Source: Polyangiaceae bacterium
GTDB taxonomy: Bacteria; Myxococcota_A; Polyangia; Polyangiales; Polyangiaceae
Direction of reading: 5' to 3'
Length of the DNA: 64,000 nucleotides
Assembly (NCBI GenBank): GCA_023150915.1
Contig: JAKLKA010000007.1
Location: forward strand, 1 to 64,000
This document shows, piece after piece, positions 1 to 64,000 of the stretch. How positions within the stretch are numbered: position 1 is the stretch's first letter; the number at the start of each line of letters is the position of its first letter. The notes beneath the pieces were generated by a model, which was not told where the DNA came from, did no database searches, and worked only from the letters and a program-made list of their open reading frames with translations. A program made the position numbers and the translations under genes.

Positions 1-94
1 ACTCTCGGCAGATTCGAACCACCTCTGCCTTGTACTCCGCCTTGAATTGGCGACGCTTCTTCGTCGGGTCTTTGGACATTCTCGGTCGGGCCAT
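1..94 (-). CDS. IS3-family transposase OrfA, N-terminal fragment
   Basis: The visible residues begin MARPRMSKDPTKKRRQFKAE and continue into EVVRIC. This is the start of the helix-turn-helix transposase domain (HTH_Tnp_1) of IS3-family OrfA proteins, which bind the element ends. An internal start at 79 (MSKDP) is equally possible. Only about 31 codons are in the window. The frame lies about 40 bases inside a TGA-type element terminus, the usual layout for this family. Confidence 0.75.
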   Translation of the reverse strand, partial: MARPRMSKDPTKKRRQFKAEYKAEVVRICRE

Positions 95-135
95 TTTGCC
101 TCATCCTTCCTGTCCAAGAAATCGGGGGAGGGTCA
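1..135 (-). mobile_element. End of an IS3-family insertion sequence (partial)
   Basis: On the minus strand the sequence starting at 135 reads TGACCCTCCCCCGATTTCTT, a TGA-led, C-rich terminus of the kind found at IS3-family ends. About 40 bases further in, a transposase OrfA-like frame begins and runs off the left edge of the window. The other end, the rest of the transposase and any target duplication lie outside. The terminus abuts coding sequence that looks like the C-terminal part of mcrC, so the element appears to have inserted into that gene. The element boundary is inferred from the terminus alone. Confidence 0.7.
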
Positions 136-400
136 GAGCGACTCGGACCTGCAGCAGATGTTTGTCTACAACGAGCTCTTCGCGTCCCCGAGGGCGGTGC
201 TCCTCTATCCGCGATCACTGGGCGGGGCGGGCGGTCACTCCGGGCGGTATGTCGATCGCGAGCATGTGTGCGAGACTCGGGAGCTGGGGTTGTTCGACGA
301 ACGGGGGATTTCGACGGCGCGGGTCGTGGCGGAGCTCAGGGAGCTACTCCAGGCGAGCTTGCATGATTCGCGATTCGCGAATACAGTAAACGTGTGTTGA
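136..400 (+). pseudogene. mcrC: C-terminal remnant of McrC (modified-DNA restriction endonuclease subunit)
   Basis: From the IS terminus to the stop at 398-400 the frame encodes about 87 residues containing SDSDLQQMFVYNELFASPRA followed by VLLYP. This matches the QxxxY motif and following strand of the PD-(D/E)xK nuclease core near the McrC C-terminus. McrC partners the McrB GTPase in cleaving DNA with modified cytosine. The usual length is over 300 residues, so the N-terminal part and catalytic D/E-x-K are missing here, apparently removed by the IS3 insertion. The stop overlaps the start of the next gene, so mcrC was probably the preceding gene of the downstream defence operon. Assignment rests on motif recognition only. 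Confidence 0.65.
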
Positions 401-897
401 AACCGCAGGATATAGTCGTGTGTCTGAGGCTGATCGACGCCCCGCCGCAGGAGCGGACCTTCCCGAAGCTAGCGGAAGCGCTGGGTCTCAGCGCCTCGGA
501 GGCGCACGGCGCCGTGAAGCGGGCCGCCCGGAGCGGACTCGTCGATGCCGAAACCAGGGTCGTTCGCAAGGACGCCCTCCTGGAGTTCCTGGTGCACGGG
601 CTTCGCTACGTCTTTCCACCCGAATGGAGAGGCGTGACTCGCGGCGTTCCGACCTCCCTCGCCGCGCCCCCGCTCGCCGCGCAGTTCGCATCGACCGAGT
701 TGCCACCCGTCTGGCCGCATCCAGAGGGTACGACCCGCGGGGAAGGATTGGCGCCGCTGTACAAGTCCGCGCCGGGCGCCGCGCTGCGCGACGCTCACCT
801 CTACGAGTGGCTCGCTCTCGTGGACGCAGTCCGAGCGGGGCGCGCCAGGGAACGCCGCCGCGCCGTGCAGGAGATCGAGCGGAGGCTCAGCGCGTGA
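394..897 (+). CDS. Winged-helix protein, possible regulator or antitoxin of the adjacent nucleotidyltransferase
   Basis: This 167-residue protein starts at GTG 394 or TTG 397, both overlapping the mcrC remnant stop. Residues about 20-60 form a winged helix-turn-helix: PKLAEALGLSASEAHGAVKR is the recognition region, followed by a DAETRVVRKDALLEFL wing. The rest is Arg- and Pro-rich and ends in a helical tail. The stop overlaps the next start in GTGA, so the two are translationally coupled. A small DNA-binding protein coupled to a minimal nucleotidyltransferase resembles AbiE-like toxin-antitoxin layouts, but no homologue is recognised. Control of the operon is also possible. Confidence 0.7.
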   Translation: MLKPQDIVVCLRLIDAPPQERTFPKLAEALGLSASEAHGAVKRAARSGLVDAETRVVRKDALLEFLVHGLRYVFPPEWRGVTRGVPTSLAAPPLAAQFASTELPPVWPHPEGTTRGEGLAPLYKSAPGAALRDAHLYEWLALVDAVRAGRARERRRAVQEIERRLSA

Positions 898-1865
898 AGG
901 CTCCGGCCGAGCTCTGGACCGTGGCTGGCGCGCTGGGCGACCTCGTCGACGAAGTCGTGTTCGTTGGCGGGATGATCCGCGAGCTTCTGATCACGGACGC
1001 AGCAGCCGGCCCAGCTCGCCCGACGCAGGACGTCGACTGCATCGTGAACGCGGCCTCGCGGGCCGAGTACTATCAACTGTCTGACCGCCTGCGTGCTCGA
1101 GGATTCTCAGAGTGCACGGAAGAAGGAGCACCTCTCTGTCGGTGGATAGCGAACGGAGTGCCGGTCGATGTCATGCCAGTCGACCCAGAAATCCTCGGCT
1201 ACAGCAACGTTTGGTACCCCAGCGGGATCGCCCACGCCATTCGTGAGCCTGGTCCGCAGGGTTCGATTCGGATCGTCAATGCGGTCCACTTCTGCGCCAC
1301 CAAGATCGAGTCCTTCCTCGGGCGAGGTGAAGGCGACTTCTTTCACCACGACATGGAGGACCTCATCGCGGTGATCGACGGCCGCGCCGAGCTTCCCGCC
1401 GAAGTGGCCGCGGCTCCAAAGGATCTTCGGGAGTTCATCGCCGAACGGCTGACCGAGTGGCTCGCCGACAAGGCGTTCATCGCGGCCCTTCCCGGCAACC
1501 TCGCGGGCGACGCAGCGAGCCAGGCGCGGCTTCCGATCATCCTCGCGCGCATGCGGAAGATCGCGTCCCTACACAGCGGAAAGGCCCCGGCAATCCGGCC
1601 AGGGAAACCTTTGCTTGGTCCCAGCATCCGTGGAGCCGCGGCGGCTCCGCTTCCCGGCCGTGTGACGTTGACGTCCAGCAATCTGCGCGCGGCAGAGTAC
1701 GACTCTGGGACACAGACGCTCATCATCGATTTCCATGGTGGGCGACGCTACGAGTACAGAGGCGTGCCGCAGAACGTCTACGCCGGCCTGCTTCGCGCGC
1801 CATCCCACGGGCGGTACTTTCACCAGTGGATACGAGACCGCTACCCATACCGGCAGCTCGCATGA
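894..1865 (+). CDS. Minimal nucleotidyltransferase with C-terminal KTSC domain
   Basis: The 323-residue product starts at GTG 894, overlapping the upstream stop. Residues about 22-50 carry VGGMIREL and then TQDVDCIV. This is the GG...D-x-D signature of pol-beta-type nucleotidyltransferases, close to the CCA-adding/AbiEii form. The last 55 residues, from YDSGTQTLIIDFHGG to the terminal RDRYPYRQL, match the small KTSC domain often found at the ends of phage and defence proteins. The middle is helical. A nucleotidyl-transfer activity on RNA or protein is likely, but the substrate cannot be told from sequence. It lies in the drm operon and may be a toxin or effector. Confidence 0.75.
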   Translation: MKAPAELWTVAGALGDLVDEVVFVGGMIRELLITDAAAGPARPTQDVDCIVNAASRAEYYQLSDRLRARGFSECTEEGAPLCRWIANGVPVDVMPVDPEILGYSNVWYPSGIAHAIREPGPQGSIRIVNAVHFCATKIESFLGRGEGDFFHHDMEDLIAVIDGRAELPAEVAAAPKDLREFIAERLTEWLADKAFIAALPGNLAGDAASQARLPIILARMRKIASLHSGKAPAIRPGKPLLGPSIRGAAAAPLPGRVTLTSSNLRAAEYDSGTQTLIIDFHGGRRYEYRGVPQNVYAGLLRAPSHGRYFHQWIRDRYPYRQLA

Positions 1866-1883
1866 CTGGGACTCGAGGGGAAG

Positions 1884-2711
1884 ATGCTGAAGATCCTGTC
1901 CTGGAACATCGCGCACCGATCGGAGCCTTGGCGCGAGCTGCTGAAATCGGGCGTGGACATCGCCTTGCTCCAAGAGGCGAAAGCGCCGCCGCCAGAGGTC
2001 GCGGACCAGGTTCGTACGGATACCCACGAGTGGCGCATCGCAGCGACCGGGCTCACCTGCCCGTGGCGGGCTGCCGTCGTCGCGCTCTCGCAGCGCGCGC
2101 AGATCGACTTCATCGAGCCGCGTCCGCTCGCGGAGGCCCCTCTTCGCAGCTTGGGTGTCAGCCGGATGGGCACGCTCGCGGCAGCGGACGTGACCGATCC
2201 CGACACGGGCGAGCGAATCACGGTGGTGTCGATGTACGCCTTCTGGGAGGAGCCTCGCTCCGACGCGAAACAACCTTGGATCTACGCCGATGCCTCGGCG
2301 CATCGCCTGATCTCGGACTTGAGCATGTTCATCGCCACGAAGAGCACGCACCGCATCATCGCGGCCGGAGATTTGAACATCCTCCGTGGCTACGGCGAAT
2401 ACGGGGATGCCTACTGGGCTGGACGCTACGCGACGGTCTTCGACCGCATGGCGGCGATAGGGCTGGACTACGTTGGTCCCCAGGAAGGGCGCCCTGCAGA
2501 GCCTTGGCCTGAGGAGCTTCCAAAGGACAGCAAGAACGTCCCGACCTATCACACCGCGCAGCAAGGCCCGGCAGGCGCGACGCGGCAGCTCGACTTCGTC
2601 TTCGCGTCGCGCGAGATTGCTCCGCGGGTCTCCGTGCGCGCACTGAACAGCTTGGAGGAGTGGGGGCCGAGCGACCACTGTCGGATCAGCATCGAGGTGA
2701 ACACTCGATGA
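1884..2711 (+). CDS. Endonuclease/exonuclease/phosphatase (EEP) family protein
   Basis: The 275-residue protein starts at ATG 1884 after a GAGGGGA ribosome-binding site. It shows the ordered EEP motifs: SWNI near residue 6, LLQEA near 30 (metal-binding Glu), AAGDLNI near 161 (catalytic Asp-Asn), RQLDFVFAS near 234 and SDHCRI near 264 (catalytic His). There is no signal peptide, so it is probably cytoplasmic. The family covers metal-dependent DNases, RNases and phosphatases; specificity is not visible. Its stop overlaps the next start (ATGA). EEP proteins are not standard DISARM components, so its place in this operon is notable. Confidence 0.85.
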   Translation: MLKILSWNIAHRSEPWRELLKSGVDIALLQEAKAPPPEVADQVRTDTHEWRIAATGLTCPWRAAVVALSQRAQIDFIEPRPLAEAPLRSLGVSRMGTLAAADVTDPDTGERITVVSMYAFWEEPRSDAKQPWIYADASAHRLISDLSMFIATKSTHRIIAAGDLNILRGYGEYGDAYWAGRYATVFDRMAAIGLDYVGPQEGRPAEPWPEELPKDSKNVPTYHTAQQGPAGATRQLDFVFASREIAPRVSVRALNSLEEWGPSDHCRISIEVNTR

Positions 2712-4804
2712 GCGACGGGTGGCTCCTCACCATCAAGCCGAGCTTCCTCCACGAGCTCGTGGCTCTGCCCGCAAAGGAGGCCGCGCAGGTGCAGAAGAAG
2801 CTCGAGAGCCTGACGGCGGATCCTCGGCCGGACGCCAAAGTGAAGAAGCAGCTCAAGCACCTGGACGGTCGGCTGCACCGCCTGCGCTCCGGCGACTTTC
2901 GCATCTTCTACACCTTCGACGAGCGCTACGTCAGCGTGCTGTCGCTGCGCAAGCGCGACGAGCAGACGTATTCGGAGATACCGGAAGCGGAGTCGCTCGG
3001 GGGCGGCGACGTGTCCGGAATCCAGGATCCGCCCGAAGTCAGAAACGACGTCGGCGCATGGCTCGAGACCAGCACGACGTTGCGGCCCAAGCCGCTTCCT
3101 CGGCCGATCACCGTCGAGCTGCTCGACGCGCTCCGGGTGCCGCCCGAGCACCACGCACGACTTCTGGCGGTCCAGACCGAGGACCAGCTCCTCGACTGCG
3201 CGGACGTCCCCGAGAAGATCCTGGAGCGGGTGCTCGACGGCGTCGTCGGCCGACCCCTCGATGACATTGCGCGGCAGCCTGACCTCGTCGTCGAGAGCCC
3301 CGACGATCTCTTGCGCTATCGGCAGGGCGAGCTCTTGGGTTTCCTGCTGCGACTGAATCCGGAGCAGGAGAAGCTCGTGACCTGGTCGCTGGCCGCGCGC
3401 GGGCCCACCCTGCTCAAGGGCGGACCAGGGACGGGCAAGAGCACCGTGGCTCTGCACCGAGTGAAGATCGTACTCGATGCCCTTCGGAAGACTGCGGTCG
3501 AGCGGCCGCGGATCCTGTTCACGACCTACACCAACGCGCTGGTCCGCTACTCCGAGCAGCTCCTGCGGTCTCTCCTGGGAGATGACGCAGGCTGTGTCGA
3601 GGTGCGAACCGCCGACAGCGTGGCCATCGGCATCGCCCGAGCTGCCGGCGAGGACCCGCACATCCTCGACGGCGGGGAGCTCCGCGCGCTCGCCGAGCGG
3701 GCCTTGCGCGAGGTCGAGCTTCAAGGCAATTCGCTGGCGCAGAAGGCGCAACGCGCGACCCTCGATCGTCTGGGCGTCGAGTACGTGACGGAAGAGGTGC
3801 TCGACGTGATCGACGGGCGCGGCCTGGGCTCTCTGGACGAGTACCAGTCTGCTGCACGGCCGGGGCGGCAGCTTCCCCTGAACCGCACGCAGCGCGAAGC
3901 CGTCTGGCGTGTCCACGCGAAGCTCCACGAGCTCCTCGACGCCTCGCACCGCACCACCTGGGCTGACGTGCGGCTCCACGCCGTTCAGGCGCTCACCGAA
4001 GGCCGCGTGAACGAGCGATACGACGCGGTGCTGATCGACGAAGCGCAGGACCTGTCGCCTTCGGCCCTCGAGGTGCTGGTGCGCTCGTGCCGGGAGCCGA
4101 ATCGCCTGTTTCTGACCGCCGATGCGAATCAGTCCATCTACGGAGGGGGCTTTCGCTGGTCCAACGTGCACGAGTGGCTCAAGTTCCAGGGCCGCACGGG
4201 GGTGCTGCGCGCCAACCACCGGAGCACGCGGGAGATCGGCGAGGCTGCGGAGTCCTACCTGGCGGGCGGCGCGCTCGACCCCGAGCGGGAGGAGCCGGCG
4301 TACGTCCATGCCGGGCCGCTGCCCGCGGTGCGCGCGGTGGCGAGCGCCTACGACGAGACCCAGCTTCTGGCGCGCTTCTTCCGCGGCGCGGCGCGCGATC
4401 TGCGCCTCGGGCTCTCCGCCTGCGCGGTGCTCTGTCCGACGAACACCGCGGCCCAGCGAGTGGCCTCGGAATTGAACGGCCTGGGCATCGCGGTGCGGTA
4501 CATGGCCGCGAAGGACCTGGACGTCGGCGCCGCCGAGGTGAAGACGCTGACGTTGAAGTCGGCCAAGGGACTCGAGTTCCCGATCGTGGCGCTGGCCGGC
4601 TTCCTCGACGGCCCGTTTCCGATGGTGCCAAAGGGGGCCACGGACGAGGTGCTGAAAGAGATCGAGGAGCGCGAGCGCCGAACCCTCTACGTGGCGATGA
4701 GCCGCGCGATGCGCGCGCTTTTGATCGTGGAGCCCGCGGAGCGCAAGAGCACACTGCTCGCCGGGTTCGATTCGACCCGTTGGAATCTTGGAGTGACCTC
4801 ATGA
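2708..4804 (+). CDS. RelE-like domain fused to UvrD/Rep-type superfamily 1 helicase
   Basis: The 698-residue product starts at ATG 2708 in an ATGA overlap. Residues 1-90 (LTIKPSFLHEL, LHRLRSGDFRIFYTFDE) match the RelE/ParE fold. The helicase follows: Walker A GGPGTGKST near 238, motif Ia ILFTTYTNALV, Walker B VLIDEAQDLSP near 441, motif III FLTADANQSIYGGG, motif IV LRANHRSTREI, motif V LTLKSAKGLEFP and motif VI TLYVAMSRA near 659. All motor motifs are intact, so this should be an ATP-dependent 3'-5' DNA translocase. The RelE fold may serve as a binding module rather than a toxin. It sits directly before drmA, where class 1 DISARM usually has the SNF2-type helicase DrmD. Confidence 0.85.
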   Translation: MSDGWLLTIKPSFLHELVALPAKEAAQVQKKLESLTADPRPDAKVKKQLKHLDGRLHRLRSGDFRIFYTFDERYVSVLSLRKRDEQTYSEIPEAESLGGGDVSGIQDPPEVRNDVGAWLETSTTLRPKPLPRPITVELLDALRVPPEHHARLLAVQTEDQLLDCADVPEKILERVLDGVVGRPLDDIARQPDLVVESPDDLLRYRQGELLGFLLRLNPEQEKLVTWSLAARGPTLLKGGPGTGKSTVALHRVKIVLDALRKTAVERPRILFTTYTNALVRYSEQLLRSLLGDDAGCVEVRTADSVAIGIARAAGEDPHILDGGELRALAERALREVELQGNSLAQKAQRATLDRLGVEYVTEEVLDVIDGRGLGSLDEYQSAARPGRQLPLNRTQREAVWRVHAKLHELLDASHRTTWADVRLHAVQALTEGRVNERYDAVLIDEAQDLSPSALEVLVRSCREPNRLFLTADANQSIYGGGFRWSNVHEWLKFQGRTGVLRANHRSTREIGEAAESYLAGGALDPEREEPAYVHAGPLPAVRAVASAYDETQLLARFFRGAARDLRLGLSACAVLCPTNTAAQRVASELNGLGIAVRYMAAKDLDVGAAEVKTLTLKSAKGLEFPIVALAGFLDGPFPMVPKGATDEVLKEIEERERRTLYVAMSRAMRALLIVEPAERKSTLLAGFDSTRWNLGVTS

Positions 4805-7800
4805 ACGACAGCCCGGAGCGCATCATCCTGAGCGGTGAGCTCACCGACGTCGGCTATGCCGAGGACCTGTCCGCACGGTTGCGCGCGGGAAGCTGCGTGC
4901 TCGACTGGACCGCGGTCACGCGGGTGACGGACCTGTTCGCGGATGCGCTCGTGCAAGGTCTCCGCGTCGACGAGGTCGCGGACTCCATCGGCACGGGAAC
5001 GATGCGCGACGAGCTCTCGGAGATCGTGGGAGCCGCCTTCGAGCGAGCCCCTTACAGTCGGAAGCCGAGCGCAAGAAACCGAGCGAAGGCGGCCAAAGAC
5101 GACACGGTCGCGGTCTGGACTGCGCCACCGGAGCCCGAGCCGGCGCCGAAGTCCGAGCGTCCGGTTTCGCGGCGTGCGCAGCGACGAGCGCCCATTCTCG
5201 TCGCCGACGTGCCGTCCCAGGAGGCGCTCCGCTCGATGCTCGAGGAGCGCGTGATCGCCGATCTGCTCGGTCCCGCCGGTGGGCCCGAAGAGGAAATCGT
5301 CGAAGGCAGCGTTCGCGACCGATACCTCGTGGGCATGCTCGCGCCGCGCCGAGTTCGCATCGAGCCCGAGGAAGTGGACGGGGTCGAGGCCGAGGAGAGC
5401 GCCGCGAGCGACGATGGCACCGGCGATTCGGCGACGATCTCCACGCCGACGATGTTCCCCTCGGCGGTGGGCCTGAGCTTCGTGGTCGCGGCAGACGCGC
5501 CGGCCTTGAAGGTGACCGCGCGGTGGGGGAGCTACCAGCGGCTGCCAAGCGAGACTGTGACGACCGAGACCGGCAAGCCCAAGCTGGTTTGGAAGCGCAA
5601 GCAGGTCGAGGTCGGAGTGCCACTCGGGCCGCTTCGCGAGGGCGCGCTGGGGCCGTTCCGTGTCGGCGGCGATCCAGACGACGTGGAAGCACCGGCCCAG
5701 GTTCGAGGCATCGCTCGCCGAGTCAGCGGCGGTTTTGTCGTCAGCCTCTTCCTCGTGAACAACCAGGACGAGCCCGAGGAGCGCCGCGACACCGCCTGGC
5801 TGTTCCAGCCCGAGCTCATCGCGGAGGCCACGGACGGAAGCGCGGTGTTCCTGTCTCGCCTCGGCGACCAACTCCCCTCCGGCGATCTCGAGCCGCTGGC
5901 CGAGGACCGGACGCTGGCCATGCTCTACCGCGATCGACGCGAGCTCGCGGTTGGTCACGGCGCTGCGGTCCACGTCGATGTGGACCCGCCCGACCCACGC
6001 CGTGGCGTGCGCGTGACCACCCGCGTGGTGCCGGCGTCGGATGTTCTCCAACAGACCCCGCCGACGGCGGCTGAGGAACCGATGCTCGCGGGCGTCGTTC
6101 ACGACATGAAAGAGCTCGCGGAGGCCACTCCGGCGGAGCTGGTCGAGCGCCTTCGAAAGCTGCCGGACGCCTATGCGGATTGGATTGCGCGACAGCGCCA
6201 GCGCATTGCGGATCCCGCGGCGCGCCTGGATGGGTTCGAGGACGATGCGAAGTCGGCGCTCGACGGGTGCGAGGTCGCTCTCCGGCGCATGAAGGAGGGC
6301 CTCGCGACGCTGGAGCAAGACGCCAAGGCCAACGAGGCCTTCCGCTTCGCGAATCGCGCGATGTGGCTTCAGCGCGTGCGCACGGTGTTCGCGGAGGAAC
6401 GCCGTCGCGGCAAGGACCTCACGGTCGCAGATGTAGACATTCCGGACAACCGCACATGGCGCACTTTCCAGCTCGCGTTCATGCTGGTCAGCCTCGCCAG
6501 CGTCACCCGCCTCGACCACCCCGACCGCAATCACGCCACCGATGCCATCGCGGACCTCTTGTGGTTCCCGACCGGTGGCGGCAAGACCGAGGCCTACCTG
6601 GGCTTGGCCGCGTACACGCTCGGCCTGCGCCGTCTCCAGGGTACGGTCGAAGGCCGCTCGAGCGAGCACGGCGTTGCGGTGCTCATGCGGTACACGCTCC
6701 GCTTGCTGACGCTTCAGCAGTTCCAGCGCGCAGCAGCGCTGATCTGTGCCTGCGAGCTCATTCGCTCGGAGGCCGAGAAGAACGGAAACCCCGTCTGGGG
6801 TCGTGAGCCCCTCCGTATCGGACTCTGGGTGGGCGCCCGCAGCACGCCCAACAAGACCGAGCACTCCGCCGAGGTCCTCAAGCGCACGCGCGACGTGGGC
6901 TTCCGCCAGGGGAGCCGTGTCGGCGGCATGGGGACGCCAGTGCAGCTCAAGTCCTGCCCGTGGTGCGGGTCGGCCATCGAACCCGGCCGTCACATGCGCG
7001 TCGAGTCGTTCGCCAGCGGCGTCGGACGGACCCTGACCTACTGCGGTGATCGCCTCGGAACCTGCCCGTTCTCCCAGCGCCAGTCGCCAGGCGAAGGCCT
7101 GCCGGTGCTCGTCGTGGACGAGGAGATCTACCGCCGGCTGCCCGCGCTGCTCATCGCCACGGTCGACAAGTTCGCGCAGATGCCCTGGAACGGCGCGGTG
7201 CAGATGCTCTTCGGACGCGTCCAGAGCCGCTGCGACCGCCACGGGTTCGCGGCTCCGGAGCTGGGCGATACCGACCACAAGCGCCGAGGCGCCCAGCCTG
7301 CCACCAAGCTCCGCGATCACGACCCAGTTCGCCCGCCCGACCTGATCATCCAGGACGAGCTCCACCTGATCAGCGGTCCGCTCGGAACGCTCACCGGTCT
7401 TTACGAGACCGCGGTGGATTCGCTGTGCGCGTGGACGGTGAACGGGCAGGTCGTGCGCCCCAAGGTCATCGCCTCGACGGCCACGATCCGACGAGCCCGC
7501 CAGCAGATCCATTCGCTGTTCCTACGCAAGGTCCAGGTCTTTCCGCCCCACGGGCTCGATGCCGGTGACAACTTCTTCTCGCGCCAGCGCCCAAGCCTGC
7601 CTGGCCGTCGCTACATCGGGGTCTGCGCGCCTGGCCGTCGCCTGAAGGCGGTCATCATGCGCGTCTACGTCGCGTTCCTGGCGGCTGCGGAGAGCCTTTA
7701 CCAGACGTACGGCAAGCACGCCGATCCGTGGATGACCCTGGTCGGCTACTTCAGCTCGTTGCGCGAGCTCGCCGGCACGCGCCGACTCGTCGATGACGAC

Positions 7801-8670
7801 ATCTCCAACCGCACCAGGAAGATGGACCGGCGCGGGCTCGCGAGTCGCTACCTCTACAGCCCCGAGGAGCTGACCTCGCGGCTCGACTCGACCCAGATCC
7901 CCGAGCTGCTCGATCGCCTGGAGATCCCCTTCGACCCAGCCGAGGAAGACGACCGAAGCCGCCGCCGCCCCATCGACGTGCTGCTCGCGACGAACATGGT
8001 CTCGGTCGGCGTGGACGTGAAGCGCCTCGGACTCATGGTCGTGTCCGGACAACCCAAGAACACGGCCGAGTACATCCAAGCGACGAGCCGCGTGGGCCGC
8101 TCCGCGCCCGGCCTGGTGTGCACGATCTTCAACTGGGCGCGCCCGCGGGATCTCTCGCACTACGAGACCTTCGAGCACTACCACGAGACCTTCTACAACC
8201 AGGTCGAGGCGCTGAGCGTTACGCCATTCGCCGCGCGCGCACTCGACCGCGGGCTGAGCGCCGTGCTCGTCTCGCTGCTGCGGCTCACGCACGACCGGCT
8301 GAACCCCAACGAGGCCGCCGCCCGCCTTTCGCGCGACGACTCGCTCGTCGAGGAAGCGATGAACGCCATCGTCGCCCGTGCCTCGATGGTCGAGAACAGT
8401 CAGGAGGTAGGCGACGCCGTGCGACGATTGCTCGAGCGCCGCGTCGATGAGTGGCTCGCCGACGCTCAGCCCAGACCCGGCGGCGCCACGCTCTCGTACC
8501 GGGCGAAGCGCGACGGCACCTCGCGCCCGCTGCTCAAGCGCTCCGGCATGGGCAGCTGGGAGACCTACACCTGCCTGAGCTCGCTTCGCGACGTCGAGCC
8601 CAGCGTCGATCTCGTGCTCACCGATGGCAATCTCGATGACGATACCCGCCCGTTCACGAGGAAGTCCTGA
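4801..8670 (+). CDS. drmA: DISARM helicase DrmA with N-terminal STAS-like extension
   Basis: This 1,289-residue protein starts at ATG 4801 (ATGA overlap). Residues 1-85 (VLDWTAVTRVTDLFADALVQ) resemble the STAS-like DUF4325 domain. After a charged linker, DLLGPAGGPEEEIVEG and DRYLVGMLAPR open the DrmA-type region. Motor motifs are FPTGGGKTEAY near 588, DELHLISG near 852, ASTAT near 890, VLLATNMVSVGVDVKRLG and YIQATSRVGRS near 1091. A cysteine cluster (CPWCGS near 719, CGDRLGTCPF near 747) suggests a zinc site. In DISARM, DrmA forms a DNA-binding complex with DrmB that blocks incoming phage DNA. The gene is followed at once by drmB (TGATG overlap). Confidence 0.92.
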   Translation: MNDSPERIILSGELTDVGYAEDLSARLRAGSCVLDWTAVTRVTDLFADALVQGLRVDEVADSIGTGTMRDELSEIVGAAFERAPYSRKPSARNRAKAAKDDTVAVWTAPPEPEPAPKSERPVSRRAQRRAPILVADVPSQEALRSMLEERVIADLLGPAGGPEEEIVEGSVRDRYLVGMLAPRRVRIEPEEVDGVEAEESAASDDGTGDSATISTPTMFPSAVGLSFVVAADAPALKVTARWGSYQRLPSETVTTETGKPKLVWKRKQVEVGVPLGPLREGALGPFRVGGDPDDVEAPAQVRGIARRVSGGFVVSLFLVNNQDEPEERRDTAWLFQPELIAEATDGSAVFLSRLGDQLPSGDLEPLAEDRTLAMLYRDRRELAVGHGAAVHVDVDPPDPRRGVRVTTRVVPASDVLQQTPPTAAEEPMLAGVVHDMKELAEATPAELVERLRKLPDAYADWIARQRQRIADPAARLDGFEDDAKSALDGCEVALRRMKEGLATLEQDAKANEAFRFANRAMWLQRVRTVFAEERRRGKDLTVADVDIPDNRTWRTFQLAFMLVSLASVTRLDHPDRNHATDAIADLLWFPTGGGKTEAYLGLAAYTLGLRRLQGTVEGRSSEHGVAVLMRYTLRLLTLQQFQRAAALICACELIRSEAEKNGNPVWGREPLRIGLWVGARSTPNKTEHSAEVLKRTRDVGFRQGSRVGGMGTPVQLKSCPWCGSAIEPGRHMRVESFASGVGRTLTYCGDRLGTCPFSQRQSPGEGLPVLVVDEEIYRRLPALLIATVDKFAQMPWNGAVQMLFGRVQSRCDRHGFAAPELGDTDHKRRGAQPATKLRDHDPVRPPDLIIQDELHLISGPLGTLTGLYETAVDSLCAWTVNGQVVRPKVIASTATIRRARQQIHSLFLRKVQVFPPHGLDAGDNFFSRQRPSLPGRRYIGVCAPGRRLKAVIMRVYVAFLAAAESLYQTYGKHADPWMTLVGYFSSLRELAGTRRLVDDDISNRTRKMDRRGLASRYLYSPEELTSRLDSTQIPELLDRLEIPFDPAEEDDRSRRRPIDVLLATNMVSVGVDVKRLGLMVVSGQPKNTAEYIQATSRVGRSAPGLVCTIFNWARPRDLSHYETFEHYHETFYNQVEALSVTPFAARALDRGLSAVLVSLLRLTHDRLNPNEAAARLSRDDSLVEEAMNAIVARASMVENSQEVGDAVRRLLERRVDEWLADAQPRPGGATLSYRAKRDGTSRPLLKRSGMGSWETYTCLSSLRDVEPSVDLVLTDGNLDDDTRPFTRKS

Positions 8671-10523
8671 TGACCGTCAAGGCGCGCCTGGGTGAGCTTC
8701 GCCCGACTCAGCTCCTCTACACCTACGGCGTCGGATCCGTCGTCGATCTGCCGCATCTGTCGGTCATGGTCATGGGCATCGAGGACTGGGACGCCAACTA
8801 CACCCGTCCCATCATCGAGACGCGGCTTCTAGACCAAGTCCAGCGCCGCCTCGGCCCCCAGGTACAGAGCCTGCGCACGCCGCCGATGCGCGACGACGAG
8901 GCCGAAGGCTTCTTCATGGCGCAGGACGATCACGACGCGGTGGGCGTCCCAGTCGCGCCGTTCCCGCGCTGGCTGCGCTGTCCTGCCTGCGGCCTGCTCG
9001 CGCCCATCGGCTCCGGCCTCTTCCGCCTGCGCACCGTGCCGAACCGGCCCGATCTCGCCAAGTACGTGCACAGCGGCTGCAACCGTCGTCGCGAGCCGAC
9101 CGTCCTGCCCGCACGTTTCCTGCTCGCTTGCGAGTCCGGTCACCTCGACGACTTTCCGTGGCACTGGTTCGTTCACAAGGGTCAACCGTCGGAGTGCCGT
9201 GGACACCTCGAGCTCCGCGAGCTGGGCGTCTCGGGCGAAGCCGCCGACGTCGAGGTGCGCTGCCGGAACTGCGACGCCAATCGGCGCATGGCCGATGCGT
9301 TCGGTCGCGAGGGCCTGGCCAACCTGCCCGGGTGCCGCGGCCGCCGGCCCCAGCTCCGCGACTTCGAGGACGAGGCCTGTTCCGCCCAGCCGCGCACCAT
9401 CTTGCTGGGCGCGTCGAATAGCTGGTTCGCCGTCACGCTCTCCACGCTGTTCGTCCCCACGGCCACCAAGGACGAGCTCGCAACGCTGCTACAAGAGCAT
9501 GCGACGCGCTTCGAAGGCGCCGAGGACCTCGGAACGATTCGCTACCTGCGAAAACAGGGCCAGCTCGGCGCCTTCGCGAAGTACACCGACGAGCAAGTCT
9601 GGGCCGCACTCGAGGCCCAGCGGGCCGCAGCCAACGACGACGACTCCGCCCACGAGGATCTGAAGGAGCCAGAGTGGCGCGTGCTCTCACGCCCCGATCC
9701 TGCGCTGAACGGGGCCGATTTCCAGCTCACCGAGGTCGCCGTCCCGCGCCGATACGCGAGCTTCATCGAGCGAGTCGTTCTCGCCGAACGCTTGCGCGAG
9801 GTCACAGCCCTGATCGGCTTCACGCGCATCGCGTCCCCGCGCGATCTCGCGGAGGAGGAAGAAGCCCGCGGCCGCGTCATCGCCCGCATCTCGCGCGGCG
9901 ACCCCGCGTTCGTGCCCGCGTCCGAGGTCCGCGGAGAGGGCGTGTTCATCCAGTTCCACGAAGAACGCATCGCCGACTGGGTCGCCGCACGCGAGGCCTG
10001 GGAGGACCGCTTCCGCGACGCTCACGTCGCCTGGCGCCGCCGCCGCCACATCGATCCGCCCGACGCCGGCTTCCCAGGCATCCGCTTCATTCTCATCCAC
10101 TCGTTCGCGCACGCCCTGATGCGCGAGCTCGCGCTCGAGTGCGGCTACGCCGCCGCCAGCATGCGCGAGCGCATCTACGCCCGCGACCCGGAAGGCGACA
10201 AGGCCGCCATGGCTGGCGTGCTCATCTACACCGCCGCACCCGACGCCGAGGGCACCCTCGGCGGCCTCGTCCGCCTGGGCACCCCCGCTGAGCTCGAACG
10301 CCACATCCGCCGCGCCCTCGAAGCTATGGCGCTCTGCTCGTCCGACCCGCTCTGCGCCGACCACACGCCCGACGCCGACGGCGCAACCCTGCACGGCGCT
10401 GCATGCCACGCCTGCCTCTTCGCCCCGGAGACCTCGTGCGAGCGAGGCAACAAGTACCTCGACCGCACCACACTCGCCGCCACCGTGTGCTCCGGCGAGC
10501 ACGCCTTCTTCAAGGAGAAGTGA
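8670..10523 (+). CDS. drmB: DISARM protein DrmB (DUF1998)
   Basis: The 617-residue product starts at ATG 8670, overlapping the drmA stop by one base. It opens LGELRPTQLLYTYGVGSVVD, the typical DrmB start. Zinc-binding-type cysteine pairs follow: CPACG near 107, CRNCDANRR near 198, and a CHACLFAPETSCERGN cluster near the end within the DUF1998 domain. HSFAHALMRELALECGY is the family hallmark. DrmB is the obligate partner of DrmA in the DISARM core complex. There is no motor or nuclease motif, as expected. Full length and well conserved in layout. Confidence 0.92.
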   Translation: MTVKARLGELRPTQLLYTYGVGSVVDLPHLSVMVMGIEDWDANYTRPIIETRLLDQVQRRLGPQVQSLRTPPMRDDEAEGFFMAQDDHDAVGVPVAPFPRWLRCPACGLLAPIGSGLFRLRTVPNRPDLAKYVHSGCNRRREPTVLPARFLLACESGHLDDFPWHWFVHKGQPSECRGHLELRELGVSGEAADVEVRCRNCDANRRMADAFGREGLANLPGCRGRRPQLRDFEDEACSAQPRTILLGASNSWFAVTLSTLFVPTATKDELATLLQEHATRFEGAEDLGTIRYLRKQGQLGAFAKYTDEQVWAALEAQRAAANDDDSAHEDLKEPEWRVLSRPDPALNGADFQLTEVAVPRRYASFIERVVLAERLREVTALIGFTRIASPRDLAEEEEARGRVIARISRGDPAFVPASEVRGEGVFIQFHEERIADWVAAREAWEDRFRDAHVAWRRRRHIDPPDAGFPGIRFILIHSFAHALMRELALECGYAAASMRERIYARDPEGDKAAMAGVLIYTAAPDAEGTLGGLVRLGTPAELERHIRRALEAMALCSSDPLCADHTPDADGATLHGAACHACLFAPETSCERGNKYLDRTTLAATVCSGEHAFFKEK

Positions 10524-10524
10524 G

Positions 10525-11301
10525 GTGGACGCTCTCCTCGAGGCCATCGTGACGCTCGCGAGCGACCTGCCCCGCGACACGGTCGAGGCGCTGGCAGCAG
10601 CAGTGGTAGGCACGGCCGATCCAAAGCAAGCGGGCCGTCTCGCGGGCATGGTGGTCACCGCGCCGGCCGCCCAGGACCGCGTGCGAACCATGCTCGAACG
10701 ATGGCCTGACGGCGTCTCCGGCGCCTCGGTCGCCCTCGCGCTCCGCAGCGCAAGCCGGATGGACAACCACCATCGCACTCGGCAGCACATCGAGCTGGTG
10801 TGGACGGGGCCGGTGCCTGCGGGCACAAGCTTCCGCCGCTCCGATCAGGTCTTGCTCGAGATGGTGCGCGAGGCGAAGCGCCGGATCACCATCGTCAGCT
10901 TCGCCACCTACCGGGTCCCGGTGGTGCACACCGCGCTGCTCGCCGCCGCGAAGCGCGAGGTTGAGGTTGTGTTCATCGTCGAATCCGCGCGAGAGAGCGA
11001 GGGGCGCGTGAACATCGACCCGCTGCACGCCATTGGGTCAGAGCTGGCCGAGCTGGCGCGGGTCTACGTTTGGCCGCGAGAGAAGCGGCCGACCGACGAG
11101 AACGGGAACTTCGGGCTCTTGCACGCAAAGTGCGCGATTGCGGATGGGAAGCGTCTGCTCGTGTCGAGCGCGAATTTCACGGCGGCGGCCCTCGCGAAGA
11201 ACATGGAGCTGGGGGTGCTCATCGAAGGCGGGGAGGTGCCGGGGGTGGTGGAGGGGCATTGGGAGGGGCTGCTCACGGCACGATACCTCGCGAGGATTTG
11301 A
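10525..11301 (+). CDS. drmC: DISARM protein DrmC, phospholipase D-like nuclease
   Basis: The 258-residue protein starts at GTG 10525, one base after the drmB stop. The C-terminal half holds one PLD motif (LLHAKCAIADGKRLLVSSAN, near residue 198) followed by FTAAALAKNMELGVL. The N-terminal half is helical. DrmC has a single HKD motif and is predicted to act as a dimeric nuclease. In the first DISARM study it was less essential for defence than DrmA and DrmB. This is the last gene of the operon; the next gene is convergent after 80 bases with no clear terminator. Confidence 0.88.
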   Translation: MDALLEAIVTLASDLPRDTVEALAAAVVGTADPKQAGRLAGMVVTAPAAQDRVRTMLERWPDGVSGASVALALRSASRMDNHHRTRQHIELVWTGPVPAGTSFRRSDQVLLEMVREAKRRITIVSFATYRVPVVHTALLAAAKREVEVVFIVESARESEGRVNIDPLHAIGSELAELARVYVWPREKRPTDENGNFGLLHAKCAIADGKRLLVSSANFTAAALAKNMELGVLIEGGEVPGVVEGHWEGLLTARYLARI

Positions 11302-11381
11302 CGGAATCCCAAGTATCAGCGTCCCTGGTCCAGCCGGGTCGGCGGAAGCGGACTTGCAGGAACGCACGATCGCGTCCGACG

Positions 11382-12623
11382 CTACGCACGGCGTTGCCAC
11401 TCTTCGTTCAGCAGTTCGACAGTCTTCCCTTTCTCCTTGAGCCTCTCCAACAGCCAGGAACGAACTGCTTCAACGCCCTCGGTCGTCGCGCCGTCAATCC
11501 GCGTGTCCGGGTCGAAGACCGTCGCGATCTTGGGAACTCCGCTGAGCTTCGCTTCAAGGTCGTCCCACACGTGATCGCGGTCCGCAGGGCGTACCAGGTC
11601 AAGCTTGTTTGCACACACAAGTAGCGGGCGCTGGAACCCTCCTACCTTTCGGCAAATTTCCACGTCCGTATTCGTGCATCCCCGGTTCATGTCGACGATG
11701 ACGAGAAACACGTCAGTGTGGTGAAGGAAGTCATCGGTCGCCGCCTCCACGTCCGCTCTGTAGTCGTTGAACCCGGGATAGTTGACGACCTTAATCGTCC
11801 CTGCCGGGTCGCTCTCGTAGACCTCGGCGTGGGTGGTGGAGCCAGCGACGGGGTCGATGTTCGCTGGGATGCCGAACACTGCCCGCAACGCCGAGTCCTT
11901 CCCGGTCGCCCCGTCGCCGACGATGCCGATGGTGATTCGCATCGACAGCATCTGTCTGAGGTATGCGACGTGGACGACCGCCGGCACGGTCTTGCGGTAC
12001 GCCGGTCCCGCCAGATCCAGCGCGAGCCACGCGCCGCTGACGATCCAGCCGACGGGCCCCAGCGCGAGCCCGATCATTCGCGTCAAGGCCGCATTCGCTG
12101 CTAGTGACAGCCCGCGCCCAAGCAGTGCGCGCGCGACGTAGTTGGCCACGATGACCGCAAATCTGTAGACGGCGAAGCCGCCGAACTGCTTGAGGAGCAC
12201 CTGGGCGACGGCCGCCCCCACCGCACCGACCGGCAGCGCGGACTCATCGATGTTCATTTCGCGAAAGAGCTCGCGACGCTCTTCCGGCGAAAGCTGCTCG
12301 AGCATGTCCTCGAACAGTTTTGCCAGGATCGCCCGCTCGTTGGCTTCGACGGCTCCATTCGAAGAGACAGCTGCCTTGAGGCGTTTCCCGACATCCAGAA
12401 CTACTTCCGCGTAGTCAACTCCTTCTCGGCCCCTCATCAGCGACGCGAGATCGTGGCTACCCGCAAGACGGAGCTCGGAGGCTATCTTCTTCGCACGCTC
12501 GCGCTTTGCGGAGGGCAGTGACGAGGCGTCGAGCTTCAAGTAAGTGATGAGAGGCTCTACGTCAGCCTCGTTGAACTCGAGGCTTCGATGGATGACGTCG
12601 ATGATGTCGAGTACCTTGGCCAT
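11382..12623 (-). CDS. YaaW-like (UPF0174) domain fused to a dynamin/Era-like GTPase
   Basis: The 413-residue product starts at ATG 12623. Residues 1-225 resemble YaaW/UPF0174 proteins: SHDLASLMRGREGVDYAEVV, then a hydrophobic stretch (about 150-205) ending AGPAYRKTVPAVVHVAYLRQ. A GTPase domain follows. G1 is GDGATGKDS near 236, the G3 region is VNYPGFNDY (Asn-Tyr-Pro-Gly, not the usual Asp-x-x-Gly) and G4 is CANKLDLV near 337. It is probably membrane-associated. It is encoded with a small glycine-zipper protein behind a sigma-54-type promoter, next to a divergent sigma-54 activator. The role is unknown; a membrane-stress or defence function is inferred. Confidence 0.75.
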   Translation of the reverse strand: MAKVLDIIDVIHRSLEFNEADVEPLITYLKLDASSLPSAKRERAKKIASELRLAGSHDLASLMRGREGVDYAEVVLDVGKRLKAAVSSNGAVEANERAILAKLFEDMLEQLSPEERRELFREMNIDESALPVGAVGAAVAQVLLKQFGGFAVYRFAVIVANYVARALLGRGLSLAANAALTRMIGLALGPVGWIVSGAWLALDLAGPAYRKTVPAVVHVAYLRQMLSMRITIGIVGDGATGKDSALRAVFGIPANIDPVAGSTTHAEVYESDPAGTIKVVNYPGFNDYRADVEAATDDFLHHTDVFLVIVDMNRGCTNTDVEICRKVGGFQRPLLVCANKLDLVRPADRDHVWDDLEAKLSGVPKIATVFDPDTRIDGATTEGVEAVRSWLLERLKEKGKTVELLNEEWQRRA

Positions 12624-12640
12624 GTGATTCCTCCCGATAC

Positions 12641-12991
12641 TCAGACCACCAACAGAAGCTCGGACTCCGAGGGATTCCAGACAATCCGGTGGTGAGCCAC
12701 CGTGTATCCGGCGATGGCGCCGACGCCGGCTCCGACGACGGCCCCGGGGGGCCCAGCCACGAGGTACCCGAAGCCTGCCCCGATCAAAACGCCGGCGGAG
12801 GTGAAAAGCGCAAGACGGGTCCCGTCCGGGCGGATGACTTCGATTCGCACGTCGTGTTCGCGGCAGTAGCACTCGAGCCAACGCAGCAGGTCGTTCTCGA
12901 GGGCAGGGTTGACCGTGAAGCGTGCCGATGAACCTACGCGAATGAACGGGGCCAGCTTGTGTAGCTGGTTGTGCTTCTGGATATTGGCCAT
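12641..12991 (-). CDS. Small glycine-zipper membrane protein
   Basis: The 116-residue protein starts at ATG 12991 after a strong AAGGAGG site. The N-terminal 60 residues are soluble (ECYCREHDVRIEVIRPDGTR). Residues about 70-100 form a hydrophobic glycine-zipper segment (GVLIGAGFGYLVAGPPGAVV, then GAGVGAIAG), a pattern that packs or oligomerises in membranes. It lies 17 bases upstream of the YaaW-like GTPase gene in the same operon, so the two may act together at the membrane. No known family is recognised. Confidence 0.7.
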   Translation of the reverse strand: MANIQKHNQLHKLAPFIRVGSSARFTVNPALENDLLRWLECYCREHDVRIEVIRPDGTRLALFTSAGVLIGAGFGYLVAGPPGAVVGAGVGAIAGYTVAHHRIVWNPSESELLLVV

Positions 12992-13025
12992 GAGGGCCTC
13001 CTTTTCGGATTGACGACGAAGCATC

Positions 13026-13042
13026 AGCAAGCCCCGTGCCCT
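13026..13042 (-). promoter_or_regulatory. Sigma-54 (-24/-12) promoter for the GTPase operon
   Basis: On the minus strand the site reads GGGCACG, four bases (GGGC), TTGCT. The consensus is TGGCACG-N4-TTGCW, so the invariant GG and GC and the spacing are exact and only the first T differs. Transcription would start near 13015, about 24 bases before the start codon at 12991. A sigma-54 activator gene begins 96 bases away on the other strand, which supports function. Confidence 0.8.
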
Positions 13043-13137
13043 GGGTGCGCGAGGGCGACAGGCTTGGACAAATATCTGAAAGTGCAGCGATTAGCTCCTG
13101 GCTTGCGGCGCACGAAATGAGCAAATAGTCTCAGGCG

Positions 13138-14838
13138 ATGAGCAAAAGTGCTCGATACCGAGTTATTTGGCTTGGAGAGCACCGCGGGCGGTTACTGGCA
13201 GGGGCGACCGTGAGCTACCGCTGTCCCCTGTCGGCCGCCGAGAGGCCGATCGTATCGAGGGTGGACGGTACGAGACTGGAACTTCAGCCCGCAAGCTGGG
13301 GGATCGCCGGTGTCCAGGAGGCGGTGCGCCGGTGCGAGTGGAACGCGGAGGTTCAACGAGTAGCGCAGCGCGGACCGCGCGAAGTTCTGCAAGCCGAGGG
13401 TCGCGATCCTGCGGAACTCCTTCGTGCGCCGCGGCATGTTGGCGACTCCGTTCCACCGCACGTTCGCGAGCTCGAGGCAAAGGCTGAGGAGATCGTCTAC
13501 GCCAAGACCGTCTTTGTTCTTCCTGAGCGGGTGGGGAGCGGTTCGCGCGAACTTGGGGCGACGACCGCCTTCGTTTCGAGTGTCGTTGAACAGCTGACCC
13601 ACGGCGCGAGCAGTCGCTTGGTCGACGGCGAATTCGTTTGTCACATTGGCGTGGCCTTCATTCCAAGCAAGCCAGCGGCAGCCCCTCAAGATGCCGAGGC
13701 TGACGTGAACGTGCGCGACAATCTCTTCGGTCAAGCGATCGCATCGATTTCAATGTCGGCCGAGCAACGAGTCCGTCGCTGGCTTCGTCCAGGCCCCATC
13801 TTGTTCCAAGGGCCAAGTGGATCCGGAAAGAGCGCGGCCGCCGCTCGGCTCGGCCGGGAGCGCCCTGGCCCGTTCGTTCACGTCAACGTGAGCGCGATAC
13901 CGGAGACCCTCGTCGAGTCTCGCATGCGCGGCCATGCAAAGGGCTCCTTCACCGGTGCGAACAAGGCTGCGAAAGGCTGGTTCGAAAACGCCCACCGCGG
14001 GACATTACTTCTCGATGAGTTCCAGAAGGCCGAGGAGTGGGTTCAGACACAGCTTCTCGACCTACTGTCCGCAACATCAGACACCGTGACCGTCGCTCGG
14101 ATGGGCGAGGACGAGAAGCGCCGCGTTTGTGATGTGAAGGTGGTCATTGCGCTGAACGAGCAGCTCTCCGACCTGATTGAGCAGAAACGCTTTCGGCAGG
14201 ACCTGGCGAATCGAGTTCGCCACATTGAGAGCTTCCCGCCGCTTGACGACATCACGTCAGGTAGAGAACCAGTTCCGCGTGGGATGAGCGTTGAAGCGTA
14301 TCTCGCGGCGCTGCTCGTCGCGTTTCGGTGGCGCTTTGCGCTTCTGTCCGTAGCAGCGGGCGACGACACCACCGCAGACCCGACGCCTCACGTACGGTCG
14401 CTCGTGCCATCGTTTTCGAACGAGCTGATTGCAGTGCTTCGCCGTCGCAGCTGGCGCGGCAACTACCGCGAGCTGGAGCGCCTGGCGGCCGATCTGTTCG
14501 AAGACCTGGACCGAAGTCAACGCGGTAGAGCGGAGGCCAGCCTTCTCCCGTCCGATGGAGTCTCCTTTGCTCCTGGTGACGCCGACGCCGTCGAGGCAGA
14601 GGGCCGCGCCGTGGCACTTCGCCAAAGGTCAAAAGTCGTTGACGCCTTGGAGCGCGCGCTGTTGCTGCACGACTTCGTGCTGAGCCGGGTTGTCGAAGAG
14701 GTGGAACTGAGGGACTACAAGATCTCTACTCGGAGAACGCTCGTGCGGCGGCTCATCGCTCACGAGACCGAGTTCTCGCCGGAAGTGCGTGAGAAGTCGA
14801 AGTTCCGGCGCATCGTTGAGCGCTCGCGCAGTCCTTGA
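13138..14838 (+). CDS. Sigma-54-dependent AAA+ transcriptional activator with unrecognised sensor domain
   Basis: The 566-residue protein starts at ATG 13138. Residues 1-180 form an N-terminal domain of no recognised family; no receiver, GAF, PAS or FHA signature is seen. The AAA+ core has Walker A QGPSGSGKSAAA near 225, KGSFTGANK near 267 (sigma-54 contact loop GSFTGA instead of GAFTGA), Walker B GTLLLDEF near 290, and an arginine-finger region FRQDLANRV near 352. WRGNYRELERLAADL near 440 replaces the usual WPGNVREL. The C-terminal 90 residues would bind DNA but no standard Fis helix-turn-helix is obvious. It is divergent from the sigma-54-promoted GTPase operon and is the likely activator of it. 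Confidence 0.88.
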   Translation: MSKSARYRVIWLGEHRGRLLAGATVSYRCPLSAAERPIVSRVDGTRLELQPASWGIAGVQEAVRRCEWNAEVQRVAQRGPREVLQAEGRDPAELLRAPRHVGDSVPPHVRELEAKAEEIVYAKTVFVLPERVGSGSRELGATTAFVSSVVEQLTHGASSRLVDGEFVCHIGVAFIPSKPAAAPQDAEADVNVRDNLFGQAIASISMSAEQRVRRWLRPGPILFQGPSGSGKSAAAARLGRERPGPFVHVNVSAIPETLVESRMRGHAKGSFTGANKAAKGWFENAHRGTLLLDEFQKAEEWVQTQLLDLLSATSDTVTVARMGEDEKRRVCDVKVVIALNEQLSDLIEQKRFRQDLANRVRHIESFPPLDDITSGREPVPRGMSVEAYLAALLVAFRWRFALLSVAAGDDTTADPTPHVRSLVPSFSNELIAVLRRRSWRGNYRELERLAADLFEDLDRSQRGRAEASLLPSDGVSFAPGDADAVEAEGRAVALRQRSKVVDALERALLLHDFVLSRVVEEVELRDYKISTRRTLVRRLIAHETEFSPEVREKSKFRRIVERSRSP

Positions 14839-15018
14839 GGCACGTGCGCGCGCCTGCTGGACTCGACGAACCCCATCCAGCCACCAGAGGAACACGAGCC
14901 AGGGCAGCGTGCGGAGGATGCTGGCCGGGGCGATCGGACCTCCGCCGCACGATGGACGCACCGCGTCAGCCTCGCCGCGCTGTCCATGTCAGTAGTCCCC
15001 TGCTACCCTTGGGGCATC

Positions 15019-15696
15019 ATGCCAGAGGCCAAGGAAGGTTCAGAGGGCGGGAAGCAGACTCGCGCGACAAGCCACGAGTTGCTCGCGGCGGCGTACGAGC
15101 ACGACTCCGTGGTCAACATCTACCAGGAGCGCTTGCAGTCTCTCTTCTACGAGCTCGCTGACCTGTCGCGCGCCATCGGCATGGACGCTCGCGTCGAGCT
15201 GAAGCCATCGAGGCAGCGCTTCGAACTGAGCTCTGGGTACTACGTTGCGTTGCGCCCGATTCCTGCGGAAATCCCGCAAGAAGTGTTCAACAAGCTCGAT
15301 GAGCTCTTCGCCGCTGCCCGTGACCAAGACGTGCGTGGAGCAGCTCGCATGTTCCTGCTCGCGCTGATCGACAGCGAGGCGAAGCGGACGAAAGGACGCG
15401 TGGAGCTGCGCGAGCCCGGGGGGATCCGGATCCTGTTCGGCGCGCAGTACCCCGAGTACGCGGTAGGACTGACCGACGAGCGGCTTCAGATCGCACTGGA
15501 CGTTTGGGCCCGGCGGGGCGGCCCCCGGAAGAACAAGACCATCCCGGAGAAGTGGGTGGCGCTGGCCGACCTGATGAACGTGCTCGACCTTGGACCGATC
15601 AAGCCCAGCAGCCTCGAGCAGCAGTGGCTGACCTGCGGCTACAAGCGGGCCCGCTCGCAGCAGAAGAACTCCCAGGTTCCCGAACTGAACAGTTAG
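15019..15696 (+). CDS. Hypothetical protein of the island
   Basis: A 225-residue protein if ATG 15019 is used; an in-frame ATG at 14986 would add 11 residues, and no convincing ribosome-binding site settles the choice. It is soluble and charged, with an N-terminal helical half (SLFYELADLSRAIGMD) and a basic C-terminus (GPRKNKTIPEKWVALADLMN, then CGYKRARSQQKNSQ). No family is recognised. It lies between the sigma-54 activator and the excisionase/integrase pair. The 180 bases upstream show no other gene. Confidence 0.6.
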   Translation: MPEAKEGSEGGKQTRATSHELLAAAYEHDSVVNIYQERLQSLFYELADLSRAIGMDARVELKPSRQRFELSSGYYVALRPIPAEIPQEVFNKLDELFAAARDQDVRGAARMFLLALIDSEAKRTKGRVELREPGGIRILFGAQYPEYAVGLTDERLQIALDVWARRGGPRKNKTIPEKWVALADLMNVLDLGPIKPSSLEQQWLTCGYKRARSQQKNSQVPELNS

Positions 15697-15781
15697 CTTT
15701 CGGAGCTGACCTGTTTTGGTGCTCAGCGCGGTCGTAGAACCTCAGGGTCGGCGGCAAGAGCTAAGCCGCCCTGGAGGACCA

Positions 15782-16024
15782 ATGCGCACCAAAGAACCGA
15801 GCCCTGCAGAGCAAGACGACGCCCTCTGGGACGCCCAGGACGTGGCTACCTACCTGAAGGTCAGTCGCAGCTGGGTGTACCAGCGCGTCGAAGCCGGCCA
15901 GCTCCCCTGCCTTCGCATCGGCGGCTTGCTCCGCTTCGACCCCGCTACGATCCGTGCCTGCGCACGCGGCGAGCAGCGCGTGCAGGCCCGCGTGGTATCC
16001 TTGAGCTCCCGACGGAGTTTCTGA
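15782..16024 (+). CDS. Excisionase-like helix-turn-helix protein
   Basis: The 80-residue protein starts at ATG 15782 after CTGGAGG. Residues 20-60 (LWDAQDVATYLKVSRSWVYQ, then RVEAGQLPCLRIGGLLRFD) are a MerR-like HTH_17/excisionase domain that binds DNA and bends it or regulates integrase genes. It ends four bases before the integrase start, as in many integrative elements. It probably directs excision or represses the integrase; which one cannot be told from sequence. Confidence 0.85.
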   Translation: MRTKEPSPAEQDDALWDAQDVATYLKVSRSWVYQRVEAGQLPCLRIGGLLRFDPATIRACARGEQRVQARVVSLSSRRSF

Positions 16025-16027
16025 GCA

Positions 16028-17431
16028 ATGGCCTCGGTCTATCGGCGCGCAGACAAGTGGTACCTGCGGTACCGAGACCGGCATGGCCGGTGGCGCGACC
16101 GCGTCTCCATGGCGCGCACCAAGGCCGAGGCGAAGCGCCTGGCCATCGAGCTCGAGCTCCGGTCAGAGCGAGAGCGGCTCGGCCTGGAGGTTCCCAGGGA
16201 GCAGGACGACCGCACCGTGGACGACTTGCTCACCTGGTGGCTCGAGACGTACTCGAAGGGCAGCCCCTCGCATGACAGGAACCGCGCGACCGTGGAGAAG
16301 AACCTGCTCGGGAACGAGCTGGGGAAGACCCGCCTCGACGACCTGACCCCCGGGCAGATCGAGATCTTCCTGCAGGCCCGCTCGGCCGACCTGGCGCCCC
16401 AGAGCCTGAACCACCTGCGCCGGTTCATCCTGACGGCCTTCAACCGGGCGAAGGCAGCCGGGAAGTGGCGCGGACCGAACCCCGCGGCCGAGGTCGCCAG
16501 GCGCAAGGTGCCGAAGAGGCTGCCCAGCTTTCTGTCCGCGGCCGAGGTCCCCAAGGTGTTGGCGGCGCTGGCGCCGCGCTGGCGGCCGGTCTTTGCTACG
16601 GCGGTCTACACGGGGATGCGCCGCGGCGAGCTGCTCGGGCTCCGCAAGCGCGACGTGGACTTCCAGGCCGGCCTGATCCAGGTCACCCGCTCGCACGCCG
16701 CCGACACCACCAAGGGCATGCACGCCGACGCCATCCCCATCGCGACGGAGCTCGTAGCGTACCTGCGCGAAGCCTTCGCCCGCTCGCCCTCCGACCTGGT
16801 CTTCCCGAAGGCCAACGGCGCCATGATGCGCCCGGACGTGGCGCTCGAGGGCGTCCTGCGGCGCGCCATGGCCCGTGCCGGCATCGTGGAGGGCTACCAG
16901 CACGTCTGCCGCAAGAAGGGCTGCAAGCACGTCGAGCACGTCCTGGACGCCTCAGAGAGGCGCTGCCCGGTCCACAATCACCGCCTCTGGCCCAAGGCCA
17001 AGGTCCGCCCCATCCGCTTCCACGACCTCCGGCACACGACGGCCAGCCTGTTGATGATGGCCGGGGCGAGCACGGCGTCCGTGCAGCGCATCCTGCGCCA
17101 CAGGGACCCGCGCGTGACCGTCGAGGTCTACGGGCATCTCACGCCGGGGTTTCTCCGCGCTGAGGTCGATCGGCTGCGCTTCAATCCGAATCCCCCCGAG
17201 CAGGAAGAGCAGCGTCATGCCGAACCGGTGGCGGTGAACGCCGATTCGTTTGCTGCATCCTTGCTGCAGGGCGCGGACGACGAGCCCTCGGCGGAAAAGA
17301 TCACCTCGGAAACTCCCGAGTCGTCTCCACCGGTTGACTCTGCGCGCCCGAGAGGATTCGAACCTCTGACCTACGGCTCCGGAGGCCGTCGCTCTATCCA
17401 GCTGAGCTACGGGCGCAAAAGGGCGCTCTGA
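16028..17431 (+). CDS. int: Tyrosine recombinase (integrase) overlapping tRNA-Arg
   Basis: The 467-residue integrase starts at ATG 16028. It has an N-terminal AP2-like arm-binding region (VYRRADKWYLRYRDRHGRWR), a SAM-like core-binding domain, and the catalytic domain. The catalytic Arg is in TGMRRGELLGL near 198, the HxxR box is HDLRHTTASLL near 332, then LRHRDPRVTVEVYGH with the nucleophile Tyr near 367. Residues 294-316 hold a cysteine/histidine insertion (CRKKGCKH...CPVHNH) that may bind zinc. The last 29 or so codons are antisense to tRNA-Arg, so the coding sequence crosses the attachment core and its C-terminus probably depends on integration state. It marks the right end of the island. 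Confidence 0.93.
   Translation: MASVYRRADKWYLRYRDRHGRWRDRVSMARTKAEAKRLAIELELRSERERLGLEVPREQDDRTVDDLLTWWLETYSKGSPSHDRNRATVEKNLLGNELGKTRLDDLTPGQIEIFLQARSADLAPQSLNHLRRFILTAFNRAKAAGKWRGPNPAAEVARRKVPKRLPSFLSAAEVPKVLAALAPRWRPVFATAVYTGMRRGELLGLRKRDVDFQAGLIQVTRSHAADTTKGMHADAIPIATELVAYLREAFARSPSDLVFPKANGAMMRPDVALEGVLRRAMARAGIVEGYQHVCRKKGCKHVEHVLDASERRCPVHNHRLWPKAKVRPIRFHDLRHTTASLLMMAGASTASVQRILRHRDPRVTVEVYGHLTPGFLRAEVDRLRFNPNPPEQEEQRHAEPVAVNADSFAASLLQGADDEPSAEKITSETPESSPPVDSARPRGFEPLTYGSGGRRSIQLSYGRKRAL
17343..17416 (-). tRNA. tRNA-Arg (anticodon CCG)
   Basis: The minus strand folds into a standard cloverleaf: acceptor GCGCCCG/CGGGCGC, D arm GCTC...GAGC, anticodon arm ACGGC-CTCCGGA-GCCGT with anticodon CCG, and T arm AGAGG-TTCGAAT-CCTCT. 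CCA is not encoded. The 3' end faces the integrase, which is the usual target half for tyrosine integrases. Confidence 0.95.
17343..17431. other. Attachment site region (island/chromosome junction)
   Basis: The integrase frame and the 3' half of tRNA-Arg overlap here. The tRNA 3' end points into the island, so the crossover core should lie within roughly 17343-17380. The matching copy at the other end of the island is not in the window. Confidence 0.65.
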
Positions 17432-17478
17432 TTAGCACAGGGGCACCTTCCGGGGAAGTCGGGCTAAGATCGCCCAGA

Positions 17479-18240
17479 ATGCGCGTCGTCGTCGTCCCCT
17501 GCTTCTCGGACAACTACAGCTACCTGATCCACCAGGAAGGCCGGCGCGAGGCCGTGGTGGTCGATCCGGCCGAGGCCGGGCCGGTGCTGGCGGCGCTCGC
17601 CGAGCACGGGCTCGAGCTCACCGCCGTGCTCGACACGCACCACCATTGGGATCACGTGGGGGGCAACGAAGAGCTGTGCGACCGCTTCGGGCACCTGCCG
17701 GTGTATGGGCACGCCTCCGACGCGGGGCGCATTCCGCGGCTCAGCGAGCAGCTGTCGCACGACGACACGTTTCAGGTCGCGGGTCTGTCGTTTCGCGCGC
17801 TGCACGTGCCCGGACACACCTCGGGCGCCCTGGCTTACGTCACGGGTGACGCGGTGTTCAGCGGCGACACGCTGTTCGTGGCGGGGTGTGGTCGCCTGTT
17901 CGAGGGCACGCCCGCGCAGATGTACGAGTCGCTGAATGGCAGGCTGGGCGCGCTGCCCGAGGCCACGCGCGTGTTCTGCGGTCACGAGTACACCGAGAAC
18001 AACCTGCGCTTCGCGCTGTCGGTCGAGCCCGACAACCAAGACGTGCGGGCGATGGCGGCTCGCGTCGCGGCGCTGCGGGCACGGGGTGAGCCCAGCGTGC
18101 CCAGCCTCATCGGGGACGAGAAGCGCATCAACCCGTTCTTGCGCTGCGAGAGCGCCGTCATTCGCCACCGGTTTGCCGACGCCCCCAGCCCGGTCGAGGT
18201 GCTGGCGCGCCTGCGCGCCCTGAAGGACGACTTTCAATGA
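17479..18240 (+). CDS. gloB: Hydroxyacylglutathione hydrolase (glyoxalase II)
   Basis: The 253-residue metallo-beta-lactamase-fold enzyme starts at ATG 17479. The binuclear metal motif THHHWDH is near residue 54, HVPGHTSG near 112 and FSGDTLFVAGCGRLFEG near 130, and the glyoxalase II mark FCGHEYTENNLRFA is near 168. It hydrolyses S-lactoylglutathione to lactate and glutathione in methylglyoxal detoxification, in the cytoplasm. Length is normal for the family. It is the first host gene after the tRNA and overlaps the next gene by four bases. Confidence 0.93.
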   Translation: MRVVVVPCFSDNYSYLIHQEGRREAVVVDPAEAGPVLAALAEHGLELTAVLDTHHHWDHVGGNEELCDRFGHLPVYGHASDAGRIPRLSEQLSHDDTFQVAGLSFRALHVPGHTSGALAYVTGDAVFSGDTLFVAGCGRLFEGTPAQMYESLNGRLGALPEATRVFCGHEYTENNLRFALSVEPDNQDVRAMAARVAALRARGEPSVPSLIGDEKRINPFLRCESAVIRHRFADAPSPVEVLARLRALKDDFQ

Positions 18241-19286
18241 TGGCGCGCCGGGCGCGCTCGGCGCTGGCGGTCTCGGCGCTGGCGGTCTCGGCGCTGGTGC
18301 TCTCGGCGCTGGCGGTTCCGGGGTGCGACGGTCGCGGCGCACGGGCGAACCCTCCCGCGCCAACCCAGCCCGCGACGCCAGCTGCGACCGCGTCGGCGCG
18401 GCCCGTGAAGCCCGGGCTCAGCGCCGCCGCCAGCGCCAGCGCCGCAGGGCCTTCTGGCCCGATCATCGCTGCCAGCGAGCTCACCTGGGTCTACGACCAG
18501 ACCGGCGTCGGGCCCATGCAGGTGGTGGTGCGCTTGCCCCCGCGCCGCGCCGGGCAGCGCTTTCCCGTGCTGATCGCCATGCACGGGCGAGGTGAGGCTC
18601 ACAAGGGGCCCGCTCACGGCGCTCGCGGCTGGGTGGACGACTACGGCCTGGTGACCGCGCTCGAGCGCCTACACGCGCCGCCGCTGACGGCGAAGGACCT
18701 CGAAAACCTGGCCGCGCCCGAGCGGCTAACGCGCATGAACGCGGCGCTCGCCGAGCGCGCGTTCGGCGACATGGTGGTGGTCTGTCCGTACACGCCGGAC
18801 ATCTTGGCCGGCGATCGACCCTTCAGCGCCGCGCTGCCCCTGGCGCGTTTCCTGGTGGACGAGCTCTTGCCCCGGGTTCATCGTGAGACGCCGGCCCTGG
18901 GCACCGCCGAGTCGACGGGCATCGACGGCGTCAGCCTGGGGGGGCGCGCGTCGGTGCTGGTGGGGCTGGACCGCGCCGAGGCGTTCGGTGCGGTCGCGGG
19001 GCTGCAAGCCGCGTTCGACTCGGCCGACGCACCCGAGCTGGCGCGGCGTGCGAAGCGTGCGCGCGAGAAGAACCCGAAGCTGGCGATTCGGTTGCTCACC
19101 AGTGAGGGCGACTTCTTCCTGCGGGCGACCAAGAGCATCTCGAGGGCGCTGGACGAAGCCGGCCTGTCGCACGAGCTTCGGATCATTCCCGGACCGCACG
19201 ACTACGTGTTCAACCGCGGCCCCGGCGTATACGAGATGCTGGTATTCCACGATCGCGTGCTGCGCGGCCGCGCGCCCGTGCCGTGA
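18237..19286 (+). CDS. Lipoprotein alpha/beta-hydrolase (esterase-like)
   Basis: The 349-residue product starts at ATG 18237 (or 18240), coupled to gloB. The signal peptide contains a five-residue SALAV repeat and a lipobox LAVPGC, so it should be a lipoprotein. The mature part has FPVLIAMHGRGE (oxyanion strand), nucleophile elbow GIDGVSLGGRASVLVG near residue 225, and IIPGPHDYVFNRGPG with the likely catalytic His near 321. This fits the feruloyl-esterase/D family of serine hydrolases. The substrate is unknown. It ends three bases from the convergent PilZ gene. Confidence 0.75.
   Translation: MMARRARSALAVSALAVSALVLSALAVPGCDGRGARANPPAPTQPATPAATASARPVKPGLSAAASASAAGPSGPIIAASELTWVYDQTGVGPMQVVVRLPPRRAGQRFPVLIAMHGRGEAHKGPAHGARGWVDDYGLVTALERLHAPPLTAKDLENLAAPERLTRMNAALAERAFGDMVVVCPYTPDILAGDRPFSAALPLARFLVDELLPRVHRETPALGTAESTGIDGVSLGGRASVLVGLDRAEAFGAVAGLQAAFDSADAPELARRAKRAREKNPKLAIRLLTSEGDFFLRATKSISRALDEAGLSHELRIIPGPHDYVFNRGPGVYEMLVFHDRVLRGRAPVP
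18258..18317 (+). repeat. Four tandem 15-bp repeats in the signal peptide
   Basis: Unit TCGGCGCTGGCGGTC occurs at 18258, 18273, 18288 and 18303 with up to three changes in the later copies. Each encodes SALAV, lengthening the hydrophobic core of the lipoprotein signal peptide in steps of five residues. Confidence 0.9.
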
Positions 19287-19289
19287 CGC

Positions 19290-19628
19290 TCAGGTCTCGT
19301 ATGCATCGACGGTGAGCAGGTCGACCAGGCCGCGCATCAGCGCCGGTGACGGCTCGAAGGCGAGGCCGATCTCGGTCGTTCCGTCCTTGGCGTGCGCCCA
19401 GGCCACGCGGGCCGAGACGTCGAGGGGGTCCCAGCGATTCGGGCTCTCGACCGAGAGCCGCACCGCCGCGCCGGTGGGGACTTCAGCGTCGGTTTCGAGG
19501 CGCGCGCCCCCGAGCGAGAGGTCGACGATCCGGGCCGGCCGACGCCAGAGGCCGTCGGCGCCACCCAGCGACCCCGCGAGCCGGGTCGATTGCCGCCCGA
19601 GCCCTCGAAAATGCCCGCGTCCGGTCAT
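19290..19628 (-). CDS. PilZ-domain protein
   Basis: A 112-residue product if ATG 19628 is used; a GTG at 19742 would add 38 residues of low-complexity sequence. The PilZ motifs are RQSTR (RxxxR) and DLSLGGARL (D-x-S-x-x-G), followed by VSARVAWAHAKDGTTEIGLA. Such domains bind cyclic di-GMP, and both binding motifs are present. It is a single-domain protein, so it may act as an adaptor. The gene is convergent with the esterase and divergent from a second PilZ gene. Confidence 0.8.
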   Translation of the reverse strand: MTGRGHFRGLGRQSTRLAGSLGGADGLWRRPARIVDLSLGGARLETDAEVPTGAAVRLSVESPNRWDPLDVSARVAWAHAKDGTTEIGLAFEPSPALMRGLVDLLTVDAYET

Positions 19629-19789
19629 CTTGCGAGCCAACGCTAGCACGGGCGGCGCGCTCCCGGCCGCCTGTGATGGACTTGGGGTCGCCGCGCCGGT
19701 GGGGGTAGGATAACGTTCCGAGTGCCGGTCACCCGCCGGCACCCAAGCGCGCCGAGAAGCGGTGCGTCAGAGTCACGGAAGAGAGTTTC

Positions 19790-21262
19790 ATGTCCCAGGA
19801 CACGCGAAAAGACCCGCGCGCGAAGGTGCTGACGATGACGGTCCGCTACAAGAGCGCGACCCTCGACGAGTTCATCGAGCACCACTCCCACGACGTCAGC
19901 CGGGGCGGCATGTTCATCAAGACGCCGTCGCCGTTCCCGCCGGGAACCTTGCTCAAGTTCGAGGTGAAGATCGCCGAGGACAAGAAGGTGATGCAGGGCG
20001 TGGGCCGCGTGGTCTGGAAGCGCGAGGCCACGGACAACGACGCCGAGCGGCCCTCGGGCATGGGCGTGAAGTTCATCAAGATCGACGACGATTCGACCAA
20101 GGTCATCGACACCCTGGTCAAAGGGCGGGGCGAGGGTGGGGCGGCCTTCGAAGCGGGCGAGGCGGAAGCCGCGGGCAAACCCGCGGCCGCGATCCCGTCC
20201 ACCGCACCTGCGGCGGTCAAGCCCGTCACCAAGGCGCCGGCTGCTGCGCCGGCAGCGCCCAAGGCGGCGACCCCCTCCATTCCGGCGGTCACCACCACCG
20301 GGCCCAAGCCGGGCGAGGGCGCCAAGCGCAAGTCGACCATGATCGGGCTCGGGGCCGTCTCGCAGTCGGCCACGCCGCCCAAGCCCTCCGAACCGGCGCC
20401 CGCGGCGAAGGAAGAGTCTTCCTTCTTCCCCAAGACCGACTCGGAGAAGGACATGCCGCCGCCCGAAGACCGCACGGTCATGAAGCAGGCGGCCGAGCTG
20501 TTGAAGGACGCGCTGCGCGAGGCAGGGGGCTCCATGGACGAGGTCGGCGAGTCGCCGGCCCCGGCGCCCAAGCCCGCAGACAAGCCGGCCGAGAAGGCGC
20601 CGAGCGAGCCGCCGGTGGCCGCCAAGAGCGAAGCGCCGGCCGAGCGCAAGAGCGAGCCGCCGGTCGCGGCGAAGAGCGAGCGCCCGCGCGCCGAAGAGAA
20701 GAAGCCCTCGGTGCGCCCCGCGTCCGAGCCCGCGCCGGACTCGCGCGTGGAGAAGAAAGAGAGCGTACGACCGGCGGCCAGCGTTCGGCCAGCCGCGGTC
20801 GCCCTGCCCGCGGCCCAGGCCAGCGGCGGCGGCGCCGGGAAGACCATCGCGCTGCTCGTGGCTGTCGGCGTGATCGCCGGCGCGGTGTTCCTGTTCACGC
20901 GCGAGAAGCCGTCGGCGCCCACTCCGCCGCCAGAGCCGACCGCTGCCGCGACCCCGGTCAAGACCGCAGAGCCGGCGCCCACCCCCACACCCACGCCGAC
21001 CCCCGCGCCGACCCCGGTCGAGACCGCGAAGCCCGAGCCGTCGGCTGTCCCCGCGCCCACGCCCGAGAAGAGCGCGGCACCGCCGCCTCCGGCGCCGAAG
21101 CCGCCGCCGATTGCCGCGCCCGTGCCGAAGCCTCCGGCGCCGAAGCCGCCGCCGGTCGCGGTGCCGACGCCCCCGGCGCCGAAGCCGCCGCCGGTCGCGG
21201 TGCCGACGCCTCCGCCGCCGAAGCCGCCGCCGCCGGTCAACACCAGCGACAACCCGTACTGA
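19790..21262 (+). CDS. PilZ protein with proline-rich region and membrane anchor
   Basis: The 490-residue protein starts at ATG 19790. Residues 1-110 (SHDVSRGGMFIKTPSPFPPG, GVGRVVWKRE, GMGVKFIKID) are a PilZ domain of the paralogous myxobacterial type, where the RxxxR motif is not clear, so cyclic di-GMP binding is uncertain. An Ala/Pro/Lys/Glu-rich linker runs to about 350. One membrane span, TIALLVAVGVIAGAVFLFT, is near 363. A second proline-rich tail with 13-residue repeats ends the protein. The layout suggests a cytoplasmic PilZ domain with a tail across the membrane. Function unknown. Confidence 0.82.
   Translation: MSQDTRKDPRAKVLTMTVRYKSATLDEFIEHHSHDVSRGGMFIKTPSPFPPGTLLKFEVKIAEDKKVMQGVGRVVWKREATDNDAERPSGMGVKFIKIDDDSTKVIDTLVKGRGEGGAAFEAGEAEAAGKPAAAIPSTAPAAVKPVTKAPAAAPAAPKAATPSIPAVTTTGPKPGEGAKRKSTMIGLGAVSQSATPPKPSEPAPAAKEESSFFPKTDSEKDMPPPEDRTVMKQAAELLKDALREAGGSMDEVGESPAPAPKPADKPAEKAPSEPPVAAKSEAPAERKSEPPVAAKSERPRAEEKKPSVRPASEPAPDSRVEKKESVRPAASVRPAAVALPAAQASGGGAGKTIALLVAVGVIAGAVFLFTREKPSAPTPPPEPTAAATPVKTAEPAPTPTPTPTPAPTPVETAKPEPSAVPAPTPEKSAAPPPPAPKPPPIAAPVPKPPAPKPPPVAVPTPPAPKPPPVAVPTPPPPKPPPPVNTSDNPY
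21138..21215 (+). repeat. 39-bp tandem repeat in the proline-rich tail
   Basis: Two near-identical 39-bp units encode PAPKPPPVAVPTP, with degenerate copies before and after. This is a low-complexity coding repeat, probably an extended polyproline spacer. Confidence 0.8.
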
Positions 21263-21305
21263 TCGCCTTCGGGTGCTCGAGCCCAGCTAGATCCCGCTGA
21301 TTCGC

Positions 21306-23450
21306 ATGTCGCCTCCGACGCCTCCAGGCTCCGACGCTGCCGGGAGCGGCCAGGTCGACGACGCGCGGGTCGGCACCGTGCTCTCCGATCGCTACCGGCT
21401 CGACTCGCTCTTGGGCGAGGGCGGGATGGGAAAGGTCTATGCCGCCGAGCACGTGATGATGCGAAAGCGGCTGGCGGTGAAGATCTTGCACCGCGAGCTG
21501 ACCGCGGTGCCCGAGGTGGTTGCGCGCTTCGAGCGCGAAGCCATGGCGGCGGCCAACATCGACCACCCGAACGTGGCCGCGGCCACCGACTTCGGCAAGC
21601 TGGCAGATGGCTCGGTGTTCCTGGTGCTCGAGTTCGTGCAGGGCCGGAACCTGCGCGACGAGATCGCGAAAGGGCCGATGGTGATCGAGCGCGCGCTGTC
21701 GATCGCACGCCAGATCGCCTCGGGTCTCGCTGCCGCCCACGCCATGGACATCGTTCATCGGGACTTGAAGCCCGAGAACGTCATGCTGATCGAGAAGGGC
21801 GGCGACCCAGACTTCGCCAAGGTGCTCGACTTCGGCATCGCGAAGGTTCCGATCGGTGAAAAGAGCGAGGGCGGCAAGCCCATCACCAAGGTCGGAATGG
21901 TGTTCGGCACCCCGGAATACATGGCGCCCGAGCAGGCCTTGGGGCAGACGGTGGACGGGCGCGCCGACGTCTATGCGCTGGGCGTGATGCTGTTCGAAAT
22001 GCTGGCCGGCGTGCGGCCCTTCAGCAGCAAGAGTCCGGTGGGCATCCTGGGTCAGCAGCTCTCGAAGGTCGCCCCGACCGTGGGGGATCGCGCTCCCGGA
22101 TTGTTCATCCCGCCGGCAGTCGAGAACCTGGTGGCCCACCTCTTGGCCCGCGAGGCCTCGGAGCGCGTGCAGACCGCCAGCGAATTGGTTGCCGCCATCG
22201 ACGCGCTGCTCGGGCCGGCGCCGCAGAGCGGACGGCTGTTCACCATGACTGCCGGCTCGCCGCCGTCGTCCCCGACCAACCTGCGCGTCGCGACCATCCC
22301 CGATCTCGACGAGCCGGTGCCGGTGTTGATGCCGCCCGACGCGATGCGCCGGCTGGGCTCGTCCCCGTCGCTCTCGATCGGGTCGTCCCCCGAGGTCGCC
22401 ATCATTCCTCCGCCCGAGTCGTTCCAGCGACCGGTGTCGTCACCCGACGCGCTCGAGGCCGATCTCGACGCCCCCAGCTACCCCGGGGTCCCCGGCGTGC
22501 GGCCGCCCGACCGCTTCCGCGCAGCGGTCGACGACATCGTCGACAAGGCGCGCCGCGGCCTGGCCACCACCTTCGCATGGGTCGACGCCCAGCGCCCGCG
22601 CCTGCCGCCGCCCGTCCGCGAGCCGCTGGCCAAGGTGCCGGCGCCAGCCTTGCTCGGCGCCGCCGTGGCGCTTCTGGCGCTGGTCGTGTTCATCCCGGTG
22701 GTGATCCTCGGGGCCGTGGTCGGAGGCCGCAGTCACACCGGGCCGTCAGCCAGCGCCTCGGGCTCGAGCTCGGCACCGAAGCCGTCGCTCTCGGGCGATG
22801 CGCCACCGTCAGCCGCGCTGCTCGCCAGCGACGACGAGCTCGCGGCTGCCAAGAAGGGCGGCGCGGGCACCCTGGGTGAGCTGGCCACGAAGTACCCGAA
22901 GGACGCGCGCATCTTGATCGCCGGCGCGAAGCTCGAGGTCACCGCCAAGAAGCACTCCGACGCGGTCACCACCCTGGGCAAGGCGCTGATGGTGGACCCC
23001 GCGGTGAACGACAACCCCGAAGTCGCCAGCGCGCTCTGGACCACTGCGCAGGCCAAAGACTCGATGGACGCGACCTTCTCGCTGCTCGAGGGCCCGATGG
23101 GCGCGCGCGGGGCAGAGATGATCCACGATCTGGCGTCGACCAAGGGAGTTCGGCGCGAGGTGAAGGACCGCGCCGACACCTGGCTGGCGACCGACGCCTT
23201 CCAGAAGAAGGCGCCGCCCGCGCTGGCCGTGCTGGTGGCGCTGGAGCGGACCCAGACCTGCAAGCAGCGCGTTCAGCTGTTGGCGCGGGCCAAGACTCAA
23301 GGCGACGAGCGCACGCTGCGCCTGCTCGAGAGCTACGAGAAGAAGACCGGCTGCGGCAAGCGGGGCACCGAGGACTGCAACGTGTGCATGCGATCGGACC
23401 AGCAGCTGAGCGAGGCGATCTCAGCCGTGCGTGAGCGCAGCAAGAAGTGA
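21306..23450 (+). CDS. Transmembrane Ser/Thr protein kinase
   Basis: The 714-residue kinase starts at ATG 21306. Subdomain motifs are complete: LGEGGMGKVY near 36, AVKIL near 57, VHRDLKPENVML near 150, DFGIA near 175 and GTPEYMAPEQALG near 200. A proline/serine-rich linker (300-430) leads to one membrane span (LLGAAVALLALVVFIPVV, near 445). The C-terminal 240 residues hold TPR-like helices and end in a CGKRGTEDCNVC cysteine cluster. This is the PknB-like layout with an outside sensor. Its stop lies one base from the convergent thioredoxin gene. Confidence 0.92.
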   Translation: MSPPTPPGSDAAGSGQVDDARVGTVLSDRYRLDSLLGEGGMGKVYAAEHVMMRKRLAVKILHRELTAVPEVVARFEREAMAAANIDHPNVAAATDFGKLADGSVFLVLEFVQGRNLRDEIAKGPMVIERALSIARQIASGLAAAHAMDIVHRDLKPENVMLIEKGGDPDFAKVLDFGIAKVPIGEKSEGGKPITKVGMVFGTPEYMAPEQALGQTVDGRADVYALGVMLFEMLAGVRPFSSKSPVGILGQQLSKVAPTVGDRAPGLFIPPAVENLVAHLLAREASERVQTASELVAAIDALLGPAPQSGRLFTMTAGSPPSSPTNLRVATIPDLDEPVPVLMPPDAMRRLGSSPSLSIGSSPEVAIIPPPESFQRPVSSPDALEADLDAPSYPGVPGVRPPDRFRAAVDDIVDKARRGLATTFAWVDAQRPRLPPPVREPLAKVPAPALLGAAVALLALVVFIPVVILGAVVGGRSHTGPSASASGSSSAPKPSLSGDAPPSAALLASDDELAAAKKGGAGTLGELATKYPKDARILIAGAKLEVTAKKHSDAVTTLGKALMVDPAVNDNPEVASALWTTAQAKDSMDATFSLLEGPMGARGAEMIHDLASTKGVRREVKDRADTWLATDAFQKKAPPALAVLVALERTQTCKQRVQLLARAKTQGDERTLRLLESYEKKTGCGKRGTEDCNVCMRSDQQLSEAISAVRERSKK

Positions 23451-23451
23451 T

Positions 23452-25494
23452 TCACGGCGCCGGCGTGCGCCCCAGCTTCGCGTCTTCGAGCGCGCGATCG
23501 ATGACCTTCTTGAACGCGCGCAGCGGCTGAGCGCCGCTGATGGCGTAGCCGTTGATCACGAACGACGGCGTACCGCTGGCCCCGGCGGCCTTGCCGGCGG
23601 CCAGGTCGGCAGCGATGGCGCCGTCGTGCACGCCGCCCGAAAGGGCGGCGCGGAACTTCACGGTGTCGAGGCCCAGCTTTCGCGCGTAGCCCTCGAGCGA
23701 AGCCGGGTCGAGGGCCTTCTGGTTGGCGAAGAGCAGATCGTGCATCTGCCAGAACCCCGCGTCGCCCTTCTGCGCAAACGCCTCCATCGCGGCCATGGCC
23801 GCAGGGCGCGCGTCTTGGTGGAAGGGCAAGGGTGAGTTGCGCCATACGATCCGCACGCGGCCGGCGTATTGCTTCTCGATCTGCGTCAGCGTCGGCACCA
23901 CCCGCGAGCAGAACGGGCACTGGAAATCCGAGAACACCTGCAGCGTGACCGCGGCCTTCGCCGGGCCCCTGCTCGGGTTCTTCTTGTCGATGCTGGGGGT
24001 CGCCGCTGCCAGCTCGAGGGGCCTGCCCGACGCGCCGCCCTTGATCAGCTCGCCGTAGACCAACGCTGCCGGCGTGCCCGCGCTGACCTTGGCGCTCGCG
24101 GTGGCCAGCTCGGCGTCGATCAACGCCTGGAACTTCTCGATGGGCTGCGCACCCGAGAGCTTCTTGCCGTTGACGTAGAAGGTGGGCGTGCCGCGCGCGC
24201 CCACGTCGTCGGCCAGGTCGCCGTCGGACTCGATGGCTGCCTTGTGGGTCTCTTTGGCCAGCGCGGCTTTCACCCGCGCCTCGTTCAGCTTCATCTGGCG
24301 CGCGATGTCCAAGAGGTCCTCGTCCTCGAGCCGGGGCGACGCGGCGAAGATCAGCTGGGTGGCTTCCCAGAAGCCCTTGTCGCCGCGCTGGGCGCGCGCC
24401 TCCATCGCGAAGTGGGCGGCCGGCAGCGCGCGCTTGTGGAAGGGCAGCGGATGGTGCTTGAACACCACGCGCAGCTTGCCCGGGTAGCGACGCATGAGCT
24501 CGTCCACCGTCTTGTGCGCCTTCTTGCAGAACGGGCACTCGTAGTCCGAGAACTCGACCAAAGTCACCAGCGCGTTCGCGGGACCGAGGCTGGGTGACTT
24601 GGCGACCGGCACCTTCCACAACGCGGGCTCGGGCGCGGGCGCTGCCTTGGGCCCCGGGGCGTCGTCCGCGTCGTCGGGCTCGGGCGCCCGGAAGTTCTCG
24701 GCCACGCGGGCCGCGTAGAGCCCGGTCGGAGCCACGCCCCGGTCGCGGAGCTTCTGCGCGGCGGCCAGCTCGCGGTCGACTCGCTCTTTGAAAGCTTCGT
24801 ACGGTTGGGCGCCGACCAAGCGGTCGCCGTTGATCAAGAAGGCGGGAGTTCCCCTCACGCCCACGCGCTGCGCCAGCGCCAGATCGGCGTCGATCTTGGC
24901 TTGGGTCTCTTTCGACGTGGCCACCCGGATCAGCGCGCTGCGATCGACACCCACCTGCGTGCCCCACGACAAGAGGTTCGCGTCCGACAGCTGCGCTTGC
25001 CCCTGGAAGACCAGATCCACGTAGGCGAAGAAGGCGGCAGGCCCGCCCAGGTGGTACACCGCCTGGGCCGCCATGGCGGCAGGCGCGGCGTCCTGGTGGA
25101 AGGGCAAGGGGTGGTGCTTGAAGACGACCCGCAGTTTCTTCGGGCCATACTCGCGCATCAGCTGCGCCACGCGCGGATGCGCGCGCGAACAGAACGGACA
25201 CTGGAAGTCCGTGAAGATCATGACGGTGACCGGAGCGTCCCCTGCGCCCCACACCGCGTCGCGCCCGTCTACGGGCACTTCGTTGCTGCTGGCGCCGGGC
25301 GCTGCCGGCCCGCCCCAGCTGCCGGACCCTTCCGCGGTCGCGGCGCTCTCGTTCGTCGTCGCCTTTGCCAGGTCGACCTCGGTCGACCGGGGGGACCTCG
25401 CGCGCAAGGGGGAGCCGGAGCTCCCCCCACACGCGACGCCGAGCAGCGTCAGGACGACGACGAAGAAGGCCTTCGCTGCTCGGCGGCTCGTCAC
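23452..25494 (-). CDS. Lipoprotein with three DsbA-like thioredoxin domains
   Basis: The 680-residue product starts at GTG 25494, inside the TAG stop of the upstream gene. The signal peptide ends in LLGVAC, a lipobox. Three repeats follow, each opening with a TDFQCPFCSR-type active site (residues about 100, 320 and 528), then VVFKHHPLPFH or VWRNSPLPFH and GTPAFLINGDRL or GTPSFVINGYAI (cis-Pro loop). Each repeat therefore has a complete CPFC thiol-disulfide centre of the DsbA/DsbG-like Thioredoxin_4 type. It should work in the envelope on disulfide formation or exchange. Pro/Ala-rich linkers separate the domains. The upstream neighbour has the same three-domain form. Confidence 0.9.
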   Translation of the reverse strand: MTSRRAAKAFFVVVLTLLGVACGGSSGSPLRARSPRSTEVDLAKATTNESAATAEGSGSWGGPAAPGASSNEVPVDGRDAVWGAGDAPVTVMIFTDFQCPFCSRAHPRVAQLMREYGPKKLRVVFKHHPLPFHQDAAPAAMAAQAVYHLGGPAAFFAYVDLVFQGQAQLSDANLLSWGTQVGVDRSALIRVATSKETQAKIDADLALAQRVGVRGTPAFLINGDRLVGAQPYEAFKERVDRELAAAQKLRDRGVAPTGLYAARVAENFRAPEPDDADDAPGPKAAPAPEPALWKVPVAKSPSLGPANALVTLVEFSDYECPFCKKAHKTVDELMRRYPGKLRVVFKHHPLPFHKRALPAAHFAMEARAQRGDKGFWEATQLIFAASPRLEDEDLLDIARQMKLNEARVKAALAKETHKAAIESDGDLADDVGARGTPTFYVNGKKLSGAQPIEKFQALIDAELATASAKVSAGTPAALVYGELIKGGASGRPLELAAATPSIDKKNPSRGPAKAAVTLQVFSDFQCPFCSRVVPTLTQIEKQYAGRVRIVWRNSPLPFHQDARPAAMAAMEAFAQKGDAGFWQMHDLLFANQKALDPASLEGYARKLGLDTVKFRAALSGGVHDGAIAADLAAGKAAGASGTPSFVINGYAISGAQPLRAFKKVIDRALEDAKLGRTPAP

Positions 25495-27464
25495 TACTTG
25501 GCTTCCTTCATCGCGCGGTTGATCACCTTCTTGAAGGCGCTGATCGGTTGCGCACCGCTGATGTAGTAGCCGTTGATGACGAACGACGGGGTGCCGCTGA
25601 CCCCGGCCTTGTTCGCGACCTCCGCGTCCTTCTCGACGCGGGCCTTGTGCTTGCCGCTGTCCATGGCGTCCTTGAACTTCGCCATGTCGAGGCCCAGCTC
25701 TTCGGCGATCTTGTCGAGCCCAGGGCGCTTCAGGCCGTCCGGCGAGCCAGAGGCCTCGAACAGCTTGCCGTGGAACTTCCAGAAGCCGGCGTTGCCCTTC
25801 TGGGCATACGCCTCGCGGGCCGCCTGGGCGGCGCCGGGCGCTTCCTGGTGGAAGGGCAGCGGCAGGTCACGCCAGACGATCTTCACCTTGGTGCCGTACT
25901 CCTTCTCGATCTCGGTGACCGTGGGCTCCACGCGCTTGCAGAACGGGCACTGGTAGTCGCTCCACAGCTGGATCACGACCTTCGCGTCCTTGCCACCTTT
26001 GAAGGCGTTGTCGGCCTCGGGCGGCGGGACTTCCTTCTTCTCGGGCGGCGGGGGCTCTTTGCCCTCTTTCATGATCTCTTCGTAGACCTTGTTCTTGGGC
26101 GTGCCCTTCGCGACCAGCGCCTTGGCCTTCTCGAGCTCGCTGTCGATCAGCTTCTTGAACGCGTCGAAGGGCTGAGCGCCGCTCAGCTTGCGGCCGTTGA
26201 TGAAGAACGCCGGCGTGCCGCGGGCGTCGAGATCGGCGGCCTGCTCCATGTTCAGGTCGATCTTGGCGCCGTACTTCTTGGCCTCGATGTCCTTCTTCAC
26301 CGTGTCCCACGACAGGCCGAGCTTCTCGGCAATGCCCTTGAGGTCGTCGTCCTCGAGCTTCGGGGCGCTCTCGAACAGCGCGTGGTGCGCGTCCCAGAAG
26401 CCCTTGTCGCCCTTGGCCTTGTAGTTGGCGATGGCCACGTACGCCGCCGGGATGGCGCGCGGGTGGAACGGCAGCGCGTTGTCCTTCCAGACCACGCGGA
26501 CGTCGTTCTTGTAGGTGTCCACGACCTGCTTCATCGTGTCTTCCACGCGCTTGCAGAACGGGCACTGGTAGTCCGACCACTGCACGATGGTGACCAGCGC
26601 GTCCTTGGGGCCGAGGATCGGGTCGTCTGGGTTGATGTTGACCTTGTAGACGGTGGTGTCCTCGGGCGGCGGCTGCTGGGGCTTCGCCGGCTCGGCCGGC
26701 TTGCGCTCTGCAGCGGCTTCCGGGTTGGCCGCGGCGTTCTTCTTGGTCAGCTCGACGTAGACCTTTTCCTTCGGCGTGCCGGCCGCGACCAGCTTCTGCG
26801 CCTCGGCCAGCTGAGCGTCGATGACCTCTTTGAACTTCTCGAAGGGCTGAGCGCCCACCACGGTGACGCCGTTGATGCGGAACGCCGGCGTACCGTTCGC
26901 GCCCACCTTGTTGGCCATGGCCATGTCTTCGTCGACCTTGGCGGCGTACTTCTTCGAGGCAACCGCCTCTTTGAACTTCGCCATGTCGACGCCGGCAGCC
27001 TGCGCCCACTTCTCGAAGTTCTCGGGGGTCAGCGCCTGTGCGTTGGCGAACGCGCTGTCGTGGAACTTCCAGAAGGCGTCGTTACCCGCGATGGCGTGAA
27101 CGGCCGCGGCCGCTTCGTGAGCCGGACGAGCCTTGTCGTGGAAGGGCAGCGGCTGGTGCTTCCAGACGATGCGGACCTTCTGCGGACCGTAGGTGTCCTT
27201 GATCTGCTTCATGGTCGGCCCGACGCGGCTGCAGAACGGGCACTGGAAGTCGCTGATCTCCACGATGGTGACCGGCGCGTCCGCGTTGCCCCAGCTCGGA
27301 TCTTTGCTGGTGACCGGGATGGGCGCGGCACTGTGGTCGAGCGAGCCAGCTTCGGCCCCCTCGGCGCTGATCGCGACGCCCTTGCTGCGATCGATGCCCC
27401 ACATGAGGCCCATCCCTGCCAAGAAGCAGAGAAAGAAGCCTACGATTGCTGTTCCTTTGTTCAT
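25494..27464 (-). CDS. Membrane-anchored protein with three DsbA-like thioredoxin domains
   Basis: The 656-residue protein starts at ATG 27464. An N-terminal anchor (IVGFFLCFLAGMGLMWGI) is followed by three Thioredoxin_4/DsbA-type domains with CPFC active sites near residues 77, 305 and 510. Each has a VWKHQPLPFH-like helix and a GTPAFRINGVTV, GTPAFFINGRKL or GTPSFVINGYYI cis-Pro loop. Lys/Glu/Pro-rich linkers join them. It resembles the downstream lipoprotein and is coupled to it (TAGTG overlap), so the pair probably arose by duplication. Together they give six disulfide-exchange centres in the envelope. Substrates are unknown. Confidence 0.9.
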   Translation of the reverse strand: MNKGTAIVGFFLCFLAGMGLMWGIDRSKGVAISAEGAEAGSLDHSAAPIPVTSKDPSWGNADAPVTIVEISDFQCPFCSRVGPTMKQIKDTYGPQKVRIVWKHQPLPFHDKARPAHEAAAAVHAIAGNDAFWKFHDSAFANAQALTPENFEKWAQAAGVDMAKFKEAVASKKYAAKVDEDMAMANKVGANGTPAFRINGVTVVGAQPFEKFKEVIDAQLAEAQKLVAAGTPKEKVYVELTKKNAAANPEAAAERKPAEPAKPQQPPPEDTTVYKVNINPDDPILGPKDALVTIVQWSDYQCPFCKRVEDTMKQVVDTYKNDVRVVWKDNALPFHPRAIPAAYVAIANYKAKGDKGFWDAHHALFESAPKLEDDDLKGIAEKLGLSWDTVKKDIEAKKYGAKIDLNMEQAADLDARGTPAFFINGRKLSGAQPFDAFKKLIDSELEKAKALVAKGTPKNKVYEEIMKEGKEPPPPEKKEVPPPEADNAFKGGKDAKVVIQLWSDYQCPFCKRVEPTVTEIEKEYGTKVKIVWRDLPLPFHQEAPGAAQAAREAYAQKGNAGFWKFHGKLFEASGSPDGLKRPGLDKIAEELGLDMAKFKDAMDSGKHKARVEKDAEVANKAGVSGTPSFVINGYYISGAQPISAFKKVINRAMKEAK

Positions 27465-27634
27465 TTCAATCTCCTGAAAGTACTCGAATCGAGAGCAAGT
27501 CTTCGAGCGCCGCCGCCGCCGCGTCCCGAAGGGCGCGACGCGCGACGTGCTCTACTGCGAGTGCCGGCACGGCCGACATCCGCGAGGTTCATGCTCGTGC
27601 GCGAGGCACGAGCGGGTGCGGGATGGGACGACGT

Positions 27635-28054
27635 TCAGCGCGACCGGGGAGGCCGGAACACGTCGCTGGAGAAACCGTGGCGCGGGGCCGCGCGCTCGGC
27701 GGAGCAGGGCGGCAAGACACGACCGCGCTCGCGGACGACCTTGTAGTGCGCAGCCGGCGGCGCGCGATCGACGCCGTGCGCAGAGATGCTCTGCGGCTGG
27801 TCACGCTCGGGGCCCGGGGCGTGACCGAGCTCGAACTTGTTCTTTCCGAAGCAGGGTCTGCTCGCGCTCGCCTCGCCGAAGTGGGATGGGAAGATCGGGA
27901 AGGGGGCTGCGATGCTCTGCGCGTGCTCGTCGCACATCGGCGCGGGCGCAGCGCTGGCGATACCGCTGACGAGCACCATCACCACCGCGACGAGCGCGGC
28001 CAGGCCGCGCGCCTTGGCGCGACCGGTGACGGTGAAGAGGCGGCGACCTGTCAT
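27635..28054 (-). CDS. Small secreted protein, hypothetical
   Basis: A 139-residue frame starting at ATG 28054. A clear signal peptide (LAALVAVVMVLVSGIASAAP) is followed by APMCDEHAQSIAAPFPIFPS and a Cys-containing basic tail. No family is recognised. It is divergent from the tandem kinase gene and lies upstream of the thioredoxin pair, with 170 bases between. Codon position bias supports coding in the first half more than in the tail, so the true end is less sure. Confidence 0.55.
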   Translation of the reverse strand: MTGRRLFTVTGRAKARGLAALVAVVMVLVSGIASAAPAPMCDEHAQSIAAPFPIFPSHFGEASASRPCFGKNKFELGHAPGPERDQPQSISAHGVDRAPPAAHYKVVRERGRVLPPCSAERAAPRHGFSSDVFRPPRSR

Positions 28055-28178
28055 CGAAGCCCGCGGAGTCTACTCCGAGCGACCCGCCTCTCAACCCGGC
28101 TCGGCCGTCCGATCTTCCTGCCCAAGCCACTGATGTCGTTTAGTTGGCCACCCGCGCCTACATTGGCACCATGCGCCC

Positions 28179-30986
28179 ATGTCCGACCCGGCCCCTGCGC
28201 AGAAGTCAGTGAAATCGGGCAAGAATCCCACCGCCCACGAGGACCCGGCGGAGGTGCTGCCCCGCCGCTTCGGTCGGCTCACGCTCCTCCGCCTCATGGC
28301 CCGAGGGGGCATGGGAGAGGTGTTCCTGGCTGCCACCGGCGCCATCGAGGGGGCCGAGCGACCCTGTGTGGTCAAAATCATCCGGCGCGAGCACGCCGGG
28401 GACAAGTCGTTCCTGGCTCGGTTCCTGGACGAGGCGCGCATCCAGGCGCAGCTGCAGCACCCCGGGGTGGCGCAGATCCTCGAAGCCGCAAACGACGGCA
28501 GCGGTCAGCCCTTCGTGGTGGTCGAGCACGTCGAAGGTCGGAACCTGGGCGAGGTTCGTACTCGCGCCCAGCAGCTCGGCGCTCGCATCAGCTGGCCCGA
28601 GGCGCTGGCCATCGGCATCACCCTGGCCGAGGCGCTGGCGCACGTGCACGAGCGCACCGACGCCGCCGGGCGCCCGCTCGAGATCGTGCACCGGGACCTG
28701 AGCCCGCAGAACGTGATGCTCGGCTACACGGGCGACCTCAAGCTGATCGACTTCGGCACCGCCCGCGGCGAAAACCGGCGCTGCCACACCGTCGCCGGGA
28801 TCGTGTTCGCCAAACCCGGCTACGTCGCCCCCGAGGTCGCCAACAACACCCCCGGCGGCGTGCCGGCAGATCTGTATGCCTTCGGCATCATGCTCTGGGA
28901 GCTGATCGTGGGGCGTCGCTTCCTGAACGGTGAAGCGTCCGAGCACCTGGCCGCGGTGGGCGCCGGAAAGCGGATCCCGATGCCGATCGCTCAGCTGTGC
29001 GACGCGCCCCCCGAGCTCGACTCGATCGTCGCGCGCCTGACCGCCACGCGCATCGACGAGCGCTACCCGTCGGCGCGCGAGGCGCTGACCGATCTGGTGG
29101 AGCTGATGAAACGAGCTCCCAGCTTGCCCAACGGCGAGCGCGGCGTGCGCGCACGCATCACCCAGCTGATGCAGCGCCTGTACCCGGCGGAGCCGGCCCG
29201 CAGCCGCGGCGAGTTCGTCCGCCTGGTGGCCCAGGCGAAGAAGATCGAGAAACCACGGCTGGTGCTGCCGCCGCCCTCGCCGACGCCGGCCCCCGCCGAC
29301 GTGGAGCCGGGCCTCTTGCCGGGCACGCGCTTCCGCCTGATCCGCGAGCTTGGCGCCGGCGCCATGGGTGTGGTGCACGAGGCCTGCCATGTGGATCTGG
29401 GTCGGCGCCTGGCGGTGAAGGTGCTGTCGGCCGAACAGTCGTCGAGCGCCGCCTCCGAGCGACTTCGGGCCGAGGCCCGGGCCATTGCCCGGGTCGAGCA
29501 CGAGAACCTGGTCCGCCTACTCGACTTCGGATTCAGCGCCGACGGGCGCGCGTTCTACGCCATGGAGCTGCTCGAGGGCGAGACCCTGGACCGGCGCCTG
29601 GCCCGCGGCGAAGTGCTCGACTGGCGCGAGGCGGCCCGCATCGGGGTGCAGGCCGCGGCGGCGCTCGCGGCCGCGCACGCGGCCGGCGTCGTGCACCGCG
29701 ACATCAAACCCGCGAACCTGTTCTTGACCAGCGACGGCACGCTGAAGCTGCTCGACTTCGGAATCGCCAAGGTCACCCGCGACCTGGACGAAGCCGCCCG
29801 CGACGGCGAGGCGCTTTCGGTGGTCGGAACGCCCGAGTACATGGCGCCCGAGCAGGCCCGTGGCGGCGAGTCGGACGATCGCAGCGATCTCTATGCGCTG
29901 GGCGCCGTGCTCTACGAGCTCGTCACCGGCCGCCTCCCCTTCGATGCGCCGAGCACGGCCCTGCTGCTTCACGAAAAGACGACAACCAAGCCCGAGGCGC
30001 CGCGCGTGCGGGCACCACAAAGAGGAATACCGACGATGCTGGACAAGACCATCTCCCGAGCCCTGGAGCCCAGCTCCGACGACCGCTTCCAGAACGCCGA
30101 GGAAATGCGCGAGGCGCTGGATGCAGCGCTGCGCGAGCCCGACGAGAAGCGCCGCCGCCGTCGCCGCATCGGTCTGGGGATCGTCGGGGCGATGGTGATC
30201 GCCATCGGGGCGTTCGGTGGCGTTCTCGGGGCGAAGCCCGAGATCCGCGCGCAGGCCGCCCAGGCGGTGCAGCGCTTGAAGGGCGCGCCGCCGGCACCCG
30301 TGGCCGCGGCGCCCGCCGAAGCCGCGCCCGCCGACGAGCCCACGGCCGACGAGGGCGATGAAGCCGCCCCGGGCGAGACCGCAGAGGCACCCGCAGCGGC
30401 CGAGGCGCCGGCAGAAGAAGCGGCGGCCGAGCCGGCGGGCGAGCCCGAGAAGGCCGCCGGCGAGGTGGCGCAGGCCGAGCCCGAGAAGGCCCCCGGCGAG
30501 CCCGCGAAGGCCGAACCGACCCCGGCCGAGCCGACCCAGGCCGAAGAGAAGAAGGCCGAAGAGAAGAAGGCTGCCGTCGACGACGAGATGTTCAGCGCGC
30601 AGCCGGTGAAGGCCGGCGATCAGGTCGAAGGCGCCCTGGCCAAGGCCGCCGAGCTCATGCAGAGCGGCAAGAAGGTGAAGGCCTTCAACGAGTACCGCAA
30701 GATCGGCAAGAAGCACCGCAAGGACCCCCGCGCGCTGAAGGCCTGGAGCGAGACCGCCGCCCAGATGAAGGGCTATGGCGAGGCGCTCCGCGTCGCCAAG
30801 CAGTGGGCGTCGCTCGACAAGAGCATCGAACCGCGCATGTTCCTGGCCAGCATGCAGCGCAAGGTCGGCAAGCGCGAGGACGCCATCAAGACGCTCAGCG
30901 CCCTGCTCGCCGAGCGCCCGGGCTGCCAAGAGGCGCGCTCGATGCTCAAGAGCCTGAGCCCCGAAGCACGAGTCGCGCAGCGTTAG
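28179..30986 (+). CDS. Tandem Ser/Thr kinase: two complete kinase domains in one chain
   Basis: The 935-residue protein starts at ATG 28179. Kinase 1 has RGGMGEVF near 43, CVVKII near 65, VHRDLSPQNVML near 170 and LIDFGTA near 190. Kinase 2 has LGAGAMGVVHE near 390, AVKVL near 412, VHRDIKPANLF near 505, LLDFGIAK near 525 and GTPEYMAPEQARG near 548. Catalytic Lys, Asp and DFG are present in both. One membrane span (GLGIVGAMVIAIGAFGGVL) is near 667, then an Ala/Glu/Pro/Lys-rich stalk (700-810), then TPR-like helices to the end. The chain may autophosphorylate between domains; signal and substrates are unknown. Confidence 0.92.
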   Translation: MSDPAPAQKSVKSGKNPTAHEDPAEVLPRRFGRLTLLRLMARGGMGEVFLAATGAIEGAERPCVVKIIRREHAGDKSFLARFLDEARIQAQLQHPGVAQILEAANDGSGQPFVVVEHVEGRNLGEVRTRAQQLGARISWPEALAIGITLAEALAHVHERTDAAGRPLEIVHRDLSPQNVMLGYTGDLKLIDFGTARGENRRCHTVAGIVFAKPGYVAPEVANNTPGGVPADLYAFGIMLWELIVGRRFLNGEASEHLAAVGAGKRIPMPIAQLCDAPPELDSIVARLTATRIDERYPSAREALTDLVELMKRAPSLPNGERGVRARITQLMQRLYPAEPARSRGEFVRLVAQAKKIEKPRLVLPPPSPTPAPADVEPGLLPGTRFRLIRELGAGAMGVVHEACHVDLGRRLAVKVLSAEQSSSAASERLRAEARAIARVEHENLVRLLDFGFSADGRAFYAMELLEGETLDRRLARGEVLDWREAARIGVQAAAALAAAHAAGVVHRDIKPANLFLTSDGTLKLLDFGIAKVTRDLDEAARDGEALSVVGTPEYMAPEQARGGESDDRSDLYALGAVLYELVTGRLPFDAPSTALLLHEKTTTKPEAPRVRAPQRGIPTMLDKTISRALEPSSDDRFQNAEEMREALDAALREPDEKRRRRRRIGLGIVGAMVIAIGAFGGVLGAKPEIRAQAAQAVQRLKGAPPAPVAAAPAEAAPADEPTADEGDEAAPGETAEAPAAAEAPAEEAAAEPAGEPEKAAGEVAQAEPEKAPGEPAKAEPTPAEPTQAEEKKAEEKKAAVDDEMFSAQPVKAGDQVEGALAKAAELMQSGKKVKAFNEYRKIGKKHRKDPRALKAWSETAAQMKGYGEALRVAKQWASLDKSIEPRMFLASMQRKVGKREDAIKTLSALLAERPGCQEARSMLKSLSPEARVAQR

Positions 30987-31088
30987 CGGCCATTTCTCGA
31001 TATCTCAGCCACCCCCCATCTGCGCCGGGCCTTCCTTTGTGGACAGCCCGGCGCATTGGCTTTAAGAGCCGGGCCTTCCCGAGTCCCG

Positions 31089-32531
31089 ATGGCTGCCCCT
31101 CCGGCAAAGTCCGCCGTCGCGCTCGACACCACGGGTTCGCCCTACAAGGTGGTGCTCAAGCTGGCGACACCCACCGTCTTCGCGATGCTCACCCAGAGCA
31201 TCGTCAACGAGGTGGACATCGTCTTCTTCTCGTGGCTGCCGTGCCCCGAGTCGTCGAACGCCCAGGCGGCCCTCCTGCCGTCGCTCATCTTGCTGTGGCT
31301 GTTCGGCGGGTCGCTGTCGGCCATTTCGGTGGGCACCCAAGCGCTGGCCGCACGGCGCTTCGCCCAGCAGAAGCACGCTGACGCCGGCTCGGTGCTGGTC
31401 AACTCGTGGTTCTTCGCCCTCACCGCTGGCATCGTCTTCACCGTCGGCGGCTACCTGAGCTTGCCCTATGTGCTCAAGGCGTTGATCAAGGTCCCCGAGG
31501 TGAGAGAGGCCGCCACCGCCTATCTCAACTGGCGCTTGCTCGGCATCGTCAGCATGGCGATGACCTTCAGCTTCAAGTCGTTCTTCGACGGCATTGGCAA
31601 GACGCACGTCCACCTGGTCAGCGCGATCGTGATGAACGCGCTGAACATCGTGCTGTGCCTGATCTTCATCTTCGGGCGTTTCGGGGCGCCGCGGATGGGC
31701 ATTGCCGGCGCCGGCCTGGCGGGCTTCGTCTCGACCTGGGTCGGCCTCTTGATCATGGTGAGCTGGGCGGCCTTCGCCAAGTACCGGAAGCCGTTCCGAC
31801 CCTTCAGCTTGAACAAGCTCGAGAAGCCCCTGACGCGTGACATTCTGAAGCTCTCGATCCCCAGCGCCATCGCCACGGTCGCCGTGATGAGCGGCTTCGC
31901 CCTGTTTGCCATGATCGTCAGCAAGCTGGACGCGCTGAGCGGTACCACCGCGGTGGTCAACCCCGCGTGCCCGGGCGGTAAGGCCGAGGCCGTGAACAGC
32001 GCCGCCACCACCGTCATCGTCGGCATCTTGAAGCTCACGTTCACCGCCTGCCTGGCCTTCGGGACCTCGACGGCGACCCTGGTCAGCCAGTCGCTGGGCG
32101 AGGGAAGTCCGGCCAAGGCCGAGCGCTTCGGCTGGGTCAGCGTGCGGCTGGGCCTGGTCATCTTCGGTGTCGTCGGCCTGCTCGAGGGCGTGATCTTCCC
32201 CACCCAGATCCTGTCGATCGTGAGCCACAGCCCGCCCGTGATCGAGGCCGCCCTCTTGCCGATGCGGGTGATGGGGATCTGCACGCCGGCCATCGCCGTC
32301 GGCATGATCCTGACGCAGGCGCTGTTCGGCGCGGGCAACACGCGCTTCGTGATGATCGTGGAGCTGATCCTCCACTTCATGTGCCTGGTGCCGCTGGCCT
32401 GGGTCCTGGGCATCACCCTGGGGTTCGGCCTGATCGGGATCTGGAGCGCGGCAGTGACCTACGTCGTGCTCCTCACGGTGGTGATGGTCTGGAAGTTCAA
32501 GAGCGGGGACTGGAAGGCCATCAAGATATGA
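31089..32531 (+). CDS. MATE-family multidrug/metabolite exporter
   Basis: The 480-residue product starts at ATG 31089. It has about 12 hydrophobic segments and MATE-type features in both halves: KLATPTVFAMLTQSIVNEVD in the first helix, GIGKTHVHLVSAIVMNALNI in the middle of the first half, and TATLVSQSLGEGSPAKAERF in the second. MATE proteins export cationic drugs or metabolites using Na+ or H+ gradients across the inner membrane. It overlaps the DEAD-box helicase gene by four bases, so the two are cotranscribed although functionally unlike. Confidence 0.88.
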   Translation: MAAPPAKSAVALDTTGSPYKVVLKLATPTVFAMLTQSIVNEVDIVFFSWLPCPESSNAQAALLPSLILLWLFGGSLSAISVGTQALAARRFAQQKHADAGSVLVNSWFFALTAGIVFTVGGYLSLPYVLKALIKVPEVREAATAYLNWRLLGIVSMAMTFSFKSFFDGIGKTHVHLVSAIVMNALNIVLCLIFIFGRFGAPRMGIAGAGLAGFVSTWVGLLIMVSWAAFAKYRKPFRPFSLNKLEKPLTRDILKLSIPSAIATVAVMSGFALFAMIVSKLDALSGTTAVVNPACPGGKAEAVNSAATTVIVGILKLTFTACLAFGTSTATLVSQSLGEGSPAKAERFGWVSVRLGLVIFGVVGLLEGVIFPTQILSIVSHSPPVIEAALLPMRVMGICTPAIAVGMILTQALFGAGNTRFVMIVELILHFMCLVPLAWVLGITLGFGLIGIWSAAVTYVVLLTVVMVWKFKSGDWKAIKI

Positions 32532-34387
32532 CCACGGATCTCCCAGAGCGCGTCGGCCACGAGATTGCCGGTGCGCTCCAAAAGAAGGGCTACCTCGAGC
32601 TCACCCCGGTCCAAGAGGCGGTGCTCGACCCCGAGCTGACCGGGCGTGACGTGCGTCTCAGCTCGCAGACCGGGTCGGGCAAGACGGTGGCCATCGGGCT
32701 CTTGCTGCGCGAAGCGGTCGAGTCGCATGCCGCCCGGGCGGATCGCGCCGCGCCGCCGGTGGCGCTGGTGGTCACGCCGACCCGCGAGCTGGCCAAACAG
32801 GTCGAGCAAGAGCTGGCCTGGCTGTTCGCACCCTACGGCGTGACGGTCACTTCGGTCACTGGCGGCGCGTCTTATCGCGACGAACGCCGGGCGCTGGCCG
32901 CGTCGCCGGCCGTGGTGGTGGGCACACCGGGGCGTTTGCTCGATCACCTGGGGCGGGGCGGGCTGGTCGCCTCGCAGGCGTCGGCAGTGGTGCTCGACGA
33001 GGCCGATCGCATGCTCGATCTCGGCTTTCGCGAGGACATCGAGAACATCTTGTCGCACGCGCCCGAGGGCCACCGCACCCACCTGGTGTCGGCGACCTTC
33101 CCGCGCGAGGTGCTGGCGCTGGCCGACAGCGTGCAGGATAGCCCGCGCGAGGTGCTGGGCTCTCCGCGGGGCGCTGCCAACCTGGACATCGAGCACGTGA
33201 TCCACGCGGTGGACGCCCGCGAGCGCTTCGATGCGCTGGTGAACCTGCTGCTGGCTCACCCCGACGAGCAGATGCTGGTCTTCGCGCGCACGCGGGCCGA
33301 CGTGGCCCACGTGACCGCCGAGCTGATGCACGCCGGGTTCATGGTCGCCTCGCTCTCGGGCGAGATGGAGCAGGCCGAGCGCAACCGCGCGCTGGCGGCC
33401 TTCAAGACCGGCCGGTACCGCGCGCTGATCGCCACCGACGTGGCGGCCCGCGGCATCGACGTGGTGGGCATCGCGCGGGTGGTGCACTACGAACCGCCGA
33501 ACGATCGCGACAGCTACACCCATCGCAGCGGGCGCACCGGTCGCGCGGGGCGCAAGGGCACCAGCTCGATCTTGGTGTCCCCGACCGGGTTGTCACGCAC
33601 GCTGTCGCTGCTGAAGCGCATCGGCGTCGAGCCGCGCTTCGAGCCCGTGCCCACCGCCGACGAGATCCGGGAGCTCAGCGGGGCGCGCTGGTACGACGAC
33701 CTGGTGGCGGACGACCCCGACGGCACGGTGGTGCCGTTCGAGCCCATGACCTGGGCGCTGGCCAAGCGGGTGGCCACGGATCCGAACGTGGTGCGCGCCA
33801 TCGCGCGGCTGTTGGTGCGCGCCGGTCAGATGGGCCCCACCGAGCCGCGAGAGTTGCGGCAGCCCGATCTCGAAGCCCTGCGTCGCCGGTTCGGCGGACA
33901 GCGCCCGACTCGGGACGAGCGCCAATCCACCGAGTGGGTTTCGTTCCACGTCACCTTCGGGGAAGAGCACGGGGCCGACCCGCGACGCTTGCTCGCGCTG
34001 GTGTGCCGGCGCGGCCACATCCAGGGCGGCGACGTCGGCTCGATTCGCGTCCTTCGCCGCCACTCGATCGTCGACGTGGCGGCGCGGGTCGCGGGCGAGT
34101 TCGGGCTCAGCGCGGGCAAGCCCGACGCGCGGGAGCCGCACGTCCTGATCCGGCCGATGCGCGGCGCTGCCGGTGCGCCCGGCCGGCCGCCGCGTCGCCA
34201 GGGAGGCCCGCCGCCGCGTCGCGAGGGAGGCCCGCCGCCGCGACGCGAGGGAGGCCCGCCGCCGCGACGCGAGGGAGGCCCGCCGCCAGGTCGCGAGGGG
34301 GGACCGCCGCCGCGACGCGAGGGAGCTCCGCCGCCGCGAGGTCGACCCGTGGCGCCGAAGAAGAAGCCGAAGCCGAAGCCCCGGTGA
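32528..34387 (+). CDS. DEAD-box RNA helicase with DbpA-type C-domain and repeat tail
   Basis: The 619-residue protein starts at ATG 32528 in an ATGA overlap. It has the Q motif ELTPVQEAVL, Walker A SSQTGSGKT near 56, PTRELAKQ, VLDEADRMLDLGF near 157, SATFPREVL near 195, ATDVAARGIDVVGI near 304 and HRSGRTGRAGRKG near 333. Residues about 460-540 resemble the DbpA RNA-binding domain. The tail is six GGPPPRRE-like repeats then a Lys-rich end, likely an RNA-binding extension. It is expected to act in ribosome assembly or RNA remodelling in the cytoplasm. Confidence 0.92.
   Translation: MTTDLPERVGHEIAGALQKKGYLELTPVQEAVLDPELTGRDVRLSSQTGSGKTVAIGLLLREAVESHAARADRAAPPVALVVTPTRELAKQVEQELAWLFAPYGVTVTSVTGGASYRDERRALAASPAVVVGTPGRLLDHLGRGGLVASQASAVVLDEADRMLDLGFREDIENILSHAPEGHRTHLVSATFPREVLALADSVQDSPREVLGSPRGAANLDIEHVIHAVDARERFDALVNLLLAHPDEQMLVFARTRADVAHVTAELMHAGFMVASLSGEMEQAERNRALAAFKTGRYRALIATDVAARGIDVVGIARVVHYEPPNDRDSYTHRSGRTGRAGRKGTSSILVSPTGLSRTLSLLKRIGVEPRFEPVPTADEIRELSGARWYDDLVADDPDGTVVPFEPMTWALAKRVATDPNVVRAIARLLVRAGQMGPTEPRELRQPDLEALRRRFGGQRPTRDERQSTEWVSFHVTFGEEHGADPRRLLALVCRRGHIQGGDVGSIRVLRRHSIVDVAARVAGEFGLSAGKPDAREPHVLIRPMRGAAGAPGRPPRRQGGPPPRREGGPPPRREGGPPPRREGGPPPGREGGPPPRREGAPPPRGRPVAPKKKPKPKPR
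34202..34345 (+). repeat. Six tandem 24-bp repeats in the helicase tail
   Basis: Units of 24 bases start at 34202, 34226, 34250, 34274, 34298 and 34322, each encoding GGPPPRRE or a close variant. Copy number may vary between strains, since units 2 and 3 are identical. Confidence 0.9.
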
Positions 34388-34414
34388 CGCGCTTCGCCGG
34401 GCTGCCGCCCGCAG

Positions 34415-36070
34415 CTACTTGAGCATCTCTTTCAAGAGCTCGTCGTCGCTGTCGTCGTCGCCCTTCTTCTCTTCTTCTTTGCCGGCGTCGCCGCCCGCGG
34501 CGTCGCCCTTCTTGTCGCCGCCCATCATCTGCTCGAGCAGATCGTCGTCGGTGTCGCCCTTCTTGTCGTCGTCGGTTCCGGGCTCGGCGCCCGGCTCGGC
34601 GCTGGGATCCGGCACGGGCGTCTCGGGCTCGGGCTGATCGGGTGCCTTGATCTCTTTGCCGGCGCCCCACTTCTTCTTGTCTTCTTCCGTGCAGGGCAGG
34701 GGGTTGTTCCGGTCCTCTTGGACGCACTCCATCATCCACGCTTCGCGCGGCGGCTCACCGATCTTCTCGGCTTTCAGCTTGGCCTCGGCGATGTCTTTCT
34801 GGACCGCCACCGTGGACAGGCTGGGGATGTACATGATCATGAGCAGCCCGATCACCAGGATGCCCAGGAACGGAAGCGATATCCGATACAGCGAAGCCAT
34901 TGGCTTGTTGAATCGGAAGCTGGTGACGAACAAGTTCTGGCCGAACGGCGGGCTCAAGAACGCGATCTCGAGGTTCAACAGGAACATCATCGCCAGGTGG
35001 AACGGCGAGAGCCCGAACTCGGCGCCGAACGGCAAGAGCAGCGGCACTGCCACCAAGATGGAGCTGAAGCCCTCCATCAGGGCGCCCTGGACGTACATGA
35101 ACAGGTTCAGCATCACCAGGAAGTGCCAGGGCTTGGTGATGCCCAGGCCGGTGAACCACGTGAAGATCTTGCCGGGGATGCCCTCGTAGATGAGGAAGGT
35201 CGTCAGCGCCATGGCCATGGCCATGATCAAGACGAGTGCGCCCGCCAGCGCCATCGAGTTGGCGGCGAGCCGCGGCAGGTCTTTCGCCTTGAGGTCGCGG
35301 TGCACCAGCAGCTCGACGGCCAGCACGTAGCAGGCGGCCAGCGCGGCGCCCTCGTCGATGTCGGTCAGGCCGGTGGCAAGGCCGCCCAGGATCAAGACCG
35401 GGATGCCCAGCTCCCACTTGATGGCCCAGAAGGCGCCGCCCATTTCCTTCAAGCTGGGCGTGCTGCGGGGGATCTTGTAGCGCACGCCGACGTAGCCCGC
35501 GTGAACCGCCAGCAGGGCGACCACCAGCAGGCCCGGAAGGACGCCGGCCTTGAATGCCTTGTTGAAGTCGATGCCCGCGACCATCGAGTAGATGAGGATC
35601 GGCAACGACGGAGGAAGGAGCAGCCCCAGCGAGCCACCGGTCATCACCAGGCCGAGCGAGTAGTCTTTCGGGTAGCCCGACTTGACCAGTGCTGGGTAGA
35701 GCAGCCCGCCCACCGCCACGATCGTGACGGCGCTGCCGCCGGTCAGCGTGGTGAAGAACGCGCTGGCGATGATGCACACGATCGCCAGGCCGCCCGGCAG
35801 CCAGCCGAAGAAGGCCTCGGACGCGCGGACGATGCGCTCGGGCGCCTTGGACTCGGCGAGCGCGTAGCCGATGAAGGTGAAGAGCGGCACCGTGACCAGA
35901 ATGGGCGAGCCAGCGAAGCGCTCGTCGAGCACGTCGGGCGCCAGGAAGCGCATGAAGTGCTTGGTCTGGTCGGGGTGCATCGCCCAGGCCAGCTGGGTGG
36001 CGCCGGCCATCACCGCGAACACGGGCGCGCCGATCAGCGCAAAGACCAGGACGAAGAGCAGGACCAACAT
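34415..36070 (-). CDS. dctM: TRAP transporter large permease (DctM) with acidic C-terminal tail
   Basis: The 551-residue product starts at ATG 36070, overlapping the dctQ stop (TGATG). About the first 440 residues are the DctM permease with many membrane spans and family sequence such as SAFFTTLTGGSAVTIVAVGG and GLLLPPSLPILIYS. It moves an organic acid or similar solute with Na+ or H+. About 110 further residues form an Asp/Glu/Lys-rich cytoplasmic tail with a repeated DDLLEQMM/DDELLKEML element. That tail is not part of the family and could bind a partner. Last gene of the tatT-dctP-dctQ-dctM operon. Confidence 0.9.
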   Translation of the reverse strand: MLVLLFVLVFALIGAPVFAVMAGATQLAWAMHPDQTKHFMRFLAPDVLDERFAGSPILVTVPLFTFIGYALAESKAPERIVRASEAFFGWLPGGLAIVCIIASAFFTTLTGGSAVTIVAVGGLLYPALVKSGYPKDYSLGLVMTGGSLGLLLPPSLPILIYSMVAGIDFNKAFKAGVLPGLLVVALLAVHAGYVGVRYKIPRSTPSLKEMGGAFWAIKWELGIPVLILGGLATGLTDIDEGAALAACYVLAVELLVHRDLKAKDLPRLAANSMALAGALVLIMAMAMALTTFLIYEGIPGKIFTWFTGLGITKPWHFLVMLNLFMYVQGALMEGFSSILVAVPLLLPFGAEFGLSPFHLAMMFLLNLEIAFLSPPFGQNLFVTSFRFNKPMASLYRISLPFLGILVIGLLMIMYIPSLSTVAVQKDIAEAKLKAEKIGEPPREAWMMECVQEDRNNPLPCTEEDKKKWGAGKEIKAPDQPEPETPVPDPSAEPGAEPGTDDDKKGDTDDDLLEQMMGGDKKGDAAGGDAGKEEEKKGDDDSDDELLKEMLK

Positions 36071-37401
36071 CAGGCCTTCTCCTCTGCGGGCTCATCTTCC
36101 AGTTTTGCGCTGGTCTTGCCGCCGGGCACCACGTTCATGTCGGCGTGCGCCTCGCTGTCCACGCGGCGGTGACCGCTGAGCGCCAGCAAGCACAAGAGCA
36201 GGAATCGGAGTGAGATGATGAGCAGCCCGATGGGGAACACCAGGTTGGCGGCCTTGACCAGCTCGCCGCGGGGCTCACCCTTCTCGGGCACCACCACGAT
36301 CGGGGTCTTCTTCATGTCGCCGCTGGTCTTGAGCAGCTTGGCCTTGTCGGCGCCGTAGCGCTCGGCAAAGCCGTTCTCGTCGACCCAGGCGTTCCAGGCG
36401 TTCGAGTCCATCCACTCGGAGTAGCGCTCGCCCTTCATCACGTGGGGGAGCGTCTTCAGGTCCAGCGCGATCTGCTTGCGCGCGACGAAGACGTGCTCGC
36501 CCAGCTTGGTCGTCACCGCCGACACCTTCTCGCCGGCAGACGCCTCGGCGCGGGCGTCGAACTCGTCGATGGCGATGTGGTCGAAGAAACCCCACGCCGC
36601 GATGCCGACGATGATGCTGGCGCCGAGCCAGCCGGTGACCACCACCGGCAGGCGGTGCTTCGGCCTCAGATACCGGGTGAGCAAGTCGATGGTGATGTGC
36701 TTGCCGGCGGCGGTGGCCAGCGAGCCGCCGAGCAAGGTCAGCAAGAGCGTGAGCCGCGTGCCCACCCCCCGCAGGCCCCCGAGCAGGGTCAGGAACGACG
36801 CTTGCTGGTACCAGTTGAGCAGGTTCGACGCCCAGTCGACGCCGACGTTGCCCCATGTCTTGGCGAGCAGCAGGCCGACCACCGAGGCGGCCACGGTGGC
36901 GCCCGAGCGTATCGACTGCTTCTGGCTCTTGAGCGCGAAGTGCGCGGCAAGCCCGAGGACCAGCGCACCCGACAGCGCCCGGAACACCAGGCCTGCCTTG
37001 CTGCTGCCCTCGGCCGCGGTCGACAGCCCCTTGAGCCCCACCCACGCCGAGAGCACCAAGATCTCGAGCAGCACCACCACGGCGCAGAGCCACATCTCCC
37101 ACTTGGTCCAGGCGGCGTCTGCCCGCACGAACGGCAGGCCCCAGGCGGCGCCGGGGCGTTCGGGGGGCGGCTCGGCGTGGACCTCGGGCCTCGGGGGCGC
37201 GGCGGGCTTCGCTTCGGCGTCCTCGCTGGGCTCGCCCGCGGCCGGTTCGGCTTCGGGGTCCGCGGGGGCGCCCGGGTCGGGCGCGTCTGGCGCGGTGGAC
37301 CCCTCTTCGGGGTCGGGCGCCGCCTCGGGCCCCGCCTCGGCGGGCTCGGCGGCGCCGGCCTCCCCGTCCTTCGTGTCGCGATCGTCGTCCTTTTCCGCCA
37401 T
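36070..37401 (-). CDS. dctQ: TRAP transporter small permease (DctQ), enlarged
   Basis: The 443-residue protein starts at ATG 37401. Residues 1-95 are an Asp/Glu/Pro/Ala-rich tail (DPEEGSTAPDAPDPGAPADP). Hydrophobic segments follow near 105, 140, 165 and 200-290, including the DctQ-like GKHITIDLLTRYLRPKHR. A soluble insert of about 100 residues comes before the last span (FPIGLLIISLRFLLLCLLAL). Typical DctQ proteins have 160-200 residues and four spans, so this one is more than twice normal. Identity rests on position next to dctM and the HITID motif. It would assist DctM in solute uptake. Confidence 0.82.
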   Translation of the reverse strand: MAEKDDDRDTKDGEAGAAEPAEAGPEAAPDPEEGSTAPDAPDPGAPADPEAEPAAGEPSEDAEAKPAAPPRPEVHAEPPPERPGAAWGLPFVRADAAWTKWEMWLCAVVVLLEILVLSAWVGLKGLSTAAEGSSKAGLVFRALSGALVLGLAAHFALKSQKQSIRSGATVAASVVGLLLAKTWGNVGVDWASNLLNWYQQASFLTLLGGLRGVGTRLTLLLTLLGGSLATAAGKHITIDLLTRYLRPKHRLPVVVTGWLGASIIVGIAAWGFFDHIAIDEFDARAEASAGEKVSAVTTKLGEHVFVARKQIALDLKTLPHVMKGERYSEWMDSNAWNAWVDENGFAERYGADKAKLLKTSGDMKKTPIVVVPEKGEPRGELVKAANLVFPIGLLIISLRFLLLCLLALSGHRRVDSEAHADMNVVPGGKTSAKLEDEPAEEKA

Positions 37402-37536
37402 TCGTGCTCGCCGCACGTTAGAGCATCTCTCTGTCGCTCGGCGACAAACTTGCGGCGAGAAGACCACAAAACGGCCACGGGCCGAGGCGTGAGCCCCGGC
37501 CCGGTCCGATTCGGCGCGCGCCGCGCCGGCTTGCCC

Positions 37537-38523
37537 TCAGCAGGCGCCGACTTTGGTCAGCGCTTCGCCGGGGATCGAGCTCTTCAGGTTCTCGCAGGCC
37601 TTCTTGAAGACCGCCTTCCACGCCGCCTTCTCGGCGTCCGTGGCCTCGTGCACGGTCATCTTCTTCTTCAGCCGCTCGAAGGCCGCCGCGTCGGCGCTGC
37701 GGATCTTCTTGGTGAGCGCGTCCGACGCTTGCTTGCCCGTGGTCTTCAGGATCTCGCGCTGGTCGGCGGTCAGGCCGTCGAGCGCCTTCTGGCTCATCAG
37801 AACCGCGCCGATGCCGAAGTAGGTCTCGGCGGTGTTGATGTGGTCGAGGCGCGATGCCCACTGCAGCTGCTCAGCGGCCAGCGATGGAGTGTTCATCACG
37901 TCGATCGCGCCGCTGTTCAGCTTCGGCAAGAAGCCGGTGACCGGCGATGGCACGCCCGACACGCCGCCGATGGCCTCGTAGACCTTCGGCGCGATGATGT
38001 CTTCGGAGATCATGCCCGGGTGCTTGCCCTTGAGGTCGTCGGGGACCTTGACGGCAAACCCCTTGCTCATCACCCGGCCGATGCCAACGTCGCCGAAACC
38101 AGCGATGTGGAACTTCTTCTTGAGCTCTTCATCGGCGACGATCTCGCCGGCCAGCTTCTCGCGAGCGGTGTCGAGGGCAGACCAGCTGCTGAACGCGCCG
38201 GGCATTTGCAGTGCGATGAAGCGCTTGTCGATCGACGCGAGCCCCACGCCCGTGATCGCAGCGCCAGCGAGCTGGCCGCTCTTGATCTTGCCGACCACGC
38301 CGCCTTCCGGACCGCCCGTGCCGTTCCAGAGCCACTCGACCTCGACCTCGTCGCCGGTCTTCTTGGCCACCGCCTTGGACCAGGTGGTGAAGACCTTGCC
38401 CCACGGGCTGCGCTTCGGAGCCAGCGTGGCCATCTTCAACGTCGACTTCGCCTGCGCGACGCCTGCCGTACCCAAGAACACGAAACCGGCGGCCAGGGCT
38501 GCCGCGAGAACCTTTCGGACCAT
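37537..38523 (-). CDS. dctP: TRAP transporter solute-binding protein (DctP)
   Basis: The 328-residue protein starts at ATG 38523. A signal peptide ends at AGVAQA. The mature chain begins KSTLKMATLAPKRSPWGKVF and continues with GKIKSGQLAGAAITGVGLAS and HIAGFGDVGIGRVMSKGFAV, which fits the DctP family. It captures the substrate in the periplasm and passes it to DctQM. The ligand cannot be read from sequence; the typical carboxylate-binding Arg region is not clear. The gene follows tatT after 159 bases containing hairpins. Confidence 0.9.
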   Translation of the reverse strand: MVRKVLAAALAAGFVFLGTAGVAQAKSTLKMATLAPKRSPWGKVFTTWSKAVAKKTGDEVEVEWLWNGTGGPEGGVVGKIKSGQLAGAAITGVGLASIDKRFIALQMPGAFSSWSALDTAREKLAGEIVADEELKKKFHIAGFGDVGIGRVMSKGFAVKVPDDLKGKHPGMISEDIIAPKVYEAIGGVSGVPSPVTGFLPKLNSGAIDVMNTPSLAAEQLQWASRLDHINTAETYFGIGAVLMSQKALDGLTADQREILKTTGKQASDALTKKIRSADAAAFERLKKKMTVHEATDAEKAAWKAVFKKACENLKSSIPGEALTKVGAC

Positions 38524-38569
38524 CTCGAACTACCTCCTCGATTCCTGACGATTGGCTGGTCAGCCGAAG

Positions 38570-38640
38570 GGCCGCCCGGCTCAGGTGAGACGGGGCGGCC
38601 GGGAAAAGCCATCACTGCATAAGCGAAAAACCCGCGCGGG
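38570..38640 (-). other. Hairpins between tatT and dctP
   Basis: GGCCGCCC at 38570-38577 pairs with GGGCGGCC at 38593-38600 (15-base loop). Nearby, on the minus strand, CCCGCGCGGG is followed by TTTTTC (38640-38625). The second could be a weak terminator after tatT, and the first a stabilising stem at the 5' end of the dctPQM message. Both are inferences from base pairing. Confidence 0.45.
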
Positions 38641-38682
38641 GCCAGGCACGCCGACCTGGGCGCCCCCCTGCAATGCGGTGCG

Positions 38683-39612
38683 TCACAGTTTGAAGCCGCA
38701 TTCTTCCTGCCAGACCTTGTTTCCGAGGTACCGGCGGGCCCGCCGTTTGGCGATCACGTTCTGCAGCCGGGCCTCGGGCAGGTCGTCCCCGGCGGCCAAG
38801 ACCTCGTTCAAGGTCTTCTCGTAGGCGGCCTTCTCGCCCTTGGCGCAGTAGTAGCGCTGGGCAAAGTTGAGCTTGGTGGGCAGGAACTTCCCGCCGTTCA
38901 GGGCGATCGCCTTCTCGAAGTGGGCCTTCGACTCGTCCAGCTCGGCCATGGCCGTGCGCGCGTGGTAGGCGCCCAGCACCGTGTGGGCGGTGCCATAGAC
39001 CAGGGTCTCGTCCAGCTCGCTCGAGCGCTTCACCATCTCGATACCGACGTACAGCTCACCCACGGTCTCGGGCACGTCCTTCGACGCCGACACATGGCCC
39101 ACCCAGGCGTAGCCGATCCACAGCAGGTCTTCTGCCTGCTCTTTGTCGGTGAAGTTCTCTTTCAACCACTTCGAGAGCGTCTCTTGGTTGCGCTTCGCGT
39201 CCTCGAAGCCCTTGGCGTGGTGCCCGAGCAGCTCGATGCCATAGTGCTTGGCGCGGGCGTAGCCGGCGCGCGCACGGAGCAGGTGGTACTCCGCCATCAC
39301 GTCGTCGCCCTTTTCGTAGGCTTCTTCGTAGTCGTCTTCGGTGAAGGCGAACGACAGCCCCGCCCAGCCGCGGGTCAGCATGAACAGCGCGTCGGTGTTG
39401 TCGGGGGCAAGCTTGTGGAAGCCCTCGAGCTGACCGATGCCCGCCGTGGCCACGCCCCGCGCGACCTCCCAGTCGTGCAGCGTGTTCACCGCGGCCGAGC
39501 CGTCGCGAGTGCCTTTGATCTGCCCCTTGAGGAGCATCGCCTTGAGACAGCCGGTGCTCGACAGAGCAAACGCCGACAGACCCAGCAAACAGATTCCCCG
39601 CGCGAGTTTCAT
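38683..39612 (-). CDS. tatT: TRAP-associated TPR lipoprotein TatT
   Basis: The 309-residue protein starts at ATG 39612. The signal peptide ends in the lipobox SSTGC. The mature part is all-helical and TPR-like, with WAGLSFAFTEDDYEEAYEKG, YARAKHYGIELLGHH and GELYVGIEMVKRSSELDETL as family landmarks of TatT (TRAP-associated T) proteins. These form trimers that dock the DctP-type binding protein, perhaps to pass hydrophobic ligands across the periplasm. It lies just upstream of dctP, as in Treponema and other TatT-TRAP loci. Confidence 0.85.
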   Translation of the reverse strand: MKLARGICLLGLSAFALSSTGCLKAMLLKGQIKGTRDGSAAVNTLHDWEVARGVATAGIGQLEGFHKLAPDNTDALFMLTRGWAGLSFAFTEDDYEEAYEKGDDVMAEYHLLRARAGYARAKHYGIELLGHHAKGFEDAKRNQETLSKWLKENFTDKEQAEDLLWIGYAWVGHVSASKDVPETVGELYVGIEMVKRSSELDETLVYGTAHTVLGAYHARTAMAELDESKAHFEKAIALNGGKFLPTKLNFAQRYYCAKGEKAAYEKTLNEVLAAGDDLPEARLQNVIAKRRARRYLGNKVWQEECGFKL

Positions 39613-39668
39613 GACGCGCGGGGATAGCCGTCTTCCCGCGGGAATTCAATCAGCCCGTGGGCGCTGGG

Positions 39669-40946
39669 TCAGTCCTGTGCTGCCAGGACCGCGCAGGCCA
39701 CCGCGGTGCGCACGCCCGGATCGTCGTCGGCCAGGGCAGTGGCGGCATTCGGGTAGTCCCCCAGGGAAAGCAGGCCGCGCGCCGCCACGGTGCGGGTGTG
39801 GGCCTTGGGAGCGCCGAGCAGGTCGGTGAGCTGCTTCTTGACGCCGGGATCGCCGGCCTCGGCCAGGGCGGCGCGGGCCTGGAGCCCGAGCTCGTCGTCC
39901 TTCTTGGCCAGTGCTCGCAGGCCCTCGAGCGACTTGGCCTTGTGAGCGCCGTCGTTGGCCAGGCGGGATAGCGCCATCACCTGGACCTCTTTGTCCGGGT
40001 CCTTGGCGGCCTTCTCGATGGCGGCCACCACGTCTTTGTCCGAAAGCGGCGCCAGCTGGATCGCGAGCCGGCGCTCGCCCTCGGTGCCCTGGCCGATGGC
40101 GCGAATCAGCGCCGCCAGCCCCGAGCCGGCGTAGCGCCCCTGGGCCCGCACCAGGGCGCTGGCGGCGGTCACGGCCAAGGTCCCATGCTGGTTCTCGGCA
40201 ATGGTGGTGAGCTCGTGCTCGCCCCCGGCCTTGTAAGACGCCGGCATTCCCCAGGCGTCGATGATGGTGATGCGTGTGGGCTCGTCGGCGCGCGCCCAGT
40301 GGTCCCGGAGCGCCAGCACCGCGCGCTCTCCACCGATGGCGCCCACCGTACGGGTCGCGTGCCCGCGGCTCACCGCATCGGGATCGAGGCGCGCGGCCTC
40401 CAGCGCGGCGTCCAGATCGTCGCTGGAACGCGCCTCCATCGCGGCGCGCAGAGCCGCGCGCCGCACCCGCTCGTCGGGATCGGCGAACAGCTTGCGACGC
40501 AGCGGCCCCAGCTCTTTGGCGACTGCCGCGCGCGCCCCCACCGCGCGCCACGCCCCGCTCGAGGCGTCGCGGTGACGCTTCACCAGATCGCGGGCGTCAC
40601 GCTGGCCCAGCTCGAACAAGGTCGCCGTGGCTTCGGCGGCGGCGTCGTCGGCCTGCTCGGCGCGCGCTTCGAGCACGCGCAGCAGCGGGCGGGCGCAGCT
40701 GCGGACGTCTCGGACCCGCTCGACGGCGGCGCTGCCGCTGGCCGACCGGAGCTCGCGACCCGCCACGGCCCACGCCAGGTCCTCGACCGTCGACTTGTCG
40801 AGCCGGCCGGATTCGCGGCTGCGTTGCACGTCGCGCTTGAGCGACGCCAGATCCCCGTGTAGGGCGGTGTCCACGACCTGAGCGGTGCCGCAGCCGGCGA
40901 GCAGCAGGGTGAGGCCGATGAGAACCTGGGCAGAGCGAGCGCGCAT
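39669..40946 (-). CDS. HEAT-repeat lipoprotein
   Basis: The 425-residue protein starts at ATG 40946. The signal peptide ends in LLLAGC. The rest is helical with HEAT-like units such as DPDERVRRAALRAAMEA, DPDAVSRGHATRTVGAIGGE, DPDKEVQVMALSRLANDGAH and DDPGVRTAVACAVLAAQ. Such proteins are scaffolds, and no enzymatic motif is seen. The start lies only 20 bases from the divergent lipid-kinase-like gene, so the two promoters must overlap coding sequence. Confidence 0.8.
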   Translation of the reverse strand: MRARSAQVLIGLTLLLAGCGTAQVVDTALHGDLASLKRDVQRSRESGRLDKSTVEDLAWAVAGRELRSASGSAAVERVRDVRSCARPLLRVLEARAEQADDAAAEATATLFELGQRDARDLVKRHRDASSGAWRAVGARAAVAKELGPLRRKLFADPDERVRRAALRAAMEARSSDDLDAALEAARLDPDAVSRGHATRTVGAIGGERAVLALRDHWARADEPTRITIIDAWGMPASYKAGGEHELTTIAENQHGTLAVTAASALVRAQGRYAGSGLAALIRAIGQGTEGERRLAIQLAPLSDKDVVAAIEKAAKDPDKEVQVMALSRLANDGAHKAKSLEGLRALAKKDDELGLQARAALAEAGDPGVKKQLTDLLGAPKAHTRTVAARGLLSLGDYPNAATALADDDPGVRTAVACAVLAAQD

Positions 40947-40966
40947 GCTCGGACGGTGATAGCACA

Positions 40967-43577
<2,611 letters not shown>

Positions 43578-43703
43578 TTAACACGCCTCGAATCGACTTT
43601 CACCCCCGATCGTCGAATCGCCGCGATCCGCGCGCAAACGCTGGCACTTCGAGCGCAGCGGTTGCGCGTGAAACGATGGCCCCGGGGTTTCACGCCCGCG
43701 CGA

Positions 43704-44240
43704 TCAGAACTGACCGACCAGCCCGAGGCCGAGTGCGTCTTTTCCGGCGGCATAGGGCACGGGCCGCACGAGCATGCCCTGCTCGCGCCGCAACCGGGGC
43801 AACGGGCGGCCCTTCGCCGGCGCGGCCGCCTGGGTCGGCATGAACGCGGCCTCGGCGACCGCCAGCACGCCGCCGGTCTGCCCCACGGCGTCGATCGTGG
43901 TCAAGATCGCTCGCAGAACCACCGTGAACATGGAGCAGTTCGGGTCGTCGTCGGCGCAGCCGGTTTCGCCCAGGGCCATCCACGGGCCCGCGACCGGAAT
44001 GCGCAGGTCTGCCGCGCCCGGCGCATCGGGCCAGGCGTACGATGCGCCCAGCGCTGCGCCATACCAGAACGAGGTCACGCCCACCCCCACGAGCGCCAGG
44101 TTGAGCTGCGTGCCCGAGGGCGGGTACAGGCCGGGGTCGACGCGCGTGGGTCGCACGGGCTCGTCGGCCAGCGCCGCGCGCGGGCCAAGAGTGGCTGCAC
44201 AGGTCAGGCCGGCAGCAAGTGCGAGGGCGGGGAAGCGCAC
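43704..44240 (-). CDS. Secreted or envelope protein, hypothetical
   Basis: The 178-residue product is best started at GTG 44240, which gives a signal peptide (FPALALAAGLTCAATLGPRA ending in ALA). The mature part has two hydrophobic stretches (LNLALVGVGVTSFWYGAALG and VVLRAILTTIDAVGQTGGVL) and a Cys pair in GETGCADDDPNCS. No family is recognised. It lies between the solute-binding lipoprotein gene and pyrG on the same strand, 58 bases after the former. Confidence 0.65.
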   Translation of the reverse strand: MRFPALALAAGLTCAATLGPRAALADEPVRPTRVDPGLYPPSGTQLNLALVGVGVTSFWYGAALGASYAWPDAPGAADLRIPVAGPWMALGETGCADDDPNCSMFTVVLRAILTTIDAVGQTGGVLAVAEAAFMPTQAAAPAKGRPLPRLRREQGMLVRPVPYAAGKDALGLGLVGQF

Positions 44241-44298
44241 GGGCAGCCCTTTTCTCCAAGCTCGGGCCGGAAGGCAAGCGAATGCTGGAAAATCCCGC

Positions 44299-45780
44299 TC
44301 AAGGCAGGGCCGCGACGCCGAGCCAGCGCCCCTCCGCCGAGAGCGAGAAGCCGGCGGCGCGCGCTGAGACGACCGCCACCTGGTCTTCGTGCCAGAGCGG
44401 AACGACCGGCACGTCGCGCTGCATGCGCTCGGCGACCTGCGAATACAGCGCCTGGCGGCGAGCCTGATCGCGAGTCTTCCCGGCGGCATCGAGCCAGCCG
44501 CCCACCTCGGCGTCGCGGTAGCGCGCGCGGTTCTTCCCTTCGCCCCCTTCGCCCGGGACGCCGCGGGGGTGGAAGAACCACGCCAGCAGGTTGGGCTCGG
44601 TGAGCTCGGGCATCTGCAGCGTGGCCATCTCGAAGTCGCCGCTGTCGAGCCGTGCGAGCAGCACGCCGAAGTCGAGCGACACCACCCGCACTTGCAGCCC
44701 GGCGTCGCCCAGCATCTGCGCCAGCGCGCGCGCCACCGTGATGCGCAGGCGGTCGGTGCTGGTCACCAGGGTCACTTCGGGCAGGCCGGCGAGCACCGCG
44801 CGCGCGGGCGCCGGATCGAACGCCTGAATCGTGGGCGCCGCCGGCGCGGCCCAGTGACCGTGGGGCAAGAGCCCCCGGGCCGTCTGGGCGCGGCCCGACA
44901 GCAGCGCCCGCACGATCTGCTCGCGGTCGATGGCCTGGGCCACGGCTCGCCGCACCTCGACGCGATCGAACGGCGGCCGGTCGTTCTGAAACAAGAGATA
45001 GCTCACGTTGGCGCCGCTGCGCGCCCGGGTGGTGAGCCCCGCGCGGCCCTCGAGCGCGGGCAGCAGGGTGGGCGACAGCGCGTTCGGCGCAATGTCCGCG
45101 CGCCCGCCCAAGAGGCGCAGCGCTCGCGCGTTCTCGTCGCGAATGCTGCGGACCACCAGCGCGTGGCGCGGGCGTGGCCAGACCCCCGTGTCCGCGGGCT
45201 CGAGCTCCACCACGGCCGGCGAGGCGCGGGTGATGCGGTACGGCCCGAGCCCGTCGAGGCCGCCCAGCGGGGCCGGGGCCGCGGCCGCCTGATCGGCCCG
45301 CAAGATCGGCACCTCGAGATCGGTGAGCAGCGTGGCGCGATCGGTGGCAAGCGTGAGCTGCAGCCGGTGGTCCCCCTGCGCCTCGCAGGAACCGATGGCG
45401 CGCACCACGGCGCGGTGCGGGCTGCCCAGCTTCGGATCTGCCAGGGCCCGCAGCGTGGCGCAAACGTCGCTCGCGGTGAGCGGGCGACCGCTGTGGAACC
45501 GCACGCCGGGGCGGAGCTCGACCGCGAGGGTGCGTTCGCTGGTGAACTGCCAGCTCTGTGCCACGAGCGGGACCGGCGCCAGCGTGTCCGGATCGAGACC
45601 CGCGAGCCCGGCGTGGACCAGGCGGGTCGTCTTCACGTCGTGACCGCGCGTCGAGAACCTGGGGTCGAGCGTGGCGATCTCTTGGGGCAGCACGATCTCC
45701 AGGGGCCGCTCGGCCGCAGGCGGCGCGCCGGCGCAGCTCGCGGTCAGCGCGAAGATCCCGAAAACCAGCGCCCGCAGCAC
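44299..45780 (-). CDS. ABC transporter solute-binding lipoprotein, peptide/nickel type
   Basis: The 493-residue protein is best started at GTG 45780, where a short signal peptide ends in the lipobox TASC. It then shows the SBP_bac_5 pattern: EIATLDPRFSTRGHDVKTTR, VELRPGVRFHSGRPLTASDV near 95, and RPPFDRVEVRRAVAQAIDRE near 285. It would bind oligopeptides or similar ligands for an ABC importer. No permease or ATPase genes are adjacent, so it must share a distant transporter or act on its own. It is divergent from dacB. Confidence 0.85.
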   Translation of the reverse strand: MLRALVFGIFALTASCAGAPPAAERPLEIVLPQEIATLDPRFSTRGHDVKTTRLVHAGLAGLDPDTLAPVPLVAQSWQFTSERTLAVELRPGVRFHSGRPLTASDVCATLRALADPKLGSPHRAVVRAIGSCEAQGDHRLQLTLATDRATLLTDLEVPILRADQAAAAPAPLGGLDGLGPYRITRASPAVVELEPADTGVWPRPRHALVVRSIRDENARALRLLGGRADIAPNALSPTLLPALEGRAGLTTRARSGANVSYLLFQNDRPPFDRVEVRRAVAQAIDREQIVRALLSGRAQTARGLLPHGHWAAPAAPTIQAFDPAPARAVLAGLPEVTLVTSTDRLRITVARALAQMLGDAGLQVRVVSLDFGVLLARLDSGDFEMATLQMPELTEPNLLAWFFHPRGVPGEGGEGKNRARYRDAEVGGWLDAAGKTRDQARRQALYSQVAERMQRDVPVVPLWHEDQVAVVSARAAGFSLSAEGRWLGVAALP

Positions 45781-45873
45781 CGCCCGGTCATAAACCAGAG
45801 GCCGCCGCGGCGCGAGTTCCCCGCGGCCGAGGAATTGCCCCGGGCGCCGGCTGCGTTTATGCCGGAAGAGCGC

Positions 45874-47304
45874 ATGCGTCCCACGCTCTTGGCCCTGCTC
45901 TTGGCGATCGCTCCGGCGGGGTACGCCACCGGGACGCACGCCGAGCCAGCGCCCCCTCCGGCGCCCGCGCGCGCGGCCGGCGATGCTCAGAAAGAGCTCG
46001 ACCGGCTTGCGGCCTGGGCAGAGCGCGAGAAGGGCGAGCTGTCGGCGCAAGTGATCGAGGTGGCGACCCGTCGCGTGGTCGCCGAGAAGAACCCCGGCCT
46101 GCCGCTCAACCCAGCGTCCAACGCCAAGGTCCCCACCGCGGCCGCGGCGCTTGCTCGGATGGGCGCGGATCACCGCTTCAAGAGCGGGCTCTACGGTGAG
46201 CTGAAAGACGGCGTGGTGCCGCGGCTGGTGCTGCGGTCGAACGGCGATCCCACGCTGTCGAGTCGCGACCTCGACAAGTGGGTGAAAGAGCTGGTCGACG
46301 CCGGGCTCAAGCGCGTCGCAGACATCCAGGTCGACCAGAGCGCCTTCGATGCGCGCTTCGTGCCGCCTGCGTTCGAGCAGCAACCCGCGGAGTGGGCGCC
46401 TTTCCGCGCACCGGTGAGCGCGGTGGCTCTGGACCGCAATGCCTTCGTGGTGCGCGTCGTCCCTGCCAAGCTCGGCGAGCCGGCTCAGGCCAGCGTCGAC
46501 CCCGCCGGCTTCGTCGACGTCGACGGCAAGGTGCTGACCGAGAAGAAGGGCAAGACGCTGGTGGTCGAGATGCGGCCGAGCGGCGGCGCGCTGGCGATTC
46601 GGCTCTCGGGGCACGTCAGCAAGCCGACCAGCTTCGTCAAGCGCGTGGACGACCCTCGCCTGTTCGCCGCCCACGTGCTCAGAGCGCAGCTCAAGCGGCG
46701 CGGCGTGGTCGTGGACGGCGGGGTGGGCGAAGGGGGAAAAGACGAGACCCGCGTGCTCGTCGAGAAGACCAGCGAGCCGCTGTCCGTCATCTTGCGCGAC
46801 GTCGGCAAGCACAGCGACAACTTCACCGCCGAGATGCTGCTCAAGGCCTTGGGTGGGCACGCCAGTCGACGGGCCGGTGCCAGTGCCGACGGCGCCGCGG
46901 CCGTGACCGAATGGCTGAAGTCGGCCGGCGCCGCCGACCCCGGCACGCGGATCGTCAACGGATCGGGTCTGTTCGACGCCAACCGGCTGAGCGCTGCGTC
47001 CCTGGTCTCGGCGCAGGTTGCTGCCAGCAACGATCCGAAGACCGGCGTGGCCTTCGTCGAACAGCTGGCGGTGGGCGGCATCGACGGCACGCTCAGGAAC
47101 CGCTTCAAGCAGCTGAAGAAGAAGCTTCGCGGCAAGACCGGGACGTTGGCTCGCGCCACCTCGCTGTCGGGCGTGGTGCTGGGGGCCGACGGTCGTCCGC
47201 GGCTGGCGTTCGCGGTGGTGATCAACGGCATAGCCGGCAAGGCCGACGAGCAACGCCGGCGCATCGATCGCGTGGTCGAGAAGGCCGCTGCCGAGCGCCG
47301 GTAG
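45874..47304 (+). CDS. dacB: D-alanyl-D-alanine carboxypeptidase/endopeptidase (PBP4 class)
   Basis: The 476-residue protein is best started at ATG 45874, six bases after GGAAGAG; ATG 45859 is an alternative. A signal peptide is present. The three penicillin-binding motifs are PASNAKVPTAAAAL (SxxK near 81), KHSDNFTAEMLLKALG (SxN near 315) and GKTGTLARATSLSG (KTG near 420). This is the peptidase S13 family, which trims or cleaves peptidoglycan cross-links in the periplasm. Length and motif order match DacB. Confidence 0.94.
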   Translation: MRPTLLALLLAIAPAGYATGTHAEPAPPPAPARAAGDAQKELDRLAAWAEREKGELSAQVIEVATRRVVAEKNPGLPLNPASNAKVPTAAAALARMGADHRFKSGLYGELKDGVVPRLVLRSNGDPTLSSRDLDKWVKELVDAGLKRVADIQVDQSAFDARFVPPAFEQQPAEWAPFRAPVSAVALDRNAFVVRVVPAKLGEPAQASVDPAGFVDVDGKVLTEKKGKTLVVEMRPSGGALAIRLSGHVSKPTSFVKRVDDPRLFAAHVLRAQLKRRGVVVDGGVGEGGKDETRVLVEKTSEPLSVILRDVGKHSDNFTAEMLLKALGGHASRRAGASADGAAAVTEWLKSAGAADPGTRIVNGSGLFDANRLSAASLVSAQVAASNDPKTGVAFVEQLAVGGIDGTLRNRFKQLKKKLRGKTGTLARATSLSGVVLGADGRPRLAFAVVINGIAGKADEQRRRIDRVVEKAAAERR

Positions 47305-47371
47305 CTCACCGGCACGCGCGGCCGGGGGCGCCAGGGTTGCGTCGCCCCGGCGAGCACGCCATCGTTCGCAG

Positions 47372-48607
47372 GTGGTCGATCCCGTGAGCCCGGCGCTGGC
47401 CACCGAGCACGAGCTCGGCAGCGCGTACCGCCAGGTGGTGACACTCGCCGGCGGTGAGCTGGGCGCAGCTCGCAAAGACCACCTGGTCTCGCTGTTCAGC
47501 GGCAAGACCACGCTGGTGCATCTCGATCTCGAGGGGCGCCTGCACCGGGCCTGGCTGGGTGACCGCTCGTACCAGCGCGGGCTCGACGGGCGGATCCGCC
47601 GCGTCACCGTCGGTCGTTCGCACGGCGAGCGAACGCTTGGCGTCGACCTGCTGGCGCCCGCCGAGGGCGAATCGGTGCTGGCAGAGGTGCGAGCGCTGGT
47701 CGACCGCGTGGCCGCGGCGGTGCCCCCCCGGGGCGCCGACCCGGCGCTGGCGGAGGTCTTGAGCCGTGCCCAGGGCTACCGGGCGGCGCTCGAGGCCGAG
47801 CGGTTTCGCGCGGCCTACGATCCGATCCCGATCTTGCCGCCCGATCGCGGGCGGGCGCTCTTGGTCCAGCTGACCTCCGGCTGCTCGTGGAATCGCTGCA
47901 CGTTCTGTCACCTGTACCGCGACGCGCGCTTCGCCATGAAGTCGCCCGAGGCGCTCACCGAGCACATCCGGCGCGTGCTCGCGCTGGTGGGGCGGGCGCT
48001 GCCGCTGCGCCGTGGCGTGTTCCTGGGTCAGGCCAACGCCCTGGTGATGACGCGGGACAGGCTCTTGCCGTTGCTCGACGTCGTTCACCGCGAGCTTGCG
48101 GGGGCGGGCGCCGAGCTGACCTCGCTCGCGGCCTTCGTCGATGCGTTCTCGAGCCCGAAGCGCACCGAAGAGTGGGCCGAGCTGCGCGCGCGTGGCGTCG
48201 AGAGCGTGTCGCTGGGGCTCGAGAGCGGCAGCGACCAGGTGCTGAGCACGCTGGGCAAGCCCGCCGAGTCGAGCGCCGCGCTGGCGCTGGTCGAGCAGTT
48301 GCACGAAGCCGGCGTCGGCGTGGGCGTGATCGTCTTGTCGGGCGCGGGGGGCGAGCGCTGGCAGGCGCAGCACGTGGCGACCACCGTCGACACGATCGCC
48401 AGTATGAAGCTCGGCAAGGGTGACCGCGTCTATCTCTCGCCCCTGCACGTGGAACCTGGGTCACGCTTCGCAGCGGCGCTCGGCGAGCTCGGAGCGCTGT
48501 CGCGCGAGGCGATCGAAGCGCAGTCCGCCGAGCTTCGCACACGCTTGCGGCAGGCGGGCGTGACGGTCCCCATCGCGCGCTACGACATCCGGCGGTTCGT
48601 GTACTGA
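47372..48607 (+). CDS. Radical SAM protein
   Basis: The 411-residue product starts at GTG 47372. The cluster motif LTSGCSWNRCTFCHLYRDAR near 165-180 has C-x4-C-x2-C spacing, one residue longer than the classical C-x3-C-x2-C but usual in one group of radical SAM proteins (GCxxNxCxFC). AAFVDAFSSPKRTEEWAEL, VESVSLGLESGSDQVLSTLG and GVGVGVIVLSGAGGE belong to the Elp3/MiaB-type barrel. A [4Fe-4S] cluster and SAM would generate a radical; the substrate is unknown. It lies 67 bases after dacB and may share its transcript. Confidence 0.85.
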   Translation: MVDPVSPALATEHELGSAYRQVVTLAGGELGAARKDHLVSLFSGKTTLVHLDLEGRLHRAWLGDRSYQRGLDGRIRRVTVGRSHGERTLGVDLLAPAEGESVLAEVRALVDRVAAAVPPRGADPALAEVLSRAQGYRAALEAERFRAAYDPIPILPPDRGRALLVQLTSGCSWNRCTFCHLYRDARFAMKSPEALTEHIRRVLALVGRALPLRRGVFLGQANALVMTRDRLLPLLDVVHRELAGAGAELTSLAAFVDAFSSPKRTEEWAELRARGVESVSLGLESGSDQVLSTLGKPAESSAALALVEQLHEAGVGVGVIVLSGAGGERWQAQHVATTVDTIASMKLGKGDRVYLSPLHVEPGSRFAAALGELGALSREAIEAQSAELRTRLRQAGVTVPIARYDIRRFVY

Positions 48608-48662
48608 TGGGCTCGACCCTCGCCCGCCGTCCACTCAGCCTCGCGCCCGAGGACCAGGCTCG

Positions 48663-50555
48663 ATGAGACCCTCGCGCGACGCCGACCCCGGCCACGCACG
48701 CTACGTGAAGCTGCGCCCGCCGCGTTTCCGTGGCTACGAACGGCGCTCGCAGTATCTGGAGATGCGGGACGGCACGCGCATCGCCGTCGACGTGTGTCTG
48801 CCCCGGGGCCTTGGCGGCGAGAGGGTTCCGACGCTGCTCCGCCAGACGCGCTACTTCCGCCGCTTCCGGGTGCATCCGGCCCTGCGCCCGCTGCTGGGCG
48901 AGGTCACCCTCGACCCGATGAACGGTCCGATGCGACGGCTCTTCACCACCCGCGGCTACGCCTGGGTCGACGTCGACGTGCGCGGATCGGGGGCGTCGTT
49001 CGGCGAGCGTCCCTGCCCGTGGTGGCTCGACGGCGAGGTCGCCGACGGCGCCGACATCGCCGATTGGATCGTGCGCCAGCCCTGGTCGAGCGGTCTGGTG
49101 GGCTCCACCGGGGTCTCGTACGAGGGCACCACCGCAGAGTTCCTGGGGATCACGGGGCACCCGGCGGTGCGGGCCGTCGCGCCCCGCTTCTCGCTGTTCG
49201 ACGTGTACGCCGACGTCGGATTCCCCGGCGGGCTGCACTCGGCGTACTTCACCCACGCCTGGGAGACGGCCAACGCCGCGCTCGATCGCAACCACCCCGG
49301 CGAGATGATCGCGCTGATCTACATGCTGCAGATGCACGGCGCGATCGACCCGCGCTGGGCTCGGCGGCTGGATCGCGCCGCTCTGCGCCGCGGCCTTGGA
49401 CGGGTGCTCGACTGGGGTCTTGGCGGTGTGGCGGGGACCGATGACGACGCTGACGGGTCCCGGCTGGCAGCCGCGCTGCGCTCCCACGCCGAGAACTACT
49501 ACGTGCACGACGGCGCCACCGAGGTGACCTTCCGTGACGACGTGCCACGGGATGCGCCCATCGCCGGGAAGTCGGGCGACTACTTCAGCCCCCACGCGTA
49601 TGTCGAGCGCCTGCGCGACGTGGCCGTGCTGAGCTACGGAGGCTGGTTCGACGGCGCGTACGCGAACGCAGCCGTCAAGCGCCACGCGGCGCTCTCGCGG
49701 CTCGGCGCCGACAGCCGAATGTTGATCGGACCCTGGATCCACGGCGGCCAGCTGGATCTCGATCCCGAGGCGCCGGGGCGCAAGGCCGTGTTCGACCACG
49801 CCGCCGAGCTGCTGCGCTTCTTCGATTGCCACCTTCAGCCCCGCGGCGCGGCAGAGCGCGAAGCCCCGCGCGTGCGCTATTACCTGATGGGCGAGGGGCG
49901 CTGGTGCGATGCGCCCGAGTGGCCTCCGCCCGGCACGCGGACCGCGAGCTTCGGCTTCGCAGCCGGGCACAAGCTGGTGCTCGACGCCGAAGACCCAGGC
50001 CAGGATTCGGCGACGATGAGCCTCGACGTCGGGGCTGGCCAGCGGACCCGATGGCGCACGCTGCTTTGCCCGTTCCTGGTGGCAGACGGCCGAGGTCGCT
50101 CGCCGCAGGGCTACCTGGTGTACGAGTCGGAGCCGCTTCCGCGGGCGATCTCGGTCACGGGCAGTCCCGTGCTGGTGCTCCGCCTTTCTTGCAACGCACC
50201 CGAAACGGCCATCGTGGCCTACCTGGAAATCGTGGACGGCGCGGGTCGAGCGCACCTCGTGAGCGAGGGCCAGCTTCGAACGCTCCACGGCACTCGCCTG
50301 GTCGAGGTTTCGAATCGCCCGCCCAGCGTGGAAGCCACCTTCCTTCGTCGCGACGCGCGCACACTCGCCCCCGGAGAGGCCGCGACGCACCACGTCGAGC
50401 TCTTGCCGCTGGCGTTGCGCGTGCGCGCAGGCTCTCGGCTCCGGCTCTCGCTGGGTGCGGCCGACGTCGACCACTTCACCACGCCGCCCGGGCCGCGCCC
50501 GCTGACGTGGACCATCGAGCGGGGACCGTCGCGTCTGCTCTTGCCGGTGGTGTGA
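48663..50555 (+). CDS. CocE/NonD-family hydrolase (X-Pro dipeptidyl-peptidase-like)
   Basis: The 630-residue protein starts at ATG 48663. The alpha/beta-hydrolase part has YVDVDVRGSGAS-like sequence (WVDVDVRGSGASFGE), the nucleophile elbow GSTGVSYEGTTAEFLG near 150, SYGGWFDGAYANAAVKRHAA and GPWIHGGQ (likely catalytic His near 360). The C-terminal jelly roll (VTGSPVLVLRLSCNAPETAI, LRLSLGAADVDHF) is the family's second domain. These enzymes cleave esters or prolyl peptides. There is no signal peptide, so it should be cytoplasmic. Substrate unknown. Confidence 0.9.
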   Translation: MRPSRDADPGHARYVKLRPPRFRGYERRSQYLEMRDGTRIAVDVCLPRGLGGERVPTLLRQTRYFRRFRVHPALRPLLGEVTLDPMNGPMRRLFTTRGYAWVDVDVRGSGASFGERPCPWWLDGEVADGADIADWIVRQPWSSGLVGSTGVSYEGTTAEFLGITGHPAVRAVAPRFSLFDVYADVGFPGGLHSAYFTHAWETANAALDRNHPGEMIALIYMLQMHGAIDPRWARRLDRAALRRGLGRVLDWGLGGVAGTDDDADGSRLAAALRSHAENYYVHDGATEVTFRDDVPRDAPIAGKSGDYFSPHAYVERLRDVAVLSYGGWFDGAYANAAVKRHAALSRLGADSRMLIGPWIHGGQLDLDPEAPGRKAVFDHAAELLRFFDCHLQPRGAAEREAPRVRYYLMGEGRWCDAPEWPPPGTRTASFGFAAGHKLVLDAEDPGQDSATMSLDVGAGQRTRWRTLLCPFLVADGRGRSPQGYLVYESEPLPRAISVTGSPVLVLRLSCNAPETAIVAYLEIVDGAGRAHLVSEGQLRTLHGTRLVEVSNRPPSVEATFLRRDARTLAPGEAATHHVELLPLALRVRAGSRLRLSLGAADVDHFTTPPGPRPLTWTIERGPSRLLLPVV

Positions 50556-50633
50556 GCCGCGGCGCCCTTTGGGGCTCTGCCCCTGCCGAACCGGCACCTT
50601 GCCGCTCTGGGAGCTCGGATCTAGCGTGTGCCG

Positions 50634-51608
50634 ATGACCAAGGCGCTGGCACTTGCGGGGTTCGGCTTCCTGATCGCGGCCTGTTCGTCGTCGTCCGAGA
50701 ACGTGACCGCGGCCACGGGCGGTGGCGGCACCGGCGGTGGGACCGGCGGCGCCGCGGGCAGCAGCGGCAGTGGCGGCACCAGCGGCGACGGCGGCACCAG
50801 CGGCGGCGGCACCTCGGGCAGCGGCGGCACCAGCGGCGGCGGTGGCAGCGGCGGCTGCGCGTCGCCCAAGACCGAGTGCACCAAGGGGACGGCGACGGTG
50901 TGCACCGACACCTCGAGCGACGACGCGAACTGCGGCACGTGCAACAACGTTTGCCCCAGCGGTTCTGCGTGCAAGAGCTCGAACTGCGCGTGCAACGACC
51001 CAACCAAGACGTTCTGCGCGCAGGGCAGCTCGGGGGTGTGCACCGACGTGCAGTCGGACCCCAAGAACTGCGGAGCCTGCGGCAAGGCTTGTCCCAACAA
51101 CAACTGCACGGCAGGCGAATGCGACAAGGTCGTGTTCGTGACCAAGAACAGCTTCGGGACCAACCTCGGCGGCGTCACTGGGGCGGACGGGATTTGCGCG
51201 GCGGCGGCCACCACCGCGGGCCTGAAGGGCACGTTCAAGGCCTGGATCAGCGACGGCGTGGTTGCGCCGAGCAACTCGTTCCAGAAGTCGAACACGCCCT
51301 ACGTGCTGTCCGACGGGACCACGAAGGTGGCTGACAGCTTCGCCGCGCTCGCGACCGACCCGCTGAAGCACGCCATCGACAAGGCCGAAGACAAGACGCC
51401 GGTCACCGGCAAGGTCGTGATGACCAACGTGAAGACGGATGGGACGTTCTCGTCGGTGAGCATGGAGTGTGCGAGTTGGAGCAGCACAACCGGCACGGAC
51501 AAGTTCGTGAGCGGCAGCACGGACTTGACCACGGCCGGTTGGACGGATGGGCCCGCGAAGGACTGCGGCGCCACGCTGCAGTACCACCTGTTCTGCTTCG
51601 AGCAGTGA
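50634..51608 (+). CDS. Lipoprotein with Gly/Ser linker, Cys-rich region and DUF1554-like domain
   Basis: A 324-residue product from ATG 50634 (GTG 50628 adds two residues). Lipobox LIAAC is followed by a 50-residue Gly/Ser/Thr linker with GGTSG repeats. A Cys-rich segment (CGTCNNVCPSGSACKSSNCA, CGACGKACPNNNC) resembles the myxobacterial outer-surface lipoprotein cysteine motif. The C-terminal FGTNLGGVTGADGICAAAAT and FKAWISDG match the DUF1554 (collagen-like, Leptospira-type) domain. Probably displayed on the outer membrane; function unknown. Confidence 0.78.
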   Translation: MTKALALAGFGFLIAACSSSSENVTAATGGGGTGGGTGGAAGSSGSGGTSGDGGTSGGGTSGSGGTSGGGGSGGCASPKTECTKGTATVCTDTSSDDANCGTCNNVCPSGSACKSSNCACNDPTKTFCAQGSSGVCTDVQSDPKNCGACGKACPNNNCTAGECDKVVFVTKNSFGTNLGGVTGADGICAAAATTAGLKGTFKAWISDGVVAPSNSFQKSNTPYVLSDGTTKVADSFAALATDPLKHAIDKAEDKTPVTGKVVMTNVKTDGTFSSVSMECASWSSTTGTDKFVSGSTDLTTAGWTDGPAKDCGATLQYHLFCFEQ

Positions 51609-51654
51609 AGCGCGAGCTGCGCGCGTTGCCGTTTGGCTCGAAGCGCCCGGGGAG

Positions 51655-51900
51655 CTATTCCGCCGGCACCCTGCTCGCCGCGTCGTCGCGCGAGCGTTCG
51701 CGCTCTTTGCGGCGCACGTGCCAGATGCCGAGGCCGATCAGGCCGCCGATCAGCGTCAGCGGCAGCAGGCTGAGGAAGACGGTCGAGCCCACGAAGGCGT
51801 TTCGCACGTTCTCGCTCTGAGCCGTGCCGCACACCGGGCAAGCAGCGGCCACTGCCGGCGTGAGCATCACCCAGAGCAGTGCCCACAGCGCCGGCTTCAC
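51655..51900 (-). CDS. Small CPVC membrane protein at the end of the oxidase cluster
   Basis: The 81-residue product starts at GTG 51900, overlapping the upstream stop by four bases. A signal peptide (LWALLWVMLTPAVAAACP) leads to the motif CPVCGTAQSENVRNAFVGST, one membrane span (FLSLLPLTLIGGLIGLGIW) and a basic tail. The CPVC pair could bind a metal or take part in thiol exchange. A small protein in an oxidase operon suggests an assembly or accessory role, but this is inference. Confidence 0.65.
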   Translation of the reverse strand: MKPALWALLWVMLTPAVAAACPVCGTAQSENVRNAFVGSTVFLSLLPLTLIGGLIGLGIWHVRRKERERSRDDAASRVPAE

Positions 51901-52493
51901 AGGTACACCCTCCAGTACAGCACGGGCCAGAGCCCGACCACGAAGTACCAGTAGAGCCGCGCGCTGGTGAAGAAGCCCGGGGTCAGGGCGTCGCGCAAGG
52001 CCTTGCCGCGAGCCACGGCCAAGGCGATCAGGCCCGCAACGGCGTGCAGCGCGTGCGCGCCCACCAAGAGGTAGAAGAAGCTGCCGGCCGGTCCCGAGCG
52101 CATGGTCAGGCCCTCGCGGATCAGCTGCACCCATTCCCACCCCTGGAAAAGCACGAACGCCGCGCCCAGCCCCAGAGCCACGCCCAGCATCTTCGCCGCA
52201 CCGCGGGCCGCGGCCTGCCCGTGGCGCTGTGCGAAGTAGAGCGCCACGCCGCTGGCGATCAGCACACCGGTGTTCACCCCGGTGGCCTCGATCGGAAGCC
52301 GGATTTGCCCCGGGGGCGGCCACGCACCCGGGGTGCTGATGCGGGTGATGGTGAAGGCGCTGATCAGCGCGCCGAAGAACATGATCTCGGCCGCCAGGAA
52401 GATCGCCATGCCCACCACCGCATTCGACGCCACCGCGGGGCGGCGGGGGCTGATGCCAGAGGGGCGGTCCAGGGGCAGGGCGGCGGTGGTCAC
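51897..52493 (-). CDS. Cytochrome oxidase subunit III-like protein (second copy)
   Basis: The 198-residue protein starts at GTG 52493. Five or so membrane spans match haem-copper oxidase subunit III: NAVVGMAIFLAAEIMFFGAL, FQGWEWVQLIREGLTM, GSFFYLLVGAHALHAVAGLI and RLYWYFVVGLWPVLYWRVYL. It differs from the other subunit III gene in this cluster, so the operon holds two. It may be an accessory or alternative subunit. It begins one base after the subunit IV gene ends. Confidence 0.8.
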   Translation of the reverse strand: MTTAALPLDRPSGISPRRPAVASNAVVGMAIFLAAEIMFFGALISAFTITRISTPGAWPPPGQIRLPIEATGVNTGVLIASGVALYFAQRHGQAAARGAAKMLGVALGLGAAFVLFQGWEWVQLIREGLTMRSGPAGSFFYLLVGAHALHAVAGLIALAVARGKALRDALTPGFFTSARLYWYFVVGLWPVLYWRVYL

Positions 52494-52494
52494 G

Positions 52495-52947
52495 TCAGTG
52501 TGCCTGATGCGGGTTGTGCTTGATGGCGTCCAGGGCGCGCTTCACCTCTTGCTCGGCGGCCTCGTTCTTCCAGTTGAAACCCTTGTGCTTCATCACGTCG
52601 GGCGCGGTGCCCGCGAAGAACAGCACCATGATGGCCACCATGGTCACCAGCAGGTAGACGACGTATCGCCGCTCGACCGCCAGGTGCATGAAGTGCTTGG
52701 TCACCAGGTAGGCCTTGACCAGCGCGATGCCGAAGGCCGTGACCAGCGTGATCACCGGGTGCCCGAGCATGGGCCCCACCACGCTGACCACCAAGAGCAC
52801 CACGAGCAGAGCCCAGATCTGGTCGTAGAACATGTCGCCGTGGTGCTCGGCGTGGTGCCCCGCCGGCTGGCTTTTCTCAGCGGGCGCCGGCTCGCTGTGG
52901 GCCCGGCTCGCGTGCTCTTCGTGCTGGGTTTCGTCGGAAGAAGACAT
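52495..52947 (-). CDS. Cytochrome oxidase subunit IV (bacterial type)
   Basis: The 150-residue product starts at ATG 52947. A His/Glu-rich N-terminus (HHAEHHGDMFYDQIW) precedes three membrane spans (LLVVLLVVSVVGPMLG, VTAFGIALVKAYLVTKHFMH, YVVYLLVTMVAIMVLFF). The TAFGIALVKAYLVTKHFMHL stretch is characteristic of prokaryotic COX4 (CtaF/CyoD-like) subunits. It stabilises the oxidase complex and has no redox centre. Confidence 0.85.
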   Translation of the reverse strand: MSSSDETQHEEHASRAHSEPAPAEKSQPAGHHAEHHGDMFYDQIWALLVVLLVVSVVGPMLGHPVITLVTAFGIALVKAYLVTKHFMHLAVERRYVVYLLVTMVAIMVLFFAGTAPDVMKHKGFNWKNEAAEQEVKRALDAIKHNPHQAH

Positions 52948-52958
52948 GGGCGGGCTCC

Positions 52959-53531
52959 TCACTTCGCGATGTAGAGCAGCGGGAACAGGAAGATCCAGAC
53001 GACGTCGACGAAGTGCCAGTAGTTGCCGATCAGCTCGACCCGCTGAAGCTCTTTGCCCTGCGCCGCGTCCCGGGCGACGAAGCCCATGATCACCACCCCG
53101 CCGATCACGTGCAGCGCGTGCAGGCCGGCGGCCGTGTAGTAAAACGACCAGAACGCATTGGTGGTCAGCGTGAAGCCCGAGCTGATCTCCATGGTCCACT
53201 CGGCGGCCTTCACGCATGCGAAGGTGAGCCCGCCGAGCATGGTCAGCCCGAGCAGCTTGGCAGCACGCTCGCCGTCTTTGCGCTCGGCCGCCTGGTGGGC
53301 CAGCACGGCCGAGAGACTGGACGAGAGCAGCACCAGGGTGTTGAACGCGCCGATCCAGGTGTTGGTGTGCGCGGCGTAGTCGCCGAACTCGGGGTGCCCG
53401 AGCCGGTGCATGATGTACGACGCCAAGAGGCCGCCGAAGATCACGATTTCCGAGGCGATCACCCACCAGACCGCCAGGCGGCCCGTGGGGATGCCGGTGG
53501 CGCTGCGGGTGGTTGCGATGGGCTTGCTCAT
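52959..53531 (-). CDS. ctaE: Cytochrome c oxidase subunit III
   Basis: The 190-residue protein starts at ATG 53531, overlapping the subunit I stop. Five spans in the short bacterial form: WWVIASEIVIFGGLLASYIM, TWIGAFNTLVLLSSSLSAVL, FYYTAAGLHALHVIGGVVIM and GNYWHFVDVVWIFLFPLLYI. The HALHVIGG and WHFVDVVWIFLFP segments are family hallmarks. It shields subunit I and is part of the core A-type oxidase. Confidence 0.92.
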   Translation of the reverse strand: MSKPIATTRSATGIPTGRLAVWWVIASEIVIFGGLLASYIMHRLGHPEFGDYAAHTNTWIGAFNTLVLLSSSLSAVLAHQAAERKDGERAAKLLGLTMLGGLTFACVKAAEWTMEISSGFTLTTNAFWSFYYTAAGLHALHVIGGVVIMGFVARDAAQGKELQRVELIGNYWHFVDVVWIFLFPLLYIAK

Positions 53532-55234
53532 TCCGCGGCCTCCTGTGCGGGCTCCGCTTCACCGTCCGGCGGCTCGTCTTGCGGCCAGAAGTCGCTCTCG
53601 CGGCCCGGCGCCGAGTACTCGTACGGTCCGCGGTAGACGGTGGGCAGCACCTCGAAGTTGCCGTGCGGCGGCGGCGAAGCGGCGCTCCACTCGAGCGTGT
53701 TGGCGTTCCACGGGTTGTTCCCGGCGCGCTTGCCGCTCTTCATGCTCTTGAAGAAGTTGAAGAAGAAGATCACCTGCGCAACGAGCATGCAGACGGTGGC
53801 CACGGTGGCGATGGCGCGAAGGTTCTGCAGATCGGCGCGGGCCAGATCCGGGAAGCGCGAATAGTCGTGGATGCGGCGGTGATCGCCGGCCGCGCCGGTG
53901 ATGAACAGGGGAATGAAGATGAAGTTGAAGGGGATGATGGTCGCCCAGAAGTGGAGCTTGCCCAGCTTCTCGTCCAGCATCTTCCCGAACATCTTCGGGA
54001 ACCAGTAGGTCACGCCCGCGAAGCTGCCGATCACCGCGATGGGCACGAAGGTGTAGTGGAAGTGCGCCAGCACGAAGTACGTGTCGTGGAAGTAGATGTC
54101 CGACCCGCTCGAGCCCAGGTAGATGCCCGTGACGCCGCCGATGAGGAACTCGGCGACGAAGGCCAGCGCCCAGAGCATGGGCGTGGTCAGGCGGATCGAG
54201 CCGCCGTACAGCGTGGCAATGGTCACGAAGATCATCTCGGCGATGGGCACCGAGATCAGCACCGTGGTGGCCGTGAACACGTTGGCCATGCGCGGGTCGA
54301 TGCCGGCCACGAACTGGTGGTGGGCCCAGACGAAGAAGCTCAAGATGCCGGTGGCGAACGCGGTATAGAGCACGGTCTTGTAGGCGAACACCTTCTTGCG
54401 GGCGAAGACCGCGATCACGTCGATCACGATGCCGATGGCCGGCAAGAGCACCACGTACACCTCGGGGTGGCCGAAGAACCAGAACAGGTGCTGCCAGAGA
54501 ATGGGGTCGCCGCCGCGGACCGGATCGTAGAAGCCCGTGCCGAACTGCTGATCGAAGAGCAGCATCACGGCGCCGGCGACCAGCGGCCCCACCGAGGCCA
54601 TGAACACGATGCTGGCCACCACGATCATCCAGATCACCACCGGGATCTGGTGCCACTTCATGCCAGGCGCCCGCGAGTTCATCACGGTGGTCACGAAGTT
54701 GATGCCGCCCATCAAGAAGGCCACGAACTCGAGGGCCACGGCGAGCAGCCAGAGCGTGGCGCCGGCGGGGGTCAGGCTGTATTGGTGCTTGGCCGAGAGT
54801 GGCGGATAGGCCGTCCAGGCCCCGCCGAAGGCGCCGCCCGGCACGAAGAACGACGCGATCAGGATCAGCGCGCTGAGCAGGAAGATCTGGTAGCTCAGCC
54901 GGTTCAGCCGCGGGAACACCATGTCGTCGCAGCCGATCATCAGCGGGATCAAGAAGTTCCCGAAGGCGGCGATCAGCACCGGCATCGCGAACCAGAAGAT
55001 CATGATCGTGCCGTGGTTGGTGACCAGGGCGTTGTACTCGTTGGGCGAGACCAGGCCGTAGCCCGGCACGCTCTTGCCCGGGAACCCGAGCTGCATGCGG
55101 AAGGCGTAGGCGAAGAACCCCCCGAGCAGGGCCATGGCCATGCCGGTGAACAGGTACTGGAAGCCGATGATCTTGTGGTCGGTGGACCACAGGTACTTCT
55201 TGACCCAGCCTTCTTGGTGGTGCGCGTGACTCAT
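53528..55234 (-). CDS. ctaD: Cytochrome c oxidase subunit I (A-type haem-copper oxidase)
   Basis: The 568-residue protein starts at ATG 55234. Low-spin haem His is in NHGTIMIFWFAMPVLIAAFG, CuB His-Tyr in FWFFGHPEVYVVLLPAIG, the CuB His pair in WAHHQFVAGIDPRM and haem a3 His in LAHFHYTFVP. D-channel residues are present (FGNFLIPLMIGCDDMVFPRL; the Glu of HPE). In the K-channel segment the usual VPTGIK is VPIAEM: Lys is Met334, and the neighbouring Thr and Ser positions are Ile and Val. It reduces O2 to water and pumps protons in the inner membrane. All metal ligands are intact. Confidence 0.95.
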   Translation of the reverse strand: MSHAHHQEGWVKKYLWSTDHKIIGFQYLFTGMAMALLGGFFAYAFRMQLGFPGKSVPGYGLVSPNEYNALVTNHGTIMIFWFAMPVLIAAFGNFLIPLMIGCDDMVFPRLNRLSYQIFLLSALILIASFFVPGGAFGGAWTAYPPLSAKHQYSLTPAGATLWLLAVALEFVAFLMGGINFVTTVMNSRAPGMKWHQIPVVIWMIVVASIVFMASVGPLVAGAVMLLFDQQFGTGFYDPVRGGDPILWQHLFWFFGHPEVYVVLLPAIGIVIDVIAVFARKKVFAYKTVLYTAFATGILSFFVWAHHQFVAGIDPRMANVFTATTVLISVPIAEMIFVTIATLYGGSIRLTTPMLWALAFVAEFLIGGVTGIYLGSSGSDIYFHDTYFVLAHFHYTFVPIAVIGSFAGVTYWFPKMFGKMLDEKLGKLHFWATIIPFNFIFIPLFITGAAGDHRRIHDYSRFPDLARADLQNLRAIATVATVCMLVAQVIFFFNFFKSMKSGKRAGNNPWNANTLEWSAASPPPHGNFEVLPTVYRGPYEYSAPGRESDFWPQDEPPDGEAEPAQEAAE

Positions 55235-55237
55235 GGC

Positions 55238-55930
55238 TCAGGGGGCTTTCGCGCTGGCGAGCTTCTTCTGTGATTGCTCGGCGACCCACGCGGCGTGGGC
55301 CGCGGGGGACTCGATGATGATTCGGCCGGGCATCAGCCCGTGCCCCACGCCGCAGATCTCGGCGCACTGAATGTCGAAGCTGCCGGTCTTGGTCGGCTTG
55401 AACCACCCCTGGATGATGCGGCCCGGGACGGCGTCTTGCTTCAGCCGGAAGACCGGGATGCTGAAGCTGTGCAGCACGTCACGGGACACCAGGTTGAAGT
55501 GGTAGGTCTTCCCGACCTCGACGTGGAGCTCGTCGCCGGTCCGGATGTCGTCTTCGGTGCCCAGCTTTCCGTCGGGGCCGGGGTGCTCGAAGCTCCACGC
55601 CCACTGCTGCGAGATCACGTTCACCTTGGCGTCGGCCGGCGGCATGGTCTGCTTCACCTCGACCCAGACCTTGATCGCCATCGCGATGACCACGATGTCG
55701 CAGACCAAGACGGCGTTGTGCGGCCGGCTGATCCACTTCTTCTCTTCCTTCTTCTCGCCGGTGATGTACTGCGCCTTCTGCCCCGGCTTCTCCCGGTACT
55801 TGAAGATGAAGTAGAAGAACACGCCCTGCGCCACCAGGAACCAGAAGCCGACCAGGACGGTGATCAGGGTGATCAGGTTGTCGATCGAGGCGGCGTAGGA
55901 CGACGCCTGGGGGACGAGCCATTCGATCAT
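55238..55930 (-). CDS. ctaC: Cytochrome c oxidase subunit II
   Basis: The 230-residue protein starts at ATG 55930, overlapping the upstream gene (ATGA). Two membrane spans (LITLITVLVGFWFLVAQGVF and AVLVCDIVVIAMAIKVWVEV) anchor a cupredoxin domain. The CuA site is complete: DVLHSFSIPVFRLKQDAVPG and QCAEICGVGHGLMPGR (C-x3-C-x3-H-x2-M). The ISQQWAWSFEHPGPDGK segment corresponds to the electron-entry Trp region. No cytochrome c domain is fused, so the di-haem cytochrome encoded upstream may deliver electrons. Confidence 0.93.
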   Translation of the reverse strand: MIEWLVPQASSYAASIDNLITLITVLVGFWFLVAQGVFFYFIFKYREKPGQKAQYITGEKKEEKKWISRPHNAVLVCDIVVIAMAIKVWVEVKQTMPPADAKVNVISQQWAWSFEHPGPDGKLGTEDDIRTGDELHVEVGKTYHFNLVSRDVLHSFSIPVFRLKQDAVPGRIIQGWFKPTKTGSFDIQCAEICGVGHGLMPGRIIIESPAAHAAWVAEQSQKKLASAKAP

Positions 55931-56079
55931 CGGGAATGCTCCACGGAGGTGTCGGGGGTGTGCTTCGGCTCGGAGCCCAGCACGAAGACTGCGACCGCGG
56001 CCACGTAGGCCACGCAGCCGCCAAGGGTGATCCAGAAGATCACCTTGGCCAGATGGTCGACGCTGATGTCTTTTGCCAT
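55927..56079 (-). CDS. 50-residue membrane protein of the oxidase operon
   Basis: Starts at ATG 56079 after AGGAAG. MAKDISVDHLAKVIFWITLG opens a single span (VIFWITLGGCVAYVAAVAVFVL), ending in a short hydrophilic tail. It overlaps the subunit II start by four bases and lies 10 bases after the cytochrome c gene. Probably a small structural subunit or assembly protein of the oxidase; no family is recognised. Confidence 0.65.
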   Translation of the reverse strand: MAKDISVDHLAKVIFWITLGGCVAYVAAVAVFVLGSEPKHTPDTSVEHSR

Positions 56080-56089
56080 GCCGACTTCC

Positions 56090-56755
56090 TCACTTGGCCT
56101 GTGCGATGAACGCCGCAACGTCGCGCACCGCGGCGTCGTCGGGCAGCATCACGGCCTGCGGCCGCATCATGCCGCCGGTCGCGTCTTCGGGGTGCGTGCC
56201 GCGGATGCCCTTGCGGAAATGCGTGAGCTGCGTGGCGACGTACCAGTCGCTCTGCGCCTGCAGCGGCGGAGCCTTGGTGCCTTCGTTGCCCTCACCGTTG
56301 GCCCCGTGACAGGCCGCGCAGGGCTTGTACAAAGAAGAGCCGCGGGCGAGGTTCGCGTCTTTGATTTGCGGCTCGGGCCGGAAGCGCGGCATCGCCGACA
56401 CGTGCTCCGCAATCGTCTTGATGTCGGCGTCGCTGGTCAGCGTTCGCGCGATGGGACGCATCTGCATGCCGGTCAGGTCGTCGGGGTGCGAGCCGCGCTG
56501 ACCGCTGCGGAACTTGACCAGCTGCGCCTCGACGTACCACGCGGGAAGCCCGGCGATGGCCGGCGTGTTGGCGAAGCGATTGCCCAGCCCCCCTTCGCCG
56601 TGGCACTGGGCGCAGAGCTGATACAGCTGCTGTCCGGACGCCGTCCCGCCGCCGGCCGGTGCGGCGTCACAGGCGGAGAGCGCGAGCAGCATGACCGAGG
56701 TCAGGGCGCCAGCGAGGGCCACGCCACCAGACCGCCGACGGGGTGTCGTCATCAT
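56090..56755 (-). CDS. Di-haem cytochrome c lipoprotein (c4-like)
   Basis: The 221-residue product starts at ATG 56755. The lipobox is LLALSAC. Two class I cytochrome c domains follow, CAQCHGEGGLGNRFANTPAI near 48 and CAACHGANGEGNEGTKAPPL near 144, each with a distal Met candidate (GMQMRPIARTL and GGMMRPQAVML). The arrangement matches cytochrome c4. Anchored in the envelope, it is well placed to carry electrons from alternative complex III to the CuA site encoded two genes downstream. Confidence 0.9.
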   Translation of the reverse strand: MMTTPRRRSGGVALAGALTSVMLLALSACDAAPAGGGTASGQQLYQLCAQCHGEGGLGNRFANTPAIAGLPAWYVEAQLVKFRSGQRGSHPDDLTGMQMRPIARTLTSDADIKTIAEHVSAMPRFRPEPQIKDANLARGSSLYKPCAACHGANGEGNEGTKAPPLQAQSDWYVATQLTHFRKGIRGTHPEDATGGMMRPQAVMLPDDAAVRDVAAFIAQAK

Positions 56756-57077
56756 GTCGTCTAGGTCGGAACCGTACAGCATGGGCCGGTCCCTTCAATA
56801 CGAAAAAGGAACACTTCCGGCAGCATTTTGTGCGTATTGGGGCGACGCGTGTGCCCGTTGGGTACGAACACGCGTCATCGGTGCAGCGCTGCCGGCGCGA
56901 GTCGGACAAAATCCGGACCTTCACTGCCTTGCGGTGTGACGAAACGGAGCACGGCCGGCCCGCGAGGACGCGTCGTGTTGTCGATGCGCGCCGATCAGGC
57001 GCACCAGCGCTGGCCCGGCGGATCGCCGAGCGCCCGCTCCCGCTCTGCCCACGCTCCCGGCTCCGGGAGCACGGCGA
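56756..57077. other. 322-base gap within the respiratory cluster, with an inverted repeat
   Basis: No gene is seen. ACGCGTGT at 56845-56852 and ACACGCGT at 56868-56875 form a perfect inverted repeat with a 15-base spacer. It lies about 90 bases before the cytochrome c start, with no T-run beside it, so an operator or RNA stem is likelier than a terminator. The gap is the largest in the cluster and may hold a promoter for the oxidase half. No confident -35/-10 pair is visible. Confidence 0.5.
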
Positions 57078-57596
57078 TCACTCGGTCGGCGGCTCGGGCT
57101 TCGGCTGGGTCGGCGGCTTCGGCTGGGTCGGCGCCTTCGGCTGCTCTTTGGGCGCCTCGGCGTCGGCCGCGGCCCCGGCGTCGGTCGTGGCTTCGCCGCC
57201 GTCGGTAGCTGCCGCGCCGCCGTCGTCGTCGGCAGCTGCCGCATCCCCCTCGGCTCCGGCGTCGGCGTCCGGCTCTTTTGGAGCCGGCGGCGGCGGGCTG
57301 GCTGCTGCGGGGTTGTCTTGCAGCTGCTTGACCACGATCTGCATCGCGCGGTCGATGGGAACGGTGGCAGTGCCCTTGGTCTTGTCGGCCCAGGCCGCGG
57401 GCGCAACGAGCTCGCCCTGCTGCTGCAGCGTGATGTCTTTGGTCGGTCGCTCGAGGTCGACGGATTGGTTGGCCAGGGCGGCCGCCGCGGCGTCCTCGGT
57501 CGACATCGTGTAAGCGATGAAGCCGCCCACACCCACCACGCCGAGCAGCACCAAGGCCGCCGGAACGAGGTTGGTTTCTGCGTTGTGCTTTGCCAT
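57078..57596 (-). CDS. Anchored low-complexity protein between actF and the oxidase genes
   Basis: The 172-residue protein starts at ATG 57596. An N-terminal span (LVPAALVLLGVVGVGGFIAY) is followed by SVDLERPTKDITLQQQGELV and VPIDRAMQIVVKQLQDNPAA, a segment that looks folded. An Ala/Asp/Gly-rich tail ends in QPKPPTQPKP repeats. No cofactor motif is seen. The VPIDRAM-x-V stretch resembles the short conserved segment of small proteins found near alternative complex III and caa3 genes. It may be a small subunit of the supercomplex. Confidence 0.65.
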   Translation of the reverse strand: MAKHNAETNLVPAALVLLGVVGVGGFIAYTMSTEDAAAAALANQSVDLERPTKDITLQQQGELVAPAAWADKTKGTATVPIDRAMQIVVKQLQDNPAAASPPPPAPKEPDADAGAEGDAAAADDDGGAAATDGGEATTDAGAAADAEAPKEQPKAPTQPKPPTQPKPEPPTE

Positions 57597-57619
57597 GCGT
57601 GCTTACTCCGGAGAGCCGA

Positions 57620-58849
57620 TCAGAAGTTCTCGAACGCCAGCGACTTCTCGAGCCGCGGGTCCTTGATGGGCACCAGGTTCACCTTCTGCGAGGCGAACGC
57701 GGCGGCTGCGATGAACAGCCCCAGCATGCCGACCGTGCAGGTGACGTCCAAGATCGAGAACGGCAGGTGCTCGGTGTGCATGTGCGGCTTCACCAGCCAG
57801 AACATGTCGAGCCAGTGCACGACCAGGATCCAGACGGCCCAGAAGCCCAGTGCCATGCGGTTACGCTTCACGTGGCGCGACAGCAGGCCGAAGAACGGGA
57901 TCAAGAAGTTCACCGCGACCATCAAGTAGGACACGGTGCCCCACGCCCCGTGAGCCCGCACGTGGTACCACTCGGTCTCTTCCGGGATGTTCGCGTACCA
58001 GATCAGCATGAACTGGCTGAACGCGATGTAGGCCCAGAAGGCCGTGAACGCGAACATCATCTTGCCGATGTCGTGATAGTGCTCGCTGGTCACACTCTTG
58101 GCGAGGCGACCGTTCTTCTGGAGCCACATCAGCGCCAGCGCGAAGAACGAGTGGAAGCTGACCACGGCGCCGGCGAAGTAATAGACGCCGAAGATGGTCG
58201 AGTACCACTTGGGCTCGAGCGTCATCACGAAGTCGATGGCCGCGAAGGTCAGCGTGAGCGCCAAGAGAATCATGCTCGGCGCGCACAGGCCCTGCAGCTT
58301 GGAGCGGATCTCGGGGGCGCCGGTCTTGTCTTGCTCGACGCTCTTCGACAAGAGGTAACGCGAGAGCACGCCCCAGAACACGAAGTAGATTACCAGGCGG
58401 ACCACGAAGAAGTCGCGGTTCAGGAACGCCGCCTTCTTGTGCAGCAGGTGATCGGCGTGCATCTTCTGCGAATCCGCCCAGATGTAGAGCGTCGAGTCGC
58501 CCATCAGTGCCGGGATGACGATCGGCAGCGAGAGCAGCGCCAGCACCGGCATGGTCGAGGCGAGCAGCTCGCCCACGCGCCGCACCACCGTGCTCCACTT
58601 GGCGTTCACCAGGTGCTGCAGCACGACCCACCACAGGGCGCCCAGGCCAATGCTCAGGATCCACGCGTACGCCGTGAGGTACGAGTGCATGAACTGGCTC
58701 TTGTCACTGGTGTAGCCGAGGCCGAAGCTGGCCCCGAGCCCGATCACGCCGATACCGCCGGCGATCCCCATCAGCTTGGTGGCGAGGCCATCCATCCGGA
58801 TGTTGTCGCCGAAGCCGCCCTCTTTGGCTGTCTCTTTGGTCTTGGCCAT
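57620..58849 (-). CDS. actF: Alternative complex III subunit ActF
   Basis: The 409-residue protein starts at ATG 58849. About ten membrane spans. Family landmarks are SFGLGYTSDKSQFMHSYLTA, AKWSTVVRRVGELLASTMPV, HKKAAFLNRDFFVVRLVIYF, SLEPKWYSTIFGVYYFAGAV-like (TLEPKWYSTIFGVYYFAG) and FMLIWYANIPEETEWY. ActF is the ActC-related quinol-binding-type membrane subunit. It takes part in quinol oxidation without haem. The gene follows actDE by 17 bases. Confidence 0.9.
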   Translation of the reverse strand: MAKTKETAKEGGFGDNIRMDGLATKLMGIAGGIGVIGLGASFGLGYTSDKSQFMHSYLTAYAWILSIGLGALWWVVLQHLVNAKWSTVVRRVGELLASTMPVLALLSLPIVIPALMGDSTLYIWADSQKMHADHLLHKKAAFLNRDFFVVRLVIYFVFWGVLSRYLLSKSVEQDKTGAPEIRSKLQGLCAPSMILLALTLTFAAIDFVMTLEPKWYSTIFGVYYFAGAVVSFHSFFALALMWLQKNGRLAKSVTSEHYHDIGKMMFAFTAFWAYIAFSQFMLIWYANIPEETEWYHVRAHGAWGTVSYLMVAVNFLIPFFGLLSRHVKRNRMALGFWAVWILVVHWLDMFWLVKPHMHTEHLPFSILDVTCTVGMLGLFIAAAAFASQKVNLVPIKDPRLEKSLAFENF

Positions 58850-58866
58850 GGCTCAGGATCTCCAAC

Positions 58867-60075
58867 TCACTTCAGGGCGGCGCGCTCGGCGTCGGTCAAC
58901 TCGCCCACCGGGGCGGCCTTGGCCTTTTGCAAGGCACGCAGGTAGAGCACCACGGCCCAGCGATCGTCGACCGCGAGCTGCGAGCCGTAGGCGGGCATGT
59001 TGCGCACGCCGTTCGTCACCACGTCGTACAGCTGGCCCACCGCCATCTGTCGCAGGTAATCCTGACCGAGCGCCGTGGGCGGGACCCAGGTGCCTTCGGC
59101 CAGGGTCATGGCCCGCTGGGCCACGGGCCCGTCGCCATTGCCGCTCATGCCGTGGCAGGGCGCGCAGAAGATCTCGTAGCGCTCCTTGCCGCGGGCCATC
59201 GTCGCCTCGTCGACCTTGAAGCCGGCGGGGAAGGTGCGGACGAACTGGCCGTCGACCTTGCCGGCGGTCAGGTGCTCGTCGTCCGGGTGCTCGTCCAGGG
59301 CCACCGTGCCGGGCTCGGGGGCGCGCATCGCCATGCCGTCCTGGAACAGCGGGTTCGGCTGCTGCGCCTGGAACTTGATCTGCCAGTCCATGTCGCCCAT
59401 GGCGTGGATCTTGGGCTTGTCGGTCTTGGTGGCCCGCGCCTTGGCGATGAACGCAAACGGCACCAGCGCAAGGACCGCGATCACCGCGGCGGTGAGCACC
59501 AGCGGCTTCGGCAGCTGGTCCGAGGTCCGGCGGTCCTCGTTCACCGCGTCGACCGTGACCGGGTGGGTGCCGTCGAGCAGCCGCTGGGTCTCGGCCAGGT
59601 CGAACTTCGCGTCGCCCTTCTCGATGTAGAGGAAGAAGCGGTCGTCCGTCACTCGCCCGAAGGCCTGCAAGTGATCGAGCGGGTGCGACGGCTGCGGCAG
59701 GTTGTTCAAGATCAGCATGCCGAACAGTGCGGCAAAGGCGCTGAAGAGCACGGTGAGCTCGAAGTAAACCGGCACGTTTGCCGGGATGCTCCACATGGGC
59801 TTGCCGCTGGAGATGAACTTGTAGTCCACCGCGTTGGTCCACCACTGCAGGCCGACCGCGCTGGCCAGGCCCACCAGGGCCGCAGCCAGCACGATCCAGG
59901 GCAACCCGGTCATGCGAATGCCCATGGCCTTTTCGATGCCGTGGATGGGGAAGGGGGTGAACGTGTCCCACTTGGCGTAGCCGGCGTCGCGCACCTTCTT
60001 GCAGGCAGCGACCAGCGCGCTCGGGGTTTCGTACTCCGCCAAGAGGCCGTGCAGATCGTCGTCGTGATGGCTCAT
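58867..60075 (-). CDS. actDE: Alternative complex III ActD-ActE fusion (DUF3341 plus mono-haem cytochrome c)
   Basis: The 402-residue product starts at ATG 60075. Residues 1-190 are ActD/DUF3341: GLLAEYETPSALVAACKKVR, YAKWDTFTPFPIHGIEKAMG, then two membrane spans. A further span (LVLTAAVIAVLALVPFAFIA) opens ActE, whose cytochrome c motif IFCAPCHGMSGNGDGPVAQR is near 302 with a Met ligand candidate in VRNMPAYGSQL. In most alternative complex III operons these are two genes. The fusion puts the haem domain on the same chain as the two-span anchor. It is expected to pass electrons to the soluble or anchored cytochrome c. Confidence 0.9.
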   Translation of the reverse strand: MSHHDDDLHGLLAEYETPSALVAACKKVRDAGYAKWDTFTPFPIHGIEKAMGIRMTGLPWIVLAAALVGLASAVGLQWWTNAVDYKFISSGKPMWSIPANVPVYFELTVLFSAFAALFGMLILNNLPQPSHPLDHLQAFGRVTDDRFFLYIEKGDAKFDLAETQRLLDGTHPVTVDAVNEDRRTSDQLPKPLVLTAAVIAVLALVPFAFIAKARATKTDKPKIHAMGDMDWQIKFQAQQPNPLFQDGMAMRAPEPGTVALDEHPDDEHLTAGKVDGQFVRTFPAGFKVDEATMARGKERYEIFCAPCHGMSGNGDGPVAQRAMTLAEGTWVPPTALGQDYLRQMAVGQLYDVVTNGVRNMPAYGSQLAVDDRWAVVLYLRALQKAKAAPVGELTDAERAALK

Positions 60076-60085
60076 GATCGGTCCC

Positions 60086-61456
<1,371 letters not shown>

Positions 61457-61459
61457 GGC

Positions 61460-64000
61460 TCAGACCAGCTCCGGGTTGGGGTTCTTGACGCGCGCGAGGT
61501 AGCTCACGCGCGGCCGGTTGTTCAGCTCGGCGAGCAAGTGGTAGGCGCGTGACGCCTCGGTGAGCTTCGCGACGGCGCTCTGCTTGTCGTTCAGGTTGCC
61601 GAAGGTGATGGCACCGGTCGGGCAGGTCTGCTCGCACGCGGTCCGGATTTCGCCGTCCTTGATCGCGCGCTTGGCGTTCTTGGCCTTGATCTTGGTGTTC
61701 TGGATGCGCTGCACGCAGAAGGTGCACTTCTCCATCACGCCGCGGGCCCGAACCGTCACCTCGGGGTTGAAGACCATGGCGCGCACCCGGTGCCGGTCGT
61801 TCTCGGCGCCGTGCCATGGCGTGGGCCCGACCTTGTCCAGGTGGTAGTTGAAGTAGTTGAAGCGCCGCACCTTGTAGGGGCAGTTGTTCGCGCAATAGCG
61901 CGTGCCGATGCAGCGGTTGTAGACCATGTCGTTCAGGCCCTCGCTGGTGTGCATGGTGGCGCCCACCGGGCAGACCTGCTCGCAGGGCGCGTTGTCGCAC
62001 TGCTGGCAAGGAAGGGGCTGCCAGACCACGCCAGCGTCGTCCGCCTTGCCGCTGTAGTAGCGGTCGACCCGCAACCACAAGAGCTCGCGGCCCCAGCGGA
62101 TGGCCTCGTCGCCGACCACCGCGATGTTGTTCTCGGCCTGGCAAGCGGTGACGCAGGCGCTGCAGCCGATGCACTTCCCCAGGTCGATGGCCATGCCCCA
62201 CTTGTTGCCGTCGTACTTGACCGGCTCTTCCCACAGCTGAAGCAGCGGCGGGTGGTGGACCACGTGTTTGGCGAAGTCGGGGTGTTTCTTGTACTCGGCC
62301 AGGTTCGCTTCACGCACCAACATCGGCACGCGATCGTCGGTGCCCTTGCGACCCACGTCGTCGATGGCGTGGACGTCTTGCGTGGTCGGCAGGTGCAGGG
62401 GCGCGCCCTGGCCTGCGACCGACAGCCCCGAGCCGAAGCGGTGCAGCTTGGCGCTTCGGAGCTTGTAGGCGTTGGCCCCGACCGGCGTGGTGGGTTGCGT
62501 GTCGCCGTTGTGCCCGCCGACGACTCCGGCCGAGGTGCGGCCATAGCCCAGCGCGACCTTCACCGTGCCCACGGCCTGGCCCGGCGCGATCATCACCGGC
62601 ACCTCGATGCTCTGGCCGCCGACCGTCAGCCGAGCGGGGGTGCCGTCGGTGACGCCCAGGGCGGCCGCGGTCTTCGGGGCGATCAGCGCGGCGTTGCCCC
62701 AGGTGAGCTTGGTGAACGACTCGGGCAGCTCTTGCAGCCAGGCGTTGTTCGCCCAGCGGCCGTCGTAGATCTTGGAGCAGGGGGTCAGCAAGAGCTCGAG
62801 CTGGCCGTTGCCCACTTCGAGCCCGCCGGCTTCGCCGCCCTCGAGCTTCACCGGAGCGATGGCCTCGAGCTTGGGCGACTTCTTCTCGAGCTGCCCGGGA
62901 GCGCCGAGCCCGGCCTGGACCAGGCGGGCCCACTTGCGGTCGTCGGGCACCGCCTCCTTGTGGGTGCGCCGAACCAGATCCTTCGGCGTCCAGGCCACGT
63001 CTTCCGTGAGCCGGGCCACGATCTCGATCGCGGCCTTTCCGCCGAACAGCGGTGCGATCAGCGGCTGGCCGATGCCCAGCGTGCCGTCCCAGGCCAGCGT
63101 GTCGCTCCACGTCTCGAGGGGGTGGGCCAAGGGCACGTGCCAGGTGCTGGCTTTGGCCGTCTCGTCGGCGTACATGCTGACCGCGACGCGTGTCTTGGCC
63201 TTGGCGTAGGCCGCCGCGAAGTCGAGGTCGGCGGGCGCGGTGTAGATCGGGTTCGAGTCGAGCACCAGCAGGGTGTCGACGGCGCCGGCGTTCAGGTCGG
63301 CCACCAGCGACGCCAGCTGCTCGCGCATGCTCGGCTCGTCGGACGCCTCGGTGTACGAGACCGTGTTGCCGACGTTGCCCAGCACGGTGTTGAGGCGTGC
63401 GGCGAGCGCGTGCACCTCGGCGGGCTGGTGCGGGCCGGCCACCACCAGCGAGGTGCCCTTGTGCGCGACCAGATCTTTGGCCAGGGCGTCCACGAACTTG
63501 GCGACGTGGGCGTCGCTCAAGAACGCAGCGCCGGGCTTGGGCTGGCCGGGGCCAGCATCGGCGGCGCCGGCCGCGGCGCTGACCGCGGCGTCGAGCGCGG
63601 CCGCGAAGGCCTTGACCAGCTCGGCGCGGATTGCCAGGCGATGATCGGCAATGCTGCCGATCTGCGAGAACGCCGGCTCGACCACGTACAGGCGGTTCAT
63701 GCGTGCGGCGTCGGGGTCGCGGCCCGCGGCCACGGCCCGCGCGTTGCGCAGGCCCATCGGGAAGGCGGGGCCGATGAAGTCGGCGTCGAGGCTGACGATG
63801 ACCGCGGCCTTCGCGCAGTCCAGGTGCACGCGGTGCGCTTTGCCGAACGCCAGCTTGGTGCCAGCGCGCTCTTCGTCGCCGGGCGCGACCGCGTCCCAGG
63901 TCAGCCACTTCGACTGGGTGTACTTCTCGGCGACCGACCGTCGCAGTGCCGCGAGCGTCGGCGAGCTCGAAGCGCCCGACAGGATGTAGAGGCCCTTGCC
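61460..64000 (-). CDS. actB: Alternative complex III subunit ActB (molybdopterin-like plus Fe-S domain), 5' partial
   Basis: The frame runs off the right edge, so the N-terminus is missing; 846 codons are visible. The upstream part is the molybdopterin-oxidoreductase-like domain that lacks the cofactor in this family ([32 protein letters not shown]-like [15 protein letters not shown]). The last 260 residues hold the ferredoxin domain with four cluster motifs: [48 protein letters not shown] and CTFCVQRI...[10 protein letters not shown]. These carry three [4Fe-4S] and one [3Fe-4S] in known complexes. It passes electrons from quinol toward the haem subunits. actA should lie upstream. Confidence 0.93.

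Follow-up and report, generated by a model that had tools for sequence, protein, structure and literature searches.

An especially intriguing question raised by this locus is what kind of response is governed by three genes, apparently under the control of their own sigma-54 activator, that lie within a genomic island of a Polyangiaceae bacterium. In the 64,000-nucleotide stretch of DNA analysed here (the window), a gene for a sigma-54-dependent activator (bEBP) of 566 aa (13138..14838, + strand; Pfam Sigma54_activat, E=1.7e-34) is divergent from a two-gene operon: first the gene for a glycine-zipper membrane protein of 116 aa (12641..12991, - strand; Pfam Gly-zipper_Omp, E=1.7e-5) and then that for a GTPase of 413 aa (11382..12623, - strand; MMR_HSR1, E=1.4e-6). 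These are the three ORFs of the original prediction, all present where it had placed them and each with a Pfam match. A GTPase start at 13124, where the open frame begins, was rejected, as the homologues support the ATG at 12623. The main feature of the locus had been overlooked: the GTPase carries a JukA domain, which in jumbo-phage-killer (Juk) immunity is the sensor. We lean towards reading the module as a mobile, sigma-54-inducible, GTPase-armed variant of Juk-type immunity, which is supported at the sequence level by its parts, their layout, conserved promoters, an activator clade, the JukA-G fusion and mobile carriage beside defence genes.

The module sits between the DISARM genes (drmA, ~4816-8670; drmB, 8670-10523; drmC, 10525-11301) and an excisionase/integrase pair, composed of an excisionase-like gene at 15716-16024 (Pfam HTH_17, E=1.6e-8) and the tyrosine integrase of the island (16028..17431, + strand; Pfam Phage_integrase, E=1.3e-21). 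The integrase gene overlaps a tRNA-Arg(CCG) gene (17342..17416, - strand), which marks the end at which the island is attached. Two congeneric genomes retain the tRNA together with its right-hand neighbours, and both similarity and synteny with them stop at 17323-17339, at the tRNA 3' end. The G+C content is lower in the module, at 63%, than in the DNA on the right side of the tRNA (~71%). No second attachment repeat of the island was found inside the window.

The proposal of a self-contained module of promoter, activator, glycine-zipper protein and GTPase on an island is supported by the recurrence of the same parts across phyla. When the genomes of 84,980 species were scanned for the GTPase, two full-length relatives emerged, both outside the phylum of the window, in Rheinheimera sp. 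4Y26 (locus L057, 52% identity to the window) and Simplicispira hankyongi (L058, 51%). Each of these loci has all three genes of the module, arranged as in the window. An IMG/VR contig (L059) holds a near-copy of the Simplicispira module, which adjoins an integrase and an excisionase-like gene. Over the full length, GTPase identity to the window is 51-52% in these three loci, and glycine-zipper homologues hold the same position in all of them. A fourth independent case (L075, GTPase identity of 43%) came from a search of Rheinheimera relatives; its divergent activator belongs to the same clade and has a different N-terminal domain, the glycine-zipper gene is absent, and its neighbours encode the dynamin-like defence proteins LeoBC and LeoA (E=6e-88 and 4e-88). 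The gene set is found, in sum, in four unrelated bacterial settings, and the association of the three genes, on which the original prediction had been staked, is conserved across phyla. These same settings bear on the idea that the module serves the island itself, either excluding competing elements or killing the cells that lose the island, as a maintenance or conflict device would. Its position between integrase/excisionase and DISARM in the window, together with the integrase that adjoins it in L059, would suit such a role; however, the L058 module is surrounded by ordinary genes of the chromosome, the 15 kb examined containing no integrase, and that of L075 lies beside LeoA/LeoBC, so we hold this explanation to be improbable.

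The operon is predicted to be transcribed from a -24/-12 promoter, GGGCACGGGGCTTGCT (GGGCACG-N4-TTGCT), at 13026..13041 on the - strand, which was recognized by its pattern, by a position weight scan and by conservation. With one mismatch to TGGCACG-N4-TTGCW, and 35 bp before the glycine-zipper ATG at 12991, the near-consensus site originally proposed is borne out. In a G+C-rich window of 64 kb the motif by itself is not strong evidence, because pattern matches with two mismatches or fewer occur throughout the window at chance level (10 found versus 10.9 expected). In the position weight scan, whose weights approximate the published consensus and whose scores are therefore only relative, the score of GGGCACGGGGCTTGCT was reached by 0/2000 random segments of 220 bp from the window and by 3/1000 shuffles of the window's intergenic region. 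What we regard as decisive for the reality of the predicted signal is its conservation across loci. In L057, L058, L059 and L075 the highest-scoring intergenic site is likewise of the GG-N10-GC form (TTGGCACAGTTTTGGCA, CTGGCACAGTTCATGCG, CTGGCACAGTTCATGCA and TTGGCACCTTTGTTGCT), with 0/1000 shuffles reaching the score in each case, and all four sites face the operon, whose first start codon follows 53-57 bp on. Closer to the activator gene, two copies of ATGAGCAAA at 13117-13125 and 13138-13146, 21 bp apart, were read from the sequence as candidate binding sites for the activator; the second is contained in the palindrome GAGCAAAAGTGCTC (13140-13153), read in the same way.

The activator has several of the features expected of a bEBP: an AAA+ Sigma54_activat domain, a -24/-12 promoter ahead of the operon that it is predicted to control, and a host with rpoN, a gene present in 4/4 module genomes. 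Its architecture comprises a sensor domain (residues ~1-200), an AAA+ domain (~205-460) with a GSFTGA loop and a helical C-terminal region. The homologous activators match Sigma54_activat with E values of 2.5e-33, 3e-38 and 8e-28. The GAFTGA loop, read as GSFTGA in the window and GAFTGA in L075, is GAFTDA in L057 and GSFTDA in L058/L059, and these deviations in three activators count against our preferred reading. The C-terminal helices near residues 490-566, which lack a Pfam HTH match, are confidently modelled by AF2 from only four sequences (pLDDT about 85) and probably bind DNA. That same model, with a mean pLDDT of 42, is too poor to give a fold for the sensor.

The sensor domain (13138..13740, + strand) was rightly described as unrecognised, since it has no Pfam or NCBIfam match. 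No confident relative of it was found in 379 genomes of the phylum, which gave only partial matches (E 0.002-0.01), and no close relative was found in plasmids, or in IMG/VR with the full activator as query. Such a sensor could in principle be a highly diverged CARF domain with RNA ends or cyclic nucleotides as its ligands, in which case the module would switch on a new output in response to RNA damage, in the manner of RtcR. The module shares the divergent layout of rtcR-rtcBA (PMC9650030), with a sigma-54 activator bearing an N-terminal sensor over a two-gene operon, and RtcR_PspF2 is the best PADLOC model for the AAA+ part (E=2.4e-38). However, that match covers residues 217-370 only, leaving the CARF part of the model unmatched; hhalign detects no similarity between the sensor and the RtcR CARF domain (probability 0.2%); the sensor of L075 looks unrelated; and the operon contains no rtcB/rtcA, its products being a glycine-zipper protein and a JukA-GTPase. 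In a tree of the AAA+ and C-terminal regions with 11 other bEBPs and E. coli RtcR as outgroups, the module activators form one clade (100/100 support) with RtcR outside it; being small and with long branches, this tree shows the separateness of the activators from the sampled outgroups, not their wider phylogeny. An RNA-damage switch is therefore very improbable. Of the resemblance to RtcR originally noted, the layout stands as an architectural analogy, and kinship is rejected on the CARF comparison, on PADLOC RtcR models that match the AAA+ domain only and on the tree.

We turn now to the protein that gives the module its probable identity. The JukA domain spans residues 40-226 of the GTPase (11943..12506, - strand), with a PADLOC JukA match (PDLC04111) of E=1e-46 in the window, 2e-46 in L057 and 2e-41 in L059, and an NCBIfam PRK10236 match of E=7e-13; JukA-only relatives in bacteria and prophages align over this same part. 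It is followed by a G domain of the Era/EngB class at residues 229-402 (11418..11939, - strand), assigned from MMR_HSR1 and from Era/Der structures, with a P-loop GDGATGKD and a G4 motif NKLD. What had been termed a YaaW-like GTPase is indeed a GTPase with a JukA (DUF3944/YaaW) domain, although the two are separate domains fused in one protein. Moreover, the claim that no described system has these parts was too strong, since through its JukA domain the module is linked to Juk, an immune system already described. In the P-loop, Asp replaces the Ser/Thr of the usual GK[ST] in 5/5 aligned homologues, and NKxD is retained. The protein likely binds nucleotide; whether it would hydrolyse GTP is uncertain because of the Asp, a substitution that we also count against a variant of Juk.

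In the Juk system, JukA senses the early-infection vesicle and JukB is the pore-forming effector, although effectors vary and include transcriptional regulators (PMC13282480, a jumbo-phage review). The module shares with Juk the JukA domain, for which varied effectors are reported. It differs from Juk in the G domain fused to JukA, in having a glycine-zipper protein and no identified JukB (no PADLOC family matched the glycine-zipper proteins of the module loci), and in a dedicated divergent sigma-54 activator that predicts inducible expression. The jukAB genes of PA14 are expressed constitutively (PMC12571901), so that inducible control would be a departure from Juk and is a point against our reading. 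Among open-licence papers, none was found that joins JukA with a GTPase or a sigma-54 activator, nor any that describes a phage-defence system to which a bEBP of this sort is dedicated.

As a variant of Juk-type immunity, the module could work as follows. The activator would bind near its own start, presumably at the ATGAGCAAA repeats of 13117 and 13138, and would be kept inactive by the sensor domain at its N terminus, a repression and release proposed by analogy with RtcR (PMC9650030). A cue such as infection or a foreign membrane compartment would release the AAA+ domain, which would then open the sigma-54 polymerase at the -24/-12 promoter and yield a burst of glycine-zipper membrane protein and JukA-GTPase. 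The JukA part would recognise the early phage compartment, as JukA does, with the G domain acting as a nucleotide-gated switch for assembly or remodelling. The glycine-zipper protein, which by hydropathy has a soluble N-terminal half and a hydrophobic glycine-zipper segment at ~60-100, may help to breach the membrane, acting with the GTPase and in place of the JukB pore-former. Anti-phage activity and the nature of the inducing signal are predicted from this scheme, and specificity for jumbo phages, suggested by the likeness to JukA, is a guess. If the scheme is true, a part of the Juk family would be expressed only when its own sigma-54 activator turns it on, not constitutively, and a JukA sensor would be coupled to a GTPase. 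The activator would also offer a direct handle on the infection cue, to which its sensor domain should respond, and the exchanged sensor domain of L075 predicts a second cue.

In structure the G domain matches EngB (Z 16.1, rmsd 2.8, 148 aligned residues), with Era, Der and Irga6 within 1 Z. Immunity-related GTPases such as Irga6 and IRGB10, which attack pathogen vacuoles, have a similar fold in the G domain (Z 15.5, rmsd 3.1, 173 residues), and their action on vacuoles can be likened to the attack of Juk on the phage vesicle. However, no IRG helical domain is seen in the module protein, and the Z-scores tie with those of EngB, Era and others, so that IRG-like kinship is rejected save as an analogy. 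A more specific picture, which we offer tentatively as possible rather than probable, is that the JukA domain steers both the GTPase and the glycine-zipper protein to a phage-made vesicle, under bEBP induction with exchangeable sensors, much as interferon-induced GTPases attack vacuoles. The LeoA and LeoBC proteins that adjoin the module in L075 are likewise GTPases with a predicted membrane role; their type is dynamin-like, in contrast to the Era/EngB type of the module.

A membrane role could also be exerted on the cell's own envelope. The activator would then sense envelope damage, and the membrane-bound GTPase and the glycine-zipper protein, expressed through sigma-54, would repair or seal membranes, with the defence genes as mere neighbours. 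The plan of pspF-pspA, where a divergent activator faces a sigma-54 operon with a membrane-associated output, is the one found here, although PspF has no N-terminal sensor domain and the module has no PspA. Moreover, some other Myxococcota families have distant fusions of JukA-type and G domains (~30-38%) in most of their genomes, where a second GTPase accompanies them in tandem. This near-universal presence suggests that they serve the cell's own membranes, and it counts against a variant of Juk. Their frequency, together with the position of one of them (L031, the locus inspected) next to what looks like a kdsB-like gene, hints that a JukA/G-domain fusion can have a housekeeping role. However, the close form of the GTPase is patchy, being confined to a handful of the searched genomes, and carriage on integrase elements, the DISARM and LeoA/LeoBC neighbours and the JukA domain itself all fit defence better. 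A Psp-like response to membrane stress thus seems to us rather unlikely.

The combination of activator and fusion was also compared with other JukA loci. A protein similar to the module activators was found near the JukA-only gene in 0/19 loci (flanks of ~3-5 kb, with L095 cut by a contig edge), and at neither of the two distant JukA-GTPase loci, L087 and L088. A general sigma-54 regulon of JukA-only loci was rejected as well, since no strong -24/-12 site was found upstream of the JukA-only gene in 14/15 controls (best score <=6.8). The single exception is L086, in a Myxococcota genome of the same family, where a very good site, with a score of 17.0, precedes a solitary JukA gene by 49 bp.

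In each of the five module homologues that were aligned, the G domain of the JukA-GTPase carries a P-loop of the form GxxxxGKD (residues 236-243 of the window GTPase), in which the aspartate replaces the Mg-binding Ser/Thr. More distant JukA-GTPase proteins, at about 30-38% identity, are encoded at L087, L088, L030, L031 and many further loci, where their genes come paired with a second GTPase gene, and an apparent kdsB-like gene lies near the one at L031. In some other Myxococcota families most genomes carry such a distant protein, which looks like a housekeeping function.

The window's Myxococcota family includes a further genome (L086, genome G029) with a solitary JukA gene (4939-5697, minus strand). 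The -24/-12 site that lies 49 bp upstream of this gene, CTGGCACGCACCGTGCT, is near-perfect, and there is no module-type activator within 5 kb, so that the control of JukA by sigma-54 may have originated more than once. In the independent locus L075 of genome G975 (968-8270), the JukA-GTPase gene and a divergent sigma-54 activator directly adjoin LeoBC and LeoA dynamin-like genes; the N-terminal domain of this activator has no detectable similarity to those of the other module activators.

In the activators of Rheinheimera sp. 4Y26 (L057), Simplicispira hankyongi (L058) and the integrase-bearing IMG/VR contig (L059), the loop that contacts sigma-54 departs from GAFTGA and has the sequence GAFTDA or GSFTDA; all three modules nevertheless retain a good -24/-12 site. 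In the IMG/VR element, the module is followed by genes for two proteins (6034-11480), one of 1420 aa that has an ATPase core and its partner of 422 aa; comparison with the PADLOC families gave no more than a weak match (E=0.007 for the 1420-aa protein).

Between the window activator and the excisionase there is a 236-aa ORF (14986-15696) without a match among Pfam, NCBIfam and PADLOC families. Elsewhere in the window (2708-11301), drmA (PADLOC E=0; ORF 4087-8670, start probably near 4816), drmB (E=1.9e-83) and drmC (E=8.6e-68) form a DISARM-like core, where drmA is preceded by a UvrD-type helicase gene (2708-4804).

Follow-up and report, generated by a model that had tools for sequence, protein, structure and literature searches.

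An integrase gene running through its tRNA-Arg target in a Polyangiaceae defence island is predicted to exchange a C-terminal helix-turn-helix domain upon integration and excision

Insertion of a defence island into a tRNA-Arg(CCG) gene appears to remove a small DNA-binding domain from the island's own tyrosine integrase, and excision would restore it. The window, that is the whole stretch of 64,000 nucleotides analysed here, holds the right end of this island, which amounts to about 27 kb in total, carries a DISARM system and is seated in tRNA-Arg(CCG); the left end is found on a second contig of the same genome, C165. According to the predicted junction, attP lies inside the integrase gene, and the free and integrated proteins would differ in their C-termini with the catalytic domain present in both. 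We propose that the circular form encodes an integrase-HTH fusion (Int-HTH) of 564 aa, that integration splits off the HTH, that excision rebuilds the fusion and that integration is the task to which Int-HTH is suited, a reading to which we assign a probability of about 0.75. The two ends, the frames, the domain and its conservation are documented below at the level of sequence. The features concerned are as follows, in window coordinates unless a contig is named.

1-93, minus strand: beginning of a transposase orfA, located at the edge of the contig (translation)
4087-8670, plus strand: DISARM drmA (PADLOC DrmA)
8670-10523, plus strand: DISARM drmB (PADLOC DrmB)
15782-16024, plus strand: separate HTH_17 protein immediately upstream of int, candidate excisionase (HTH_17 match)
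16028-17431, plus strand: integrase, tyrosine type, integrated form, 467 aa (ORF translation and Pfam)
17247-17272, plus strand: arm-like direct repeat within int (its copy, 112 bp past the far core, is 88% identical over 26 bp)
17335-17386, plus strand: att core, 52 bp, comprising the tRNA 3' half and 7 bp (exact second copy on C165)
17342-17416, minus strand: tRNA-Arg(CCG), integration target, intact at the window end of the island (ARAGORN)
17387-17431, plus strand: final 14 codons and stop of the integrated-form integrase, derived from the host (comparison with the in-silico junction)
C165, down to 8427, minus strand (L009): the 111 codons of the HTH_17 tail (in-silico junction and HTH_17 match, E = 1.2e-12)

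The 467-aa integrase matches the Pfam families Phage_integrase (E = 1.3e-21) and Int_N (E = 3.2e-6), and its Phage_integrase domain precedes the core and is intact. The tRNA-Arg(CCG) gene into which the frame runs is the sole tRNA that ARAGORN calls in the window. A preliminary description of this DNA had stated that about 29 C-terminal codons are antisense to this tRNA and that the integrase stop lies beyond it. The figure of 29 is correct for the overhang as a whole, counted from the 3' edge of the tRNA (17342) to the last sense codon (17426-17428), but slightly too high for its antisense part, as 25 of these codons are antisense and 4 lie past the tRNA; the stop codon (17429-17431) is indeed located beyond the end of the tRNA at 17416. 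The attP site had also been placed inside the integrase frame, and the 52 bp shared by both island ends (17335-17386) agree with this, the crossover region being within the frame and not outside it. The 14-residue tail of the integrated form is encoded by the 5' half of the tRNA and the adjoining chromosome. The upstream HTH_17 protein (E = 1.6e-8 on window 15716-16024), for which ATG at 15782 was chosen by eye as the start, ends 3 bp before int, and the position directly upstream of int is the usual location of an excisionase gene.

No second copy of the core was found within the window. A search of the genome (8.0 Mb, 295 contigs) located one on the minus strand of C165 at 8763-8814, in which 52 of 52 bases are identical to window positions 17335-17386. 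ARAGORN calls no tRNA gene at this copy, which has chromosome on one side and the left end of the island on the other. The island is thus represented by 8.8 kb on C165 and 17.4 kb in the window, with an insertion-sequence-sized gap between the two pieces. C165 opens on the terminal part of a transposase-like orfB, and the window opens on the initial part of an orfA on the matching strand, which suggests that a single insertion-sequence copy, which we take to be IS3-like, probably fills the gap; in Pfam the transposase end on the C165 side gives a weak rve_3 match and the one on the window side gives none. In G022, a genome of the same genus, the C165 flank (2,037 bp, 87%) and the right flank in the window (4,706 bp, 85%) surround one intact tRNA-Arg gene and neither island piece aligns. 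This site is island-free, yet not identical, as about 1.2 kb of the C165 flank beside the core is unaligned. In a further genome, G021, the right flank (76%) and the core agree, and the left flank is aligned over 189 bp only. With a tyrosine integrase at an intact tRNA gene, a displaced tRNA 3' fragment and an island-free relative, the element has the sequence hallmarks expected of a tRNA-gene genomic island.

When the two ends are joined at the core in silico, the integrase frame stays open and gives a predicted free protein of 564 aa, consisting of the 453 residues common to the integrated form and 111 new residues in place of the last 14. The preliminary description had anticipated that recombination swaps the C-terminus, and in the in-silico circle this is borne out: the junction does not restore the codons of the integrated form. 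The new tail ends in a complete HTH_17 domain (E = 1.2e-12).

In addition to drmA and drmB, PADLOC assigns the rest of the DISARM system to C165 (L009 89-5487), namely drmD and a piece of drmMI, whose reading stops near the contig end beside the transposase-like end. Near the left end of the island, a protein with a NO VEIN C-terminal domain (NOV_C; L009 5608-7221, minus strand) is encoded beside drmD. In the window, a gene for a KTSC-domain protein, which is also the PADLOC candidate PDC-M21B (420-1865, plus strand), is followed by one for a protein of the endonuclease/exonuclease/phosphatase family (1884-2711, plus strand). A JukA-like PADLOC match (E = 2e-46) combined with a GTPase-type Pfam match at 11382-13124 (minus strand) is possibly a second defence component, and a sigma-54 activator-type AAA+ protein is encoded between the defence genes and int (13138-14838, plus strand).

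Relatives of the integrase were gathered by protein and profile searches of four overlapping genome sets (family, 108; order, 183; class, 317; phylum, 377), and an additional scan of named genomes contributed three MAGs titled Myxococcales or Deltaproteobacteria. We compared 25 integrase genes including the present one, the other 24 being 41-64% identical to it in the last aligned piece. An adjacent tRNA gene is present in 20 of the 25, and in all 20 the integrase frame extends at least 15 codons into it; the tRNAs concerned are Arg-CCG, Arg-TCG, Pro-TGG, Pro-CGG, Gly-CCC and Met-CAT. Of the remaining five, three stop at the edge of a contig or close to it (G062, G189, G526) and two have no tRNA nearby (G199, G377b). 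In contrast, among 24 distant integrases encoded in the same taxonomic family, only one runs into a tRNA gene (L037 in G008:C310, tRNA-Val, Val-CAC). The overlap is therefore a trait of this integrase lineage and not a general effect of GC-rich DNA. The L037 case raises the possibility that the layout has arisen in another lineage too. G377:C18 encodes two integrases of the family (L152 and L157) on opposite strands and at most 4 kb apart, with a tRNA gene beside only one of them. Judging from the titles of the named relatives and from the link to phage Mx9 described below, the family has so far been seen in Myxococcota.

Far ends of the related elements were sought by two routes, the tRNA fragment and the HTH tail, the latter irrespective of frame, and the 14 places that combine a tRNA fragment with an HTH were scored. 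The stretch from the core to the HTH is open and in frame in 12 of these (G000, G071, G062, G312, G317, two in G196, G202:C470, G159, G273, G457 and G330). The two out-of-frame ends, G078:C74 and G202:C50, are both places without an intact integrase: no near-full-length integrase of the family was found in the G078:C74 genome, and G202:C50 is a remnant whose int piece is frameshifted too. If frames were random and the ends independent, 12 of 14 would have a probability of 8e-5, a value that serves as a guide only, since the ends are related. Within genomes, HTH and integrase share their phase in 10 of 11 tRNA-matched pairs, the G202:C50 remnant being the exception; for the ten, the phase was worked out from aligned fragments. 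The pairs employ three different antisense frames, which the phase of the HTH follows, and this phase is kept regardless of a core-to-HTH spacing that varies from 144 to 203 nt among 10 measured far ends. When the other two frames between core and HTH are read in the 12 in-frame ends, 4 of these 24 readings are open. A far end was not found for 9 of the 20 integrases that overlap a tRNA, including that of G017. In the G017 genome, a search at E values up to 0.1 gave no second att copy apart from a tRNA-like hit and short matches, and neither a far att in 50 kb of its own contig nor a tail-like HTH with a tRNA fragment was detected.

Several places were set aside. The contiguous int tail, core and HTH of G202:C470 (204 open codons) was considered as a circular form but is treated here as a remnant, since little more than a short fragment of the int tail survives in it. 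A 93.8% tRNA-Pro fragment in G312 (oriented 36453-36500) has no in-frame HTH, and the 100% copy was taken as the far end. G189:C50 (L130) has an HTH tail, but was left unscored because of an N in the stretch and a tRNA-like match of only 25 nt. Excluded from the count for having an HTH without an adjacent tRNA fragment were L130, L138, L144, L135, L139, L142 and L143 in one set and L164, L144, L135, L165, L170, L168, L171, L163 and L172 in another, as well as L162, in which a weak fragment is 368 nt away. Also outside the count are L140, L145, L147, L148 and L146 (the place of L172), L158 and L159 (the places of L132 and L136), and L166, L167, L169 and L173, which have an integrase on the same contig and were taken by position as upstream HTH proteins.

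All 10 tails scanned match HTH_17 and two of them also match MerR weakly. The best match of the tail HTH to a solved structure is Gp37 (4j2n, E = 0.0019), which we take to be a mycobacteriophage excisionase (Xis), and the tail is consistent with a small HTH/wHTH fold of the excisionase type. The GC content by codon position is of the coding type in the HTH codons (0.69/0.53/0.81) and not in the linker (0.70/0.59/0.58). Between core and HTH, 8 of 10 far ends have no start codon that carries a Shine-Dalgarno-like motif, and in G062 the interval contains no start codon whatsoever; possible starts of this kind are seen in G071 and G159. As convincing starts are mostly missing, the HTH codons look mostly silent in the integrated state.

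A short direct repeat flanks the core in 9 of 10 cognate pairs, with one copy ahead of the core in int and the other beyond it, in most cases as two units about 11 bp apart. These repeats end 57-82 bp before the tRNA edge and start 111-120 bp after the core, and their sequence varies between elements. In the nine pairs 0 of 40 shuffles matched them, with mononucleotide shuffling as the only control; the exception is the pair of G196. In the present island, the far copy is located at 3725-3750 of the C165 reverse complement, and again 0 of 40 shuffles were as good. We infer that the repeats flanking the core are arm-type integrase sites.

Based on these observations, the cycle of the integrase could run as follows. 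In the circle, the gene would encode a 564-aa protein composed of the N-terminal and catalytic domains, a linker and a C-terminal, Xis-like HTH_17 domain, with the arm-like site and the antisense tRNA core spelled out in the linker. Integration would cut int at the core, leaving the catalytic part at the tRNA end with a 14-residue host tail (467 aa), and would move the HTH codons to the island's opposite end, where a convincing start for them is mostly lacking. Upon excision, the Int-HTH fusion would be rebuilt. Int-HTH may be the version of the enzyme that serves integration of the circle, with the HTH possibly adding a contact with attP, and the loss of the HTH may make the integrated enzyme dependent on the upstream HTH_17 protein, the candidate excisionase, for leaving the chromosome. 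The two out-of-frame ends among 14, the 9 of 20 far ends missing, the possible HTH starts in G071 and G159 and the non-coding-like GC pattern of the linker weigh against this scheme. Moreover, the expected bias of an Xis-like domain is towards excision, which makes it an awkward fit with a role in integration. For the broader idea, that this integrase family adds and removes a complete Xis-like domain by its own recombination, so that the domain make-up reports the integration state and determines which way the next reaction runs, we regard the odds as even.

The open frames might be thought to reflect nothing but stop-poor, GC-rich DNA, with the integrase reading on by chance and the far HTH being an ordinary gene whose phase matches by coincidence. 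The distant integrase L037 that also crosses a tRNA, the few other open core-to-HTH frames (4 of 24) and the linker GC pattern would all fit such a chance read-through, but it does not account for an overlap in 20 of 20 relatives versus 1 of 24 distant integrases, for 12 of 14 far ends in frame (8e-5 if the ends were independent, which they are not fully) or for a phase that follows three different antisense frames. We consider this explanation highly improbable.

An HTH at the far end could also be a separate product of the integrated state, acting as a second excisionase or a repressor, in which case the fusion in the circle would be a by-product. HTH_17 domains are typical of small excisionases, as the upstream protein and Uoi of phage Mx8 illustrate, and the possible starts in G071 and G159 would allow separate translation. 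However, 8 of 10 far ends have no such start and G062 lacks any start codon, and a separate product gives no reason for the conserved in-phase linkage, which makes this a rather unlikely account. HTH_17 and related MerR-type domains are found in regulators, and together with the weak MerR match of two tails this leads to a further alternative, namely that the tail is an autoregulator and that Int-HTH made from the circle would bind the int promoter and repress it, with integration relieving or removing this control. Nothing in the sequences points to an operator, and although the evidence separates this alternative poorly from the Int-HTH scheme proposed above, we give it little weight.

If the Int-HTH scheme is correct, the role of the swapped tail can be reduced to a simple comparison between the enzyme with and without the HTH. 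In related elements at tRNA genes for four amino acids (Arg, Pro, Gly and Met) the tail remains in frame, and gene callers should be aware that integrase tails antisense to a tRNA may be real, state-dependent protein ends. The layout can also be used to find the two ends of an island bearing a defence system, DISARM for example.

Mx8 and SSV provide known examples of integrases whose reading frame spans attP (PMC4383910). In Mx8, attP is reported to lie inside int, and integration replaces a 112-residue tail by 13 residues and yields a less active product (PMC4701971; also PMC6070905). The preliminary description had drawn on Mx8 as a parallel, and in kind the parallel holds: an integrase changes its own C-terminus by integrating, the sizes of the swapped tails are nearly the same (112/13 versus 111/14 residues), and a small HTH_17 gene annotated as an excisionase (uoi) is found just upstream of int in Mx8 too. 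It falls short in that the piece swapped here is a whole, recognisable DNA-binding domain, whereas the tail of Mx8 Int has no Pfam HTH match, and Mx8 is absent from the tblastn matches of the present integrase at E = 1e-10. The lower activity of the swapped form in Mx8 supports a change of activity in the present system as well. The C-terminal swap may act as a switch of integrase activity, as suggested in the preliminary description, an interpretation which presumes that both protein forms are made.

The closest architecture is that of Mx9 and not of Mx8. The Mx9 integrase (AY247757.2) is 34.8% identical to the present one over query residues 122-395 and, like the predicted circular form, has a C-terminal HTH_17 domain in free phage DNA (residues 489-537, E = 3.5e-11), preceded in the int gene by a tRNA-like stretch. 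For Mx9, studied by Julien in 2003, attP is reported to lie inside int. A review describes a principle similar to that of Mx8 (PMC6070905). The tRNA-Gly-like stretch of Mx9 (L077 2001-2034) corresponds to the 5' half of the tRNA, whereas the present island carries the 3' half, and it ends about 40 nt before the HTH as compared with 144-203 nt here; Mx9 is a phage and the present element a defence island. Given the 5' half match, Mx9 may rebuild its target tRNA the other way round. The term helix-turn-helix is absent from the 2023 Mx9 genome paper, and the literature searched, with the original Mx8 and Mx9 papers outside its scope, contained no description of a state-dependent Int-HTH fusion. 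Nine phage records match the present integrase by tblastn, all with less than 60% identity, and plasmids gave only distant integrases (27-30% identity). Viral contigs contained no relative of A1 or of Mx9 Int, and in the three weak loci that they gave for the HTH tails no integrase fusion was seen.

The 'suicidal' integrases of SSV-type archaeal elements likewise have the att site within a gene that is split on integration, which leaves two inactive pieces (PMC8371274). Here, in contrast, the catalytic domain stays whole and only the additional DNA-binding domain is lost. Streptococcal ICEs in rumA also have an integrase C-terminus that differs between the excised and integrated states, but this is a serine integrase with another target, for which the consulted section mentions no HTH (PMC4701971). 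Taken together, the island described here belongs with the Mx8/Mx9 systems, its predicted swap involving a DNA-binding domain that can be recognised as such, and this arrangement is found across the integrase lineage at several tRNA genes.
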